Origin: Campylobacteraceae bacterium
GTDB taxonomy: Bacteria > Campylobacterota > Campylobacteria > Campylobacterales > Arcobacteraceae
Length of the DNA stretch: 64,000 bases
Direction of reading: 5' to 3'
Assembly: GCA_013215945.1 (NCBI GenBank)
Contig: JABSOM010000009.1
Location: forward strand, 1-64,000
Position 1 is the first letter of the stretch, and each line of letters starts with the position of its first letter. The notes under the pieces were generated by a model, which was given only the letters and a program-made list of their open reading frames with translations, was not told the origin of the DNA and searched no databases. Positions 1 to 64,000 of this stretch are shown here, piece after piece. The translations under genes and the position numbers were made by a program.

Positions 1-368
1 TTAATGATAGGAATCTTTATTTCTTCGTTTCTTGCAGTTATAATCATTTGTGAGAGCAGTCTTGCATCTTCGATATCATTCTTATTTCTATTCCCAATTA
101 CTTTTGCAAAGTTTGCACTTTTTTTAGGATTTACAATAAAACAATGAAGATTTTTGCTGGCACAAAATTTTGTTAAAATAAAAGAGTAGGTACCTGTTGG
201 TTCATAAACGAAAACCAATTTAGGAAACTCTTTTTTATACAGTTTCTTTAACTTTGAGTATAAACTTTTTATTGAATTTATATTATTATCAATAACTATA
301 TCAAGATTATTGATTGGTATAAAAACATTAATTGTTGACTTACTTATGTCTAATCCGATAGAATACAT
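1..368 (-). CDS. IS110-family transposase, N-terminal part (runs off the window)
   Basis: Translating the minus strand from the ATG at 368 gives 122 codons with no stop before the window edge. The protein opens MYSIGLDISKST and contains YEPTG and NRNKNDIEDA. This is the RuvC-like DEDD domain of IS110/IS1111 transposases, with D7, E56, D98 and D101 visible. The C-terminal serine-containing Tnp domain lies outside the window. Family knowledge: these enzymes recombine DNA guided by a structured RNA encoded in a non-coding end of the element. The start is fixed by the family's typical N-terminus. Whether the element is intact cannot be judged from this half. Confidence 0.9.
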   Translation of the reverse strand, partial: MYSIGLDISKSTINVFIPINNLDIVIDNNINSIKSLYSKLKKLYKKEFPKLVFVYEPTGTYSFILTKFCASKNLHCFIVNPKKSANFAKVIGNRNKNDIEDARLLSQMIITARNEEIKIPII

Positions 369-566
369 ACTTGAACCTTTGTATTAATATAAAGAGTTCG
401 TTAGGGTAGGAGTTACTCCTACCTGATAATGTGTTACACCAAATTTAGACTTATAAAATTCGAACTAGATATTATCTGTTCTTGTTGCCACTCAAATTTA
501 AAGTATAACTATCTAACTCGCTATCAAGCTAGTTATTTCTATAACCGCTTTAGTTTCATACCAATA
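369..566 (-). ncRNA. Putative IS110 non-coding end with possible bridge RNA
   Basis: About 200 nt upstream of the transposase start carry no ORF. They hold a 9-bp inverted repeat with a single central base (405-423), an imperfect stem-loop at about 514-535 (arms near AACTCGC/AACTAGC) and a short one at about 532-545. The stretch ends where a dispersed repeat (567-633) begins, which suggests the outer limit of the IS. IS110-group elements encode their bridge RNA in this position, reading toward the transposase. The assignment is positional inference; no guide loops were matched to a target. Confidence 0.4.
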
Positions 567-633
567 TATTATCTTTCAAACTCTATGCAAATATACTAAC
601 ATATTCACATAATCTCATTATATAAGTTTCATA
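567..633 (+). repeat. Dispersed repeat E, copy 1
   Basis: This AT-rich stretch reappears as its reverse complement at 5905-5966. The core, roughly 27 bp around tgcaaatatactaacatat, is almost identical in both copies, and the flanks match at lower identity. It sits between the IS110 non-coding end and repeat A copy 1. Confidence 0.7.
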
Positions 634-634
634 T

Positions 635-758
635 CCTAGCTAACAAATAAAAAATTTAGGTACCCGAAGGGCTTTATCATTTCGTCAGTTGCTTTCTTGT
701 TTCTTCTTTTCAAGAAAAGAAGAAAAAAAAGCGCAAAGGTACTTTGTATGAGCTCTTA
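635..758 (+). repeat. Direct repeat A, copy 1 (about 125 bp, hairpin-bearing)
   Basis: The segment runs from cctagctaacaaataaa to tgagctctta and is repeated in the same orientation at 6634-6763. Shared blocks include cccgaagggctttatc, cgtcagttgc, aagcgcaaagg and actttgtatgagctc. Inside is a perfect 11-bp inverted repeat (701-711 with 714-724). The stem sequence differs between the two copies but pairs perfectly in both. The pair brackets a segment of about 6 kb. Confidence 0.85.
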
Positions 759-763
759 GATAT

Positions 764-796
764 AAAAGTGGAGATTCATTCTCAGAGGTGTTTGTC
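764..796 (+). repeat. Dispersed repeat C, copy 1
   Basis: A segment of about 33 bp beginning aaaagtggagattc and containing agaggtgt. It is related to the copy at 905-937 (same strand) and to 5656-5688 and 5965-5997 (opposite strand). This is the most diverged of the four copies. Confidence 0.55.
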
Positions 797-878
797 TTAA
801 ATTTAAAAATTTGCTAATTCTGTGACGCAAACTGTGACGCAGTTTTTGTATACTTATTTTAGAACTATGTATTACAAG

Positions 879-937
879 AAAGGCGTCTGTCCTCATTTTT
901 TTAGAAAAGTAGAGATTCAACCCCAGAGGTGTAATTT
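879..937 (+). repeat. Composite repeat D-C, plus-strand copy
   Basis: A block aaaggcgtctgtcctc (D) is followed by the 33-bp C block (905-937, ending ggtgtaattt). The same two blocks occur in the same order on the minus strand at 5965-6024, so they form a long imperfect inverted repeat around the two large genes. The D block resembles the GTCAGTCC-type sequences often seen near REP-associated transposases; that link is only an impression. Confidence 0.65.
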
Positions 938-1060
938 TTAAGTTGTTTTTAACGTGGCAACTAAGGTGTAATTTAGAGCTAAACGTATAGTGAAAAAAAT
1001 GGGAAAACTTTATTATAGTTTTATCAAGTAATTTTAAATTATAAAAATAAAGGAATATTA

Positions 1061-3097
1061 ATGAATAATAAAGACATACGTAGTAATTGTATTATTTTTA
1101 AAGAACTTGAAGATCTTAGTTCAACACCTGGTTATATTCATATTCTTACTTATTTTGATTTTTTCTCAAATAGTATTTTTTATGAAGAGAGTAAAGGTTT
1201 AAATGGCTCAGATATTAGTGCTTTTGAGAATAAAGAGCTTCCTATTCGTTTTGAACTTTCTTTATTAATTGGGTTGCTTTGTAAACATGGTATTTTTGAT
1301 AGAACACATCTTACACTAGATGAATTTAGATTCTTGTCTGAAAAAACACTTGATCTTTTAAAAGAATTACATTCTTCTCAAGTTAGTTTTGATCCAAAAA
1401 AACTAAAAAAAGGAGATGCTAGTTTTCTAGAGGTTTTCGATGGAGGACTTAAAGAAAATATTTTATATGGTGGTGAATCTTTTTATGATTTTCAATATAC
1501 TGATTTTGCTCCTCTTAAATATAAAAATGATAATGACTGGTTTGTTCAGAATAAAGGTTTCTCTCTAGAAGAATTAATGAATGTAATAAATGCTCTTGGT
1601 AAAAACTATGAAGACAATGTTAACTTAATATATGAAAAAATTTCTAAATATAAAAATGTTGATGAGGGTGTGTTAGCTATTTTTAATGATTTGTCTTCAC
1701 ATATTCTTAATCTTGAAGTGATATCAACAAATAGTGATGTTAATTATAATATTGTAAAAAATGTACTTAATGCATTTTCATATGATTTTTCTACTTTTAA
1801 TAGTACATTTACAAGTGATGCAGATTTTAATATGGTTAATGCTTATCCTATCTTTAGGGTTGATGATAATTATATTTTGTTAATTCGAACTAGTTTATAT
1901 GAAGCATTATATGAAACACCATTTTTTTGGTTTTTAAAAGATAAAAAATATAGAAATAAAGCATCTGAAAATAGAGGTGAATTCACAGAACAATTTTCTA
2001 AGGAGTGTTTAGAAAAAGTATTTGGAAATGATAACGTTTATTTAAATGTAAATATCATGGATTATAAAAAAGTAAAAGGAAAAGAACTTGTTGGAGAGAT
2101 AGATGTATTAGTAACTTTTGGGAATAAAGCCATCATATTGCAAGCAAAATCAAAGAAATTAACCATTGAATCACGAAAAGGAAATTTATTATCTGTTAAT
2201 AAGGATTTCAAAAATGCAATTCAAGATTCTTATAATCAAGGGTACAGTTGTTCTGAGCTTATTTTGAATAAAAAACTTAAATTGATTATGGAAGACGAAA
2301 AGGAATTAAAGATTAACAGAAATTTTGATGAAATCTTTATTTTTTGTGTTCTATCGGATCATTATCCTTCTTTATCATTACAGGTAAAAGAATTGCTTAA
2401 GTATGAAACAACAGATATTATTCAAGAACCTTTTGTAATGGATGTCTTTTTATTAGATGTTATGACGGAGATGCTTTCTACTCCACTTTATTTTTTAGAT
2501 TATATTAAAAAAAGAGCATTAAGTTTTAATACAATGATTGCTCAAAATGAATTGATTATATTAGGATATCATCTAAGTATGAATTTAAACCCTCAGCAAG
2601 AATTTACTGCGATAACACTTACGGATGATATTGCCTCTTGTTTAGATGCGTCAATGATTGTTAGAAGAAAAGGGCATGAGGGAGTAAGTACTCCAAGTGG
2701 AATCTTAACAAAGTTTAAAGATACATTTATTGGAGATTATATTGATTCTATTTCAAGAAAAGAAGATATAGAAACTATAAAAATGGGTTTATTATTTTTA
2801 TCTCTTAGCGAAGATACTATGAAACAAATTAATGAAAAAGTTGATTATATTATTATGCGAAATGCACAAGATTTAAAAAGTCACAGTATTACTTTATGTT
2901 TTACGTCAGGAATATCTGCTGGAATAATTTTTTATACAAATCATATTGATTTTATTTACGCGAAAAGAAATTTTAGAAAATCTTTTGAAGTTATGATAAT
3001 GAAACAGGATTTAGATGATAATTATGCACTTTATATTGATTCTAATAATAGAAGAGTTATTGATATTAAAACACATAAAAAAGGATTATTTAGTTGA
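1061..3097 (+). CDS. Large protein with PD-(D/E)XK nuclease core, candidate defence effector
   Basis: I do not recognise the full-length family. About residues 300-370 hold a PD-(D/E)XK-type nuclease core: E307 in GEFTEQ, D348 in GEIDVLV, then Q361-A-K363 in ILQAKSK. The D-x12-Q-x-K spacing fits NERD/Mrr-like nucleases. The first 300 and last 300 residues are predicted soluble and show no motif I can name. The ATG at 1061 follows AAAGGA by 7 nt, a good ribosome site. No partner methylase is adjacent, so a classical restriction-modification pair is unlikely. It lies with the HEPN-like gene inside a repeat-bracketed island. Defence function is inferred. Confidence 0.7.
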   Translation: MNNKDIRSNCIIFKELEDLSSTPGYIHILTYFDFFSNSIFYEESKGLNGSDISAFENKELPIRFELSLLIGLLCKHGIFDRTHLTLDEFRFLSEKTLDLLKELHSSQVSFDPKKLKKGDASFLEVFDGGLKENILYGGESFYDFQYTDFAPLKYKNDNDWFVQNKGFSLEELMNVINALGKNYEDNVNLIYEKISKYKNVDEGVLAIFNDLSSHILNLEVISTNSDVNYNIVKNVLNAFSYDFSTFNSTFTSDADFNMVNAYPIFRVDDNYILLIRTSLYEALYETPFFWFLKDKKYRNKASENRGEFTEQFSKECLEKVFGNDNVYLNVNIMDYKKVKGKELVGEIDVLVTFGNKAIILQAKSKKLTIESRKGNLLSVNKDFKNAIQDSYNQGYSCSELILNKKLKLIMEDEKELKINRNFDEIFIFCVLSDHYPSLSLQVKELLKYETTDIIQEPFVMDVFLLDVMTEMLSTPLYFLDYIKKRALSFNTMIAQNELIILGYHLSMNLNPQQEFTAITLTDDIASCLDASMIVRRKGHEGVSTPSGILTKFKDTFIGDYIDSISRKEDIETIKMGLLFLSLSEDTMKQINEKVDYIIMRNAQDLKSHSITLCFTSGISAGIIFYTNHIDFIYAKRNFRKSFEVMIMKQDLDDNYALYIDSNNRRVIDIKTHKKGLFS

Positions 3098-3367
3098 TAT
3101 TAAAATAATTCATTTTAATAAAGAAGGAATAAATTAGAATACAAAAGCTTTAGGAGAAAGGGGACATACCCTATTAATTTCAGATACCCTTTATTGTGTA
3201 TACATGGGCTTTTTTTATTCATTATCCCCGCTTTATCCTTTATCTCTACTTCTTAAATTCCATTTTTTTAAGTATTGTATGACTATAATTAACTATTAAA
3301 AAATTAGTACCATCTCAATATTATGGAACTTGCAAATTAAATATTTATTTACATAATAAGGCTAAAA
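3098..3367. other. Intergenic gap of 270 bp
   Basis: No ORF of note. A sequence ggagaaaggggacatacccta near 3151-3172 looks like a degenerate D-type repeat on the minus strand. The gap is long enough for the downstream gene to have its own promoter. No clear -35/-10 pair was found. Confidence 0.4.
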
Positions 3368-5695
3368 TTGCAAAAAATCACATATACAGTTCACTCAGTA
3401 ATTGCCATAAAAAACCTTGTGTCAGTTAAATTTACTAGTTATTTAGCAAGAGTTTTATCTAGAATACTTATTGTTAGAATAGATGATTTTATTAATCTTA
3501 CTAGAAGATACAATAATGCAAATACAACAAATTCTATATTAAAAAAGAAAATTAAAAATCAACTTTTTGCCCTAAGTGAACTATATGAGGAATATTTAAG
3601 GGAGCAACGCCATAAATTTAGTGCTCATTTTCAAGATAAAAACCTTCATGAAAGAATTGAATTATGGGGAGAAATTAACGAAAATAAAATTTCATTTTTT
3701 TGCCAACAAATAATAGATATTTATAAACTTTTTGAATCTAATTCAGAATATGTTCCAATTAACGATTCAACACTTTTGTTGTCAAATGAAAAAAAAGAGA
3801 AAATCGAAAGACTATCTAAGGAAGAAGATAATTTAGAAAAGGTTAAATCTAGTGCTGACGTTTTATCCATGACTAGACCAAATATGACAAGTTCTATTGT
3901 CTTTCATCCTGTTCCAGAAAAAATGAAAGTGCTTAATACTATTTCTATGTTTTATGATTTTTTGCGAAAATTGTATGATATATTAAAAGATAATCCACTT
4001 TACGAAAAAATATTAAAAGCACAGATGATTACTGACTTAGTTAGTTTTAAAGATAATTTGATTCATAAGAGTGGGTCGCAGGATATAGGACTAAGTTATT
4101 TAATAGAGCAAGATATAGCCCCATATAAAAAGATTTTATCATACGAAAAAAACAAGCCTTCTTGTTATTCACCTTTTTCTAAATGGTTACCGCGCAAATA
4201 TATTCCAAGTACAGTCTACAAGGATGGATTAAAGGTTATATATTCATTTACAAGTAAAATCAATGACGATATATTTAATACTAGTATTAATATACGAAAT
4301 AAGATTGGAGCGCATATTGATCACACGTTATCATTTAATAATTTAGTAAATCTTTTGAACTCATTAACAATTTGTGAGATTGATGAATTGCGTAAATTAC
4401 TTATTAATCTTTGGTTAGAAGTTGGGAATTGTCACATATCATTATCTATTCAGACTCATAAGCCACTTGAACTCAAAGGGGTACTTGGATTGGTCAATAA
4501 CCATAGAGAAAGTTTCTACGAAAATAAAATAGAAAAAATAATAATCCCAACTCCTAAAACTTTTTCTTCAACTAAAGAAGCTTTTGATTTAATTCTTAAA
4601 ACGTGGGGAAAAGATGAAGATGCTATAAATTTTTTTAATCAAGGTTTTATAAAATCAAAAATGAATGTATCTATAGAACTTGAAAATCATTATAAATATA
4701 CATTTACTGATTCTGGTATCTTGCTTATGAAAAAACTTACCTCTTCTTGCGATTTAAAAGTTAAACGTTTTCTTTTAAACTATATTTCTGTGCATGGTCA
4801 AACCATTGGTGCTCAATGTAATGGAATACTTTTATTTAGTATTGGGGTGAACAAAGAATCTTTATTAAGCGAGCATATATATCTTTTGGGAGAAACTGGG
4901 GATATAGAATGCGATGAAATTTTTGAACAATTAAAATTTTTTGCTGTTCAAGAAAATATAACCGCTATTGATTCTTTCATTGCACTTTTAAAAATTGACT
5001 TAAGATATCGTGGCTTGCATTATGCCAATAATAGACAAATCGAACCAATTGAAACAAAATTTGCAATTGAATTGAAGAAGCTTTTGCAAGATTTGACTAA
5101 ATCTATGGGTATTATAGTATCTACACTTATGCAATCAGAAATTTATTTCGGCAAATATACTTATGCCAATAGATATTCGGATGCTATTTATGTAAATTTT
5201 TTGAATGAGCTTGTTTATGAAAATTTCACTAAAATAAATAATCCTCCTCCTGAAGAAGTTTTGACCAATATTAAATATAGTCATGAAAATAAAGTTTTCA
5301 CATTTACTTTAAATACACTTGAACAATATTTAAAAAATGAAGACTTGACAGAATTTATTCATTCTTTGATAATCAATGGAAATCTTGTACTTAATTACAA
5401 AGAGACGGTTTTTATGGAGCATCTAGCATACTCTTATTTTGCGCTTGACAAAACAGAAAAGTCCATTGAAGTTTATGAAGAACTTATCAGACGAGAATCT
5501 TCAAATGTCAATTTTTATATAAAGAAACTAGAATATATTTGTGAAATGAAAAATTTAGAACTTTTTGATATAGAATTGCGAAAAATGTATAAGTATTTTA
5601 ATCTAAAAGAGAGTGAGAAAGAAAAGATTAACAGCATTAGAGAGGAATTAATTGAAAATTACACCCCAGGCGTAGGAAATCCACTTTTAATTTGA
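3368..5695 (+). CDS. Large protein with two HEPN-like R-x5-H motifs and helical C-terminus
   Basis: The family is not recognised. Two HEPN-ribonuclease-like motifs are present: R81-HKFSA-H87 and R310-NKIGA-H316, each in a helical context. Together they could form two HEPN units, as in abortive-infection or toxin RNases. Residues about 690-750 look like TPR-type helical pairs. The gene starts at TTG (3368), supported by AAGG 7 nt upstream; the next in-frame ATG would remove the first HEPN motif. The last 13 residues (ending NPLLI) are encoded by repeat C at 5656-5688, so the C-terminus may have been acquired from the repeat. RNase activity is inferred from motifs only. Confidence 0.65.
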   Translation: MQKITYTVHSVIAIKNLVSVKFTSYLARVLSRILIVRIDDFINLTRRYNNANTTNSILKKKIKNQLFALSELYEEYLREQRHKFSAHFQDKNLHERIELWGEINENKISFFCQQIIDIYKLFESNSEYVPINDSTLLLSNEKKEKIERLSKEEDNLEKVKSSADVLSMTRPNMTSSIVFHPVPEKMKVLNTISMFYDFLRKLYDILKDNPLYEKILKAQMITDLVSFKDNLIHKSGSQDIGLSYLIEQDIAPYKKILSYEKNKPSCYSPFSKWLPRKYIPSTVYKDGLKVIYSFTSKINDDIFNTSINIRNKIGAHIDHTLSFNNLVNLLNSLTICEIDELRKLLINLWLEVGNCHISLSIQTHKPLELKGVLGLVNNHRESFYENKIEKIIIPTPKTFSSTKEAFDLILKTWGKDEDAINFFNQGFIKSKMNVSIELENHYKYTFTDSGILLMKKLTSSCDLKVKRFLLNYISVHGQTIGAQCNGILLFSIGVNKESLLSEHIYLLGETGDIECDEIFEQLKFFAVQENITAIDSFIALLKIDLRYRGLHYANNRQIEPIETKFAIELKKLLQDLTKSMGIIVSTLMQSEIYFGKYTYANRYSDAIYVNFLNELVYENFTKINNPPPEEVLTNIKYSHENKVFTFTLNTLEQYLKNEDLTEFIHSLIINGNLVLNYKETVFMEHLAYSYFALDKTEKSIEVYEELIRRESSNVNFYIKKLEYICEMKNLELFDIELRKMYKYFNLKESEKEKINSIREELIENYTPGVGNPLLI
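5656..5688 (-). repeat. Dispersed repeat C, copy 3
   Basis: A 33-bp segment overlapping the 3' end of the HEPN-like gene. It differs from the copy at 5965-5997 at 3 positions. Its reverse complement aligns without gaps to 905-937 with about 25 of 33 positions identical. Confidence 0.75.
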
Positions 5696-5767
5696 GATTA
5701 TATCCCTCGTATAATAAAATATAGCAATAAGCTATAATAATTAGAAGAGTCAATTTTACTATATTAA

Positions 5768-5787
5768 AAAAGGTGTCAGTCCTTACC
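5768..5787 (+). repeat. D-type repeat block
   Basis: The sequence aaaggtgtcagtccttacc resembles the D block at 879-894. It lies just upstream of repeat B copy 1. Confidence 0.4.
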
Positions 5788-5802
5788 TAAAAATATTTAA
5801 GT

Positions 5803-5906
5803 ACATTAAAGCTACTTTTCCAATATAAACAACATTCCCAACGGCTCTTCCCCTGACTTTGATAAAACTAAATATTTTTATTTTTTAACGGAAAAAGGTG
5901 AAAACT
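5803..5906 (+). repeat. Direct repeat B, copy 1 (about 105 bp)
   Basis: The segment runs from acattaaagctac to aaggtgaaaact, with shared blocks acattcccaacggctctt, cctgactttga and cggaaaaaggtgaaaact. It is repeated in the same orientation at 6471-6583. The pair encloses the small membrane-protein gene. Confidence 0.85.
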
Positions 5907-5966
5907 CGTATAATAGAATTATGTAAATATGTTAGTATATTTGCATGGAGTTCAAAACGATAATAA
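5905..5966 (-). repeat. Dispersed repeat E, copy 2 (inverted)
   Basis: The reverse complement matches 567-633, with a near-identical core around gcaaatatactaacatatt. With copy 1 it forms an inverted pair enclosing both large genes. Confidence 0.7.
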
Positions 5967-6024
5967 ATTACACCCCAAGGGGAGGAAATCCACTTTTAAA
6001 GATAAAGAGGACAGTTGCCACCTT
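5965..6024 (-). repeat. Composite repeat D-C, minus-strand copy
   Basis: Read on the minus strand, a D block (containing ctgtcctc, about 6007-6024) precedes the C block (5965-5997). This is the same order as the plus-strand composite at 879-937. Confidence 0.65.
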
Positions 6025-6118
6025 AAAAAATTTTGATTTTTTGACTAATTTAATTTTAAAGTTACCTGTCTACATTAATATAAAAGTAAATATATTTAAT
6101 TCCACAAGGATAATTATT

Positions 6119-6406
6119 ATGTGCATACCTCCATTGATTAGATATTATATGATGAATTTTATGGCGTTTAGTTCATTTTTTCTTATTATGTTTAACTTTA
6201 TAAAAATTACAAATTATGATCCAATAATTATTTTGATTAGTTATGGTCTACTTTACTATTTTTTTAATAGATGCCAAAGGTGTAATCATATAGTAGGGAC
6301 TACAAAAGATGGAATAGTTTTTCCACAAACGAAAAATAATTGTAATAAATGTGGAGCAAACCTTATAAAATGCAATATTACAAAAAAAAATAGTAGACGC
6401 AAATAG
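6119..6406 (+). CDS. Small membrane protein with C-terminal zinc ribbon
   Basis: A 95-residue protein with two hydrophobic segments (about residues 12-30 and 35-50), followed by a four-cysteine module: CQRC, then CNKC about 25 residues later. This resembles a zinc ribbon on the cytoplasmic side. The frame is open from 5945, but the first 58 codons there come from repeats E, C and D. I therefore start at the ATG at 6119, which has AAGGA 8 nt upstream. No function can be named. It sits between the two copies of direct repeat B. Confidence 0.6.
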   Translation: MCIPPLIRYYMMNFMAFSSFFLIMFNFIKITNYDPIIILISYGLLYYFFNRCQRCNHIVGTTKDGIVFPQTKNNCNKCGANLIKCNITKKNSRRK

Positions 6407-6470
6407 TAACGACATAAAAATAATGATTTATGTGTTACTGGTACTTGTTCCATTTCTTAATTTACAAATA

Positions 6471-6583
6471 TATTAAAGCTACTTTATCTTCTTTTCTAAA
6501 ATAAATCCACATTCCCAACGGCTCTTCTCCTGACTTTGAGAAAGCTAAATGTTTTTATTTTTTAGCGGAAAAAGGTGAAAACT
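6471..6583 (+). repeat. Direct repeat B, copy 2
   Basis: Second copy of the repeat at 5803-5906. It is followed by a short hairpin gtgctctttagcac (about 6600-6613) and then repeat A copy 2, so B2 and A2 are adjacent. Confidence 0.85.
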
Positions 6584-6633
6584 GTTAGAGCGTCAGAAAT
6601 GTGCTCTTTAGCACGTTTTAGCGAGTTTTTGAA

Positions 6634-6763
6634 CCTAGCTAACAAATAAAAATATTTAGGCACCCGAAGGGCTTTATCAACTCGTCAGTTGCTTCTTTTT
6701 GTTTCTTTTTCTGACAATTAAGAAAAAGAAAAAAGCGCAAAGGCTACTTTGTATGAGCTCTTA
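6634..6763 (+). repeat. Direct repeat A, copy 2
   Basis: Same orientation as 635-758. Its 11-bp stem (6702-6712 with 6721-6731) has a different sequence from copy 1 but is perfectly paired. It lies about 90 bp beyond the 3' end of rnpB. Confidence 0.85.
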
Positions 6764-6849
6764 AAAAAATGATTTACTATTGAAAGGTGTTATTAACCGA
6801 TTAGAAATATTTATATTTTTTAAATTGGATTGAAAAATGAGGAGATATT

Positions 6850-7178
6850 GATTAGGCACGGCGTAAGCCGCGTTTTGTCGTGGATAATAATTTGTCTAGT
6901 TGTTAAATTACTTAAACAATCTTGCGAAGAGCATAAAACGTGAAGTTAAATACCATCTCTTCTTGCTGCTGGTTGGGTTTACATAACTGTTAAAATTACT
7001 TAAAACATTGGTGGGCTCTTACCCCACCGTTTCACCCTTACCAAGATAAATCTTGGCGGTCTACTTTCTGTTGCACTGTCCCTTGGGTTACCCCAGCCAT
7101 TCTTTAAATGGAACCATACTTCACTGCAGCCCGGACTTTCCTCTTGAAGCTAATCAAGCTATTATCTGCCGTACCTAA
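6850..7178 (-). ncRNA. rnpB: RNase P RNA
   Basis: The minus strand shows the conserved bacterial type A RNase P core: GAGGAAAGTCCGGGC near the 5' end, then ACAGAAAGTAGACCGCC, GGTAAGGGTGAAACGGTG, GGTAAGAGCCCACC, and GCAGCAAGAAGAGATGG. The ends are set by a perfect 10-bp P1 helix: the 5' strand at 7168-7177 pairs with the 3' strand at 6853-6862. The RNA processes tRNA 5' ends with the RnpA protein, which is not in this window. It lies just downstream of lolA on the same strand. Confidence 0.95.
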
Positions 7179-7201
7179 AAACGAAGTATAACAAAATTAA
7201 C

Positions 7202-7729
7202 TTATTTTCTAATAATATCGTAATAAGAAGGGGCAACAAATTTGAAAATACTTTCATTTATCTCTTCATTGTAGACAGAATTAAACAATTCAATGCTTAC
7301 CTTATTGTCTAGTTCGTCTTTATAGATAATTTTATCAATTTTATTATTCTTAATTAAAAAAGTATATTTAACCTCATTAATATTTGCTTCATATTTTTCA
7401 TTTGATATTTTTTTAGCACTTTTTAGAAGTGCCAGTAAATTTACTTCTGCATTAAGGGTGGTGAAAATAGCTTGTTCTAACTCAGGTTCATCAATAATAA
7501 CCATAGTATTAATTAAAAAAACATTCTTAATGATGGGTTCTTCGTACTTCCAAAGAATTCTTGAGGGTTCTTTTATAAAAAGTTTTCCACTGTAAATGAT
7601 GCGTTGATCGGCATTATTTATAATTGTTTGTTTAAAATCCGCTTGAATTGATTTCAAATTTTTAAATTCTAGGGCCTGTAATGAGCTAATAATTACAAAA
7701 ACATTGATAATAAGTACTTTATAAAACAT
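7202..7729 (-). CDS. lolA: LolA, periplasmic lipoprotein carrier
   Basis: A 175-residue protein with an N-terminal signal peptide (hydrophobic residues 5-18, cleavage near QALE). It has the LolA pattern: SIQADFKQTI, SGKLFIKEPSRILWKYEEP, and a DDELDN-like strand pattern toward the C-terminus. It ferries lipoproteins from the inner membrane to the outer-membrane acceptor. It is divergent from secA with 57 bp between the starts, and a -10-like TATAAT (7762-7767 on this strand) lies in that gap. The release permease candidate is encoded just beyond secA. Confidence 0.9.
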   Translation of the reverse strand: MFYKVLIINVFVIISSLQALEFKNLKSIQADFKQTIINNADQRIIYSGKLFIKEPSRILWKYEEPIIKNVFLINTMVIIDEPELEQAIFTTLNAEVNLLALLKSAKKISNEKYEANINEVKYTFLIKNNKIDKIIYKDELDNKVSIELFNSVYNEEINESIFKFVAPSYYDIIRK

Positions 7730-7748
7730 ATTTTAACCTTTTTTGCTA

Positions 7749-7754
7749 TATAAT
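7749..7754 (+). promoter_or_regulatory. -10 element for secA in the lolA/secA divergent gap
   Basis: TATAAT at 7749-7754 lies 32 bp upstream of the secA ATG. A mirror-image TATAAT for lolA is at 7762-7767 on the minus strand. Convincing -35 boxes are not evident, as is common in this group. The secA ribosome site is AAAGGA at about 7773. Confidence 0.5.
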
Positions 7755-7786
7755 CTCTGCGATTATAACAAAAAGGAATTAATTTT

Positions 7787-10384
7787 ATGTTAAATATTTT
7801 CTCAAAAATTTTTGGTACTAAAAATGACAAAGAAGTAAAAAAATATCTTAAAAAAGTAGAAGAGATAAATGCTTTAGAAGAAAAATATAAAAAACTAAGT
7901 GATGATGAATTACAAAAAGAGTTTGAAAATATTAAAAAAGATGTTTTAGAAAACAATAAAACATTAGATGACGTAATATACGATACCTTTGCAATTACAA
8001 GAGAAGCAAGTGTTAGAACGCTTCATATGAGACATCATGATGTACAAATAGTAGGTGGTTTGGTTCTTAATGATGGACGAATTGCTGAAATGAAAACAGG
8101 TGAAGGTAAAACTCTTGTTGCTACTCTTGCTGTTGTTTTAAATGCTATTTCTAAAAAAGGGGTACATGTAGTTACGGTAAATGATTATCTTGCTTCTAGA
8201 GATGCAAAAGAATTAGCACCTTTATATAACTTCTTAGGTTTTACTATTGGAATTATTACTGCTGATATCAGAGATGAATTAGCTAGAAAAGAAGAATACA
8301 ACTGCGATATTACGTATGGAACAAACAATGAGTTTGGTTTTGATTATTTACGTTCAAACATGACGTTAGATATTGAAGAAAAAGTTCAACGAGAGCACAG
8401 TTTTGTAATTATTGATGAAGTAGATTCAATTTTAATTGATGAAGCAAGAACACCTTTAATTATATCAGGACCTACAAATCAAAAAGGTATTGATTACGGA
8501 CAAGCTAATAAAATAGCCCTTACTCTAGAAAAAGGTGAGATTATTGAGCCTAAGAGTAGCGATGAAAAAGTAATACATACAAAAGATTTTATTGTTGATG
8601 AAAAAAACAAAGCTATTTTAATTACCGATGATGGAATTTCAAAAGCAGAAAAACTTTTTGAAGTAGATAACTTGTACTCACTTGAGAATGCTAAATATTC
8701 TCATCACTTAGATCAAGCCTTAAAAGCAAACTATATTTTTGAAATTGATGTTGATTATGTAGTAAAAGACAATGAAGTAATTATTGTTGATGAATTTACA
8801 GGAAGATTAAGTGAAGGACGAAGATTTTCAGACGGTCTTCACCAAGCCTTAGAAGCAAAAGAAAATGTTTCTATTCAAGATGAATCTCAAACCTTAGCAG
8901 ATATTACTTTCCAAAATTATTTTAGAATGTATGAAAAACTAGCAGGTATGACAGGAACAGCACAAACAGAAGCATCTGAGTTTGCTGAAATTTACAATTT
9001 AGATGTTGTATCTATTCCTACAAATGTTCCTGTTACAAGAGAAGACAGAAATGACTTAATCTTTAAAAGTGAAAGAGAAAAGTTTGAAGCGGTTTGTAAA
9101 AAAATCCAAGAATACAATACAAAAGGTCAACCAGTATTAGTTGGTACAGGTTCTATTGAAAAATCTGAGCACTTACATGAGCTTTTAAAAGCAGCAAAAG
9201 TTCCTCATACTGTTTTAAATGCAAAACAGCATGAAAAAGAAGGAAAGATTGTAGAAGATGCAGGGCTTAAAGGCGCTGTTACAATAGCAACAAATATGGC
9301 TGGACGTGGAGTTGATATTAAATTATCAAAAGAGATTCTGGGCCTTGGGGGTTTAGCAATTATTGGAACAGAGCGTCATGAATCAAGACGAATTGATAAC
9401 CAATTAAGAGGACGTTCAGGACGTCAAGGAGATATTGGTGAAACTCAATTCTTTTTATCTCTTGATGATAATTTACTTCGTATTTTTGGATCTGAAAAAA
9501 TCAAAGGGATTATGGAGCGACTTGGAATTGAAGAAGGAGAGCATATTGAATCTGGTATGGTTACTCGTGCCGTTGAAAATGCACAGAAAAAAGTGGAAAC
9601 CATGCACTTTGAGAGTAGAAAACACTTACTTGAATACGATGATGTTGCCAATCAACAAAGAAAAGTAATATATGCTTTTAGAAATGATTTATTAAATCCT
9701 GATTTTGCTATTGAAGCAAAACTGGATGAAAACAGATTAGAATACATTACTACTTTATTGACAAATGCTGAAATCATAGAAGGTATGCCTTCTGAAGATT
9801 TTAATTTTGATTATGTAATTACAAAATTACAAGAAGAACTGCATATAATAATAACGCTAGAAGATATTAAAGAAGAGTCTTATCAAGAACTAGAAGATAA
9901 ACTCGCGAAAATCATTAAAGAAGTATATGAACAAAAAATGGGAATGGCTTCTGTTGAACAAAAAAGCGAAATTGAGCGAATCTTATACTTACAAATTCTT
10001 GATAATGCATGGAGAGAACATTTATACTCTATGGATACATTAAAAACAGGAATAGGACTTAGAGGATATAATCAAAAAGATCCTTTAGTAGAATATAAAA
10101 AAGAGTCTTATAATATGTTCTTAGAATTAATTGCTTCTATTAAAAATGAGATTATTAAAGTTTTATTTACCGTACAACTTCAAGCTAAAGAAGATGAAGC
10201 TTTGAATAAATTAAAAGAAGAAATGAATGAATCACAAGAAAATATTTCAACTAATTTTGATCAAGATGTACAAATTTCGAAAAAAACTGCAAGAAATGAA
10301 CCTTGTCCTTGTGGTTCAGGAAAAAAATACAAACAATGTTGTGGTAAAAGCGGACCTAAAAAAGGTTTAGTTGCAAGAGATTAA
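7787..10384 (+). CDS. secA: SecA, preprotein translocase ATPase
   Basis: An 865-residue, full-length SecA. It has Walker A MKTGEGKT at 102-109, a DEVDSI Walker B-type motif at 210, and the helicase-like second half with [10 protein letters not shown] and [16 protein letters not shown]. The C-terminal zinc-binding SecB-interaction motif [13 protein letters not shown] is at 840-852. It drives ATP-dependent export of unfolded proteins through SecYEG. Its stop is followed immediately by the ATG of the permease gene (no gap), so the two are probably co-translated. Confidence 0.98.
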
Positions 10385-11590
10385 ATGAATACAAAACTCA
10401 TAAACTTCATTGTCAAAAAATATCTCAGGTTCGATAAAAAAAACCCTTTCATCTCAATAAGTGCTATTTTGGCATTTATTGGGGTAAGTATTGGAATTAT
10501 GGTTTTAATTATTACCATGGCAATTATGAATGGTACTATTAAAGATTTTGAATCAAAACTTTTTACAATGAACTATCCTTTATCTATTTATCCAAAATAC
10601 GATACAGCTGTTAATGAAAAACTTTTAAATACTCTAGAGCAAAAATTTCCAGACTTAATTTTTTCACCTTATTTATCGGCACAAACAATGATCCAAAATG
10701 GTCAAGAAATGTCAGGCTCTCTCTTATTTGGAGTAATAAAAGAAAAAGAAGAAAGAATTAACTCTATTTTTAAAAAAGCGGTAGAAGGTATTACACTTAA
10801 TAAGTATGAAATCATTACAGGAGCTGGAATTTCTGATTCTTTGCTTTTATTTGAAGGCAGTAAAGCAACGGTGTATTTCACTTCGTTAAATCCAAGTGGA
10901 TTTTCTATGCTTCCTAAAATGAAACGCTTTAAATACAAAGCCAGTTTTAAATCAGGTTTAAATGCTTATGACAAGTCTTATATGTATACAACAATAGAAA
11001 GCCTACAAACTATTCTAAGAAAAGATAAAAACGTTTATGACGGTATTCATATCTATTCTAAGGATGCATTTGTTGATATCAAACGCTTACAAAAAGAGCT
11101 GGATGGTACTTCTGTTGGTGTTATTGGATGGTGGCAGCAAAATGGAAACTTTTTTGCTGCTATGCAAATGGAGAAAAAAGCTTTATTTATTGTTTTATTG
11201 CTTATTATATTAGTAGCTGCTCTTAATATCATATCTTCTTTATTAATGACCGTAATGAGCAGAAGAAAAGAAATTGCCCTGCTTTTATCTATGGGAACCT
11301 CTTATAAAGAAATCAAAGCAATCTTTTTACGACTTGGGATTATTATAGGTTTTGCGGGTATTGTATGCGGTATAGGCCTTGGATTCTCTGGTATTTGGAT
11401 TCTGGATAACTTTGATATTATTTCTTTGCCTGCTGACGTATATGGAACATCTAAATTGCCTTTAGATTTAAGTATGATTGATTTTGTTTCTATTATCTCA
11501 GGCGCAATTGTTATTATTCTATTATCTTCGTATTACCCTGCTTCTAAAGCCACAAAAATAGATGTAATAGATGTATTAAGAAACGAATAA
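10385..11590 (+). CDS. LolC/LolE-like ABC transporter permease
   Basis: A 401-residue FtsX/MacB-type permease. One transmembrane helix is near residues 22-46, followed by a periplasmic domain of about 200 residues and three C-terminal helices (about 268-290, 312-340, 365-385). The end NAASKATKIDVIDVLR-type signature reads PASKATKIDVIDVLRNE. Such proteins with a LolD ATPase extract lipoproteins from the inner membrane for LolA. LolA is encoded 2.6 kb away across secA, which supports that role. No LolD is in the window. A single LolC/E-type subunit may form a homodimer. Confidence 0.85.
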   Translation: MNTKLINFIVKKYLRFDKKNPFISISAILAFIGVSIGIMVLIITMAIMNGTIKDFESKLFTMNYPLSIYPKYDTAVNEKLLNTLEQKFPDLIFSPYLSAQTMIQNGQEMSGSLLFGVIKEKEERINSIFKKAVEGITLNKYEIITGAGISDSLLLFEGSKATVYFTSLNPSGFSMLPKMKRFKYKASFKSGLNAYDKSYMYTTIESLQTILRKDKNVYDGIHIYSKDAFVDIKRLQKELDGTSVGVIGWWQQNGNFFAAMQMEKKALFIVLLLIILVAALNIISSLLMTVMSRRKEIALLLSMGTSYKEIKAIFLRLGIIIGFAGIVCGIGLGFSGIWILDNFDIISLPADVYGTSKLPLDLSMIDFVSIISGAIVIILLSSYYPASKATKIDVIDVLRNE

Positions 11591-11605
11591 GTGTAGATAT
11601 ATATC

Positions 11606-14506
11606 TTACTTCTTTTTTTCTTTATCTTCTGGAATAAACATCTCTACTGCTTTAAGTGGCAAAGTTATAATGCGTTTTATCACATTAAAAGGAGCGGCGA
11701 GAGAGTTTTGTGCCAAATTACTATCAATAATAGGATCGCTTATTTTTCCTTTTAAACTAACTCTTGTATCCACTCTTTTTTCATCTCCTAAGAAAATATA
11801 ATTAATCAATGGAATATGTTTGATTAACAAAGAATAACTTTTCATAAAAATAACATCCATTTCTCCTTTGATTTCATCTTTTTTAAAGTCCATTCTAACT
11901 TCTCCATCAAAATCAACAGAGTTTCCTTTGGTGAAAACTTTTGTCATATTTAACACTTCTTTGTTAATATCATAAGTAAAATCAATATCGCCTTCTACTA
12001 TTTTATAGCCTTGAACATCAAAACCTTTTTGTGTTACTAACTCTAACACGGAAGGAATAGCTAAAAGAGGATTAATAAGTCCAGGACTTGCATTAACTAA
12101 GATAATAAGGTTATTAATAGCTGCCATATTCTTAATACTTGTATTTTGTATTGTAGCGTGTCCTTTTAATTGTGAAGGCGTACCAGAAGCAGAAATATCA
12201 AAGATTCCTCCTTTTACAATATCTTTATCTAAAAAAGCATTTATAAAGGTATCGTTTAGATTTATAGCTTTTACAATGACTTTGTTATTCTTAGATTTTT
12301 TATAATATATACTTGATTTTTCATAATAAGAATTAAAAGTGAACTCTTCTTCTTTTTGAAGTATTTTAAAGCGTTTACTTAAGACTTTTTTGTTGTTACC
12401 TAAAAGAATATTTGAGTTTTCTGCTTTTAAAGTAATGCTAGTAAAAATACTTTTATTGTTTTTTTTGTCATCATAATATACATCCAGATTTTTAATATCT
12501 AAAAACATATTATCATTATCAAGAATCTTTAATTTTATTGTTTTATCTTTAGTAATAAAAGAAAAATCATTGTTTGCATATTCGCCTTGTATTTCTAAGT
12601 TAACAATTTTTTTTCCTTTGTTAAACAAAGGAATATCTAAGTTTGAAACCAAACCAGTAAAGAGAATTTTATCTTTTTTTAAAAAAACATTCATTGTATT
12701 TAAATTGTAAAAACTATCTTTATTGATATATAGATTGATATTATCCAAGAAAAAATCAATATTACTTGGATTATTTCCATTTTGACCGTAAATTAGAAAA
12801 TCCATGTCTTTTAAAGAAATTTCCATAGTTTGTTTGTTTTTTTGAAATATTTTTATTTTATTTTTCAAAGCAGAAAGAGAAAGATCATCATTTTTATATC
12901 TTCCTTTAACAGTCAAATCTTTTATTTTTTCACCCTCATTTATTAAGGGTAAATCAATTCCTTTTAGAAAAGCTTCAAAGTTAATATCTTTTTCATTCTT
13001 CATATATAAAGATAAATTTCCTGCTTTTATATTTAAATCTTTTAATAAAGCAGAATCATTTTTAAACAAAGACAAGTCATGAAGTAAGATATGTGTCCTT
13101 TTATTTAGAATAATATCTGTCTTTAATTCTCTAAAGCTTATTTTTGTTTTATTTTTAAAATCCACTGTTATAGAAGATTTTTTATTTTTTAAAGACAATA
13201 AATCTTTTTCTTCTCCTTGTATTTTCAAATACTTTAATACCGTATTTCCAGAAGCACTTAATTTTCTAAGATTAATATCAAGATTTAATTGCGCTTCTAA
13301 TAAAGAATCCACTTTAACCTGTGCATCTTGTATCTTAAGAATATGATTGTCTAAAAGTACCAAGGCTTTTTTTGCAAAAAATTTAAAACCTTGAAGATTC
13401 ATTTTTGCATCGTGTATTTCAAAAACACCTTGTATATCTATTGGTATTTTTGCATCATAAGAAACATTAATAGTAACATCTGCTTTAGTAAGGCCACTTG
13501 TTTGAATAATAGGAATATTTACATTAAAAGCTTTTGTAATGTTAAGAATATCTTTATCTAATAAAGTATTTGCTTTTATATTTACTTTAACCAGACCCTT
13601 TTTATTAGTAAGATTCTCAATAATCACAGAAGAACCGTAAATCTTTTTATCTAAGTATGTGGCTTTATTTAAATAAATATGCAAATCTCCTTTTGAAAAT
13701 ACAATATCAATTTTTTTAGATTTTGCTTTTGGCAAGTTTTTATGAAACATTACTTTCGCATTTTTAATACTTAAATCCCCTTTTATACTCTTTTCATCAG
13801 GCATAAAAGTTTTTGCGTCGAGTTTAACAAAAAGATTATTTAAGGTGATTTTTCCTTTAATATTATCGTACATCCACGCCTCAGCAACATCATCTATTCT
13901 AAATAAACGCTTAAGAAACTTAATATCATCCATTTCTTTTGTGCTTAATAAAATTTTGATATCGTTTTGGTTTGCTTCAACACTGACATTTCCTTCTATT
14001 TTGTCGTATTTAAAAGCACTTACTAAATCTAAGGTTTGGTCTTGGGTATTGATTTTTAACGTACCTTGTAAAAATAACTTATAATCTTTTAGATAGAGTT
14101 CATCTAAAGACAGTAAAATGCTGTTTCCCAAAAACCTAGGTTTCGCACTTAAGCGGATAAATTTATTGTCTAAAAGAATTTTATTTTTTGAAAAATGTAT
14201 TAAAAATTCATTGTTATTTATTTTCAAAGATTTTAAGTCTATTTCTTGGAAATAAGAGAGTACTTTAGGTATGTAAGAGATGGTTTTAGCTATTGAATCC
14301 AAAGAGGTTTTACTCTGTGATGTTTTATTAATTTTCAATTCATCTATTTTAACAATGAGTTTTTTATCCAATTTTAAATACAATGATGAAATATAAATAT
14401 TTCCAAAAGAGAATGAATTAACACTGATGCCTTTAAATAAAAAAAACAAAAAGACTAAAATTATAGATATGACTGTAGCAAAAAAAATAATTGTATTTTT
14501 TAACAT
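11606..14506 (-). CDS. AsmA-like/YhdP-type large envelope protein
   Basis: A 966-residue protein with one N-terminal transmembrane anchor (residues 5-28), followed by a very long beta-rich region with recurring short strand-turn-strand units. Near the C-terminus are segments like GVFDISASGTPSQLKGHATIQNT and GKISDPIIDSNLAQNSL typical of AsmA-like C-terminal domains (AsmA/TamB/YhdP group). Known members form lipid-conducting bridges from inner to outer membrane. The exact subfamily is uncertain. Its start overlaps the opposite-strand start of mltG, so the two genes share an overlapping divergent control region. Confidence 0.75.
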   Translation of the reverse strand: MLKNTIIFFATVISIILVFLFFLFKGISVNSFSFGNIYISSLYLKLDKKLIVKIDELKINKTSQSKTSLDSIAKTISYIPKVLSYFQEIDLKSLKINNNEFLIHFSKNKILLDNKFIRLSAKPRFLGNSILLSLDELYLKDYKLFLQGTLKINTQDQTLDLVSAFKYDKIEGNVSVEANQNDIKILLSTKEMDDIKFLKRLFRIDDVAEAWMYDNIKGKITLNNLFVKLDAKTFMPDEKSIKGDLSIKNAKVMFHKNLPKAKSKKIDIVFSKGDLHIYLNKATYLDKKIYGSSVIIENLTNKKGLVKVNIKANTLLDKDILNITKAFNVNIPIIQTSGLTKADVTINVSYDAKIPIDIQGVFEIHDAKMNLQGFKFFAKKALVLLDNHILKIQDAQVKVDSLLEAQLNLDINLRKLSASGNTVLKYLKIQGEEKDLLSLKNKKSSITVDFKNKTKISFRELKTDIILNKRTHILLHDLSLFKNDSALLKDLNIKAGNLSLYMKNEKDINFEAFLKGIDLPLINEGEKIKDLTVKGRYKNDDLSLSALKNKIKIFQKNKQTMEISLKDMDFLIYGQNGNNPSNIDFFLDNINLYINKDSFYNLNTMNVFLKKDKILFTGLVSNLDIPLFNKGKKIVNLEIQGEYANNDFSFITKDKTIKLKILDNDNMFLDIKNLDVYYDDKKNNKSIFTSITLKAENSNILLGNNKKVLSKRFKILQKEEEFTFNSYYEKSSIYYKKSKNNKVIVKAINLNDTFINAFLDKDIVKGGIFDISASGTPSQLKGHATIQNTSIKNMAAINNLIILVNASPGLINPLLAIPSVLELVTQKGFDVQGYKIVEGDIDFTYDINKEVLNMTKVFTKGNSVDFDGEVRMDFKKDEIKGEMDVIFMKSYSLLIKHIPLINYIFLGDEKRVDTRVSLKGKISDPIIDSNLAQNSLAAPFNVIKRIITLPLKAVEMFIPEDKEKKK

Positions 14507-15548
14507 TATTGAAATAACCCTTGTATCACTTATTGTAATATTGATTTATGTACTGCTTCCATTAAGTACCACTAAAGTGATTTTTATACCAAAAGGAAGT
14601 TCCAATAATACCATAAAGTATCTAAACAACCGTGGGTATGACCTAAATATTATTGATAAAACAATCATCCAAGTAATGGGTCATCCACAGAGTGGTTGGA
14701 TAGATTTAGAAAAAAATTATATGAGAAAATATGACTTTTTATACAAATTAACGACTTCCAAAGCTGCTCTTAAAACCATTACTTTAATTCCAGGCGAAAC
14801 GTCTTATATCTTTTTACGTCTAATAGCATCAAAAATGAATCTTTCTTTGACTAAATTACAAAATGCTTATGATAAAGTTGCTTTTAAAAAAGACGGGAAT
14901 ATCTTAGCTGAGACTTATAAACTGCCCTTAGGTATGAAAGAAGATCATTTGATTTTTTATCTTTTTTCTCAAAGCAATAAAAAATACAAAAAAATGGCCT
15001 TAAAAATATTTGGAGAGTATGATAAAAACAAGTGGTATAAATATCTTAGTATTGCATCTGTTATTCAAAAAGAATCAGCATCAATAAAAGAGATGCCTAT
15101 TATCTCTTCTGTGATTTATAACCGTTTAAAAAAATCAATGTATTTGCAAATGGATGGAACGCTTAATTACGGGAAATACTCTCATATAAAAGTCACTGCA
15201 AAAAGAATAAAAGAAGACAAAAGTTCTTATAATACCTACAGAAATAAAGGCATTCCTTCTCATCCTGTATCTGCTGTTAGTATTGATGCTATTAAAGCAG
15301 CTATTTTCCCTGCTAAAACAAAATATTTGTATTTTGTTAAAAATGAAAAAACAGGAGCACACCGTTTCTCTACTACGTATAAAACCCATGTTCAAAATAT
15401 AAATTTATACAGAATTGAGAAAAGAGCTAAAAGAATCAAAGCTAAAAAACGTAAAACACAAATTAAAATACAAAAAGAACCCAGTGTGTTTGAAAAAAAA
15501 GGTGAAAAACAAAATCAAATAAAAACGCTTTGGTCTAAAGTAAAATAA
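14469..15548 (+). CDS. mltG: MltG, endolytic peptidoglycan transglycosylase
   Basis: A YceG/MltG-family protein: one transmembrane helix near the N-terminus, a LysM-like stretch, then the catalytic domain with IASVIQKESAS. The glutamate corresponds to the essential Glu of the family. Further conserved motifs are VIYNRL, LQMDGTLNY, YNTYRNKGIPSHPVS and AIKAAIFPA. It cleaves nascent glycan strands at the inner membrane. The tail is Lys-rich. The start is uncertain: ATG at 14427 and ATG at 14469 are both in frame and neither has a clear Shine-Dalgarno. I chose the shorter because it overlaps the divergent gene least. Confidence 0.88.
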   Translation: MTVAKKIIVFFNIIEITLVSLIVILIYVLLPLSTTKVIFIPKGSSNNTIKYLNNRGYDLNIIDKTIIQVMGHPQSGWIDLEKNYMRKYDFLYKLTTSKAALKTITLIPGETSYIFLRLIASKMNLSLTKLQNAYDKVAFKKDGNILAETYKLPLGMKEDHLIFYLFSQSNKKYKKMALKIFGEYDKNKWYKYLSIASVIQKESASIKEMPIISSVIYNRLKKSMYLQMDGTLNYGKYSHIKVTAKRIKEDKSSYNTYRNKGIPSHPVSAVSIDAIKAAIFPAKTKYLYFVKNEKTGAHRFSTTYKTHVQNINLYRIEKRAKRIKAKKRKTQIKIQKEPSVFEKKGEKQNQIKTLWSKVK

Positions 15549-15669
15549 TTTTTTCGATTTTTTTTGAAAAAATAGTGGGAAATAAAGAAACAAGATTTTA
15601 TTTTATACCTCTAATTGTTACTTTTCAATACAAATAAACCCTAAAAATGATAATATATCCCAATATTAA

Positions 15670-17898
<2,229 letters not shown>

Positions 17899-17910
17899 GT
17901 ATTCTTAATA

Positions 17911-17942
17911 AAAAAACCAGATATATTTATCTGGTTTTTTCT
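17911..17942 (+). terminator. Rho-independent terminator after icd
   Basis: The stem aaaaccagata / tatctggtttttt with a 4-nt loop is followed by a T-run. It starts 12 nt past the icd stop codon. Confidence 0.9.
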
Positions 17943-18077
17943 TTCAAAACTAAAATTATAAGAAATATTTATTTAATAATAAAGTACTATATTACTCAAT
18001 AGTGACTGTATTATTTTAATAATATTTTATAAAATAGCTTATAAATAACCAAAAAATTAATATTAATACCCAAATCC
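17943..18077. other. AT-rich spacer before the cold-shock promoter
   Basis: No gene, RNA or repeat recognised. The sequence is almost entirely A and T runs. Confidence 0.4.
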
Positions 18078-18106
18078 TTGCATTTATTAAATTATTTAGC
18101 TAGAAT
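18078..18106 (+). promoter_or_regulatory. Sigma-70-type promoter for the cold-shock gene
   Basis: TTGCAT (18078-18083), a 17-bp spacer and TAGAAT (18101-18106). Transcription would start near 18112, leaving a leader of about 145 nt before the csp start codon. Long leaders are usual for cold-shock genes. Confidence 0.6.
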
Positions 18107-18112
18107 ATTTGT

Positions 18113-18283
18113 ATGAAAGATGATTGTGATTTTCATCTTGGAATACTTATTATTGATGACCATCCGTTAGCAGTTCTACGTTACCAAAAAGAATATCTCA
18201 CTTTATATTTTCGACTACTTCTTAACAGAGGTATATTACAAAAAAAGGAATTGCAATGGCAACTCAAGTTAACGGAACAGTAA
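18113..18283 (+). pseudogene. Truncated response-regulator receiver fragment in the csp leader
   Basis: A 56-codon frame begins MKDDCDFHLGILIIDDHPLA. The ILIIDDHP stretch is the first strand and acidic pair of a receiver domain of the NarL/LuxR-type class. Homology stops after about 28 residues; the remaining codons look random and run into the csp gene in another frame. The phosphoacceptor Asp and output domain are absent. I read it as the remnant of a response-regulator gene cut off where the cold-shock gene begins. Confidence 0.6.
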
Positions 18284-18474
18284 AATGGTTCAATAGTGAA
18301 AAAGGTTATGGTTTTATTCAACAAGAAGAGGGTGGAGACGATGTATTCGTACACTTTAGACAAATTAATTCAAATGGTTACGAAAGAGTAACTTTAGAAG
18401 AAGGTCAAAAAGTAACTTTCGAAATCGGTGAAGGTCAAAAAGGACCACAAGCAGAGAACGTTACAATCGTATAA
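18256..18474 (+). CDS. cspA: Cold-shock protein, CspA family
   Basis: A 72-residue single cold-shock domain. RNP1 is KGYGFI (residues 16-21) and RNP2 is VFVHF (30-34). It binds single-stranded RNA/DNA and melts mRNA structure in the cold. The ribosome site AAAAGGA precedes the ATG. A long leader upstream (from about 18112) is consistent with post-transcriptional cold control, although it overlaps a receiver-domain remnant. Confidence 0.97.
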
Positions 18475-18484
18475 TGTTTTTTTG

Positions 18485-18504
18485 GGGATAGTGTAAACTA
18501 TCCC
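18485..18504 (+). terminator. Hairpin after cspA
   Basis: gggatagt-gtaa-actatccc is a perfect 8-bp stem 10 nt past the stop. The following T content is weak, so it is a possible rather than certain terminator. It could also serve the opposite strand. Confidence 0.55.
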
Positions 18505-18570
18505 TACTTTCTATCTTTAATCTCCCTAAACATCACATTTCATTCACATTTTTATAATCAAAAAATAATC

Positions 18571-19149
18571 TTATTTAATATAGGAAACTATGGGCAATAA
18601 AGCCTCTTTAATCTCTTTTTTACTCATAGAACCATCAATAGCATCTTTTTTAACAAAACCTCTGTATACACGCTTAATTAAACCTGTCTTATCTACTCTA
18701 TACACAATAAACTCTTGTTTATGTGCAGATCTAAGATTGAGTGCTTTTACAAATTCTCCATCTTTATCATAAACCATTTTTGACGAAGAGAGTTCAGATA
18801 AAGCTAAGAGTTTTTCTGTAAGAACCCATTCTTTAATAAACCAAGGGGCAGCAGAAACATTAGCAACTATCACAACAGGAATAGAAACATCATACAAAGA
18901 ATCAAACAAAGAAACAACAGACAAAGAATCATGATTCCCAATTATTATAAGACTTTTTTCATTTTCTTTAAACAAATCTTTTTTACTAATTTCACTTTCA
19001 TTGGCCAATAAAATTTTCTCTTTAAAGTTCTTAGTGGATAAAACTTCATGTAAATCTTCTTTTTTAACAGGAGGTTCTGGGGCAGTAAGATAGACTAATC
19101 CTGCAAAAAAAACCAGTCCAAAAATTACTATTTTAATTGTATCTTTCAT
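18571..19149 (-). CDS. Membrane-anchored thioredoxin-fold-like protein without CxxC
   Basis: A 192-residue protein with one N-terminal hydrophobic anchor (residues 6-22), so the body is probably periplasmic. The strand pattern SLIIIGNHDS, IPVVIVANVSAAPWF, KMVYDKDGEF, FIVYRVDKTGLIKRVYRGFV resembles a thioredoxin/peroxiredoxin-type fold. The active-site CxxC is missing; SAAPWF stands near its place. It is last in a run with the FAD-oxidoreductase and rhodanese-like genes. The fold assignment is inferred by eye; function unknown. Confidence 0.6.
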   Translation of the reverse strand: MKDTIKIVIFGLVFFAGLVYLTAPEPPVKKEDLHEVLSTKNFKEKILLANESEISKKDLFKENEKSLIIIGNHDSLSVVSLFDSLYDVSIPVVIVANVSAAPWFIKEWVLTEKLLALSELSSSKMVYDKDGEFVKALNLRSAHKQEFIVYRVDKTGLIKRVYRGFVKKDAIDGSMSKKEIKEALLPIVSYIK

Positions 19150-19201
19150 TTATAACCTTTTTATTTTTAATTATTTTTTTCTAAGTATTTAAAATATAAA
19201 A

Positions 19202-20359
19202 CTATTTTTCTTTTCTAACCCAACGCATAAATAAACGATCTAAAGTAATATCATTTGGTAATTCTATATTGTTTTTAATATGATTAACTAATATTTTAGA
19301 TAAATAAGGAGCCAAAACAAAACCTCTTCCACCCAAACCATTTAAAATAAATAACTTCTTATATCTCTTGAATTTAGAAGCAGGAACTTTGCTTCCTTTT
19401 TTTAAATAGGGATAAAATTCAAGTGTTTCTTTTGAATCAATAAGGGGACCTATTAAAGGCAAATAATCAAAACTACAAGCTCTGGCACCTCTTTTTACAT
19501 CAAGAATTTTAACATCCTTCAAAAGAAGTATATCATTAGCTTTTTCTAAGAGTTTTAATGAATCAGAAGAAACCAGACATTTTGTATCATCATTTGTATA
19601 AGTCTTATTTAAAGAATCAAGTTCATTAAGATACTTTATCTCTTCTTCATAACTAGCAAATCTATGATGAGTTGCACCTATTGAGATTTTAAATCTGCCC
19701 TTATCAAGTGTTTCAAAAGAAGAAGATAATGAACAGTCTTTATGAGAGTTATATGATATACATGTTGTACTAGATATATCTATTTTTTCACCCCAAACTG
19801 GCCGTATATTAATATATTTTTCTCCCAATAAATTGATGTCTTTTCCTGTAGTAATGATAAGATTCTTACAAAATATTTCCTCATTAATATGCCATAATTC
19901 ATTTTTGTAATTTATATGTTTTACATCATAATCATATTTTATTTCAATATTTTTTATAAGTGTATTACATACCTCACTTGCAAGAACATGAGAAGCTACA
20001 TCAAAAAAATAACCATCTTTTTTGGGGATATAATCAAAATCATTGTCTTCTTTAAAAGCCTCAAACTTTTTTCTCTCTTCTTCATTTTTTGGAATTCTTA
20101 AGACTCCAACGTTGAAAAAAGATTCAGGAACAAGTTTTTCATAAAAATCATTGGCATACAATAATGATGCATTGACTAAGGTTTTAAAATTATTATTTTT
20201 TCCTAAAAGAGGATTTAAAAAAGCACCGGCAGCACCTGATGCACCTTGGGCATTTTTAGAATTTTTTTCTAAAATTAAAAGATTTTCATCTTTTAATTCA
20301 TTTGCAATACAAGAACCAGCAATACCACTTCCAATAATTACATAGTCATATATTTTCAT
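19202..20359 (-). CDS. FAD-dependent oxidoreductase, DAO/MnmC-C-like
   Basis: A 385-residue DAO-family flavoprotein with the Rossmann motif GSGIAGS at 10-16, followed by LILEKN. A GASGAAGAFLNPLLGK stretch resembles the FAD domain of the tRNA-modifying enzyme MnmC (cmnm5U34 demodification). The C-terminus carries RGARACSFDYLPLIGP and LNGLGGRGFVLAPYLSKIL, also MnmC-like. No fused methyltransferase domain is present, so it is either a stand-alone MnmC C-half or another amine oxidase. It overlaps the upstream rhodanese-like gene by ATGA, indicating translational coupling. Confidence 0.75.
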   Translation of the reverse strand: MKIYDYVIIGSGIAGSCIANELKDENLLILEKNSKNAQGASGAAGAFLNPLLGKNNNFKTLVNASLLYANDFYEKLVPESFFNVGVLRIPKNEEERKKFEAFKEDNDFDYIPKKDGYFFDVASHVLASEVCNTLIKNIEIKYDYDVKHINYKNELWHINEEIFCKNLIITTGKDINLLGEKYINIRPVWGEKIDISSTTCISYNSHKDCSLSSSFETLDKGRFKISIGATHHRFASYEEEIKYLNELDSLNKTYTNDDTKCLVSSDSLKLLEKANDILLLKDVKILDVKRGARACSFDYLPLIGPLIDSKETLEFYPYLKKGSKVPASKFKRYKKLFILNGLGGRGFVLAPYLSKILVNHIKNNIELPNDITLDRLFMRWVRKEK

Positions 20360-20682
20360 ATGTTTTTATCTAATTCCTCTAAAATTTGAAAATTGGGTCG
20401 CCAATAAGCTCTTCCACCTTTTAAACTAATGCAGGTGTAATTAGGAAGTTTTTTTCTGTAAAATTCCAAACGACTCATAGTTGTTTTTCCGGTATCACAA
20501 TAAAATACAAAAACAGTGCCTTCTTTATAGGTATTCATTTCATAAGGATTATAAGTAATACAAGGCATTGAAGCCATTGGTTTTAAAATTGTATCTACAA
20601 GAACTACTTCTATTCCTTTTTGATTGAGTTCTTTTGTATTTTTAAGCAACTCAACTTGTGTCCATTCATTTTTAAGTAACAT
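20356..20682 (-). CDS. Rhodanese-like domain protein
   Basis: A 108-residue single rhodanese-type domain. The candidate active-site loop is YCDTGKTT with C62 at the persulfide position; ISLKGGRAYW near the C-terminus matches the GG-x-x-x-W end of rhodanese folds. It may carry sulfur for a thiolation step. Its stop overlaps the start of the FAD-oxidoreductase gene (ATGA), and a tRNA wobble-uridine role for the pair is a guess based on the MnmC-like neighbour. Confidence 0.65.
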   Translation of the reverse strand: MLLKNEWTQVELLKNTKELNQKGIEVVLVDTILKPMASMPCITYNPYEMNTYKEGTVFVFYCDTGKTTMSRLEFYRKKLPNYTCISLKGGRAYWRPNFQILEELDKNI

Positions 20683-20810
20683 TTTTTCTTCTTTTTATGT
20701 GTTTTTTTAATATTTTTTTTTATTTTGTAATTATAGTATAAATTACAAGTTAATTTAACCTAAAATCTTGTAAAATATTATATTAATGTAAAATAAATAA
20801 GGTTTAAATA

Positions 20811-21176
20811 ATGAAAATACTAGTAGTTGATGATTCACGAATGGCAATTAAGATGCTTTTAAAAACCCTAAAAGAGCATACGGGTGAAGAAGATGAAGTT
20901 TTTACTGGGAAAAATGGACTTGAAGCAGTTTCATTATATAAAGAACAATCACCCTCTTTGGTATTTCTAGATTTAACAATGCCTGAAATGGATGGTTTTA
21001 CAGCCTTAGAAGAAATCAAAAAAATCAATAAAGACGCACGTGTAGTTATTGTTTCTGCTGATATTCAAAAAGGTTCTATGGACAGAGTTAGACAAGAAGG
21101 TGCTTTTGATTTTGTTAAAAAACCTATAACTGCTGAAAAAATGCAAGATATTTTTAATAAATTACAAAAGAGCTAA
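20811..21176 (+). CDS. CheY-like single-domain response regulator
   Basis: A 121-residue stand-alone receiver: the acidic pair in VVDDS (D7, D8), phosphoacceptor D54 in VFLDLTMPEMDG, S/T in VIVSAD, and K104 in FVKKPI. There is no output domain, so it acts by protein contact, like CheY. It is the first gene of a tight three-gene unit with a CheC-like phosphatase (1-nt gap) and a histidine kinase, which together form a complete phosphorylation-dephosphorylation module. Confidence 0.93.
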   Translation: MKILVVDDSRMAIKMLLKTLKEHTGEEDEVFTGKNGLEAVSLYKEQSPSLVFLDLTMPEMDGFTALEEIKKINKDARVVIVSADIQKGSMDRVRQEGAFDFVKKPITAEKMQDIFNKLQKS

Positions 21177-21177
21177 A

Positions 21178-21792
21178 ATGAGTGAACTTATTTTAAATGA
21201 AGATGAACAAGACTGTCTACAAGAGTTAATGAATATCGCTTATGGCAGCGCAACAGCTTCTATTACTGAAATATTAAATGCCCATGCCGAACTTGGAATC
21301 CCAAGAATTAAAATAATTAATGCAGATGAATTGTGTGATTATTTAAAAGAAGAAAGCGAAGACAATACACCCTATTTTGCCTCTGTACAGCAGTTTAATG
21401 GAGAAATAACAGGAGAAAACCTTTTTATTATTGATAAAGTTTCTGCAAAAAACATTGCTTTACAATTTGGTTTAGAAGAAGATGAGATCGATGACAATGA
21501 ACTCTACGATATTATTTTAGAAATTACGAATATCTTATCTTCTGCTACTATTTCAAAATTTTCACAAGAACTTGATGCGCCTGTTAGTTTTTCGCCTCCT
21601 AGTGTTGATTTATTAGAATCCATTATTAGTTTGGATAATCGTTTTTCAAAAGATTATGAAAAAATAATCATTGTTTCTACTGATATCAATTTTAAAGAAC
21701 AAAATATTAAAGGACAGTTTTTAATTTTAACAACCGATGAATCCATCTTAACAATTAAAAAACTGCTTAATAAAATTTTAGATGAGCTCTAA
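21178..21792 (+). CDS. CheC-family phosphatase
   Basis: A 204-residue protein with the duplicated CheC active-site pattern. The first is E16-LM-N19 in ELMNIAYGSATASI and the second is E115-IT-N118 in EITNILSSATISKF. CheC/CheX/FliY proteins dephosphorylate CheY-P. Both ExxN sites look intact. Its stop overlaps the kinase start by one base. The likely substrate is the receiver encoded just upstream. Confidence 0.85.
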   Translation: MSELILNEDEQDCLQELMNIAYGSATASITEILNAHAELGIPRIKIINADELCDYLKEESEDNTPYFASVQQFNGEITGENLFIIDKVSAKNIALQFGLEEDEIDDNELYDIILEITNILSSATISKFSQELDAPVSFSPPSVDLLESIISLDNRFSKDYEKIIIVSTDINFKEQNIKGQFLILTTDESILTIKKLLNKILDEL

Positions 21793-23324
21793 TGAAAATA
21801 GAAGATTTTGGATATATTTGTAATACTATTGATAATGGGATAATAATCTTAGATAAAGATTTAGAAGTATTTTTTTGGAATAAATGGTTGGAAAGCCGTA
21901 CAAAAATTACTTTCAATAAAATAAAAAATAAAAAAATAGAAGATTTTTTCCCAAATATTAATACAATTAAACTAAAAAGAAAAATAAAAACATCTTTAAG
22001 CCTTAATTCTCCGACGTTCTATAATACTGAAGTAAATCGTTATTTATTAGAAATTCCTCTAAATAATATCTCTTCTAAGTTTTTTGACTCTATGCAGCAA
22101 GCTATTACTATCATGCCTTATGATAAAGACAGTGATATTGCTGTTTTGTATATTTATGATAATACACTCTTATGTGAATCTAATTTTAAACTAAAACAAG
22201 TGCAAAAAGATTTGGTAAATAAAAATACGGAATTAGAAGAATCTCAAGTAGAACTCTTACGTTCTTACACCACCATTGAATTATTATTAAATACAACCAT
22301 GGAAGCCATATTTTTATTTGAAGATGATAGCTGTACCCACGTAAACAAAAAAGCCATTGAATTATTCTCTTATGAAAATGAAGAAGAAACAAAAGCACAT
22401 GCCATAAATGATTTAATTTCTTATACCAAAAGAGATATTATGGAAGCTATTATTGATGAACCCTTTGAATTAGAAATGAGCAAAAGAGACAAAAGTATTT
22501 TTGATGCTTTAGTACAGATTAAGATTATTCAAAAAGATGGCAAAAAAATAAAAATCATTACTATTTTAGATATTAGTGAATTAAAAACAAAAGAAAGGTT
22601 ATTAGCGCAACAATCTAAAATGGCTGCAATGGGAGAAATGATTGAAAATATTGCCCATCAGTGGAGACAACCTTTAAGTACAATTTCAACAGCTGCTTCT
22701 GGAATAAAAATACAAAAAGAGCTTAATATCTTAGAAGACAAAATGTTTTATGATGCGACAGATGTTATTGTAAAAAGTACCAATCATTTATCTCAAACCA
22801 TTAATGATTTTAAAAACTTCATAAAAGGGGATACAAACAAAGTTCTCTTTAATCTAAGCAAGAATATAAAAACAAATTTATCCATCCTTGAAGGCCACTT
22901 AAGGACCAACTACATCACTGTTATAGCAAACTTAGATGATAGTATTGAATTAACGAATTATCCCAACGAATTATCCCAAGCCATATTAAATATACTCAAT
23001 AATTCAAATGATGCTTTAATTGACAATAAAATAGATGAAAAACTTATTTTCATTGATACTTATATTAAAAATAATGAAATTATCATTGAAATTAAAGACA
23101 ATGCTTTGGGAATAGAAAAAAATATCATTAAAAAAATATTTGAGCCTTATTTTACGACAAAACACAAGCACCAAGGAAAAGGTTTGGGTTTATATATGAC
23201 ACATCAACTTATTGACTTAAGTATGAAAGGTATATTAGCTGTACAAAATAAAAAATTTACCTACAATAATACCTCCTATCTAGGAGCTTGTTTTACAATT
23301 TCTTTTCCTTTAATTAAAACATAA
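21792..23324 (+). CDS. PAS-domain sensor histidine kinase (cytoplasmic)
   Basis: A 510-residue kinase without transmembrane helices. Two PAS-like regions (about 8-130 and 155-255) are separated by a coiled coil. H289 in ENIAHQWRQPLST is the phosphoacceptor, followed by the N box NILNNSNDAL, a DNALGI G1-type box (Gly replaced by Ala) and the G2 box GKGLGLYMT. The HQWRQPL form is common in Campylobacterota kinases. Being soluble, it probably senses an internal signal. The partner regulator and phosphatase lie directly upstream. Confidence 0.92.
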   Translation: MKIEDFGYICNTIDNGIIILDKDLEVFFWNKWLESRTKITFNKIKNKKIEDFFPNINTIKLKRKIKTSLSLNSPTFYNTEVNRYLLEIPLNNISSKFFDSMQQAITIMPYDKDSDIAVLYIYDNTLLCESNFKLKQVQKDLVNKNTELEESQVELLRSYTTIELLLNTTMEAIFLFEDDSCTHVNKKAIELFSYENEEETKAHAINDLISYTKRDIMEAIIDEPFELEMSKRDKSIFDALVQIKIIQKDGKKIKIITILDISELKTKERLLAQQSKMAAMGEMIENIAHQWRQPLSTISTAASGIKIQKELNILEDKMFYDATDVIVKSTNHLSQTINDFKNFIKGDTNKVLFNLSKNIKTNLSILEGHLRTNYITVIANLDDSIELTNYPNELSQAILNILNNSNDALIDNKIDEKLIFIDTYIKNNEIIIEIKDNALGIEKNIIKKIFEPYFTTKHKHQGKGLGLYMTHQLIDLSMKGILAVQNKKFTYNNTSYLGACFTISFPLIKT

Positions 23325-23345
23325 AACAAAAGTAATTTTTGCAAC

Positions 23346-23379
23346 CTTGATTGACTAAGACTCAAGCTTATGATATAAT
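23346..23379 (+). promoter_or_regulatory. HspR operator (HAIR) over a consensus promoter for cbpA-hspR
   Basis: CTTGATT-GACTAAG-ACTCAAG (23346-23366) matches the HspR-associated inverted repeat CTTGAGT-N7-ACTCAAG in all but one base. The -35 TTGACT (23351-23356) lies inside it; a 17-bp spacer leads to TATAAT (23374-23379). Repressor binding would occlude the -35, giving negative autoregulation of the chaperone operon. Confidence 0.88.
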
Positions 23380-23428
23380 CGCGCTTATTATAAAAACAAG
23401 TAACGAATATGTTATTACTAGGATAATT

Positions 23429-24280
23429 ATGTCAAAAAGTTTATATCAAACCTTAGAAATACAAGAAAGTGCCACGCCTGATGAAATTAAAAAAGCCTAT
23501 AGAAAACTTGCTAGAAAATTCCATCCTGATGTAAATAAAGATAAAGATGCAGAAGAAACATTTAAAGAAATCAATGCTGCTTATGAAGTATTAAGTGACA
23601 AAGAAAAAAAAGTTCAATATGATCAATACGGTGACTCTATGTTTGGAGGACAAAACTTTCATGACTTTGCACAAAATCAAGGTTCGGGAGACTTAGATGA
23701 TATTCTAAAACAAATGTTTGGAAATCAAGGTGGTTTTGGTGGTGGTTTTGGCGGAGGATTTGGTGGTGGTTTCGAGCCTGACTTGGATATGAATACACAA
23801 ATCACTATTGCTTTTGATATCTCAATTTTAGGGGGAAATCATCATATCTCTTTAAATCATGACTCTTTTGATATTAAAATTCCAAAAGGAATTAAAGATG
23901 GGCAAAAAATACGAGCAAAAGGAAAAGGAAAATCCCATGGATCACAAAAAGGCGATCTTCTTATTCTTATACATGTAGCACCCTCTCCTCTTTATGAAAG
24001 AAGAGATTTTACTTTATTAAGAGATTTTGACATACCGTTAAAAACGGCTTTGTTTGGAGGAAAAGTTCTTATTAAAACATTATATAAAGACATTACCTTA
24101 AAAGTACCAAGCGATACCAAACAAAATCAAAAATTCAGGGTTAAAGAATTGGGAGTGCCTAATAGAAAAACATCTGTAAATGGGGATTTATTTTTAAAAG
24201 CAAATATTGTTTTACCAAAAATCGAAGATATGGATGAAGATTTTGTAAAACAATTAGAAGAATTTTTACCAGAAGTTTAA
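23429..24280 (+). CDS. cbpA: CbpA, DnaJ-type co-chaperone
   Basis: A 283-residue DnaJ-class protein: J domain with HPD at 32-34, a Gly/Phe-rich linker (about 95-115) built of repeated GGFGG units, and two C-terminal substrate-binding beta domains. There is no cysteine-rich zinc domain, which separates CbpA from DnaJ. The ATG at 23429 follows AGGA by 5 nt and begins the canonical MSKSLY-type N-terminus; a longer frame from 23351 would cover the operator and promoter and is rejected. It is co-transcribed with hspR. Confidence 0.93.
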   Translation: MSKSLYQTLEIQESATPDEIKKAYRKLARKFHPDVNKDKDAEETFKEINAAYEVLSDKEKKVQYDQYGDSMFGGQNFHDFAQNQGSGDLDDILKQMFGNQGGFGGGFGGGFGGGFEPDLDMNTQITIAFDISILGGNHHISLNHDSFDIKIPKGIKDGQKIRAKGKGKSHGSQKGDLLILIHVAPSPLYERRDFTLLRDFDIPLKTALFGGKVLIKTLYKDITLKVPSDTKQNQKFRVKELGVPNRKTSVNGDLFLKANIVLPKIEDMDEDFVKQLEEFLPEV

Positions 24281-24281
24281 G

Positions 24282-24662
24282 ATGAATAATAAAGCATATA
24301 CTGAGCCCGTTTATTTAATCTCTGCAGTTGCAGAGATATTAAGCATTCATCCTCAAACCTTAAGACAATATGAAAGAGAGGGATTTGTCAATCCCACAAG
24401 AAGCAATGGGAAAATACGCTTGTATTCTCAAAAAGACATTGACCACATAAAATATATATTAACCCTAACAAGAGAATTTGGTATTAATTTAGCAGGAGTT
24501 GATTTGATTCTTCAGTTAAACAAAAAAATCAAAAATATAGAAAAAGAGCTGGACGAATACAAAGAAAAATTTAAAAATATTGATAAATATGCAGTGGTAC
24601 CATCAGCAAAAGCTTTAGTTGTTAAAAAAAGCTCTTATGATATGATTGTTTTTGAAGAATAA
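24282..24662 (+). CDS. hspR: HspR, MerR-type heat-shock repressor
   Basis: A 126-residue MerR-family regulator: winged helix with YLISAVAEILSIHPQTLRQYEREGF (HTH about 12-35) and YSQKDIDHI, then a coiled coil. It represses chaperone operons by binding HAIR sites; one lies upstream of this operon, so it controls its own synthesis. The gene follows cbpA after one base. In Helicobacter and Campylobacter the same pair is known. Confidence 0.93.
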   Translation: MNNKAYTEPVYLISAVAEILSIHPQTLRQYEREGFVNPTRSNGKIRLYSQKDIDHIKYILTLTREFGINLAGVDLILQLNKKIKNIEKELDEYKEKFKNIDKYAVVPSAKALVVKKSSYDMIVFEE

Positions 24663-24665
24663 AGA

Positions 24666-24688
24666 ATAGTTTATAAGTTATAAACTAT
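24666..24688. terminator. Perfect palindrome at the hspR/ftsZ convergent junction
   Basis: 11-bp arms (24666-24676 and 24678-24688) around one central base. It includes the last codons of ftsZ. It probably terminates transcription from both sides. Confidence 0.65.
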
Positions 24689-25808
24689 ACTGAACGACAT
24701 AATCCCTCATTAAAGGAGGAGTATCAAGATAATTTTCATCATCACTTGATATTTTTGTTTTATTGGGTGTATTTTCTTCTTCTTTTTTTGAACTTGAGCT
24801 ATTAATACTTTCAAAACCTGTTGCTACAATAGTAATTTTTACTTCATCTTTTTCCAAGGTTTTATCAGAAGTTGTTCCAAAAATAATTTCTGCATTTGAA
24901 TCTATGGTTTCATGGATTTTTTCCATTACATTATTAATAGCAAACAAAGAAATTTGAGGATGAATATTAAAGTGAATTAATATCCCCTTAGCTCCACTTA
25001 AAGAGACTTTATCTAATAAGGGTGACTCAATAGCATCTTCTAAGGCTTTAATAGCAGCATTATCGCCTTTAGCTCGCCCAATACCCATAAGTGCCATTCC
25101 ACGATGTTGCATAATAGTTCTTACATCAGCAAAATCCATATTAATATCTGCATTTCCAGGATTAAGAATAACTTCACTCATTCCATTTACCGCTTGATAT
25201 AAAATATTATCAATAATTCTAAAAGCATCTTTCATTCCAACGCTTTCATCAATAATATCCAAGAGCCTATCATTAGGAACTACAATAATAGAATCACTTA
25301 CTTTTTTAAGTTCTTCAAGACCTAAGTTTGCAAGCCCTGCTCTTTTTTTACCTTCCCAAGTAAAGGGTTTAGTAACAACAGAAACAGTAAGCGCTCCAAT
25401 TTCTTTAGCAGCTTTTGCTACAACAGCAGCAGCTCCTGTTCCAGTTCCGCCACCTAAACCAGCAGCAATAAATACAATATCAGCGCCTTTTAGTGTATTT
25501 TTTATATCTTCATACGATTCAACAGCCGAATCTCTTCCAATTTCTGGTTTCATACCAGCGCCTAAACCTTTAGTAAGTTTTAAACCCAATTGTATTTTTT
25601 TAGGAGCTTTTGAAATATGCAATACTTGTAAATCCGTATTTGCAACAATCAAATCAATTTTATGGCTTCCTTCAGTTATCATATGATTAATCATATTACA
25701 ACCTCCGCCCCCAACACCTATTACAGAAATTTTTGCAACATTATCAGATAAGGTTTGGGTAGGCATTTTAACCGTAATATCTTCTACATTAAATAAATTA
25801 TCACTCAT
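24678..25808 (-). CDS. ftsZ: FtsZ, cell division GTPase
   Basis: A tubulin homologue of 376 residues with the GTP-binding signature GLGGGTGTGAA (about 117-127), plus the N-terminal VIGVGGGGCNMI. It polymerises into the division ring. The start at 25808 overlaps the ftsA stop (TAATG) and has GGAG at proper distance; a longer frame starting 9 nt upstream is less likely. The C-terminal anchor peptide LDTPPLMRDYVVQYSL is a diverged FtsA-binding tail. Confidence 0.97.
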   Translation of the reverse strand: MSDNLFNVEDITVKMPTQTLSDNVAKISVIGVGGGGCNMINHMITEGSHKIDLIVANTDLQVLHISKAPKKIQLGLKLTKGLGAGMKPEIGRDSAVESYEDIKNTLKGADIVFIAAGLGGGTGTGAAAVVAKAAKEIGALTVSVVTKPFTWEGKKRAGLANLGLEELKKVSDSIIVVPNDRLLDIIDESVGMKDAFRIIDNILYQAVNGMSEVILNPGNADINMDFADVRTIMQHRGMALMGIGRAKGDNAAIKALEDAIESPLLDKVSLSGAKGILIHFNIHPQISLFAINNVMEKIHETIDSNAEIIFGTTSDKTLEKDEVKITIVATGFESINSSSSKKEEENTPNKTKISSDDENYLDTPPLMRDYVVQYSL

Positions 25809-27193
25809 TAAAACCACTCCGATACTTTGGTCCAGAAACTTGAAAGTCCTTTTCCTTTTTTGTCTTTTGAAAGCTTAGGTAATAAAGTCTCTTGCTCATT
25901 TATAGTATTTTTTTCAACTATTCGCTCTTTTATATCAACTTTTTCATTAAGTTCTTTGCTCATCATGTTTTGATTGTGAACTTTGTTTTTTAATACAAGC
26001 TGTTTTCTAAGCACTTTATTTGAATCAAGTTCAAAACCAGCACGATTATTTAAAGAGTAAAACAATAAACCAACAATAGTTGATAAAGTAGGATCTTCAA
26101 AATTTATATAACCATTTTTGATACTCATAGGGTTAGATACTTTAATAGGGATGTTTTCAAATACCAAAGAAGATAAATGTTTAATTCCTTTTAACTGATT
26201 AAGACCACCCGTTAAAACAATACCAGCACCAATACGTTCTTGAATACCACTTTGTTTAAGTCTGTCTTTAATAAGAATCAGAACTTCTTCTACTCTTGCA
26301 TGTATTATTGTTTGTACATAATCTAAAGAGACTTCAGAAGTATTTTGTTCATCCCCAATGCGAGGAATCTTAACTTTTTTAATAGCCAAGTCATCATTAA
26401 GAACAGTAGGTAATAAGTTTCCATACTTAAGTTTTAACATCTCAGCAGCATTAGGAGGAGTATGTAACATAACAGATAAGTCATTTGTAATATGATTTGA
26501 ACCAACAGGTACAAAATCATTAAAAATTACAGAAGAGTTTTTATAACAAGCAACTTCTGTTGTTGTTGCACCCATATTAATAACAATGGCTCCGAAGTCT
26601 TTTTGTTCTTGGTCTAATACAGATAAAGCCGTTGCATAAGAGTCCAATACAAAATTTGTAATTTCTAAGCCTGATTGGCTTAGGGCTGATTTAATATTTG
26701 TTAAAGCCGTTTTTTTAACCGTTGCTACATATACAGAAGCTTCTAATCTAGCTCCATTCATATTCAAAGGATTTTCAACATCCCCTGAATCATCTACTTT
26801 AAAAGCAATTGGAACTACATGTAAAACTTCATATTCAGGAACTATTGTTGCATTGTATAAAGCCATTTGTAAAACTTGGTTAATTTCATTTTCAGTAATT
26901 ACGCCATTGGGAACATTAACCGATCCCATAGAGCGAATACCTTTAGTATGCGCTCCTGAAACAGAAACAACTGTAGATTCTATTGGATTTGACGTACTTC
27001 TTTTTGCTTTAGAAATTGCATTTTTTATTGAATTAGATGCTTCTTCAATATTAATTATGGCACCTTTATTAATACCATAACTGTCTTCAATTCCTGTACC
27101 TAAGATATTTATCTTAAGATCCAAATCATTTTTTGCAATAACTGCTGTTATAACAGAAGAACCAATATCTAATGCTAAAAGAGTTTTATTCAA
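25808..27193 (-). CDS. ftsA: FtsA, division actin homologue
   Basis: A 461-residue actin-fold protein beginning LLALDIGSSVITAVIAK (phosphate-1 motif) with the later GGLNQLKG phosphate-2 region. The C-terminal amphipathic peptide SFWTKVSEWF fits the membrane-targeting helix that tethers FtsZ rings. It is translationally coupled to ftsZ and lies 16 nt after the PpiD-like gene. Confidence 0.96.
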   Translation of the reverse strand: MNKTLLALDIGSSVITAVIAKNDLDLKINILGTGIEDSYGINKGAIINIEEASNSIKNAISKAKRSTSNPIESTVVSVSGAHTKGIRSMGSVNVPNGVITENEINQVLQMALYNATIVPEYEVLHVVPIAFKVDDSGDVENPLNMNGARLEASVYVATVKKTALTNIKSALSQSGLEITNFVLDSYATALSVLDQEQKDFGAIVINMGATTTEVACYKNSSVIFNDFVPVGSNHITNDLSVMLHTPPNAAEMLKLKYGNLLPTVLNDDLAIKKVKIPRIGDEQNTSEVSLDYVQTIIHARVEEVLILIKDRLKQSGIQERIGAGIVLTGGLNQLKGIKHLSSLVFENIPIKVSNPMSIKNGYINFEDPTLSTIVGLLFYSLNNRAGFELDSNKVLRKQLVLKNKVHNQNMMSKELNEKVDIKERIVEKNTINEQETLLPKLSKDKKGKGLSSFWTKVSEWF

Positions 27194-27209
27194 ATCATTT
27201 CCTTCTTAA

Positions 27210-28679
27210 TTATTGTGCAGAAGTATTATCTAATGCTGATCTAACTTCATAAATCTTTTCTAATTCACGAACAAAGTTATTCATTAATTCATTGTCTAAC
27301 AAAGAAACAATTGAATTTTTAACGTTTTCTTGTTCTTGTGCATTTGTTTTAACTAATCGAGAATCATTGATTCGGTATAAAACAATTTTAGACCCTAAAT
27401 CAATTATATCCTCTTTATTTTTTTGCATAAACAAAGCAGATAAGAATGTTCGTGCTTCTTGTGCATTAAGTGCTTTAATTTTGTTTACATCGTTTCTTGA
27501 TACATAACCAATATTTTCACCCTTAAAATCTTTTAATCTGTCTTTTGCCAATTTTTTCAAAAGATTCTTTTTTTCATTTTGAATATAAACAGGAGTTACT
27601 CTTCCTTTTGCATCTTCATACGATAAAGGCTCTGGCGCAATTTTTTTGTTCATTTTAATAGAAATATACTCATTCTTATTTAAAAAGGGTTTAATATATG
27701 CTCCAATAGCAGCATCACTTAGTTTTTTAATATTACTCGCAGAATAATCTAAGCTGTCTTCATGTACCCGAACATTTGCTTCAAAATCAATTTTTGCTTT
27801 TTTTGCTTTTAAATAATTCTTTAATGCAATTTTTTTCGTAGCTTTTACATTTAAAGCACGAATTACATCTGTTTTTGCTTCATCAAAAGATTTTAATTTA
27901 CCATCAGATTTTTTAAAATCATATTTTGTTACTTCAAACTCTGCTTCTAATTTTTCATCGCTGTAAATATTATTAAGTAAAGCTGTTTTTGTTATTGAAA
28001 TATCATAGGCTTGCGCACTTAAATAATCAAACTTATTTTTATTCCAGAATTCTTCAACTTTTTTAAGATCCAAATCAAGAGCGATATTATTAATATTTAA
28101 TACTTCAATATTAATTTCATCTTCTAAAAACATTAATGAACTTAAACGCTCAATTTGTTCATCTGAGCTTTTTACTTTAAACAATTGTTCTACTTTTTGA
28201 AGTAAAATGTTTCTTTTGATTGATTCTTCAAAAACAGTAGGTGTTGTTCTGTTTTGAGACAATACTCTTACATAAGTATCTTTATCAAATACGCCATTAA
28301 TAAAAAAAGCATTCATTGATAAAAGCTCTTTAATGACTTCCTTTTGTGTTACACCCAAGCCTAAAGAATCAGCATAAGACAAAATAAGGTTTTTTTGTAT
28401 TGCTAAACGCAAAGCAGCATCTGACAATTTTAATGTTCTTGCCATTTCATCATTGAATTGTTCACCAAAAATACTTGAGTATTGTCTGTATAAAGCAGAG
28501 TATTCTCGTTGGTGTTCATCAACTGAAATTTCTCTCTCCCCTACTACTGCTACAGAAGCACTTTGTTTCCCGAAATCATACGAACCCCAACCAACAAATC
28601 CAGCGCCTACAAAAGCGATTGTACTTATCCAGATAGTTACTACTAACCATTTTTTATGTTTTTGCATCCAAGTTATCAT
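27210..28679 (-). CDS. PpiD/SurA-type periplasmic folding factor
   Basis: A 489-residue protein with one N-terminal transmembrane helix (about 11-30), then a SurA-N-type chaperone domain (GEREISVDEHQREYSALYRQY). The middle is diverged from parvulin PPIase domains and no catalytic pattern stands out, so it may act as a chaperone without isomerase activity. PpiD homologues sit at the exit of the Sec translocon. Placement ahead of ftsA-ftsZ is conserved in Campylobacter. Confidence 0.85.
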   Translation of the reverse strand: MITWMQKHKKWLVVTIWISTIAFVGAGFVGWGSYDFGKQSASVAVVGEREISVDEHQREYSALYRQYSSIFGEQFNDEMARTLKLSDAALRLAIQKNLILSYADSLGLGVTQKEVIKELLSMNAFFINGVFDKDTYVRVLSQNRTTPTVFEESIKRNILLQKVEQLFKVKSSDEQIERLSSLMFLEDEINIEVLNINNIALDLDLKKVEEFWNKNKFDYLSAQAYDISITKTALLNNIYSDEKLEAEFEVTKYDFKKSDGKLKSFDEAKTDVIRALNVKATKKIALKNYLKAKKAKIDFEANVRVHEDSLDYSASNIKKLSDAAIGAYIKPFLNKNEYISIKMNKKIAPEPLSYEDAKGRVTPVYIQNEKKNLLKKLAKDRLKDFKGENIGYVSRNDVNKIKALNAQEARTFLSALFMQKNKEDIIDLGSKIVLYRINDSRLVKTNAQEQENVKNSIVSLLDNELMNNFVRELEKIYEVRSALDNTSAQ

Positions 28680-28749
28680 AAAACATTATCCTCTAAAAAT
28701 TTTTAGTCATGTTACATGAATATTTCTTGCTTTTTCGTTAAATTATGCT

Positions 28750-31059
28750 TTAAAGTAAGAAAGTTTTGTTCTTATGCTGCAAATGCAAAATATCATTAAT
28801 AACAGACTCTCTTTTTGTACTCTCTATTCGTGTGCATGCTGTTTTAAATGCATCCTCTTCTCCTACAATATAACACATCTTTTTTGCTCTTGTAATTGCT
28901 GTATAAAGCAGTTTGGTATTGTGCATTATGTAATGAGAAAAAGTCATAGGAATGAGTGAGTTTTCATATTCCATACCTTGGGTTTTATGAATGGTTAAAC
29001 AATAAGCAAGAGACAATAAAGAATCCATTTCATCAAAACGATAAAAAACAACCATATCATCACTGGGATATAAAATAATACATAAACTTTCTTCAAAATC
29101 AAGTTTAATAATCAAACCCAATTGCCCATTAAAAACGCGTTTTTGTAAAAAATCAGAAGAACCACTTTTATACATACTCATACTTTGAGCTTTCATATTC
29201 TCATTTTTTACATGTATTACTTTATCTCTTAGTTTATATTCATACATTTTTCCTTGAAAAGACTTATCTTTTGAAAAATTAAAGATGGCTTGAAGTTGAC
29301 GGTTTAGATTCTCAACCCCTAAAACACCCGCTTTCATAGGGGTAATAATTTGGTATAAACTTAAGGCTTTTCCTATGTTTTTATTTTTAATTAGTCTATA
29401 AAACTCTTCAATATACGTAGCTGAAATATTCACAATATTTTGTAAAATCAAAGAAGTATTATCTTGTCTAAGTTCTGAGAAATCACTAGCTGAATACGAA
29501 TTTTTAGCAGCATAATAATTGTCAATTGAAACAGGCACAAAAGAGAAATCTTCATATTTTTCTTTATACTTAGGTACTTTACCCTGACGTATGTCATTTG
29601 CAATAAGTGCAATAGCTTGATCTTCATTTTGTCTGTAAATTTTTGTTAATTTACAAATAGGTGCTAATTCATACTTAATAGAGTCTGCTAAAATATTTCC
29701 AGCCCCAATAGCAGGTAACTGTCCATCATCTCCCACAATTATAAAAATAGTATCATCTGCAATTTTTGAAATAATTTTATAAAACATAATAGAATTTACC
29801 ATAGATGCTTCATCCAAAAGAATCACTTTTTGCTCAAAAAAATCTTTCTCTTTATTTTTCATTAACAAAGACTGAATGGTTGAAGATGTATACCCCGTAG
29901 TATCCGATATACGCTGTGAGGCAATACCACTTAAAGCAATAGTAATAATATCATCATAAGAAAACATTTCTTCTAATAACTCTAAAAGAGCCCTAGCAGA
30001 AGTAGATTTTCCCGTACCTGCATATCCTATTAAAAAAAGTGTGGTATGCCCTTCATTGACTAATTCAACAGCATCTTTTTGTTCTTGGCTCAAAATAAAA
30101 CCCAGCGTTTTCTCTTTTTTAGTTATGTACTCATTAAAATTTGAGACAATTTTTTTTAATTGTTTGTTTTCTTCTCTTTGTTTAAAAAATTCTAAAATTC
30201 TTTTTTCTGCATTGTATAAAATAGAAGGAGAGAAACGATTAAGTGTTGTTTGATGAATTTCTTCATCCCCTAACATCTTATTTAAGGCTTTTTCATATAA
30301 AAGCTCTTCGTTCCTAAACCGTAAAGAATCATCTAAGAGTGTAAATAAATGTGTTTTATCAATCGATGAGTTTCCATTGTTATCGCAGTATTCTCTTAAG
30401 GTATAATTCATACATGCCATAATTCTAAAAGAAGAACGTTCATCAATACCAATGGAGCGCGCAATTTCATCCGCTCTTTTAAAACCTATACCTTTAATAT
30501 CAATCAGGATATAAGGGTTTTGTTTTATTTTTTCAATTAAATTATCTACTTCAGGGTATGCCTGATATATTTTTGTTATTAAATTAGAAGTAACCCCATA
30601 TTTGGCTAAAAATGTTCCCAGTTCTCTTAAATGCTGAAACTTTTGCCAAGAAGTAATAATAATCTTTAACTTTTTTTCGGATATTCCTTTAATTTTTAAA
30701 AGTTCATTGGGATTTTTATTAAAGATTTTAACCAGTTCTTCTTCGTTGTATTTGTCCAAAAGCATATGGGCTGTTTTTGAGCCAATGCCTTTAACAATTT
30801 TTGTCAAAAAGAAATACAGTTCTGCTTCTTTTATTTCAAGCGTATCAAAAGCGAATTGAATTCCATACTTTTTATGAGTAATCCAATTACCTGTAAGTAT
30901 GATTTCTTCCCCAAGGATTTTTTCAATATCTGTATCTACGTAAATACCACAGATTTTTTGATCGTTCTCTAAAACAGCAATACAATAAGAATTTTCTGCA
31001 TTAAAATACAGTACTCTTTTTAAAACTCCTGATAATTTAAACGTTTTTTCATCACTCAT
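28750..31059 (-). CDS. recD2: RecD2-type ATP-dependent DNA helicase
   Basis: A 769-residue helicase. The N-terminal OB-like region is followed by helix-hairpin-helix segments (about 85-210: KIVKGIGSKTA, LLKIKGISEKKL, LIDIKGIGFKRADEIA). The SF1 motor has Walker A GYAGTGKST near residue 345, ILLDEASMV, GDDGQLPAIG, and motif LAYCLTIHKTQGMEY with YTAITRAKK at the end. RecD2 proteins act in DNA repair outside RecBCD. The start overlaps the stop of the upstream gene by one base. Confidence 0.92.
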   Translation of the reverse strand: MSDEKTFKLSGVLKRVLYFNAENSYCIAVLENDQKICGIYVDTDIEKILGEEIILTGNWITHKKYGIQFAFDTLEIKEAELYFFLTKIVKGIGSKTAHMLLDKYNEEELVKIFNKNPNELLKIKGISEKKLKIIITSWQKFQHLRELGTFLAKYGVTSNLITKIYQAYPEVDNLIEKIKQNPYILIDIKGIGFKRADEIARSIGIDERSSFRIMACMNYTLREYCDNNGNSSIDKTHLFTLLDDSLRFRNEELLYEKALNKMLGDEEIHQTTLNRFSPSILYNAEKRILEFFKQREENKQLKKIVSNFNEYITKKEKTLGFILSQEQKDAVELVNEGHTTLFLIGYAGTGKSTSARALLELLEEMFSYDDIITIALSGIASQRISDTTGYTSSTIQSLLMKNKEKDFFEQKVILLDEASMVNSIMFYKIISKIADDTIFIIVGDDGQLPAIGAGNILADSIKYELAPICKLTKIYRQNEDQAIALIANDIRQGKVPKYKEKYEDFSFVPVSIDNYYAAKNSYSASDFSELRQDNTSLILQNIVNISATYIEEFYRLIKNKNIGKALSLYQIITPMKAGVLGVENLNRQLQAIFNFSKDKSFQGKMYEYKLRDKVIHVKNENMKAQSMSMYKSGSSDFLQKRVFNGQLGLIIKLDFEESLCIILYPSDDMVVFYRFDEMDSLLSLAYCLTIHKTQGMEYENSLIPMTFSHYIMHNTKLLYTAITRAKKMCYIVGEEDAFKTACTRIESTKRESVINDILHLQHKNKTFLL

Positions 31060-31448
31060 TAATATTCATCATCAAATTTTGCATTTTTATGCTTGTCTTT
31101 TCTATAAGAACTGTTGTTTTTTTCTTTTTGCAGATTATTGGCTTCTTTTAATAAAAGATTTTGCATTTTATCTTCATCGGCTATCTCAAATCCGTCATTA
31201 TCATCTTCTTCTAAATAAACGTAATACATTACTTTTTCAATAAAACGTTTTAAATGCGTATAATACGTAGAATTTAAGTCCATTGTTTCTGCTCTGGATA
31301 AATCTTTGAAGTTTTTTATGCATCTTTTTTTAAATAAGTCTTCATCAAAATTTTCTAAGCGTAACAAACTCATTGTTCTTGTTAAAAATTTTTCTAAAAC
31401 ACGAATATATTTTATTCTTTTTTGTTTTTCATGAACTTCAATTTGCAT
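31059..31448 (-). CDS. Unknown 129-residue protein coupled to recD2
   Basis: Family not recognised. Predicted all-helical, with a charged C-terminal tail (KEKNNSSYRKDKHKNAKFDDEY). It contains one cysteine, in KKRCIKNFK. Start and stop overlap the neighbouring genes by one base on both sides (arsC-like upstream, recD2 downstream), so it is firmly part of that operon. Confidence 0.6.
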   Translation of the reverse strand: MQIEVHEKQKRIKYIRVLEKFLTRTMSLLRLENFDEDLFKKRCIKNFKDLSRAETMDLNSTYYTHLKRFIEKVMYYVYLEEDDNDGFEIADEDKMQNLLLKEANNLQKEKNNSSYRKDKHKNAKFDDEY

Positions 31449-31792
31449 TAAATTAAATCACTTAATTTTTCAAAAGGACGTGCTAATACTGCTGCGTTTT
31501 CTGTAATAATTACAGGACGCTGAATAAGCGTGGCATTAGCGTTTAAAATACTAATCAATTCTTTTTCATCCAAAATAGAAACAATTTTTAGTTCCTCATA
31601 TAAAGCTTCAGTACTTCTAAATAAATCTTTTGCTTTCATCCCAGAGAGCTTAAGAAAGTTTTCTATTTCTAGGATACTTGGTGTATTTTCTAAGTACTTA
31701 ATAATTCTTATGTTTAGATTTTTATTTTCTAAATAAGTCAAGGCTGCATTTGATTTAGAACATGCCTCATTGTGCCAAATTGTTACGTTCAT
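31448..31792 (-). CDS. arsC: ArsC-family arsenate reductase-like protein
   Basis: A 114-residue thioredoxin-fold protein of the ArsC/Spx/YffB family, with catalytic C11 in NEACSKSNAAL and the arginine of LIQRPVIITENAAVLARP. This matches the glutaredoxin-dependent arsenate reductases (C-x-x-S and RP motifs). It is first in an operon with an unknown gene and recD2. No other ars genes are nearby, so the substrate is uncertain. Confidence 0.85.
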   Translation of the reverse strand: MNVTIWHNEACSKSNAALTYLENKNLNIRIIKYLENTPSILEIENFLKLSGMKAKDLFRSTEALYEELKIVSILDEKELISILNANATLIQRPVIITENAAVLARPFEKLSDLI

Positions 31793-31910
31793 TCATTCTC
31801 CAAAGTAATAGATCTTATATTTTCTTTATTATAGCAAATAAAATTTAATCCAAGATTCTTTCTTGTAATAATTTACACCCAGATACTTTTCTATTATGTT
31901 ATACTATTTT

Positions 31911-34217
31911 ATGTTCATTTCAAGTAATTCATTATTAAATATAATCATTCCTAATGAAAATAAAGTACTTAAAGAAGCCTTGCAAGAAGCAGATAAAAAA
32001 GGTTTAAGTAACAAAGCAGCTTCTAATGTGCAAGATGTTTTAAAAAACCTATTTGGAAAACTAAGCAAAAACAATCAAAGCTCAAACGACCTTAGTAAAT
32101 TACTTAAAAACTCTTCGGTATTTAAAGATTTAGGACAAATATCTAGCAATTTAAAACAACTCTCACAACACTTAGAAAATACACCAAGTTTGAACAAGTA
32201 CAGTAAAAATATTGAAATTTTTTTAAAAGACATTACTCAAGTAAATGATAAAACGCTTAAAACAACACTAAATAATTCTGGGATTTTTCTAGAATCAAAA
32301 CTATCAAAACTAAACAAAACGAATAATTTACTTCCAAAGGTACAAGAAGTACTGCTAGAAATTAAAAACGCATTAAAAAACAATGATTCAAAAGAAGCAA
32401 AAAATATAACTAAAAATATTGAAGACTTATTAAATACAAAAAATATTCCTAAAGAAGTGTTAAAACAAACACTTTCTAAGATAAGTAGCCAATTAACACA
32501 TATAAATCAAAACTCTCCACTTAAAAATGTTTTAGAACTAAACAATAAATTAGAAAAACTAAGCCAAAACATCTCTTTATTAACATCAAAACAAAACAAT
32601 CACCTAGAAATAACAGAAGAAAAAACACAGCTTCAAAAACAAACAAAAGAAGTATTAACCAACTTAAAAACAGAATTATCAAAAGAGAGCGTGATTGATA
32701 AAACGCATTTAATCAAAGAAATAAACAAACTTTTACAAAAAGACACCTTTACTTTTACGCAAAACACTACAAAAGTAGTTTTACTTAATATCCTTTCTAC
32801 TTTAGAGAAAAATACGCAACTTGAAAATAAAAATCTTTTTTCAAATATCAAATCTTTAATTAAAAATATAGAAACAAACATAGAAAGTAAAAATGAAAAT
32901 ATTCAAAAACAAAGTAAAACCTTATTAAATACTAGCTTTGATAAAATAAGCAGTATTACAAAAGAAAACTTCCAAAACAGTATTACGCAAATCAAAACAC
33001 TAATAAAAGATGAAATGCAAAAACCTCTTCTTTTAAAACAAGTCCAAGAAAATAGTGATGAACTACAAAAACCACTTCTGCTAAAACAAGTCCAAGAAAA
33101 CAGTAAAAATGTTTCTTTAAATAATGATAAAAATATTCCTTTAAAAAATCAAAATAATTCTTTCATCTCTAATAAAGCCATAGAAAAAAACAATGACATA
33201 CAAATGCCAATAAAGAATACAAGTAAAGAACTTTTATTTCATGCAATTAAAATAATTGAAACAAAAATTGATTTCCCTTCAAAACAAATACTTGATCAAA
33301 TAAAAACAATACTAGGAAATGAAAACAGTGTTTTAAAAGAAGATTCTACAATAAAAACTAAGATAAATACTACAATAAACGAATCATTTTCTAAGCTAAA
33401 AACCCATATCAATACTTTAAAGAATATATTAAGTACAAGTAATATTCCAAATAAAGTTGATTTGGTCAATATTATGGAAAAATTAAGTCTTACTTCTTCT
33501 TTACAAGATTTTGTAGAAACAAGCAAACTTAATAATACGATTTTTAGCAATAATTCTACTTCTCTTGATTCTTTAATTAAAAATCTTAAAGACTTTATAT
33601 CTGCTGCATCTTTTGGAAAAGAGCAAGATATTTATAAAGTTGTAAAAGAGCTTGAAGAACTAAATAACAATAATAAAAACTTAACAAATAAAGATATACC
33701 TGCGATTAAAGATGATTTAAAAGCAAGCTTATTAATGATGAAAGAAGATATGCTTTCACATAATATATCAAAAGAAGCAGTAAAACAAATAGATAAACTT
33801 CTGGTTCAAATTGAATATCAGCAACTTCTGTCTTTAAGTACTCAAAGCTCTAGTATTTATCTGCCCTTTGTATGGGATATGTTAGAAGAAGGTACTATCT
33901 CTTATAAAGAAATAAAAAAAGATCGTTTTTTTGTAGAAATCAATTTAAGCCTAAAAGATTTGGGAAACTTACGAATCCTCTTAGCTTTATACGATGAAAA
34001 CAAACTAGACATTACTTTATATGCGCAAAAAAATTCTTTTAGAAACTTATTTAATCAAGAAATTAAAAGCCTAAAACAAGCCATTAATAAAGCAGGTTTG
34101 ATACCTAATAATATTAAAATCCTTGATTTAGAAGAAACGCAGAATAAAAATAAAAGAGAAAATTTGTATTTACGTTCTTTTAATGAACTTTCTCTTGGTT
34201 TAGATATAAAGGCTTAA
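31911..34217 (+). CDS. FliK-like flagellar hook-length control protein
   Basis: About 768 residues, extremely rich in K, N and S, with long helical low-complexity regions. The C-terminal 130 residues carry the Flg_hook-type domain (WDMLEEGTISYKE, FFVEINLSLKDLGNLRILLALYDENKLDITLYA). The next gene encodes a free FlhB C-terminal domain, the natural partner of FliK in substrate switching. The first ATG could be 31896 or 31911; neither has a clear ribosome site. A tandem 16-codon duplication is present (33009-33104). Confidence 0.78.
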   Translation: MFISSNSLLNIIIPNENKVLKEALQEADKKGLSNKAASNVQDVLKNLFGKLSKNNQSSNDLSKLLKNSSVFKDLGQISSNLKQLSQHLENTPSLNKYSKNIEIFLKDITQVNDKTLKTTLNNSGIFLESKLSKLNKTNNLLPKVQEVLLEIKNALKNNDSKEAKNITKNIEDLLNTKNIPKEVLKQTLSKISSQLTHINQNSPLKNVLELNNKLEKLSQNISLLTSKQNNHLEITEEKTQLQKQTKEVLTNLKTELSKESVIDKTHLIKEINKLLQKDTFTFTQNTTKVVLLNILSTLEKNTQLENKNLFSNIKSLIKNIETNIESKNENIQKQSKTLLNTSFDKISSITKENFQNSITQIKTLIKDEMQKPLLLKQVQENSDELQKPLLLKQVQENSKNVSLNNDKNIPLKNQNNSFISNKAIEKNNDIQMPIKNTSKELLFHAIKIIETKIDFPSKQILDQIKTILGNENSVLKEDSTIKTKINTTINESFSKLKTHINTLKNILSTSNIPNKVDLVNIMEKLSLTSSLQDFVETSKLNNTIFSNNSTSLDSLIKNLKDFISAASFGKEQDIYKVVKELEELNNNNKNLTNKDIPAIKDDLKASLLMMKEDMLSHNISKEAVKQIDKLLVQIEYQQLLSLSTQSSSIYLPFVWDMLEEGTISYKEIKKDRFFVEINLSLKDLGNLRILLALYDENKLDITLYAQKNSFRNLFNQEIKSLKQAINKAGLIPNNIKILDLEETQNKNKRENLYLRSFNELSLGLDIKA
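33009..33104 (+). repeat. Tandem 48-bp duplication inside the FliK-like gene
   Basis: Two in-frame units (33009-33056, 33057-33104) encode nearly the same 16 residues, DEMQKPLLLKQVQENS and DELQKPLLLKQVQENS. The codons differ at several third positions, so the copy is not brand new. Confidence 0.9.
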
Positions 34218-34218
34218 C

Positions 34219-34503
34219 ATGCAAGAAGACAATTCAAAAAAGATTCTAAAAGCAGCCGCTTTACAATACGATTCATCTTCAAACATGGCACCAAGAATAA
34301 TTGCAAAAGGAAAAGGAGAAACAGCAAATAATATAATAAAAATTGCAAAAGCCAATAATTTACCCATTAAAAAAGACGAAGATTTGATAGAACTCTTAAG
34401 TAAAATAGATATAGATACTGAGATTCCAAATAATATGTATAAAGCAGTTGCGGAGATATTCTCTTACATCTATGAATTAAATCAAAAACACAAAGAAAAA
34501 TAG
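34219..34503 (+). CDS. FlhX: FlhB C-terminal domain homologue
   Basis: A 94-residue protein equivalent to the cytoplasmic export-gate switch domain of FlhB (YscU/HrcU family): AAALQYDSSSNMAPRIIAKGKGETANNIIKIAKANNLPI and a helical end. The autocleavage NPTH motif of full FlhB is absent (NMAP at that position). In Helicobacter and Campylobacter such a protein (FlhX) can replace the cleaved FlhB domain. It follows the FliK-like gene by one base. Confidence 0.88.
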   Translation: MQEDNSKKILKAAALQYDSSSNMAPRIIAKGKGETANNIIKIAKANNLPIKKDEDLIELLSKIDIDTEIPNNMYKAVAEIFSYIYELNQKHKEK

Positions 34504-34575
34504 AAAAACTTTAGATTTTTAATGTATTGCTTTAAATTTTCTTCGCTATAATTATCAAAAACAAAAAGACCACTA

Positions 34576-35016
34576 ATGCACAAAAGTATTTTAAACATAC
34601 CTATTATTATTTTTTTTATTTGTATTGCTGCTGTACTTGTTAATATTGTATCCTCCATTTATTTTATATCTATTATGTTCCTTGGCATAATCTTTTTAGC
34701 TTTTGAACAAAGTTTAAAAAACAAACAATATTACACCTTAGGTTTAATAGTACTAAGCTTTCTTTTTTTAGAAATCAATATGGGTTTTACGCCTTTTTCA
34801 TTGTCTTTATTGGCTTTTTTTTCGCATTCTTTTATCCTTCCAAACTTAATACGTGTTGTTTCTTTCTCAAATGTAAGTAATTATGTTCATGTATTGTGGT
34901 TTTATTCTTCTGCGCTTGTTTTGTTTTCTTTAAGTAATGATATTTCCTTTAGTCTTATTTTTAGTATTTTGCTCAATATTATTATTGATCTTATTATTGT
35001 AGGTTTATTTATATGA
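34576..35016 (+). CDS. MreD-like rod-shape membrane protein
   Basis: A 146-residue, almost wholly hydrophobic protein with about five transmembrane helices. Sequence alone does not prove MreD, but its position directly upstream of mrdA, overlapping by 4 bases (ATGA), matches the usual mreD-mrdA arrangement. It would link the MreB elongation machinery to the inner membrane. Confidence 0.6.
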   Translation: MHKSILNIPIIIFFICIAAVLVNIVSSIYFISIMFLGIIFLAFEQSLKNKQYYTLGLIVLSFLFLEINMGFTPFSLSLLAFFSHSFILPNLIRVVSFSNVSNYVHVLWFYSSALVLFSLSNDISFSLIFSILLNIIIDLIIVGLFI

Positions 35017-36788
35017 AACGATTAAATTATATAATTATCTTTATTGTGGCTGTATCGTTTATGTTATTGGCAAGAGTCTATTTTTTAAGTATTAAATCCA
35101 ATACGTATTATGAAGAGTTATCCAAACAAAACTATATAAAAAGAATTTATAAAGTACCTTCAAGAGGTATTATTCAAGATAGAAATGGTGTTGCTCTTGC
35201 TATTAATAACCTTGGTTTCTCTATTAATATAGAACCACATTTACGTTCAAAAAAAAGCAAAAAGCGCTTATTGAAACTTTTAGCCCTTATAAACAAACAC
35301 TTTCCAAAGTTTGAAAAAGACAAACTCTTAAAAAAATACATCAAATTAGATTCTGCTTACAGACACAATTATGTAAAACTTGTTGATTACATACCTTATG
35401 ATGATTTTTTTGGAAAATACACTGTTTTTAATGCAACACAAGGACTTAAGGTTGAATCAGCGGTAAAAAGACATTATCCTTATAAAAAAGTAGCTTCACA
35501 TATCATAGGTTATGTGGGGAAAGCATCCAAAAAAGATATCAAAAAAAATCCAATGTCAAGATATTCAGGAATTATTGGTAAAAATGGTTTGGAAAAGTAT
35601 TACAATGAAAAACTACAAGGAAAACTTGGTTTTAAAGATGTAAAAGTAAATGCTTTAAACAAAGAAATTGAAGTACTTGATGAAAAAAATGTATCGTTAA
35701 ACAATAACATACAAATAAGTATTGATATAAAATTACAAGCTTATGTTCATGAACTCTTTGGAGATCAAAGTGGTTCCATTATTGTTATGAATGTCAATAA
35801 TGGAGAAATACTAGCAGCAGGTTCTTTTCCAGAATTTGACAATAATATTTTTGTGGGAGGAATATCGTACAAAGAATGGGATATTTTAAAAAATGATTTT
35901 AATCACCCTTTTACGAATAAAATTGTAAATGGTTTATATCCTCCTGGTTCTATTTGGAAAATGGGAGTTGCTTTATCTTTTTTAGAAAATGGAGTGAGCC
36001 CTGGATATACTGTTTATGATGAAGGTTTTGTAACCTTAGGAAATAGAAATTTTAGATGTTGGAAAGAACATGGACATGGAAAAGTAAATTTTAGAAAATC
36101 TCTAAGAGAAAGCTGTGACGTTTTTTATTATAAAGGCTCTCAAAAAATTGGAATAGATAAAATATCTGCAACCATGAAAAAATTTGGTTTTGGTGCCCAA
36201 ACAGGTATTGATCAAATCAATGAGTTTGTAGGAAACAATCCCAATAAAGAATGGAAAAGTAAAAGATACAATAGATCATGGGTTAAAGGAGAAACACTTA
36301 TTTCTTCTATTGGTCAAGGATATACCCTAACAACACCTATTCAAGTAGCACGTTACACAGCTTATTTAGCAACAGGGAAATTACCAAAACCTCATTTAAA
36401 TAAAAACAATTATGAAGAACCAATAGAAATTCCAATGAATGAAAGTTATCTTAAGATGGTAAGACGTGGAATGTATGATGTGGCTAATCATAAACTAGGA
36501 ACTGCTTATTGGCATACAAGAAGCTCAAAAGTAAAAATGGCTGCAAAAACAGGAACAGCACAAGTTGTTTCTATTCCACAATCTGAGAAAAAAAGAATGA
36601 AAGAATCTGAACTGGCTTATTTTCACAGGTCACATGCCTGGTTAACCTCTTATGCTCCTTTTAAAAATCCAAAATACTCCATTACACTTATCGTTGAGCA
36701 TGGAGGTCATGGAGGGAGTGCTGGTGGAAAAATTGTCTCAAAGATTTATAATAGAATGATTGAACTTGGTTATTTAAAAGCAGACTAA
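35013..36788 (+). CDS. mrdA: Penicillin-binding protein 2 (rod-shape transpeptidase)
   Basis: A 591-residue class B PBP. It has an N-terminal transmembrane helix, a dimerisation domain (SRGIIQDRNGVALAIN), and a transpeptidase domain with S313-IW-K316 in PGSIWK, SCD in RESCDVFYYKG, and K512-T-G in AAKTGTAQVV. It crosslinks peptidoglycan during cell elongation. Its start overlaps the MreD-like gene. It ends 3 nt before the end of the convergent binding-protein gene, so the two share the same termination space. Confidence 0.95.
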   Translation: MKRLNYIIIFIVAVSFMLLARVYFLSIKSNTYYEELSKQNYIKRIYKVPSRGIIQDRNGVALAINNLGFSINIEPHLRSKKSKKRLLKLLALINKHFPKFEKDKLLKKYIKLDSAYRHNYVKLVDYIPYDDFFGKYTVFNATQGLKVESAVKRHYPYKKVASHIIGYVGKASKKDIKKNPMSRYSGIIGKNGLEKYYNEKLQGKLGFKDVKVNALNKEIEVLDEKNVSLNNNIQISIDIKLQAYVHELFGDQSGSIIVMNVNNGEILAAGSFPEFDNNIFVGGISYKEWDILKNDFNHPFTNKIVNGLYPPGSIWKMGVALSFLENGVSPGYTVYDEGFVTLGNRNFRCWKEHGHGKVNFRKSLRESCDVFYYKGSQKIGIDKISATMKKFGFGAQTGIDQINEFVGNNPNKEWKSKRYNRSWVKGETLISSIGQGYTLTTPIQVARYTAYLATGKLPKPHLNKNNYEEPIEIPMNESYLKMVRRGMYDVANHKLGTAYWHTRSSKVKMAAKTGTAQVVSIPQSEKKRMKESELAYFHRSHAWLTSYAPFKNPKYSITLIVEHGGHGGSAGGKIVSKIYNRMIELGYLKAD

Positions 36789-36791
36789 AAC

Positions 36792-37568
36792 TTATCTTGG
36801 CCAAACTTCTGGTAGTTTGGAAGGAAGTTTTCTAAACCATTTTTCATAAATATTAGCATAGGTTCCATCAAGTACAGAATCTTGTAGTATTTCATTAATC
36901 TCATCTAAATAATTGGATTCATTTTCTATTACACCAATACCATAAGGTTCATAAGACAAAATATCATCCAATACTTTGAACTTTCCCCTACTCTCAATAG
37001 CTTGTAATGTACACCAAGCCAAATCAGTAGTAATAGCATCCAAAAAACCAGCTTTTAAGGCTCTTAACGCTTGTGGATATTCATTATAATAAATCATTTT
37101 AGCAGAAGGAAGTAATTTTTTAAAATTTCCTCCAGAAGTAGCCCCTTTAATGGCCCCAATTTTTGCACCTTCATACTGGGTATAATCTTTTCGAGCATCA
37201 TTTTTTAGAACCAACATAGCTTGGCCGTCAAAAAAATATGAAATTGAAAAATCAATATCTTTGTCTCTGCTTAACTTATGTGTCATAGATGCAATTACCA
37301 AGTCAACGTCATTGTTTACTAGAAGTTTAATTCTGTTGGTTGATGTTACTTGTTTAAAACGTACATCAACATCAAGTTTAGAAGAAATATATTTAACTAA
37401 ATCAATATCAAAACCGTCTATTCTTCCATCTTCATTAATAAAACCAAAGGGTTTAAAGTCGTATTTAACACCCGCAATTAAAAAACCCTTGTCTTTTATA
37501 TCTTGTAATTTATCAGCAAACACAGTGCTTATAAATGCAAACATAATAAAAAATATAATTCTTTTCAT
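36792..37568 (-). CDS. Amino-acid ABC transporter substrate-binding protein
   Basis: A 258-residue protein with signal peptide (cleavage near VFAD) and the family-3 solute-binding fold: LIAGVKYDFKPFGFINEDGRIDGFDIDLVKYI, VDLVIASMTHKLSRDKDIDFS, and IGAIKGATSG. It resembles the PEB1/polar amino-acid binders of Campylobacter. No permease or ATPase gene is next to it, so it is an orphan binder in this window. Confidence 0.88.
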   Translation of the reverse strand: MKRIIFFIMFAFISTVFADKLQDIKDKGFLIAGVKYDFKPFGFINEDGRIDGFDIDLVKYISSKLDVDVRFKQVTSTNRIKLLVNNDVDLVIASMTHKLSRDKDIDFSISYFFDGQAMLVLKNDARKDYTQYEGAKIGAIKGATSGGNFKKLLPSAKMIYYNEYPQALRALKAGFLDAITTDLAWCTLQAIESRGKFKVLDDILSYEPYGIGVIENESNYLDEINEILQDSVLDGTYANIYEKWFRKLPSKLPEVWPR

Positions 37569-37734
37569 AATAAACCTTTTTTTAATACCTTATTTATAAA
37601 AATTAATAGAAATTTTTCTTTAATTAATAAACAAAAAATATAAAATTAATTGTAACATCTACATTTTATTGATATTTTCTTTAGCTTTAATGAATTTTTT
37701 GTTAATATTCAGATATTTTTATTTAGGAATTTTA

Positions 37735-38463
37735 TTGAAAATTATTTTATCCATCATTTTATTATCATTTTCGCTCTTTGCAGCAGATCAAGCGCCTTTT
37801 ATTAACTTATCTGTTTCTGCTATTGACGAACCTGCGCAATTTGTAAAAACAATAAATATTGTAATCATTTTGGCTATTTTAGCGTTAGCACCTACCTTGA
37901 TTTTAATGGTCACATCGTTTACGCGATTAATCATTGTTTTCTCCCTTTTACGACAGGCTATGGGATTACAACAAACCCCTCCCACACAAATTATTATATC
38001 TTTGTCGCTAATTATGACGGTATTTATTATGGAACCTTATGGGAAAAGAGCGTGGAATGATGCGATAGTTCCTTATATGGACGAAGAAATCTCTTATCAA
38101 ATAGCTTTTCAAAAAGGAGTTAAACCTTTTAAAGAATTTATGATTAAAAATACAAGAGAAAAAGATTTGGCCCTATTTTACAGAATAAAAAAAGAAGAAA
38201 ATCCAAAAAATATAGATGATGTATCTTTAACTATTTTAATGCCTGCATTTATAGTAAGTGAGCTTAAAACAGCTTTTGAGATTGGTTTTTTAATCTTTCT
38301 GCCATTTTTAGTTATTGATATTATTGTAGCTTCTATTTTAATGAGTCTGGGAATGATGATGTTACCACCTGTTATGATATCCCTGCCCATAAAACTAATC
38401 TTTTTTATTGTAATTGATGGATGGACACTAATTATAGGGAATCTGGCCCAGAGTTTTAAATAA
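37735..38463 (+). CDS. fliP: FliP, flagellar type III export gate protein
   Basis: A FliP core with TLILMVTSFTRLIIVFSLLRQAMGLQQTPP, LTILMPAFIVSELKTAFEIGF and the C-terminal SLGMMMLPPVMISLPIKL signature; four transmembrane helices plus an N-terminal signal. I start at the TTG at 37735, which has AGGA 6 nt upstream and gives a typical cleaved signal peptide (KIILSIILLSFSLFAAD). The longer frame from 37669 adds 22 unusual hydrophobic residues. It forms the export gate with FliQ and FliR. Confidence 0.95.
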   Translation: MKIILSIILLSFSLFAADQAPFINLSVSAIDEPAQFVKTINIVIILAILALAPTLILMVTSFTRLIIVFSLLRQAMGLQQTPPTQIIISLSLIMTVFIMEPYGKRAWNDAIVPYMDEEISYQIAFQKGVKPFKEFMIKNTREKDLALFYRIKKEENPKNIDDVSLTILMPAFIVSELKTAFEIGFLIFLPFLVIDIIVASILMSLGMMMLPPVMISLPIKLIFFIVIDGWTLIIGNLAQSFK

Positions 38464-38485
38464 GTTCTTTGATATAAAGAACTTA
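38461..38485. terminator. Hairpin at the fliP/argA convergent junction
   Basis: A 10-bp perfect stem (38461-38470 with 38476-38485) and a 5-nt loop. It begins at the fliP stop codon itself. There is no clear T-run, so a weak bidirectional terminator is likely. Confidence 0.55.
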
Positions 38486-38500
38486 TAGCTTTAAAGACTC

Positions 38501-38962
38501 TTAGAGGGTGTAAAGAAGAGCAATCTCATCACAAACAGGGAAATGTTTGCAACGTGCACAATCTGCCCAGATTTTGTGCTCTGGCAAATCTGACTTATTA
38601 ATTTCTTTAAAATCTAAAGCTTCAAAAAAACCTTGTTTATAGGTTAATGACAGAATTTGTTCTAAAAATAACTCTTTTGCTTCTTTTTTACAGGCTTCAA
38701 CCAGTTTAAATCCAAGTTTTAAGCCTCTGAACTGTTCATCAACAATTAAAGAGCGAACTTCTGCAAGTTTTGGGGAATGAATATGCAAAGCAGTAAAACC
38801 AGCCAATACTCCATCAACCTTTACACAGGTATAAGATCTAATATTAGTAGCCATTTCATCTTCTGTTCTTAAAAGAATGGTTCCTGAATCAACTTCTGCT
38901 TTTACCAATGCTTGCATACTTTCTATGTCTAATACGCTTGGTTTGTAAAATTTAACTTCCAA
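38501..38962 (-). CDS. argA: N-acetylglutamate synthase-like GNAT acetyltransferase
   Basis: A 153-residue GNAT protein: acetyl-CoA pyrophosphate loop in VDEQFRGLKLGFKLVEACK and a C-terminal FFEALDFKEI. The pattern ADCARCKHFPVCDEIALLY at the end, with four cysteines, is characteristic of the short ArgA-type synthases of this phylum. It would make N-acetylglutamate for arginine synthesis. It overlaps engB by 11 bases. Confidence 0.8.
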   Translation of the reverse strand: MEVKFYKPSVLDIESMQALVKAEVDSGTILLRTEDEMATNIRSYTCVKVDGVLAGFTALHIHSPKLAEVRSLIVDEQFRGLKLGFKLVEACKKEAKELFLEQILSLTYKQGFFEALDFKEINKSDLPEHKIWADCARCKHFPVCDEIALLYTL

Positions 38963-39554
38963 AAAGGTATTCCGTAATTTTATTTTGTAATTGTTCTAAA
39001 CCTCTTTTTTTCAAGTTAGAAACAAATATTCCATCGGGATTTTCTCTTTTTAGTTTTGCCAAATCATTTTGTTTTAGTTTATCAATTTTTGTAAACGCAT
39101 TAATAATAATTTGATCGCCTCTTTTAATTGACTTTAAAAAAGCATCTACATTTTTATCAATGGCTAAATCTTTATGTCTGGCATCAATTAAGTGTACAAA
39201 TATTTGCAAACAGGGTCTTTTTTCAAGATATTCAGTAAGGTTTTTATTCCATTCTTGTTTAAGTGTTTTAGACACTCTTGCATAACCAAAACCAGGCAAA
39301 TCAACAAAACGCGCATATAAATGCGGTGTTTCTTCATTGTCTGTTTTAAATTTTATATTAAAATAATTAATTAACTGTGTTTTACCAGGCGTAGAAGAAG
39401 ATTTTGCTAAACCTTTTCTATGTGTTAAGGTATTTAATAAAGATGATTTTCCAACATTTGAACGCCCTAAAAAGGCAATTTCAGCCATATCTGGACTGGG
39501 GGAGTCATCTATTCCTTGTGCGGATTCTAAAAAACTTGCTTCTATAATTCTCAT
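38952..39554 (-). CDS. engB: EngB/YsxC ribosome-assembly GTPase
   Basis: A 200-residue TRAFAC GTPase. G1 is GRSNVGKSS (30-38), G3 is DLPGFGYA, G4 is TKIDKL, with the G2 threonine in STPGKTQLINYF. It assists 50S subunit assembly. Its start overlaps the lptA stop by one base, placing it at the end of the LPS-transport operon as in Campylobacter. Confidence 0.96.
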   Translation of the reverse strand: MRIIEASFLESAQGIDDSPSPDMAEIAFLGRSNVGKSSLLNTLTHRKGLAKSSSTPGKTQLINYFNIKFKTDNEETPHLYARFVDLPGFGYARVSKTLKQEWNKNLTEYLEKRPCLQIFVHLIDARHKDLAIDKNVDAFLKSIKRGDQIIINAFTKIDKLKQNDLAKLKRENPDGIFVSNLKKRGLEQLQNKITEYLFGS

Positions 39555-40168
39555 TACTTTTTCTCTTTTGTACTTTCTATTGTTTTAACTGTTTCATTTT
39601 CTTCAGTATTATTTGTTTTTACTGTTTTTTTTTCTTCAGTGCTTTTTATTGTTTCTTTTTTTTCAGTTTTTTTAGTACTTTTAGTACTCTCTTTTGTTTC
39701 AATATTAATAATTAAACGAACAGGTTTTTTATTTGTACCTTTTATTTTAGCTTTTCCAGTTGTTAAATTAATAAAGATTTCTTCTCCACTTAATTTAGTT
39801 CCTTCTATTTGTTCGTCTAAAGTACCATTTCCAAAAATTCTATATTCTTGTTTTAAGGGAGAATAAATAATCTTTTTTCCAGTACCTATATAATGTTTAT
39901 CTTCTGTAAATATAATAAACTTTGCATTTCCTGTTGCTATATAACGCAAAGGAGTTCTGGCTTTTTTCCCCTCTTTAGCTGTCATATAAATAACCAACTT
40001 GTCTGAAAAAAGTCTGTCTTTTCCTCTTTGTAACTTAACATTTCCAGTAAAAATACTAAGGCCTTCTTTGTCTTTTGCTTCAAATGTTTTGGCATCAATA
40101 ATTAGCTTAGATGTCTGCGCATATATTGTACTTGTACACACAAAAATAAATATTAATAAAAATCTCAT
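39554..40168 (-). CDS. lptA: LptA, periplasmic LPS transport protein
   Basis: A 204-residue OstA-like protein with signal peptide (cleavage near IYAQT) and repeated beta-jellyroll segments (FTGNVKLQRGKDRLFSDKLVIY, YIATGNAKFI). The last 45 residues are a K/T/E-rich low-complexity tail with repeated EKK/KST units, unusual in LptA. It bridges LptC to the outer membrane for LPS. It lies 8 nt after lptC. Confidence 0.88.
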   Translation of the reverse strand: MRFLLIFIFVCTSTIYAQTSKLIIDAKTFEAKDKEGLSIFTGNVKLQRGKDRLFSDKLVIYMTAKEGKKARTPLRYIATGNAKFIIFTEDKHYIGTGKKIIYSPLKQEYRIFGNGTLDEQIEGTKLSGEEIFINLTTGKAKIKGTNKKPVRLIINIETKESTKSTKKTEKKETIKSTEEKKTVKTNNTEENETVKTIESTKEKK

Positions 40169-40176
40169 AAAATTCC

Positions 40177-40698
40177 TTAGTTGTTTTTACTGTCTAACTC
40201 AAAATGAACGTTTTTTGATTTAAAAATACTGCTTGTATTGTCAAAATAAAAACTTTTCCCTTTTAATGTATGATTATAATAATAGCCCGAATAATCTATT
40301 GTATTCGAAATTATTTCTTTACTTGCATCGTATAAAAATTCATCACTTTCAATAAAAAGATAATTCTCACGCTGAAAACTTGCATTGTTCATAAAATGAT
40401 ATTTATCTGCTTTTTTAATAATAACATCTGCTTTAATCACATCTGTTATATTCGTATGCGCTTTTGTTAAAATGATTTTTGCATTATACATAATATCTCT
40501 GTTTTTATATCTGTATACTTCTTTGGCATAAACTACTCTAGAAATATTATCTTCTGTTAGTGTATACATTGTAGCATTTTTAAAACTAAGTAAAGCAATA
40601 TCATTTGTAATTTGTTTTTCTTCTTTATTTTGAACATCTCCTATTAGAAAGAGTCCTGAAAATACTAAAAGCGTATAAACAAATATTTTTAAAGCCAT
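40177..40698 (-). CDS. lptC: LptC-like LPS export protein
   Basis: A 173-residue protein with one N-terminal transmembrane helix and an OstA-like beta fold. The family is very diverged, and the call rests on size, topology, and position between kdsC (overlap 10 bases) and lptA. It would anchor the Lpt bridge to the inner-membrane LptBFG complex. Confidence 0.8.
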   Translation of the reverse strand: MALKIFVYTLLVFSGLFLIGDVQNKEEKQITNDIALLSFKNATMYTLTEDNISRVVYAKEVYRYKNRDIMYNAKIILTKAHTNITDVIKADVIIKKADKYHFMNNASFQRENYLFIESDEFLYDASKEIISNTIDYSGYYYNHTLKGKSFYFDNTSSIFKSKNVHFELDSKNN

Positions 40699-41186
40699 GC
40701 GTTTAAAAAATCCTCTTCTAAATCATCTTGTTTGCAAATATACTCAATCATTTCCCTTCCTGCTCCTTGCCCACCTTTTGCTTCGCACACAACATTTACC
40801 AGTTCTTTTATTACAAGAACAGCATCATTAGGGGCAAAAGAGAGTTTTGCTTTTTTAAGCATTTTATAATCATTTAAATCATCCCCAATAGCTGCTACAT
40901 TTTTCCAGGTAAGATTTTCTTTTTTTAAAATCTCTTCCAGAATTTCATCTTTATTATGAATACCTTGATACAGATACTGAATACCTAAATCTTTTGCACG
41001 TTTTTCAACAATTAAAGAATTTCGTCCTGTTATAATTGCCGCTTTTTTCCCAAGCTTTTTTGTCCAAGTAGAAATAGCTAAACCGTCTTTTACACTAAAA
41101 GCTTTTAGTTCATCTCCACTGTTGCTGTAAATAATTTGACCATCACTTAAGGTTCCATCAATATCAAAAACCAATAATTCAATCAT
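40689..41186 (-). CDS. kdsC: KdsC, KDO-8-phosphate phosphatase
   Basis: A 165-residue HAD-superfamily protein with catalytic D8-I-D10 in VFDIDGTLSDG, motif II in AIITGR, and GDDLNDYKML as motif IV. It dephosphorylates KDO-8-P for the lipid A-core sugar. Position before lptC-lptA is the classic arrangement. It overlaps hisB by 4 bases. Confidence 0.93.
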   Translation of the reverse strand: MIELLVFDIDGTLSDGQIIYSNSGDELKAFSVKDGLAISTWTKKLGKKAAIITGRNSLIVEKRAKDLGIQYLYQGIHNKDEILEEILKKENLTWKNVAAIGDDLNDYKMLKKAKLSFAPNDAVLVIKELVNVVCEAKGGQGAGREMIEYICKQDDLEEDFLNAWL

Positions 41187-41755
41187 AGGACCCCCTTAGT
41201 GCTTGGAATTCCTATTTTAAGATTAGGTGCTAAAGCACGTCTTAGAGCAACAGCAAAAGCTTTAAACGAAGCTTCAAGCATATGATGTTTGTTTCTTCCT
41301 CTATCGCTTATTATATGCGCAGTAATTCCAGCATTCATAACAACAGCATGAAAAAATTCTTCTGCAAGTTCAACATCAAAGGTGGAAATATTTCCCAATA
41401 CTTTTACATCATAAACCAAAAAAGGCCTATTAGATAAATCAAGAGCACAGGTAGTTGAAGCTTCATCCATAACAACCGTTGCATTTCCATATCGCTCAAC
41501 TGCTTCAATAGGGAAAATCTCTTTTTTCAAAGCTTTTCCTATAACAATTCCACAATCTTCAACCGTATGATGTGCATCTATATGTAAATCACCAATACAG
41601 CTAAGTTCTAAGTTTATTCCTGAGTGTTTTGAAAATGCTTCTAACATATGATCAAAAAAACCTACTCCTGTGTTAATAGAAGAAGTACCATTTCCTTGAA
41701 TATCTATTTTACATTTAATATCTGTTTCTTTTGTTTTTCTATTTAATTCTGTCAT
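41183..41755 (-). CDS. hisB: HisB, imidazoleglycerol-phosphate dehydratase
   Basis: A 190-residue monofunctional dehydratase with the manganese-binding motifs HHTVEDCGI, FFDHMLEAF and RGRNKHHMLEA. It acts in histidine synthesis. Its position between rlpA and kdsC is noteworthy, because in Campylobacter hisB is in a histidine operon elsewhere. It overlaps kdsC by 4 bases. Confidence 0.96.
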   Translation of the reverse strand: MTELNRKTKETDIKCKIDIQGNGTSSINTGVGFFDHMLEAFSKHSGINLELSCIGDLHIDAHHTVEDCGIVIGKALKKEIFPIEAVERYGNATVVMDEASTTCALDLSNRPFLVYDVKVLGNISTFDVELAEEFFHAVVMNAGITAHIISDRGRNKHHMLEASFKAFAVALRRALAPNLKIGIPSTKGVL

Positions 41756-41763
41756 ATAATTTC

Positions 41764-42576
41764 CTATTGCGCAATAATCATTGAACTGTTTAAGCCATTT
41801 TTCTCTTTAAAATCATTTGCTTCATCAAGCGATTTAAAACCAGAAATCCACACTCTGTTTAAATTATCTTTAAATAAAGAGGCTTTTTTAATAATTACAT
41901 CGTATCTGTTTTCTAAAATTAATTTAAATTTTCTTTTCGTAATAATAGCACCTTCATGCCGTGAAAATGCTCCCACTTGAACATAATAAGAAGATACACT
42001 TGCAACTTCTTGTTTTTCTTCGTCAGTTCTTGCTATTCGTGCATTAAAACCTAAAATATCAACTTGTACTTTAGCTGTTCCTTTTTTTACCATATCAATA
42101 GCATGGGCTGCTTTATTAGATAAATCAATAATTCTTCCCGTAACAAAAGGACCTCTGTCATTAATTCGTACAATAATGCTTTTACCATTTTCTAAATTTA
42201 AAACCTTAACAATAGTATTCATTGGTAATGTTTTATGAGCTGCTGTAAGTGCATACATATTATACACTTCTCCATTGGATGTTTTTTTAGCATGAAAATT
42301 AGGTCCATACCAAGAAGCAATTCCATGTAAAGTATCTCCTACTTTTGCCAGCGTTGGATAATATCTTTTTCCTGCAATTACGTAGGAGCGCATTGTTGCT
42401 CTGTGCATTGCTTTTGAATTTCTTATTTTAGAATCTTTGACTTTTACATGTTCTACGTATTTTTTATTATTATACTCATAAGAACGTGTTGATACTTTGC
42501 TTGTACAGCCTGAGATGAACAAACTAAGCGCAAGTGCCAAAAAAGAATATTTATATATTTTAGTTATTAATAACAA
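41764..42576 (-). CDS. rlpA: RlpA-type septal lipoprotein transglycosylase
   Basis: A 270-residue lipoprotein (signal peptide ending SGC24). The double-psi beta-barrel domain has [45 protein letters not shown] and GRIIDLS. A C-terminal SPOR domain (about 195-270) should bind denuded glycan at the septum. It overlaps the upstream mltD-like gene by 17 bases. Confidence 0.94.
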
Positions 42577-43948
42577 TGAGATCTCCTATTTTAATCATAG
42601 ATGTTTTTAATCTATTGTCTTTTTTTAATTTTTTTAAAGAAATTCGATACGATTTTGCAATAGATAATAGGGTATCTCCTGATCGTACTTTATGCGTTCT
42701 TTTTTTAGCATAAGAAGCTCTAATACTTGAAGCTAAAACAGGAATCACTAAACGTTGTTTAAGTCTTAGTCTGTTTGTTTTTAAGCTGTTTTGTTTTTTT
42801 ATTAAAGAATAAGGAATTTTATACTTTCTTGCAATCGCATATAAAGTATCTCCAGATCTTACTTTGTAAATAGCAAAACGCGTATTTTTAATATTATTTT
42901 TATTGGCTTGATATCTGGATAAAAGATTATAAGGAATATAAATAGGATACGATTTATAATAAGGAGGAATAATTCCTCTTTTTACATGTCTGTTTAATTT
43001 AAATAAGTCCATAGGTTTCATACCAATAGTATGTGCAACATTATTTAAATGTAAACCCCCTTTAATATTAACAGTAGCAACGGTATTAGAAACACCCATA
43101 TTTAACAAGTGTTCATTGTCATCATTGCTAATAAAACTGTGATTATTTAACATTGCCAATGAAATTATTTTTCGTATATAATGTCTTGACTCATTGGGTA
43201 AGTATTGTCTGCTAACCTTTTTTTGAACAACTAATAAGTCGTAAATATCTGGTTTAACATCCCATTTCGTAACTTTTTTATAAATGGCATATATTTTTGA
43301 AAAAGGAAGTTTTTTTCTAGTAAATCCAGCAATCGTTTTTCTATAACTTTTAATATCTTTTGAATATTTATTCTTTTTACCATACTTTTTTTCATACATA
43401 TCAATAGTAGAACGTGTTATTGCTTCAATAACTCTTCCTTCACCACAGTTATATGCCAAAGCAGCAAGATACCATTTTCCAAATCTTTTTTTAAGATGTT
43501 TAAGATACTTACTTGCAGCATAAGTAGACTTAACCAAGTCCATTCTTTCATCTAAATAAAGATTGTTTTTTAAACCATATTGTTTAGCAGTGGGTTTCAT
43601 AAATTGCCAAATACCTCTGGCATTAACATAAGACTTAGCATCTATTGTAAAATAAGATTCAGCCATTGCTAAATAAATAAAGGTGGAAGGAAGCCCTTCT
43701 TGTCTAAGTATTTTTTTAATTTTAGGGACAAATAAAGAAGCATCATTTAATTTTCTAAGATATGTTTTTTGACTGCTTTTTGCTAAAAGCGAATTATACG
43801 TTTTTTGCAAATTATAATCTGTTATAAAGGACTTATCTATATCAAGTTCTTCTAGTACATCAAAATCTCTAAGTTCAACGTTTGGGCCAATTAAGGTAGC
43901 AAAAAGTACACTTTGTAAGAGAAATAAAATAGTGAATATGGTTTTCAA
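42560..43948 (-). CDS. mltD: MltD-like membrane-bound lytic transglycosylase with LysM repeats
   Basis: A 462-residue protein with a signal peptide, SLT/goose-lysozyme domain (catalytic Glu in [32 protein letters not shown]), and two C-terminal LysM repeats ([19 protein letters not shown] and [19 protein letters not shown]). It cleaves peptidoglycan, with LysM giving wall affinity. Followed by rlpA, it forms a wall-remodelling pair. Confidence 0.94.
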
Positions 43949-43983
43949 ATATGCCCTTATTTATAAAATAAGGGATATTATAT

Positions 43984-44772
43984 CTAAATTATGATGTTAA
44001 AGTCTTTAAATAAGGTTTTAGCGTTCTTTGTAGATAAATCTTCTATAGATGTAAGTTCCATATTAAGTACTTCTGCCATTTTTGAAGCAACCTCATTTGT
44101 ATACATGGGTTCGTTTCTTTTTCCTCTAAAAGGGTGAGGTGTTAAATAAGGGGCATCGGTTTCAATTAAAAGTTTATCTTTAGGGATTAAAGGTAAAACC
44201 TCTACTAATTTTTTAGCATTTTTAAACGTAAGTACACCGCCTATTCCAAAATAAAAACCATGATCGGCTAAAGGAAGAAGATGAGGACTGGCATTGTAAC
44301 AATGTAGAACACCTCCTACTTCTTTTGCATTGTATTGTTCAAGAATTTCTCTTGAATCCTTGGAGGCTTCTCTTACATGTACAATAATAGGTTTTTTTAC
44401 TTTTTTGGCAAACTCAATTTGTGCTATAAAAACTTTTTTTTGTAAAGCAATATTTTTTTCTTTTTCTTCTTTATCTTCTGGAAGTCTAAAATAATCCAAA
44501 CCACACTCACCTACTGCTATACATTTAGGGTGATTTATAAATTCTTCTAAAACCTTCTCATCATACGATTCGATATCATAAGGATGAATACCTACTGCAA
44601 AAAAAACTTCTTTGTATTTATTAGCTAAAGCGATTGAGCGAGGAAGGTCATTAAAATCGGCACCAGGAATTAAAAAAGCTTTAACCCCTTTGTCCAGTGC
44701 TCTTTGTATAACTTCGTCCACATCGTCAATATATTTAAGATTGTCTAAGTGACAATGAGTATCTATTATTAT
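43984..44772 (-). CDS. tatD: TatD-family metal-dependent DNase, apparent AUA start
   Basis: TatD hydrolase motifs: VGECGLDYFR, PIIVHVREAS, HCYNAS and ETDAPYLTP. The first metal motif (DTHCHLDN) lies in frame upstream of the nearest usual start (GTG at 44721). The only sensible start giving the family N-terminus (M)IIDTHCHLD is an AUA codon at 44772, preceded by AAAAAAGG with 8-nt spacing. No ATG, GTG or TTG occurs in frame between that Shine-Dalgarno and the HCH motif. It overlaps the stop of the upstream gene. TatD is a 3'-5' exonuclease/DNase. A sequence error at the start codon is the main alternative. Confidence 0.85.
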   Translation of the reverse strand: MIIDTHCHLDNLKYIDDVDEVIQRALDKGVKAFLIPGADFNDLPRSIALANKYKEVFFAVGIHPYDIESYDEKVLEEFINHPKCIAVGECGLDYFRLPEDKEEKEKNIALQKKVFIAQIEFAKKVKKPIIVHVREASKDSREILEQYNAKEVGGVLHCYNASPHLLPLADHGFYFGIGGVLTFKNAKKLVEVLPLIPKDKLLIETDAPYLTPHPFRGKRNEPMYTNEVASKMAEVLNMELTSIEDLSTKNAKTLFKDFNIII

Positions 44773-45074
44773 GACAAAAACCTTTTTTCTAAGAGTGTTA
44801 TTAAACCATTTATTTCACTTAATTGATTTTTTTCAATCCAAGCATCAATTCCGAAATTTTTAAAAGCATCGTAATCACTTTCATCTTCAACAATAGCAAC
44901 AGATACATATTTTTCTTTGCAGGCTGCTACTTTATTTTCTTCAAAATCAAAAATAGTATTAATATCTAGTATTGCAATTTCGGCATTACCTGAACTTCCA
45001 CTGGGAAAATATTCAACGCTGTGTTTTGCCTCAATTAACGAGTCGTCTACATCACAAAATGTTACTATATTCAT
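44769..45074 (-). CDS. Small receiver-like protein of unknown function
   Basis: A 101-residue protein not assigned to a family. The pattern AEIAILDINTIFDF, YVSVAIVEDESDYDAFKNFGIDAWIEKNQLSEINGLI resembles strands 3-5 of a receiver domain, with ILDI at the phosphoacceptor strand and a late Lys in IEKNQ. The N-terminal acidic pair may be DVDD. It could be a degenerate (pseudo-)receiver. It is translationally coupled to tatD. Confidence 0.5.
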   Translation of the reverse strand: MNIVTFCDVDDSLIEAKHSVEYFPSGSSGNAEIAILDINTIFDFEENKVAACKEKYVSVAIVEDESDYDAFKNFGIDAWIEKNQLSEINGLITLLEKRFLS

Positions 45075-45123
45075 ATGATCTCCTAAGTTTAATTATTTTA
45101 ATTCTAGCACAAGATATATAAAT

Positions 45124-46452
45124 CTACAAGATATATCTTGATATATCCTCATTTTCTACAATATCGCTCAGTTTTTCTTCAACCAAAGCTTTTGTTATAC
45201 AAACAGTTTCACCCGCCCTTTCATTCGCATCAAAAGAAATATCTTCTAAAACTTTTTCAATAACAGTATGCAACCTTCTGGCTCCAATATCTTCTGTTTT
45301 TTCATTCGCTCGTAAAGAAAAAGAAGCAAAAGCTCTTATCGCTTCATCTTCAAATTCTAAAGTCACTTCTTCTACCCCTAATAAAGCTTGATACTGTGAT
45401 AAAAGAGAATTTTTTGTATTTTTTAATATTTTGTATAAAGCTTCTTCGTTTAAGGCTTCTAATTCTACTCTTAAAGGAAAACGTCCTTGAAGTTCTGGTA
45501 ATAAATCACTGGGTTTAGAAACATGAAAAGCACCAGCAGCTATAAATAAAACATGATCCGTAGAAATTGTCCCAAACTTCGTTTGAACATCACTTCCTTC
45601 TACAATAGGCAATAAATCACGCTGAACACCCTCTTTTGAGGGATCTTGATTTTGAGAATTTTTTGAAGATGCAATTTTGTCAATTTCATCTAAAAATATA
45701 ATTCCCCCATTAGAAGCACGTTTTAAGGCTTCTGCTTTTATTGAATCTTGATCTAAGAGTTTATCACTTGCAGAACTTCTTAAAACAATTTTCGCATCTT
45801 TTATTTTTATTTCTTTTTTTATTTTATCTTTATTCATGCCGCCTAAAAGTTTATTAATACCTTCTTGCATAGAACTCATATCAATAGGTAAATTAGAATC
45901 AATTACTTCAATATGTGTTTTTTTAGGAAATTCAATTTCAATAACTTTATCATCTAATGCCCCTGATAGTAGTTTTTCTTCCATTTTATTATAGGCTTTT
46001 ATAAAAGATTCTTTAGTCGCTTCACTTGCACCTTCTGGCAAAGATGGAATAAGTTTTTCTATAATTAGTTTATTAACTTCATACTCAATATTTTCTTTTA
46101 TCTTTTCTTCATATTCTTTTGTTACTAAAGTATAAGAGGCATAAACTAAGTCTCTTATCATAGATTCAACATCACGTCCAACAAAACCTACTTCAGTATA
46201 TTTACTTGCTTCCACTTTTACAAAAGGCAAAGACATCATTTTTGCCATTCTTCTAGCAATTTCTGTTTTTCCTACCCCTGTACTTCCTATCATTAAAATA
46301 TTCTTTGGCATAATATCTTCTTGGAGTTCAGGGCTTAATTGCATACGTCGGTATCTGTTTCTTAAAGCCAATGCAATTGTTTTTTTAGCATCATTTTGAC
46401 CTATAATATAATCATCCAAATAGGCTACTATTTCTTTAGGTGTTAAATTCAT
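45124..46452 (-). CDS. hslU: HslU, ATPase subunit of the HslUV protease
   Basis: A 442-residue AAA+ unfoldase: Walker A GSTGVGKTE, the pore motif GFVGRDVES, Walker B IIFLDEIDKIA, sensor region GRFPLRVELEAL, and the end LSDIVENEDISRYIL. The C-terminal residues insert into HslV. It directly follows hslV with no gap. Confidence 0.97.
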   Translation of the reverse strand: MNLTPKEIVAYLDDYIIGQNDAKKTIALALRNRYRRMQLSPELQEDIMPKNILMIGSTGVGKTEIARRMAKMMSLPFVKVEASKYTEVGFVGRDVESMIRDLVYASYTLVTKEYEEKIKENIEYEVNKLIIEKLIPSLPEGASEATKESFIKAYNKMEEKLLSGALDDKVIEIEFPKKTHIEVIDSNLPIDMSSMQEGINKLLGGMNKDKIKKEIKIKDAKIVLRSSASDKLLDQDSIKAEALKRASNGGIIFLDEIDKIASSKNSQNQDPSKEGVQRDLLPIVEGSDVQTKFGTISTDHVLFIAAGAFHVSKPSDLLPELQGRFPLRVELEALNEEALYKILKNTKNSLLSQYQALLGVEEVTLEFEDEAIRAFASFSLRANEKTEDIGARRLHTVIEKVLEDISFDANERAGETVCITKALVEEKLSDIVENEDISRYIL

Positions 46453-46989
46453 TTAGTCCTCTATTTTTAATATTTTAATATTTTGATTCGTATAAATACA
46501 TAATTCACCAGCAATCATTAAAGACTCACGTACCAGTTCTTCTGGTTTCATTGAAGCATGCTTTTCCAGCGCCCTTGCAGCAGAAATTGCAAAATTTCCA
46601 CCAGAACCAATGGAACAAATTTTTCCATCTTCTGGTTCGACAACATCTCCTGTTCCACTTAAAATAAAAATGTGTTTTTTATTTAATACAATCATCATTG
46701 CTTCTAATCGCCGTAATAGTTTGTCTTTTCGCCACTCTTTAGAAAAAGCAATGACTGCTTTTAATAAATCGCCCTTACTTTGTTCTAAATGAACTTCAAA
46801 CATATCAAATAAATTAAAAGCATCTGCCGTACTTCCGGCAAAACCAGCTAAGATTTGATTTTTATATAAGGTTCTGATTTTTGTAGCATTTCCTTTTAAA
46901 ATAGCATTTCCAAAGGTAACTTGTCCATCTCCTCCTATAACTGCTTCTCCTTGACCTTTATAAGCCAGTATCGTAGTAGCATCAAACAT
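46453..46989 (-). CDS. hslV: HslV, peptidase subunit
   Basis: A 178-residue proteasome beta-type peptidase. The N-terminus [12 protein letters not shown] includes the catalytic Thr after processing, then [10 protein letters not shown] and [14 protein letters not shown]. It degrades proteins unfolded by HslU. It follows rplI with no gap, the same order seen in Campylobacter. Confidence 0.97.
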
Positions 46990-47439
46990 TTATACAGCTG
47001 CTATAACGTCAATTTTAGCCAGTCCATGAATTCCATGTCCTAATTTACAATCAACTTCAAAAATACCTGTACTTTTGATTTTTGATTTTAATGTAATTTG
47101 TTTTTTATCAATAGTGATAGAGGCTTGTGTTTTTAATATTTCAGCTATTTCTTTATTCGTAACAGAACCAATTAAATGTCCATTTGCGCCTACTTTATGA
47201 GAAATAGTAAAGTTTTGTGAAGACAGTTTTGTTGCAATATCATTTGCAAGTGCTATTTCTTTTGCTTCAAGTTCTAATCTGATTTTTTTATCTTCTTCAT
47301 ATTTTGCAAGCACCTCGGTTGTAGCCATTAATGCAAAACCTTTTCCAACTAAAAAATTTTTCCCATATCCATCTTTTACATCTTTTACTTCTCCAGCTTT
47401 ACCTGTACCTTGAACATCTTTAATTAATAATACTTTCAT
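46990..47439 (-). CDS. rplI: Ribosomal protein L9
   Basis: A 149-residue L9 with N-terminal VLLIKDVQGTGKAGEVKDVKDGYGKNFLVGKGFAL, a long connecting helix, and a C-terminal RNA-binding domain. The start at 47439 has GGAG 7 nt upstream; a frame open 24 nt further upstream lacks a ribosome site. It is the first gene of the rplI-hslV-hslU unit. Confidence 0.97.
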   Translation of the reverse strand: MKVLLIKDVQGTGKAGEVKDVKDGYGKNFLVGKGFALMATTEVLAKYEEDKKIRLELEAKEIALANDIATKLSSQNFTISHKVGANGHLIGSVTNKEIAEILKTQASITIDKKQITLKSKIKSTGIFEVDCKLGHGIHGLAKIDVIAAV

Positions 47440-47632
47440 AATATATCTCCATGTGTTAAGCATTAAACCAAAAGTTTTAAAATGCTTTTTATGAAGGACA
47501 TTTTACACTAAAAATTTTAATTCATTATAAAAAGGCAAAAAGATGTGAAGTTTTGTTTAAAAAGTGAGTGAAAATAAGTACATTACTCTAAAAAAATGAT
47601 TATTTTAGAATAATGTGTGTAAATAAACTAGA

Positions 47633-48277
47633 TTAGCTAGCTATATCATAAGAGTTTTGTTGAACTTTTTCCCTTATTAGTCTTTTTTTTACATAATTAT
47701 TTAAACCAATATGATTTGAATAACCAAGAAGTTTCGCAATTTTTCGTACTGACAGTCCAACAGATAATAACTCTTCAATTTTGTCTCTTTGTTTGTCAAA
47801 TTTTGATTTTTGAATGGTACCTTTTGGTTTACCTAAAGAAACACCTTCTTGTTTTTTCAAGGTTAATGCTTCTTTTGTTCTTAAACTCATTAAGTTTTTT
47901 TCCAGCGAAATTGTCATAGATATCACACCCAAAATCATTTGAGTTAACATATCTGAATCTGCTAATAAATCCAGATTTTGTTTAATTACAATTATTCTAA
48001 TTTCACTCTCTAAAAAGAACTTAACAATCTCTAAAATTCTTTCTATTGTTCGACCAAAAACATTTAAATCATAAACGATTATTGTTGAACCTTTTTTACA
48101 TGTTTCTAAAAGTTGAAGCAAGTTTTTTTCATCTTTTGTTGAGTTGATTTGAATTTCAACTTGACTTGATATCTTCAAATTATGTAAGTCAACATAATTA
48201 TTAATACCCGATCTTTGTGCTTCCGTATATTGTTCATTATTTTCAATACACCTGACAAATGAAATAAATTTAGACAT
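47633..48277 (-). CDS. Serine-recombinase homologue lacking the catalytic serine
   Basis: A 214-residue resolvase/invertase-family protein. The catalytic domain (about 1-135) is recognisable by IVYDLNVFGRTIERILEIVKFF and LEKNLMSLRTKEAL. A C-terminal Hin-like helix-turn-helix (VGLSVRKIAKLLGYSNHIGLNNYVKKR) follows. The usual YARVS motif reads FVRCI, so the nucleophile Ser is replaced (Ile, or Cys one residue before), and the DRLGR region has Asn for Arg. It may be an inactive recombinase kept as a DNA-binding protein. It is flanked by core genes. Confidence 0.75.
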   Translation of the reverse strand: MSKFISFVRCIENNEQYTEAQRSGINNYVDLHNLKISSQVEIQINSTKDEKNLLQLLETCKKGSTIIVYDLNVFGRTIERILEIVKFFLESEIRIIVIKQNLDLLADSDMLTQMILGVISMTISLEKNLMSLRTKEALTLKKQEGVSLGKPKGTIQKSKFDKQRDKIEELLSVGLSVRKIAKLLGYSNHIGLNNYVKKRLIREKVQQNSYDIAS

Positions 48278-48569
48278 GGTTAAGCCTTTAACAAAAATTT
48301 TACTTTTAATATATATATTAGACTTTTTGTATAATATATTATATTAAATGTAATACATAATGTTAACTTATAATATTTTAAACTAAGCTTAAATAATGTA
48401 CATGAATTGGCTTTTTTAGCAAAGAATTTCTTCTTTATGTAGGGCTCATATTCAAGGATTTTATTTTTTATGTTTTATTTTTGAAAAGATGTATGATTTA
48501 CTTAGAAAAACGGTTTGAATATAAAGTGAAAATTAGATAAAATCCTTTAAATAAAAAAAGGCTATTTAA
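48278..48569. other. Intergenic gap of 292 bp
   Basis: Very AT-rich (for example tatatatatta near 48310). No repeat, RNA or ORF was seen. It separates the recombinase-like gene from ubiX, which run in opposite directions, so promoters for both should be here. Confidence 0.35.
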
Positions 48570-49133
48570 TTGAAATTAATTGTTGCAATAACAGGAGCAA
48601 GTGGTGCTAATTTAGCACTTAAATTTATAGAACATCTTCCTTTAGATATAGAAACATTTGTAGTGCTATCAAAAAGTGCAAAAATTGCATTAAAACATGA
48701 AAACAATGTTTCTTATAAAAAAGTTCTAAAAAGAGAAAATCTAAGAATATTCAAAGATAAAGATATAGCTGCACCTATTGCATCTGGTTCTTTTAAAATA
48801 GATAAAATGATTATTTTGCCTTGTTCTATGAATACCCTTGCAAAATGTGCTTGTGGGATAAGTGACAGTTTAATAACAAGAGCATTTACTGTTTCTTTAA
48901 AAGAAAAACGAGAGATTATTCTAGCTCCCAGAGAATTACCTTTATCAACTATTGTTTTAGAAAACATGTTAAAACTATCAACACTTGGAATAACAATAGC
49001 ACCTCCTATGCTTGCTTATTATTCAAAACAAGATAGCCTTGAAGCGATGGAAGATTTTATTATTGGAAAATGGTTTGATTTATTAAAAATTGAGCACAAT
49101 TTATTTACACGATGGAGAAATGATGTACAGTAA
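48570..49133 (+). CDS. ubiX: UbiX-type flavin prenyltransferase
   Basis: A 187-residue protein beginning (M)KLIVAITGASGANLALKF, the FMN-binding signature, with SGSFKIDKMIILPCSMNTLAKCACGISDSLITR and LAPRELPLS later. It makes prenylated FMN for UbiD-type decarboxylases. The start is TTG at 48570 with AAAGG 8 nt upstream. It is first in the ubiX-coaD-tmk-hisS-speA-cysE run. Confidence 0.95.
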   Translation: MKLIVAITGASGANLALKFIEHLPLDIETFVVLSKSAKIALKHENNVSYKKVLKRENLRIFKDKDIAAPIASGSFKIDKMIILPCSMNTLAKCACGISDSLITRAFTVSLKEKREIILAPRELPLSTIVLENMLKLSTLGITIAPPMLAYYSKQDSLEAMEDFIIGKWFDLLKIEHNLFTRWRNDVQ

Positions 49134-49614
49134 CTTTAAAGAAGTAGCCTCATATAAAAAAGCGATTTACAGTGGTACTTTTGATCCTATTACAAATGGA
49201 CATATGGATATTATAAAAAGAGCTGCAAAAATATTTGATGAAGTAGTAATCTCTGTAGCAAAAAGTGAAAGAAAAAATCCAATGTTCTCTCATGAAGAAA
49301 GAGTTAAATTTGCAAAAGTAGCTACCAAAGATCTTGAAGGCGTAAGAGTTATTGGTTTTGATACTCTCTTGGTGGATTTAGCAGTAAAACTTGAAATTGG
49401 TATTATTATTAGAGGTTTACGTGCTGTTTCAGATTTTGAATTTGAATTACAAATGGGATATGCGAACTCCTCAATTAATAAAGACTTAGAAACACTTTAT
49501 TTAATGCCAACGCTTGAAAATGCTTTTGTATCTTCTACCATTGTTAGAGAATTGATTCGTTTTAAAGGAAAGTTTTGTCATTTAGTTCCCAAAGAGGTAA
49601 AAGAATGTATGTAG
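49123..49614 (+). CDS. coaD: Phosphopantetheine adenylyltransferase
   Basis: A 163-residue CoaD with the nucleotidyl-transferase motif SGTFDPITNGHMDIIKRA and the SSTIVREL signature. It makes dephospho-CoA. The chosen ATG (49123) overlaps the ubiX stop and has GGAG 5 nt upstream; a longer frame from 49090 is rejected. It overlaps tmk by 10 bases. Confidence 0.96.
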   Translation: MYSNFKEVASYKKAIYSGTFDPITNGHMDIIKRAAKIFDEVVISVAKSERKNPMFSHEERVKFAKVATKDLEGVRVIGFDTLLVDLAVKLEIGIIIRGLRAVSDFEFELQMGYANSSINKDLETLYLMPTLENAFVSSTIVRELIRFKGKFCHLVPKEVKECM

Positions 49615-50171
49615 TTATTGAAGGTATTGACACTGCTGGTAAATCTACACAATTAGATCTTTTAAATAAAAATCACCCTGAAGCTATTTTTACTAAAGAA
49701 CCAGGAGGAACAAAACTTGGATTAACGCTTAGAGAATTAGCTTTAAGTGGAAAAGCACGTTCGCCTATTGCAGAAATGTTTTTGTTTTTAGCTGATCGGG
49801 CTGAACATATTGAAGTAGTGATTAAAAAGAATTTAGACAAGACTATTATTTCTGATAGGTCTGTTATTTCAGGTATTGCATATGCAGCACAACTGCCTTT
49901 ACAAGAAGTAATTGATTTAAATTTACTTGCTACTTCAAATATCATGCCAAGCCATGTTGTTTTATTAGAATTAAGCAAAGAAGAGCTGATTAGCAGATTA
50001 AGCAAGAAAAAAAACGATGCCATTGAATTAAGAGGTATTGATTATTTATTAAATATTCAAAATAGAATGAAAGAAACAGTCAAAATATTAAAATTAAATC
50101 ATATTTTTATAGATGCAAAATTAAGTATTAAAGAAATTGAGTTAAAAATAGAGGAATTTATAAATGAATAA
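49605..50171 (+). CDS. tmk: Thymidylate kinase
   Basis: A 188-residue kinase: P-loop EGIDTAGKST, TKEPGGT (DR-type sugar/phosphate binding) and SDRSVISGIAYA. It phosphorylates dTMP. The start at 49605 has AGAGG 7 nt upstream and lies inside the end of coaD. It overlaps hisS by 8 bases. Confidence 0.96.
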   Translation: MYVVIEGIDTAGKSTQLDLLNKNHPEAIFTKEPGGTKLGLTLRELALSGKARSPIAEMFLFLADRAEHIEVVIKKNLDKTIISDRSVISGIAYAAQLPLQEVIDLNLLATSNIMPSHVVLLELSKEELISRLSKKKNDAIELRGIDYLLNIQNRMKETVKILKLNHIFIDAKLSIKEIELKIEEFINE

Positions 50172-51390
50172 AGAAAAAATTATCCAAAGTCTTAGAGGAA
50201 TGAAAGATATAGTAAAAGAAGAAAGTGTTGATTTTACTTATTTTTCAAAACATGCAGCTAGAATTGCAGAAAACTATGGATTTTCTTATATTGAAACCCC
50301 AATTTTAGAAGAAACTGCTTTATTTAAACGTTCTGTTGGTGAGAGTTCTGATATTGTAAATAAAGAAATGTATCAATTTACTGATAAAGGTGAAAACGAT
50401 GTTTGTTTAAGACCAGAAGGAACAGCTGGAGTAGTACGTTCTTTTGTACAAAACAAATGTGACCGAGCTGGGGGAACATACAGATGGTTTTATAATGGAC
50501 CTATGTTTAGATACGAAAGACCACAAAAAGGAAGATTAAGACAGTTTCACCAATTTGGTTGTGAAGTATTTGGAATAAGCAGTGTTTATGAAGATGCAAA
50601 TATCATCATGCTAATAAAAGATATTTTAGACTTTTTTGGAATTGGTTTTACTTTACACTTAAACTCTTTAGGGGATGAAAACTGTATGCCTCAATATAAA
50701 GAACAATTAATTAATCATTTCTCACCTTTTAAAGAAGAATTATGTGAAGACTGTAAAAAAAGAATGTTTATAAATCCAATGAGAGTATTGGATTGTAAAA
50801 ATGAAAAATGTCAAGAACTCATCGTAGATGCACCAAAGATTACGTATAATTTATGCGAAAAATGTGACAGTGATTTTAATAAAGTAAAAGAAATTCTTGA
50901 TTTTAATAAAATTTCTTATCTAATTGATACTAATTTAGTAAGAGGTTTAGATTATTATTCCCAAACAGCTTTTGAATTCAAGTCGGATGAAATAGGAGCT
51001 CAAAGCACTATTGCAGCAGGTGGGCGATACGATAAACTTGTAGAATACTTAGGAGGAAGAGCAACGCCTGGAATTGGTTTTGCTATGGGAATTGAGCGCT
51101 TGTTAGAATTAATTAAAAAAGATGAAAAAAAAGAAGAGCTACTATATTTAGGAGCTATGAGTGAAGAAGCACAAAATATTCTTACAAAAATTGCTTCTAA
51201 AAAAAGAAAAACACACAAAACACACTTAGAATACGCAAGTAAGAACTTTAACAAACATTTTAAATTAGCACAAAAACAAGGTGCTACAATTATTGCTTTA
51301 ATGGGTGAAGATGAAATAAAAAACAATACTATTTATGTAAAAGACATGAAACAAGGTACTGAAAAAAGTATTCCTTTAGAGGAATTTTAA
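50164..51390 (+). CDS. hisS: Histidyl-tRNA synthetase
   Basis: A 408-residue class II synthetase. Motif 2 is MFRYERPQKGRLRQFHQFGCEVFG, the histidine A-box is LVRGLDYYSQTAFEF, and motif 3 is PGIGFAMGIERLL; an anticodon-binding domain of about 90 residues ends the protein. Four cysteines (CEDCKK to CEKCD) form a likely zinc insert seen in some bacterial HisRS. Confidence 0.97.
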   Translation: MNKEKIIQSLRGMKDIVKEESVDFTYFSKHAARIAENYGFSYIETPILEETALFKRSVGESSDIVNKEMYQFTDKGENDVCLRPEGTAGVVRSFVQNKCDRAGGTYRWFYNGPMFRYERPQKGRLRQFHQFGCEVFGISSVYEDANIIMLIKDILDFFGIGFTLHLNSLGDENCMPQYKEQLINHFSPFKEELCEDCKKRMFINPMRVLDCKNEKCQELIVDAPKITYNLCEKCDSDFNKVKEILDFNKISYLIDTNLVRGLDYYSQTAFEFKSDEIGAQSTIAAGGRYDKLVEYLGGRATPGIGFAMGIERLLELIKKDEKKEELLYLGAMSEEAQNILTKIASKKRKTHKTHLEYASKNFNKHFKLAQKQGATIIALMGEDEIKNNTIYVKDMKQGTEKSIPLEEF

Positions 51391-51392
51391 AC

Positions 51393-53189
51393 TTGAATAA
51401 CTATGGAATAGATATATGGGGCGATGATAATTTTATTATACAAAAAGATAAACTGTGTATTAATTATAAAAACAAACCTTCTTTATACTCCCTTGTTAAA
51501 GAAATACGAAAACAAGACTTTAAAGGCCCTTTATTATTTCGTTTTCCACATTTAATTGAAAAACAAATTAATACACTCTTTTCATTATTTGATAATGCCA
51601 TTAAAGAATACGACTATAAAGGCAGCTTTAATGCTGTTTTTCCTTTAAAAGTAAATCAACTTCCCAATTTTTTACATCCTTTACTAGAAGCAGGGGAAAA
51701 TTATGCTTATGGTTTAGAAGCAGGAAGTAAAGCGGAACTTATTTTAGCCATGACCTATAATAATACAGGTGCTCCTATTACAATCAATGGTTTTAAAGAC
51801 AAAGAAATGATTCATATTGCATTTCTTGCAAAAAAAATGGGGCATGATGTTACTATTACTATTGAAGGCATAAATGAATTAAAAACTATTTTAGAAGTAA
51901 AAAAAGAATCTAAACTTGAACTTCCTAATATTGGTTTACGCTTAAGACTTTTTAATGCAGGTGGTGGGGCTTGGGCAAAATCAGGAGGTATTGATTCTAA
52001 ATTTGGCTTAAGTTCAACAGAAATTCTGGACGCGTTTGATATCTTAAAAAAACACAATATAATTGATGCTTTATCTATGATTCATTTTCATATTGGTTCT
52101 GCTTTAAACTCCATTCAACCTCTAAAAAAAGCCTTAAAAGAATCAGGTCATATTTATGCAGCTCTTAAAAAACTTGGTGCTAAAAACTTAAAAGCCATTA
52201 ATATTGGAGGGGGTTTAAATGTTGAATATTCTGCTTATAAAAGAACCACTCAATATAATTTACAAGAATTTGCCAATGATGTTGTATTTACACTCAAAAA
52301 TATTGCCAAACAAAAAGGCGTAGAAGAACCTAATATTTTTACAGAATCAGGACGTTTTATTGCGGCTTCATCTTGTGTTTTAATTACCCCAGTACTAGAA
52401 CTCTTTTCAGCAGAATATGATAAAAAGAATTTACGCTTAAAAGAAAAAAATCCACCCTTAATTGAAGAACTTCTAGAACTTTATGAAGATATGAATGAAA
52501 AAACAGCTTTAGAGTTTATGCATGACAGTATTGATCATTTAGAATCTTTGCTAAAACTCTTTGATTTAGGATATATTGATTTAGAAGACAGATCAAATGC
52601 AGAAGTTTTAACACAAATTATTATCAAAAAAGCCATTTCTTTTTTAGAAATAAATGATTACGATGAATTAAAACGCATTGACAGTAAAATACAAGAAAAA
52701 TATTTATTAAATTTTTCAATCTTTCAATCTTTGCCTGATTTTTGGGGAATAGATCAAGAATTTCCAATTATGCCACTAACGCATTTAGATAAAAAACCTA
52801 CACGTTCCGCTTCTTTATGGGATATTACTTGTGATTCTGATGGAGAAATTCCTTTTAACGCAGATAAAGCTTTGTATTTGCATAATGTTGATCTTTCAAA
52901 AGAAGAGTATTTTTTGGCTTTTTTTAATGTAGGTGCCTACCAAGACATTTTAGGAATGCGTCATAACTTATTTTCTCATCCAACAGAGATTAATGTTGTT
53001 TTTAAAGATGGCGAGGTAAAATGTGAAAAAATTCTGGAATCACAAAAAATTATTGATATCTTAGAAGATATAGATTATGATACAATTAAGATAAAAAATA
53101 TTTTAAAAAACAAACTCGATGATACTCATTATAGTATTTTACAAAAATATTTGAATGAAAATTCATATTTAAAAACAACGGGAAGTTAA
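51393..53189 (+). CDS. speA: Biosynthetic arginine decarboxylase
   Basis: A 598-residue PLP fold-III decarboxylase: Lys of the AVFPLKVNQ motif, HFHIGSAL, ALNIGGGLNVEY-like (NIGGGLNVEYSAY), ESGRFIAAS, and the C-terminal CDSDG and GAYQDILGMRHNLF motifs. It converts arginine to agmatine for spermidine. The start is TTG with AGAGGA 9-10 nt upstream. It is somewhat shorter than the enterobacterial form. Confidence 0.95.
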   Translation: MNNYGIDIWGDDNFIIQKDKLCINYKNKPSLYSLVKEIRKQDFKGPLLFRFPHLIEKQINTLFSLFDNAIKEYDYKGSFNAVFPLKVNQLPNFLHPLLEAGENYAYGLEAGSKAELILAMTYNNTGAPITINGFKDKEMIHIAFLAKKMGHDVTITIEGINELKTILEVKKESKLELPNIGLRLRLFNAGGGAWAKSGGIDSKFGLSSTEILDAFDILKKHNIIDALSMIHFHIGSALNSIQPLKKALKESGHIYAALKKLGAKNLKAINIGGGLNVEYSAYKRTTQYNLQEFANDVVFTLKNIAKQKGVEEPNIFTESGRFIAASSCVLITPVLELFSAEYDKKNLRLKEKNPPLIEELLELYEDMNEKTALEFMHDSIDHLESLLKLFDLGYIDLEDRSNAEVLTQIIIKKAISFLEINDYDELKRIDSKIQEKYLLNFSIFQSLPDFWGIDQEFPIMPLTHLDKKPTRSASLWDITCDSDGEIPFNADKALYLHNVDLSKEEYFLAFFNVGAYQDILGMRHNLFSHPTEINVVFKDGEVKCEKILESQKIIDILEDIDYDTIKIKNILKNKLDDTHYSILQKYLNENSYLKTTGS

Positions 53190-53190
53190 T

Positions 53191-54030
53191 ATGACTAAAA
53201 AAATGAGCTCAGATAATACTAGTGAAACAAACAAAGTTGAAACAACAGTAAACGATTTAAAAGAAAATACTTCAGAGGAAATTGAGCAAAACAATTCCAA
53301 TGACAATGAAGCTATTAGTTTATGGGCACAAATCAAAGAAGATTTTAATGTGCCAAAAGTTAATGATCCGGCATTAAATTCTACTATAGAATTGGTTTTT
53401 AACTACCCAGGTGTTTGGGCTATTATAAATCATAGAATTGCCCACCGTTTATATAAAAATAACTTTAAAATATTGGGTCGTATTATTATGGGAATTACTC
53501 AGTTTTTATGTAATATGGATATTCACCCGGCATCCGTAATTGGAAGACGCGTATTTATTGATCATGGAATTGGTGTTGTAATTGGGCAAACTGCCATTAT
53601 AGAAAATGATGTTCTTATTTATCAAGGCGTTACTTTAGGTGGAGTTTCTTTAAGTAAAGGAAAACGCCATCCTACTGTAAAAGCACATACGGTAATAGGC
53701 TCAGGAGCTAAAATACTTGGAAACATTACTATGGGAAGAAATTCTAGAATTGGAGCTAATTCTGTAGTTATTTGTGATGTACCTGATGACTCAACTGCGG
53801 TAGGCGTTCCTGCCAAAATCATTCACAGAGGCAGCTGTAAAAAAACAAAACTTAATCATGCAGATTTACCTGATATTAATAAAGAAATGTTTGAATATTT
53901 ATTAAAAAGAGTAGCACTTTTAGAGCATGCACTTAAAAAACACGATCATATAGATTTATCTACAGAAGATCATGACTTAGAATCTATTTATGAAGAATTC
54001 ATAACAGCTATGAATTCTATTAAAAAATGA
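53191..54030 (+). CDS. cysE: Serine acetyltransferase
   Basis: A 279-residue CysE: helical N-domain, then a left-handed beta helix of hexapeptide repeats (DIHPASVIGRRVFIDHGIGVVIGQTAIIENDVLIYQGVTLGG). The first 45 residues are an acidic, Asn/Glu-rich extension not typical of the enzyme. It makes O-acetylserine for cysteine. It follows speA after one base and overlaps the TSUP gene by 4 bases. Confidence 0.93.
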   Translation: MTKKMSSDNTSETNKVETTVNDLKENTSEEIEQNNSNDNEAISLWAQIKEDFNVPKVNDPALNSTIELVFNYPGVWAIINHRIAHRLYKNNFKILGRIIMGITQFLCNMDIHPASVIGRRVFIDHGIGVVIGQTAIIENDVLIYQGVTLGGVSLSKGKRHPTVKAHTVIGSGAKILGNITMGRNSRIGANSVVICDVPDDSTAVGVPAKIIHRGSCKKTKLNHADLPDINKEMFEYLLKRVALLEHALKKHDHIDLSTEDHDLESIYEEFITAMNSIKK

Positions 54031-54764
54031 TCCCAGAACTGCTTATTTTTGGTTTAATAACAGGACTAGTATCAGGTTTTTTTGGGGTGGGAGGAGGAAT
54101 GGTTCTTGTTCCCATGCTTTTAATCTCTGGTTTTGTAATGAAAGAAGCAGTTGCAATTTCTATTCTTCAAATGGTATTTTCCTCCACTTATGGATCTTTT
54201 TTAAATGTTAAAAAACAATTAGATATTGTTTATGATGGAGTCATGTTAGGTATAGGTGGTTTTATTGGAGGTCTTTTATCTTATTTTATTACCTCTAATA
54301 TTTCAAACGCTGGTTTAAAATATCTTTTTCTTGCAATCTTAGTAGCTTCAATTTTAAAAATACTACAAACTCCCGCAGTTCATAACAAAAAACAAAAAGT
54401 ACCTTCAAAAGGTTTTTTAATTTTAATTGGCTCTTGTATTGGAATGATTGCTATGAGTATTGGAGTGGGTGGTTCTATTATGTTGACTCCCATTTTAGTT
54501 GGTTTTATGCATTATAATTTAAAAACAGCTACCTCTTTATCTTTATTTTTTGTAATGTTTTCTTCCCTTGCAGGTTTTATATCTTTAAGCAGTAATTCTC
54601 AAATGTTATATCAAGAAGGTATGATAATAGGGGGAATTTCATTATTTGGGGTTTATGCTGGGGTGAAACTTAAACATTTAACAAATCTTGTTTCCTATAA
54701 AAAATATATTTTAAGCTTATATTTACTGATTTTAATTTCTATGCTGTATAAAATGTATTATTAA
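54027..54764 (+). CDS. TSUP-family (TauE/SafE) anion exporter
   Basis: A 245-residue, roughly eight-helix membrane protein with FFGVGGGMVLVPMLL and a second MSIGVGGSIMLTPILVGF in the duplicated half. TSUP proteins move sulfite or other organosulfur anions. Coupling to cysE (overlap ATGA) suggests a sulfur-related substrate; this is inference. Confidence 0.85.
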   Translation: MIPELLIFGLITGLVSGFFGVGGGMVLVPMLLISGFVMKEAVAISILQMVFSSTYGSFLNVKKQLDIVYDGVMLGIGGFIGGLLSYFITSNISNAGLKYLFLAILVASILKILQTPAVHNKKQKVPSKGFLILIGSCIGMIAMSIGVGGSIMLTPILVGFMHYNLKTATSLSLFFVMFSSLAGFISLSSNSQMLYQEGMIIGGISLFGVYAGVKLKHLTNLVSYKKYILSLYLLILISMLYKMYY

Positions 54765-54784
54765 GACTTAGAAAACATTTTTGC

Positions 54785-54806
54785 CCTAAAGCCTATTGGC
54801 TTTAGG
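54785..54806. terminator. Hairpin at the TSUP/aconitase-like convergent junction
   Basis: cctaaagcc-tatt-ggctttagg is a perfect 9-bp stem in the convergent gap. T-rich sequence is present on both sides. Confidence 0.7.
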
Positions 54807-54815
54807 AAACAGAAC

Positions 54816-57344
54816 TTATTTTTGTGAGTCTAATATCTTATTTAACAAGTAGGATAAAACGCCCCCCTCTTTATAGTATTTTAACTCTTCTTCATTATCA
54901 ATACGTGATAAAACCTTCAGTGAAATTGTTTTATTTTTTGCATATATTGTTAAATCAAGTTTTTCATTAATAAAAGTATGCCCTAAAGAGTGCAAAGACA
55001 CTATTTCATCTCCTTGTAAAGCCAGGCTTTTAATATCTTCATCAAGGATCTCACAAGGAAGTACCCCATAAGAGATAAGATCTCGTTTATGCAAAGGTGA
55101 AAAAGAGCTTGCGATAACAACTTTTACGCCCAATAATGCAGTGCCTTTTGCTGCCCACTCATTTGAAGTTCCTTCTCCATACTCTTTACCTGCAAAAATA
55201 ACTAAGGCTTGTTTCTTTTTAAAAAAACGTTGAGACTTTTCATATACTGATATTATTTCCAAACTCTCATAATCTTTTGTAAAAGCACCTTCTTTGAAAA
55301 GCATTTTATTAGCTAAAGTATCACTGTCAAAACTCCCACGTACCATCACTTGTGCATTTGAATTTCGAGATAAAAAGGTATTATAAGCATAAGATTTAAT
55401 GCCTTTTTTTTCCAAATACTCACCTGCTTCTGAATACAAAGGTATTTGCCCTAAGGGCGAAATCTCATCACTTTTAATATTATCTCCTAAGAGTAAGAGT
55501 ATTCCTGCTTTATCAATAGTTATTTTCTCTTGCGATTGTTCTTGAAATACATTTAACGATTGTAAAGTAATCGATTCTTTTGGCCAAGGATATAGGTCTT
55601 TTTTTTCATAAGCAATGGCCTTCCAAAGTTCATTTCCTAAAAAAACATCTTGATAAATATTCTTATAAATACAATAATCGAGTTTGTCTAAATATTCCTT
55701 CATTAAGTCATTACTAGGCCATATATCTTTTAAATAAATTTTTTCATCAGAAACACTCATAATTTCACTTTCTAATATATTACAAGCTGTATTTCCAAGA
55801 AGAGCATAAGATATAAGCAAAGAGGGAGACATTAGATAATTAATTTTTACAAGTGCGTGTGTTTTTGTGCTATTTTCATCTTTGAGGGAACTAAGTGAAA
55901 CGGCTTTTAGATGATAATTCTTTATGTCTTCTTCTATATTTTTTTCTAATTGTAATAAAGGAATATCACAGGATTCTGCAATAATAATAAAAAAACCCAA
56001 ATATTCAAAATATTTCAGTAAATCCAGTTTTACTAAATATTCTTTTAATTTTAAAGACGAAAGTTCTAAACTACATTTAATACGAGCATTAATTCTAATT
56101 CCAAATTCATAGGCTTTTTTAGCTAATAAAGCACTGTGTATTAAAATATAAGGATTAGAAGTAGAAATACAAGAAGAAATCCTAGCAAAAACAATATCGT
56201 AATCATGAAGTTTTTTTCCCTCATTCTTTACTTTATTTAAGTTAAATTCATCTGAAGAAAAAAAAGTTGACGGTTTTTCTAAAAAAGACAGCATAACAGA
56301 AAGTTTTGACAAGTCAATAATCATATCTTCATCATATCTTAAGACACTTTGATCAAAATACATTTTTTGTTTTTCTAAATATACTTTAATAATTTTTGAA
56401 AAATCTTCATTCTTTCGTGTTTTGTTAAAATAAGAAATACTTTTGTCATCAATCGCAAAAAAAGCAGAGATAGCACCGTATTTGGGACATAATTTTAGTA
56501 TTGTTGCCCTGTCTTCTAAACTTAAAGAGTGAAGTCCTTCTCCATAAAACTCTATGAGTTTCCCTTTAAGATCATAAGTATTCAAGCGCATACACAAAGC
56601 ATGTACAATATCATTTGAATCCAAACCTTCTTTAAGTTCTTTTTGAATATTTATGCCAAGCACTTTGGGTAGTTTTAAACAAAAAGAAGAAGAAAAAATA
56701 GCTTTTTTGACTTGTATTCCTTCAAGATTATAAGCAAACACACCTAGAGAATTATGCATAACATTAAAAGAATTATGACAAAGCAACATTTCTGGGTAAA
56801 TAAAATTTTTATTGTCTTTTTGTTCTAGGTGTATAATACTTGAAAGATATTCTAAATGTAAATCATGATTCATTCCACTTCCAGGAGGAATTACTCTTAT
56901 TTTCGAAAAAGTTTTTTCTGCCCATTTGATACAAGTATATAAGTCATGCTTTTTTTCAAAAGCTTCATTATTCAACGTACTAGTGCTAAAATCATCCAAA
57001 AGTATATCCAGCATTACAGAGGGATTTATTTTTGAGCTGTCTTTTTTACGTTTTAATGCTTCTTCTCTCATATCTGCCAAATCAAGTAAGGTAGTTATAC
57101 AATCAAAGTTTTCCATGATAATTCGAGAAGGATAAAAATGTATATCTTCCTTATTTTTCCCCAGAAAAACATTCAATACTTTATTAAATTCTTCTTCGTC
57201 TTTTGCTTTTCTAAGATTCGCCTCTAAGAGAATTTTTAGAACAATAGGCAAAAACAACAAGACTTCATATTCTTTATAAAGTAAAGATAAGTCATAAAAA
57301 TAAAAGGTTTCATTTTGTATTTTAAAGTTATTAATAATATTCAT
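54816..57344 (-). CDS. Aconitase A-family homologue with lost catalytic residues
   Basis: An 842-residue protein alignable end to end with AcnA/IRP1: HFYPSRIIMENFDCITTLLDLADMRE, RVIPPGSGMNH, SLEDRATILKLCPKYGA, SSCISTSNPY, and GKEYGEGTSNEWAAKG. Key residues differ: the catalytic D-S-H of LVGTDSHT is N191-S-F193; of the three cluster cysteines C392 and possibly C459 remain but the third is Ala (about 456), and IGNSG is missing; GSSRDW is GTSNEW, losing an active-site Arg. Catalysis is improbable. The long intact frame argues for selection on another role. Confidence 0.8.
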   Translation of the reverse strand: MNIINNFKIQNETFYFYDLSLLYKEYEVLLFLPIVLKILLEANLRKAKDEEEFNKVLNVFLGKNKEDIHFYPSRIIMENFDCITTLLDLADMREEALKRKKDSSKINPSVMLDILLDDFSTSTLNNEAFEKKHDLYTCIKWAEKTFSKIRVIPPGSGMNHDLHLEYLSSIIHLEQKDNKNFIYPEMLLCHNSFNVMHNSLGVFAYNLEGIQVKKAIFSSSFCLKLPKVLGINIQKELKEGLDSNDIVHALCMRLNTYDLKGKLIEFYGEGLHSLSLEDRATILKLCPKYGAISAFFAIDDKSISYFNKTRKNEDFSKIIKVYLEKQKMYFDQSVLRYDEDMIIDLSKLSVMLSFLEKPSTFFSSDEFNLNKVKNEGKKLHDYDIVFARISSCISTSNPYILIHSALLAKKAYEFGIRINARIKCSLELSSLKLKEYLVKLDLLKYFEYLGFFIIIAESCDIPLLQLEKNIEEDIKNYHLKAVSLSSLKDENSTKTHALVKINYLMSPSLLISYALLGNTACNILESEIMSVSDEKIYLKDIWPSNDLMKEYLDKLDYCIYKNIYQDVFLGNELWKAIAYEKKDLYPWPKESITLQSLNVFQEQSQEKITIDKAGILLLLGDNIKSDEISPLGQIPLYSEAGEYLEKKGIKSYAYNTFLSRNSNAQVMVRGSFDSDTLANKMLFKEGAFTKDYESLEIISVYEKSQRFFKKKQALVIFAGKEYGEGTSNEWAAKGTALLGVKVVIASSFSPLHKRDLISYGVLPCEILDEDIKSLALQGDEIVSLHSLGHTFINEKLDLTIYAKNKTISLKVLSRIDNEEELKYYKEGGVLSYLLNKILDSQK

Positions 57345-57497
57345 AAGTAAATAGTAACTCCTCTAAAGTAATTAATAAATAAAATAGCGTATGCTTCTTT
57401 AATCTTTTATTATACTAATAAGCTTTCAAAATGCAATATTCTTTTTGTCTTAAATAACTTATGATATAATCACACTTATTTTTTCAATGGAATGGTG
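57345..57497 (+). promoter_or_regulatory. Divergent gap with extended -10 for uvrA
   Basis: TGATATAAT (TATAAT at 57465-57470) stands about 28 bp before the uvrA start. A TTGTCT at 57445 is only 14 bp away, too close for a proper -35. No LexA-type box was recognised. Confidence 0.4.
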
Positions 57498-60311
57498 ATG
57501 AAAGATACAATTAAAATAGTTAACGCAAGAGAAAACAACTTAAAAAACATAAACCTAGAAATACCTAAAAACAAACTCATTGTTTTTACAGGTTTATCAG
57601 GTTCAGGTAAGTCAACATTGGCTTTTGATACGTTATATGCAGAGGGACAAAGACGTTATATAGAATCCTTATCTGCTTACGCACGTCAGTTCTTAGGCAA
57701 AATTGCCAAACCTGATGTTGAACGCATAGAAGGACTAACTCCTGCAATTGCAATTGATCAAAAAACCACTTCTAAAAATCCAAGATCTACAGTAGGAACA
57801 ATTACTGAGGTCTATGATTATTTAAGACTCTTATATGCAAGGATTGGAGAACAACATTGTCATCAATGTGGAGACCCTATTTCTGAAATGAGTGCTTCTG
57901 ATGTTATTGAAGAAGTACTAACATTGCCCCAAAATGCAAAACTTGTTATCTTAGCACCCCTAGTCAACCGTAAAAAAGGTACTTTTGCTGATTTATTAGA
58001 ATCGTTACGAGCAAAAGGTTATGTAAGAGCTATGATTGATGGTGTTATGGTTAGACTTGATGAAGACATAGAACTAGCAAAAACACAAATGCATACTATT
58101 AAAGTCGTCATTGATAGAGTGGGTGTAAAAGAAGAAAACAGACAAAGAATAGCCCAAGATGTAGAAAAAGGTCTAAAAGAAAGTTTTGGAGAACTTGAGA
58201 TTGAAGTAATTAATCATGAAGATGTAATGTGTGAAAAACATCACCATTACTCAGAACACATGGCATGTTTTGCTTGTAAAATATCTTTTGAACCCTTAGA
58301 ACCTTTATCTTTTTCTTTTAACTCACCTAAAGGCGCTTGTCCTTCTTGTGATGGTTTAGGAATAAGATATGCCATTGATATGAAAAAAATTATTAATGCA
58401 GACTTATCTATTGAAAAAGGCGCAATTAAAGTTATTTATGGTTTTAATAAAGGCTATTATTTTAAAATGTTAGTTGCTTATTGTCATGCGGCTAATATAG
58501 ATATCACTGTTCCTTTTTCAAGCTTAGAAGAACATGAGAAAAAAGCCATTTATCATGGAGGTTTTGAAGAGGTAAAATTTACTTGGAAAAACCACAAATT
58601 AAGCAGAAAATGGGAAGGTGTTGTAAAAATTGCCTACGGAATGATTAAAGATGAAAAAGAAATGGCTGAATACATGACAGAAAAAACATGTTCTGAATGT
58701 GGTGGTCACAGATTAAAACCTTCTTCTTTGGCTGTTAAAGTAGCCAGTAAATCAATTTGTGAATTAACGTCTATTCCTATAGAAGATTCTCACACTTTTT
58801 TTCAAGATAAAAATAATTTTTCATATTTGAATGAACAAGATACACTCATTTCTACTTCTATTTTAAAAGAAATAAAAGAAAGAATTTATTTCTTATTTGA
58901 TGTAGGTTTAGGATATATTACTTTAGGAAGAGATGCAAGAAGTATCTCAGGTGGAGAAGCACAAAGAATTAGAGTTGCTTCACAAATTGGTTCTGGTTTA
59001 ACGGGTGTATTATATGTACTTGATGAACCTTCTATTGGTTTACATGAACGAGATACAAATAAACTAATAAAAACACTAAAAGCCTTACAAGAAAAAGGGA
59101 ATACAGTTATTGTTGTTGAACATGACAAAGAAACCATTAAAGCAGCAGATTATATTGTTGATATTGGACCAAAAGCAGGTAAGTTTGGTGGAAATATTGT
59201 TTTTGATGGAACCTATAAACAAATGCTTAAAGCAAAAACACTTACTGCCAAATATATTTCAGGTGCCAAAAAAATTGATTACAAACACAACAGACCTTGT
59301 GAAACATTTATAGAAATAAAAAATGTTACAATTAACAATATAAAAGATTTAAATGTAAAAATTCCACTTAAAACCTTGTGTTCGATTACAGGAGTATCAG
59401 GAAGTGGAAAGTCTTCTTTAATATTACAAACCCTACTTCCTGTTGCAAAAGAATTATTAAACAATGCAAGAAAAGTAAATAAAGTGGATGGTGTAGAAAT
59501 TACAGGACTTGAGCTTTTAGATAAAGTGATTTATTTAGATCAAAGCCCAATAGGAAGAACTCCCAGATCAAATCCAGCAACGTATACAGGTTTAATGGAT
59601 GAGTTAAGACTGTTATTTTCAAAAACTAAAGAAGCACAATTAAGAGGGTATGCAATAGGACGCTTCTCTTTTAATGTAAAAGGTGGGCGTTGTGAGAAAT
59701 GTCAAGGAGAAGGTGAAATCAAGATTGAAATGCATTTTCTACCAGATATTATGGTTAAATGTGATGAATGTCATGGTTCAAGATACAATCCTCAAACCCT
59801 TGAAATTAATTATAAAACAAAAAGTATCTCCGATGTATTAAATATGAGTGTTGATGAAGCCCTGGAATTCCTTGTTAAAATTCCAAAAATTCATGCAAAA
59901 CTTCAAACCTTAAGTGATGTAGGTTTGGGATATATTACTTTAGGACAAAATGCTATTACTTTATCAGGTGGAGAAGCACAAAGAATTAAATTATCAAAAG
60001 AATTAAGTAAAAAAGATACAGGTAAAACACTTTATATCTTAGATGAACCTACAACGGGTCTTCATTTTGCTGATGTTGATAGATTAACCAAAGTATTGCA
60101 CCATTTAGTTGATTTAGGAAATTCTGTTTTAGTCATTGAACATAACTTAGATATTGTAAAAAATTCTGATTGGGTTATTGATATGGGTCCTGAAGGTGGA
60201 AGTAAGGGTGGAAAAATAGTGGCTGAAGGAACACCTGAAGATATTGCTGCAAATCATAAAAAAACAGCTTCATATACGGGTTATTACTTAGAAGCAGAAT
60301 TGGCACAATAG
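57498..60311 (+). CDS. uvrA: UvrA, excision-repair damage-recognition ATPase
   Basis: About 937 residues; a tandem ABC ATPase. Walker A motifs are GLSGSGKST and GVSGSGKSS; ABC signatures are SISGGEAQRIR and TLSGGEAQRIK. Zinc modules are HCHQCGDP...CFACK and CEKCQGEGE...CDECHG. It scans DNA for lesions with UvrB. The start is ATG at 57498 (GGA 6 nt upstream); an ATG six bases earlier is also possible. Confidence 0.97.
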   Translation: MKDTIKIVNARENNLKNINLEIPKNKLIVFTGLSGSGKSTLAFDTLYAEGQRRYIESLSAYARQFLGKIAKPDVERIEGLTPAIAIDQKTTSKNPRSTVGTITEVYDYLRLLYARIGEQHCHQCGDPISEMSASDVIEEVLTLPQNAKLVILAPLVNRKKGTFADLLESLRAKGYVRAMIDGVMVRLDEDIELAKTQMHTIKVVIDRVGVKEENRQRIAQDVEKGLKESFGELEIEVINHEDVMCEKHHHYSEHMACFACKISFEPLEPLSFSFNSPKGACPSCDGLGIRYAIDMKKIINADLSIEKGAIKVIYGFNKGYYFKMLVAYCHAANIDITVPFSSLEEHEKKAIYHGGFEEVKFTWKNHKLSRKWEGVVKIAYGMIKDEKEMAEYMTEKTCSECGGHRLKPSSLAVKVASKSICELTSIPIEDSHTFFQDKNNFSYLNEQDTLISTSILKEIKERIYFLFDVGLGYITLGRDARSISGGEAQRIRVASQIGSGLTGVLYVLDEPSIGLHERDTNKLIKTLKALQEKGNTVIVVEHDKETIKAADYIVDIGPKAGKFGGNIVFDGTYKQMLKAKTLTAKYISGAKKIDYKHNRPCETFIEIKNVTINNIKDLNVKIPLKTLCSITGVSGSGKSSLILQTLLPVAKELLNNARKVNKVDGVEITGLELLDKVIYLDQSPIGRTPRSNPATYTGLMDELRLLFSKTKEAQLRGYAIGRFSFNVKGGRCEKCQGEGEIKIEMHFLPDIMVKCDECHGSRYNPQTLEINYKTKSISDVLNMSVDEALEFLVKIPKIHAKLQTLSDVGLGYITLGQNAITLSGGEAQRIKLSKELSKKDTGKTLYILDEPTTGLHFADVDRLTKVLHHLVDLGNSVLVIEHNLDIVKNSDWVIDMGPEGGSKGGKIVAEGTPEDIAANHKKTASYTGYYLEAELAQ

Positions 60312-60343
60312 TATGCAAAAAATAAAAAGAATAAAGATATAAA

Positions 60344-60559
60344 ATGAATAATAATACAAACCCAATGCAAGGTATTACCTTAGAGAAAATGCTTATATCT
60401 CTTGAAAAAGAATATGGTTTTAATGAACTTGGAAAACGCATCAATATTAATTGTTTTAATTATGATGCTTCTATTAAATCAAGTCTTACGTTTTTAAGAA
60501 AAACTCCCTGGGCAAGAAGTAAAGTTGAGAATTTATATAAAAGAACTTTTATTGACTAA
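60344..60559 (+). CDS. VF530-family small DNA-binding protein
   Basis: A 71-residue protein with GITLEKMLISLEKEYGFNELGKRININCF, SIKSSLTFLRKTPWARSKVENLY. This is the VF530/DUF2132 domain, a small helical fold reported as DNA-binding. It may start at the second Met (60365 region). It is followed by a DUF309 gene with an 8-base overlap. Confidence 0.85.
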   Translation: MNNNTNPMQGITLEKMLISLEKEYGFNELGKRININCFNYDASIKSSLTFLRKTPWARSKVENLYKRTFID

Positions 60560-60878
60560 AATATTAGCTATTGACTTATTTATACAAGCCATTCAAAAAA
60601 ATGAATTTGTACAAGCCCATGAGTTATTAGAAGACGATTGGAAATTGTATAAAAAAAAAGAAATGAAAAAACATGCAAAAGCTTTGCAGGGTCTAATTAA
60701 TGGAGCCACGGCTTTGGCATTACTTCATATAAAAAAAAGACCTCATGCTTATGTTAAAGTATGGAAAGTTTTTGAAAAATATAAGGTTTTATTAGATGAA
60801 ATAGAATTAGAGAATATGGACAGATTTATCTTAGCAAAACAAATATTAGAGCAGAAAAACAAAATACTAAATTACTAA
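60552..60878 (+). CDS. DUF309 family protein
   Basis: About 108 residues with the DUF309 signature EFVQAHELLEDDW and KALQGLINGATALALLHIKKRPHA. The family is helical and of unknown biochemical role. The start is uncertain: TTG at 60525 or 60552, neither with a strong ribosome site. It ends within 4 bases of the convergent FlaG-like gene. Confidence 0.8.
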   Translation: MTKILAIDLFIQAIQKNEFVQAHELLEDDWKLYKKKEMKKHAKALQGLINGATALALLHIKKRPHAYVKVWKVFEKYKVLLDEIELENMDRFILAKQILEQKNKILNY

Positions 60879-61234
60879 GATATCTTTTGTGCATTTTCAT
60901 GCATTAAATATGCTTTTAATCTCATCATTTCATCAGTAGGATATTTATTTTCAGCAGTGCCTCTAGTAACTTTTACAAAAAAATCTTTGCTCGCATCATT
61001 AAATCCAAAATTTAAATTGGATAAAACCACTTCATTATAGTTTTTCGTACTTAATTTTTCAGTTTTTGAAACTTCATTTGTTTTATCGAGAGAAGAAACA
61101 TCATTCGTATTTATTTCGTCAACATCATTATGTACTTTTAAAGGTTGTACAGCTTTTAGTTCATTAACTTTCTGTACTTTCTCATTTGAGTTAAACTGAA
61201 ACTCTTGTAATTTAGCTACTAATCCAAATTCCAT
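60875..61234 (-). CDS. FlaG-like flagellar protein
   Basis: A 119-residue protein, with a variable polar first half and a conserved-looking C-terminal part: NLNFGFNDASKDFFVKVTRG...YPTDEMMRLKAYL. This resembles the FlaG pattern (LNFxxD..FVVKVxD...IPxEEML). FlaG influences filament length. A strong ribosome site AGGAGG precedes the start. Assignment by pattern, not certain. Confidence 0.55.
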   Translation of the reverse strand: MEFGLVAKLQEFQFNSNEKVQKVNELKAVQPLKVHNDVDEINTNDVSSLDKTNEVSKTEKLSTKNYNEVVLSNLNFGFNDASKDFFVKVTRGTAENKYPTDEMMRLKAYLMHENAQKIS

Positions 61235-61263
61235 GACATCCTCCTATAAAAGGCATATTAACC

Positions 61264-61292
61264 ATTATACATCTTTTAGGGTTTTTTTACAA
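61264..61292 (-). promoter_or_regulatory. Sigma-70-type promoter for the FlaG-like gene
   Basis: On the minus strand, TTGTAA (61287-61292), a 17-bp spacer and TATAAT (61264-61269), about 30 bp before the start codon. No sigma-28 or sigma-54 pattern is visible. Confidence 0.6.
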
Positions 61293-61425
61293 ATTAAGTA
61301 TTATTTTCTAAGTATTTTGTTTTAATTTACTTAATTTGTGCTATTATTAGCTATTAATTTATTTAGGAGAAGAACTTGGACGTTCCCCAGAGGCAGAGTT
61401 TATATTTACGAAGAAGTAGGACAAA

Positions 61426-62469
61426 ATGGATATCTTAATTCTATTATTTGTTCTTGTTATTACAATTTCATTTTTATGTTCCGTATTAGAGTCAATTTTA
61501 CTGTCTACTAATGTAGCATACATCTCAGTTTTAGAAAAAAAGGACCCACCATCTGGTACTTTACTAAAATCACTTAAAACAGATATTGACAAATCAATTG
61601 CATCAATTTTAATACTCAATACATTTGCAAATACCTTAGGTGCAACTGCAATTGGTGTGCAAGCACAACATGTATTTCAAAATGATTCAAATTTTGTTTT
61701 ATTAGTATCAATAACATTAACATTTTTAATTTTATTTTTAGCAGAAATTATTCCAAAAACAATTGGAGCGGTATATTGGAAACAATTAGCACCACTAGCT
61801 GCCAGGATTATTAATATTTTTATTTTTATTACGTATCCAATTATTATAATTACACAATTTGTTACAAAAAAAATTTCCAATGGAAATGATAACAGTGATT
61901 CAATTTCGAGAGAAGAATTAATTCACTCTACACTTTTAAGTGAAGAAGAAGGAATTATCGGAGATTTAGAATCAGATATAATAGAAAATACTTTGACACT
62001 ACATGATGTTAAAATAAAAGACATTTTAACGCCTAGATCTGTTGTTTACGCTATTGAAAAATCTATTGTTATAAAAGATATTCTTGAAGACAAAAGAACC
62101 TATAGATACTCAAGGGTACCTGTTTATGATGGAACAATTGATAATATTGTAGGTGTTGTAATTACAAAAAAAATCTTTAAACAAGCAATAAAAGATAAGA
62201 ATGTAAAAATTGAATCTATTATGAATGATGTTTTTACTTTAAATGAAAATATTCCTGTTGCAAAAGCCATGAACATTTTTATACAGAAAAAAGAACATAT
62301 GTTTATAGTATCTGATAATTATGACCAAACAGAGGGTATACTTACTCTTGAAGACTGTATAGAAACACTCTTAGGTCTTGAAATCATGGACGAAAGTGAT
62401 ATTACGGCAGATATGAGAAAACTGGCTTTAAATAAAATGAAAGCCAAAAGAAAAGTAAAAGAACAGTAG
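61426..62469 (+). CDS. CNNM/CorC-HlyC-type ion transporter
   Basis: A 347-residue protein: DUF21 transmembrane domain (four helices, residues about 1-165, with AEIIPKTIGAVYW), then two CBS domains (DILTPRSVVYAIE, YRYSRVPVYDGTIDNIVGVVITK, EHMFIVSDNYDQTEGILTLEDCIETLLG). Members move magnesium or act in cobalt/magnesium efflux. The C-terminal CorC_HlyC domain is missing, so this is a short form. Confidence 0.92.
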   Translation: MDILILLFVLVITISFLCSVLESILLSTNVAYISVLEKKDPPSGTLLKSLKTDIDKSIASILILNTFANTLGATAIGVQAQHVFQNDSNFVLLVSITLTFLILFLAEIIPKTIGAVYWKQLAPLAARIINIFIFITYPIIIITQFVTKKISNGNDNSDSISREELIHSTLLSEEEGIIGDLESDIIENTLTLHDVKIKDILTPRSVVYAIEKSIVIKDILEDKRTYRYSRVPVYDGTIDNIVGVVITKKIFKQAIKDKNVKIESIMNDVFTLNENIPVAKAMNIFIQKKEHMFIVSDNYDQTEGILTLEDCIETLLGLEIMDESDITADMRKLALNKMKAKRKVKEQ

Positions 62470-62491
62470 AAGAAACTAGTTTGTTTCTTCT
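62468..62491. terminator. Hairpin at the CorC/DUF5610 convergent junction
   Basis: agaagaaac-tagttt-gtttcttct is a 9-bp perfect stem. It overlaps the stop codons of both genes and is followed by a T-rich run on the plus strand. Confidence 0.7.
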
Positions 62492-63126
62492 TCTTTAATA
62501 TTTTCTTCTACATTTGTACCTAATAGTTCTGAAATTTTAGCATCAATTAGTGCAAGTGTTCTTTCTTGTGTTTTATAAGAAATTTCAGGAAGTTCACCAC
62601 CCCACATTTTTTCAGCTTCTTCAAAACCTTGAACAATACCTTTTCTACTTTCTTGTAAAGCATCGATATTATTTCCTGATATTAGAAAAACAAAAGAAGA
62701 TACTCGATCAGAAGTTTTTTCAATAGAGAAAAAACCGCCTTCATCTAATAATTCCTGTGCTTCATCAGCTCCCAATTCACTTATAGGTTTTCCTTCATAT
62801 CCCATTTCTTTAAGATTTGAAGAAAAAGCGTCTTTACCAGATAAAAAATCTAAAGCTTCTTGATTTCCATTTAAAATTTTATCAAGTATGCTTTGATTAT
62901 TGGTATTGTAACTTGAAAATTCAAAAGATCTAATACTAATTGAGAGATTAAATCCTTCATCTGAGATCGATAAATTTATAGATGTTTCAGTGTAACTTGC
63001 TTTAAAGTAAGTCTCTTGATTTTTTGAACTTGTTTCTTGATTTGAATTACCTTCTTTTGACATTGCATTTGTAAAATTTTTAAACGCATTTGCATAGGGA
63101 TTATTTCCAGGTCCTATTTCATTCAT
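62476..63126 (-). CDS. DUF5610-like protein
   Basis: A 216-residue soluble protein without signal peptide. Residues about 115-205 (GGFFSIEKTSDRVSSFVFLISGNNIDALQESRKGIVQGFEEAEKMWGGELPEISYKTQERTLALID) match the DUF5610-type domain common in Campylobacterota and often labelled 'hydrogenase-4 component G', a label that appears unrelated to any hydrogenase here. Function unknown; a flagellar or surface role is only speculation. Confidence 0.7.
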   Translation of the reverse strand: MNEIGPGNNPYANAFKNFTNAMSKEGNSNQETSSKNQETYFKASYTETSINLSISDEGFNLSISIRSFEFSSYNTNNQSILDKILNGNQEALDFLSGKDAFSSNLKEMGYEGKPISELGADEAQELLDEGGFFSIEKTSDRVSSFVFLISGNNIDALQESRKGIVQGFEEAEKMWGGELPEISYKTQERTLALIDAKISELLGTNVEENIKEEETN

Positions 63127-63214
63127 TAGATACTCCTTAATAATAACTTAATAAATAATTCTATCTGTACATTTCTTAAATTTAGATTAAGTGATTTCCA
63201 TTTTGTATAATAAT

Positions 63215-63850
63215 TTAAGGTGCTAAACGATTAATTACCCACTTACCATTTTCCAGTGTATATTCAAATCTGTCGTGTAAACGGTCTTTTCCACCTTGCC
63301 AAAATTCAATTTTCACAGGTTTAATCACATAACCACCCCAAAAAGAAGGAAAAGGCAAAGAACCCTCTAAAAATTTATTCTTTATTTCGTTAAATTTATT
63401 TTGCAAAATGGAACGTGAAGAAATAATATCACTTTGATGGGATACCCAAGCTCCAATTTGACTGCCTTTTGGCCGTGACAAAAAATACTTTAAAGATTCT
63501 GCGGTAGAAATTTTTTCAATTCTACCTTCGATTTTTATTTGTCTCTCAACCCCTAACCATGCGAAATGCAAAGCAGCTTGTGGATTTTCTTCAATTTGTT
63601 TTGCTTTTGAACTTCCATAGTTTGTAAAAAAAACAAAACCTTTTTGGTCAAATAGTTTTAACAATACAATACGAATAGATGGTAATAAGTTTTTTCCAAC
63701 AGTAGCCAGAGTCATTGCATTTGGTTCAGGTACTTTTGACGCTGTAGCTTCTTCAAACCATTTCTCAAATTGAACAATAGGGTTTTTATCTAAGTCTTCT
63801 AACTCCAAAGACATTTTTGCATATTCTTGTCTATGATCTCGTAAATCCAT
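63215..63850 (-). CDS. pdxH: Pyridoxamine 5'-phosphate oxidase
   Basis: A 211-residue PdxH: NAMTLATVGKNLLPSIRIVLLKLFDQKGFVFFTNYGSSKAKQIEENP (FMN binding) and FWQGGKDRLHDRFEY...W.INRLAP at the C-terminus. It oxidises PNP/PMP to PLP. PLP-dependent SpeA is encoded 10 kb away. It is a single gene unit. Confidence 0.96.
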   Translation of the reverse strand: MDLRDHRQEYAKMSLELEDLDKNPIVQFEKWFEEATASKVPEPNAMTLATVGKNLLPSIRIVLLKLFDQKGFVFFTNYGSSKAKQIEENPQAALHFAWLGVERQIKIEGRIEKISTAESLKYFLSRPKGSQIGAWVSHQSDIISSRSILQNKFNEIKNKFLEGSLPFPSFWGGYVIKPVKIEFWQGGKDRLHDRFEYTLENGKWVINRLAP

Positions 63851-63930
63851 TCTTTTCCCCAGTAATAATTTTTTAGAATATATCTAAGTTCTCTTTTAAT
63901 ATCAATAAAATATTCACCTAAGAAGTCATT

Positions 63931-64000
63931 TTATTTATAAGTATTGGGACTAATTCCAAAAACTCTTTTAAAACTTCTTGTAAAATGACTTTGGTCACAA
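63931..64000 (-). CDS. AraC-family regulator, C-terminal end (runs off the window)
   Basis: Minus-strand translation gives CDQSHFTRSFKRVFGISPNTYK and a stop at 63931-63933. This is the second helix-turn-helix of AraC/XylS-type activators (SHFTRxFKRxFGxSPxxY). The rest of the gene is outside the window, so the effector domain is unknown. Confidence 0.9.
   Translation of the reverse strand, partial: CDQSHFTRSFKRVFGISPNTYK

Follow-up and report, generated by a model that had tools for sequence, protein, structure and literature searches.

The window examined here, a stretch of 64,000 nucleotides of DNA from a member of the Arcobacteraceae, carries a gene that is recognisable over its whole length as an aconitase of the AcnA type but has lost much of the active site. 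Such a locus raises the question of whether the cell maintains a protein that no longer works as an aconitase and, if so, what that protein could be doing.

The gene and its surroundings

The reading frame, previously described as intact, is open on the minus strand up to its stop codon, and both Pfam domains, Aconitase (E 1.6e-63) and Aconitase_C (E 1.4e-22), were found across the full length of the product. NCBIfam AcnA models span residues 4-839, and the window protein shares whole-length homology, domain order and fold with bacterial AcnA (TIGR01341, PRK09277), its nearest outgroup in the tree. It differs from AcnA in having lost the active site and the cluster ligands, in being modelled in an open shape and in scoring below every curated AcnA cut-off (613 versus 945, 609 versus 905 and 627 versus 686 bits). 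The score against the AcnD model TIGR02333 was likewise below the cut-off (371 versus 1420 bits).

The gene is flanked by a divergent uvrA and by a convergent gene whose product, judging by its appearance, we take to be a TauE/sulfite-exporter-like protein (Table 1). The inverted repeat between the two convergent genes possibly marks the shared end of their transcripts; it has no T-run, and the intrinsic-terminator scan returned no terminator. A search against Rfam gave no RNA family in the vicinity of the aconitase-like gene, and the comparison of conserved neighbourhoods among carriers yielded no functional operon partner. A small protein of 117 amino acids is encoded after uvrA (60525-60878) and is present around the gene in many carriers.

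Table 1. Features at and around the aconitase-like gene, in window positions
Feature	Position	Strand	Remarks
TauE/sulfite-exporter-like membrane protein	54027..54764	+	ends the hisS-speA-cysE-tauE block flanking the aconitase-like gene
Perfect 9-bp inverted repeat CCTAAAGCC-TATT-GGCTTTAGG	54785..54806	.	lies where tauE and the aconitase-like gene converge
Aconitase A-like pseudoenzyme gene	54816..57344	minus	842 codons plus stop; based on frame, Pfam/NCBIfam, residues and purifying selection
Intergenic region shared with divergent uvrA	57345..57491	.	seen in the sequence
Putative ribosome-binding site, CTCCTC on + (GAGGAG on -)	57358-57363		13 nt before the ATG; marginal owing to the long spacing
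uvrA	57492..60311	+	conserved neighbour on the other side of the aconitase-like gene

A normal acnB, whose presence the preliminary description of this DNA had proposed to confirm, lies complete elsewhere in the same genome (G000:C2:189316-191850). A second AcnA-type paralogue, the Fe/S-dependent 2-methylisocitrate dehydratase AcnD (TIGR02333), occurs in this genome (G000:C6) and in most carriers; unlike the window protein, to which it is 29% identical, AcnD scores over its cut-off and has all 17 of the active-site residues compared below. With both AcnB and AcnD encoded, the genome has other genes to carry out the TCA and methylcitrate steps, which matches the roles of AcnB and AcnD in Arcobacter butzleri (PMC2147049). 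Within the family, AcnB was found in 99 of 104 genomes, with a match in every carrier of the aconitase-like gene except G076 (91% complete, 180 contigs). One genome, G089, has an intact acnA directly downstream of nifH, nifD and nifK (L053, G089:C5:118000-130000, at 4429-7074), and this aconitase appears to sit inside a nitrogen-fixation gene cluster.

Orthologues in the Arcobacteraceae

Orthologues were found in 37 of the 104 Arcobacteraceae genomes searched; 32 are full-length, two have a large internal deletion and three are partial or broken. The carriers are many marine relatives of Arcobacter, including Arcobacter sp. NORP36, Poseidonibacter lekithochrous, P. ostreae and a Halarcobacter sp., and the phylum sample outside the family gave only matches of ~30% identity, the same level as AcnD. 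A maximum-likelihood tree separated 34 of the sequences, as a single clade supported at 100/100, from the AcnA of E. coli, from AcnD and from G089's intact AcnA. The window protein is 35-47% identical to those of other genera, compared with 78-86% for UvrA.

Most carriers have the order hisS, speA, cysE, tauE, aconitase-like gene (on the opposite strand) and uvrA. The orthologue lies beside or near uvrA in nearly all of them, usually with tauE as well, and a few show extra genes in between or a rearrangement on one side. The tauE gene is kept as a neighbour in most carriers and adjoins uvrA in several non-carriers: in G103, G015, G117, G118, G028 and G029 the empty tauE-uvrA gap measures only 107 to 134 bases, the site in G103 being clean at 123 bp. 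The gene is absent from G124 too. The fixed locus in carriers and the short gap in non-carriers indicate that the aconitase-like gene is old in the family, vertically inherited and cleanly losable.

Among the incomplete copies, that of G002 is a partial one at a contig end. L059 (G003:C157, 5181-6089) consists of the last ~300 codons only, unrelated genes replacing the first 544 in a fragmented metagenome assembly, and L057 (G125:C46, 4106-5761) changes frame near codon 155 and lacks codons ~560-800, as either a genuine or an assembly-made pseudogene. Possible in-frame stops in L011 and L012 were discarded as not real, the matches having run past the normal stop codon.

Loss of the active site

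The 17 catalytic, cluster or substrate residues compared are those invariant in five AcnA proteins. In an alignment to E. coli AcnA and to human IRP1, whose numbering is used throughout, the window protein keeps six of them. The losses listed in the preliminary description were all recovered: the catalytic D-S-H (D205-S206-H207) reads N-S-F, DIPLL stands in place of the IGNSG stretch, the SSR motif (S778-S779-R780) reads T-S-N, and one cluster cysteine, C503, is Ala in an ungapped reading (AESC versus CMTC), a column in which MAFFT alignments place Ser or a gap. Six further losses, H126D, N298K, E302K, N535K, R536D and R541K, were not on that list. The window protein retains C437 and C506, the latter being Ser in a 91%-identical sister (L005); the three-cysteine [4Fe-4S] ligand set is incomplete in both, C503 being gone from the window protein and C503 together with C506 from the sister. 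An 'invariant R580' was rejected as an additional marker: by residue count in the IRP1 PDB chain, E. coli AcnA R709 (in SRRGN) corresponds to IRP1 R712, and the R699/R580 column varies even among AcnA proteins (R, E, H, N, H).

None of the 32 full-length orthologues has a complete active site and each lacks at least three of the 17 residues, so that the pattern, being common to all of them, is due neither to chance nor to one odd sequence. S778 corresponds to S642 of mitochondrial aconitase, the catalytic base serine of that enzyme, and is lost in 31 of the 32 copies; C506, the third cluster cysteine, is lost in 28. Individual sites were lost independently at least 5 to 15 times, with losses counted without regain. 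The copy nearest to complete, L035 (G104, 1498-4098), retains 14 of the 17 residues, including all three cysteines, and lacks R541, S778 and S779. Two other copies, in G108 and G110 (L055 and L056), have an in-frame deletion from IRP1 residues ~374-380 to 600-611 that leaves open frames of 672 and 622 codons; by the usual boundaries, the deleted stretch is presumably almost exactly aconitase domain 3. The relevant tree support (57/66) does not decide between one deletion event and two.

Retention of the catalytic residues was no higher than that of type-matched AcnA-invariant residues (0.438 versus 0.481 expected), and a faster loss of catalytic than of other conserved residues was not clear (p ~0.08 unmatched, 0.30 type-matched). 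Because of this last result, the substitutions would appear to reflect lost constraint only, with no sign of selection against catalysis. On this retention, the cleft is without its special constraint while the fold keeps its own. Other residues, among them N43, E185, E277, K320 and E696, are invariant within the family yet differ from those of AcnA.

Selection on the gene

Stops and a dN/dS near 1 in sister strains, named beforehand as signs of relaxed selection that would speak against a maintained protein, were not found: dN/dS between the window gene and its sister was 0.175 (bootstrap 0.12-0.26), and the window gene has neither the disrupted frame nor the dN/dS near 1 of a pseudogene. Eight close pairs gave values of 0.06-0.19 (Nei-Gojobori), in each case with both copies already lacking the active site; in more distant pairs, where synonymous sites are near saturation, dN/dS ranged from 0.24 to 0.38. 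Frames are intact in 34 of the 37 orthologues, and neutral evolution simulated over an equally long lineage introduced 14.5 stops on average and at least 6 in 500 runs, against 0 observed. Given the low dN/dS of the close pairs, the protein is maintained by purifying selection. This constraint is weaker than that on housekeeping genes, since neighbouring genes in the same genome pair have a dN/dS of 0.03 to 0.08, the value for the aconitase-like gene being 2-6 times as high, yet it is strong.

Predicted shape

An AlphaFold2 model of the window protein, built with 28 aligned relatives (mean pLDDT 85.5, pTM 0.84), lies 3.8 Å over 800 residues from the RNA-bound, open IRP1 structure 3snp and 9.1 Å over 805 residues from the closed structure 2b3x. 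The control model, of the intact G089 AcnA, was built from an alignment that included 28 further intact AcnA and AcnD sequences (mean pLDDT 79.9), and it lies 2.9 Å over 862 residues from closed IRP1 and 11.3 Å over 819 residues from the open form. The window protein is thus predicted to be open and the intact AcnA closed, as one would expect were the window protein unable to close, in a comparison where both IRP1 states were probably part of the AlphaFold2 training, the two models were built from different alignments and the control had the lower pLDDT. The earlier suggestion that the protein might be locked in an apo-like state agrees with this prediction and its control, and stands at the level of the models.

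Possible functions

Our preferred reading, to which we assign a probability of roughly 0.45, is that the gene encodes an AcnA-derived pseudoenzyme that is held open and acts by binding, most probably as an RNA-binding post-transcriptional regulator. The gene has been passed down at a single chromosomal site within part of the Arcobacteraceae; its protein, preserved by purifying selection, has lost the residues required for normal aconitase chemistry, whose roles are textbook knowledge, and in most lineages is unable to hold a cluster with three cysteines. Without the cluster that closes the domains, it may stay in the open, pincer-like shape of RNA-bound IRP1 and serve as a permanently apo-like binding protein. 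It could then bind RNA without iron switching, and post-transcriptional regulation would be the likeliest outcome, although this is the least certain step of the scheme. Catalysis in the TCA cycle would be left to AcnB and methylcitrate chemistry to AcnD where present. We infer a protein that only binds, with RNA as its likeliest ligand, from simulations in which IRP1 is locked in the closed state by its cluster and favours the open state as the apo form (PMC8469783), from the binding of mRNA by apo-AcnA of Mycobacterium tuberculosis (PMC7527780) and by apo-AcnB of E. coli (PMC4150767), and from the cluster-free IRP2.

Several observations count against RNA. Most of the positions that we take to be RNA contacts of IRP1 are changed in the window protein (R269N, N298K, T438I, N439S, R713N, R728T and R780N); S681, P682 and W782, which we likewise take as contacts, are kept but are general AcnA residues. 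Nearly every member carries a net negative charge, and the window protein is acidic. Part of the RNA site of IRP1 lies on domain 3, which is missing from G108 and G110, and the high divergence relative to UvrA also weighs against the preferred reading. All of this would suit the main rival explanation, in which the same pseudoenzyme binds a protein and no RNA, perhaps scaffolding or inhibiting TCA enzymes such as AcnB, citrate synthase or isocitrate dehydrogenase: the changed contacts and the acidity favour such a role, two copies do without domain 3, the fast divergence would be in keeping with a partner that evolves alongside, and PDB entry 9a4j models a complex of AcnA with isocitrate dehydrogenase. 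Nevertheless, no partner gene travels along, the neighbours being housekeeping genes that are present also where the aconitase-like gene is absent, and we regard a protein partner as rather unlikely.

A redundant acnA that is slowly dying, with selection relaxed after AcnB took over, separate erosion in each lineage and no present function, could account for the many independent active-site losses, for a dN/dS above that of neighbouring genes, for the G003 and G125 copies, which are truncated or broken, and the partial one in G002, and for the clean absence in G103 and the absence in G124. The selection data make this improbable, because dN/dS remains low in pairs where both copies had already lost the site, frames are largely intact, with no stop where more than a dozen would be expected, and family-specific residues have become fixed.

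An enzyme of altered chemistry, acting as a cluster-independent hydro-lyase or isomerase on another acid, would be in line with the retention of D125, D205 and R712 in most or all full-length members, but the catalytic wall varies freely among orthologues (E, K, T, N, D, V, S, Q or Y at the S778 position), no new fixed set of residues is seen as a replacement, and retention there equals the background, which leaves such an enzyme very unlikely. It is scarcely credible that the protein still functions as an aconitase and bears a cluster despite its divergent residues, given that L035, despite its three cysteines and a score over the NCBIfam AcnA cut-off (1024.6 versus 945), lacks S778, S779 and R541, and that the window protein lacks 11 of the 17 residues and scores below every AcnA cut-off.

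Comparison with known systems

The literature searched contained no bacterial aconitase pseudoenzyme and no account of this gene in Arcobacteraceae. In bacterial aconitases the RNA-binding role is hard to separate from the enzymatic one, and the mycobacterial study describes such experiments as challenging because AcnA is essential (PMC7527780). With more than 30 natural orthologues maintained by selection after losing catalysis, in genomes whose acnB is intact, deleting the gene would be a simple way to probe for a non-enzymatic role. Likewise, the orthologues grade from a copy with 14 of the 17 catalytic residues to copies without a whole domain and could illustrate a route from enzyme to pseudoenzyme, and genes of the L035 type, which pass aconitase annotation cut-offs, would be wrongly counted in metabolic models.

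On our best reading, the family is a lineage-wide bacterial aconitase pseudoenzyme whose nearest analogue is vertebrate IRP2, an aconitase paralogue reported to be without an Fe-S cluster (PMC10340119). The window protein resembles IRP2 as a presumably cluster-free paralogue, and its model aligns to the IRP2 structure 6vcd (2.8 Å over 627 residues). It differs in being bacterial, in having an RNA-binding activity that is only putative and in an erosion that took place separately and repeatedly; no sign of the 73-amino-acid IRP2 insert was seen in it. Tentatively, the family might be a bacterial counterpart of IRP2, that is, a dedicated and permanently cluster-free RNA regulator of aconitase fold that arose from AcnA within the Arcobacteraceae, gave up iron sensing and could even have its cluster domain deleted without the protein being lost. 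The other parallel is offered by the apo forms of M. tuberculosis AcnA and E. coli AcnB, which likewise combine a cluster-free aconitase fold with a possible role as RNA-binding regulator (PMC7527780, PMC4150767); those proteins, however, are working enzymes that switch, whereas the window protein would be without the means to switch back.
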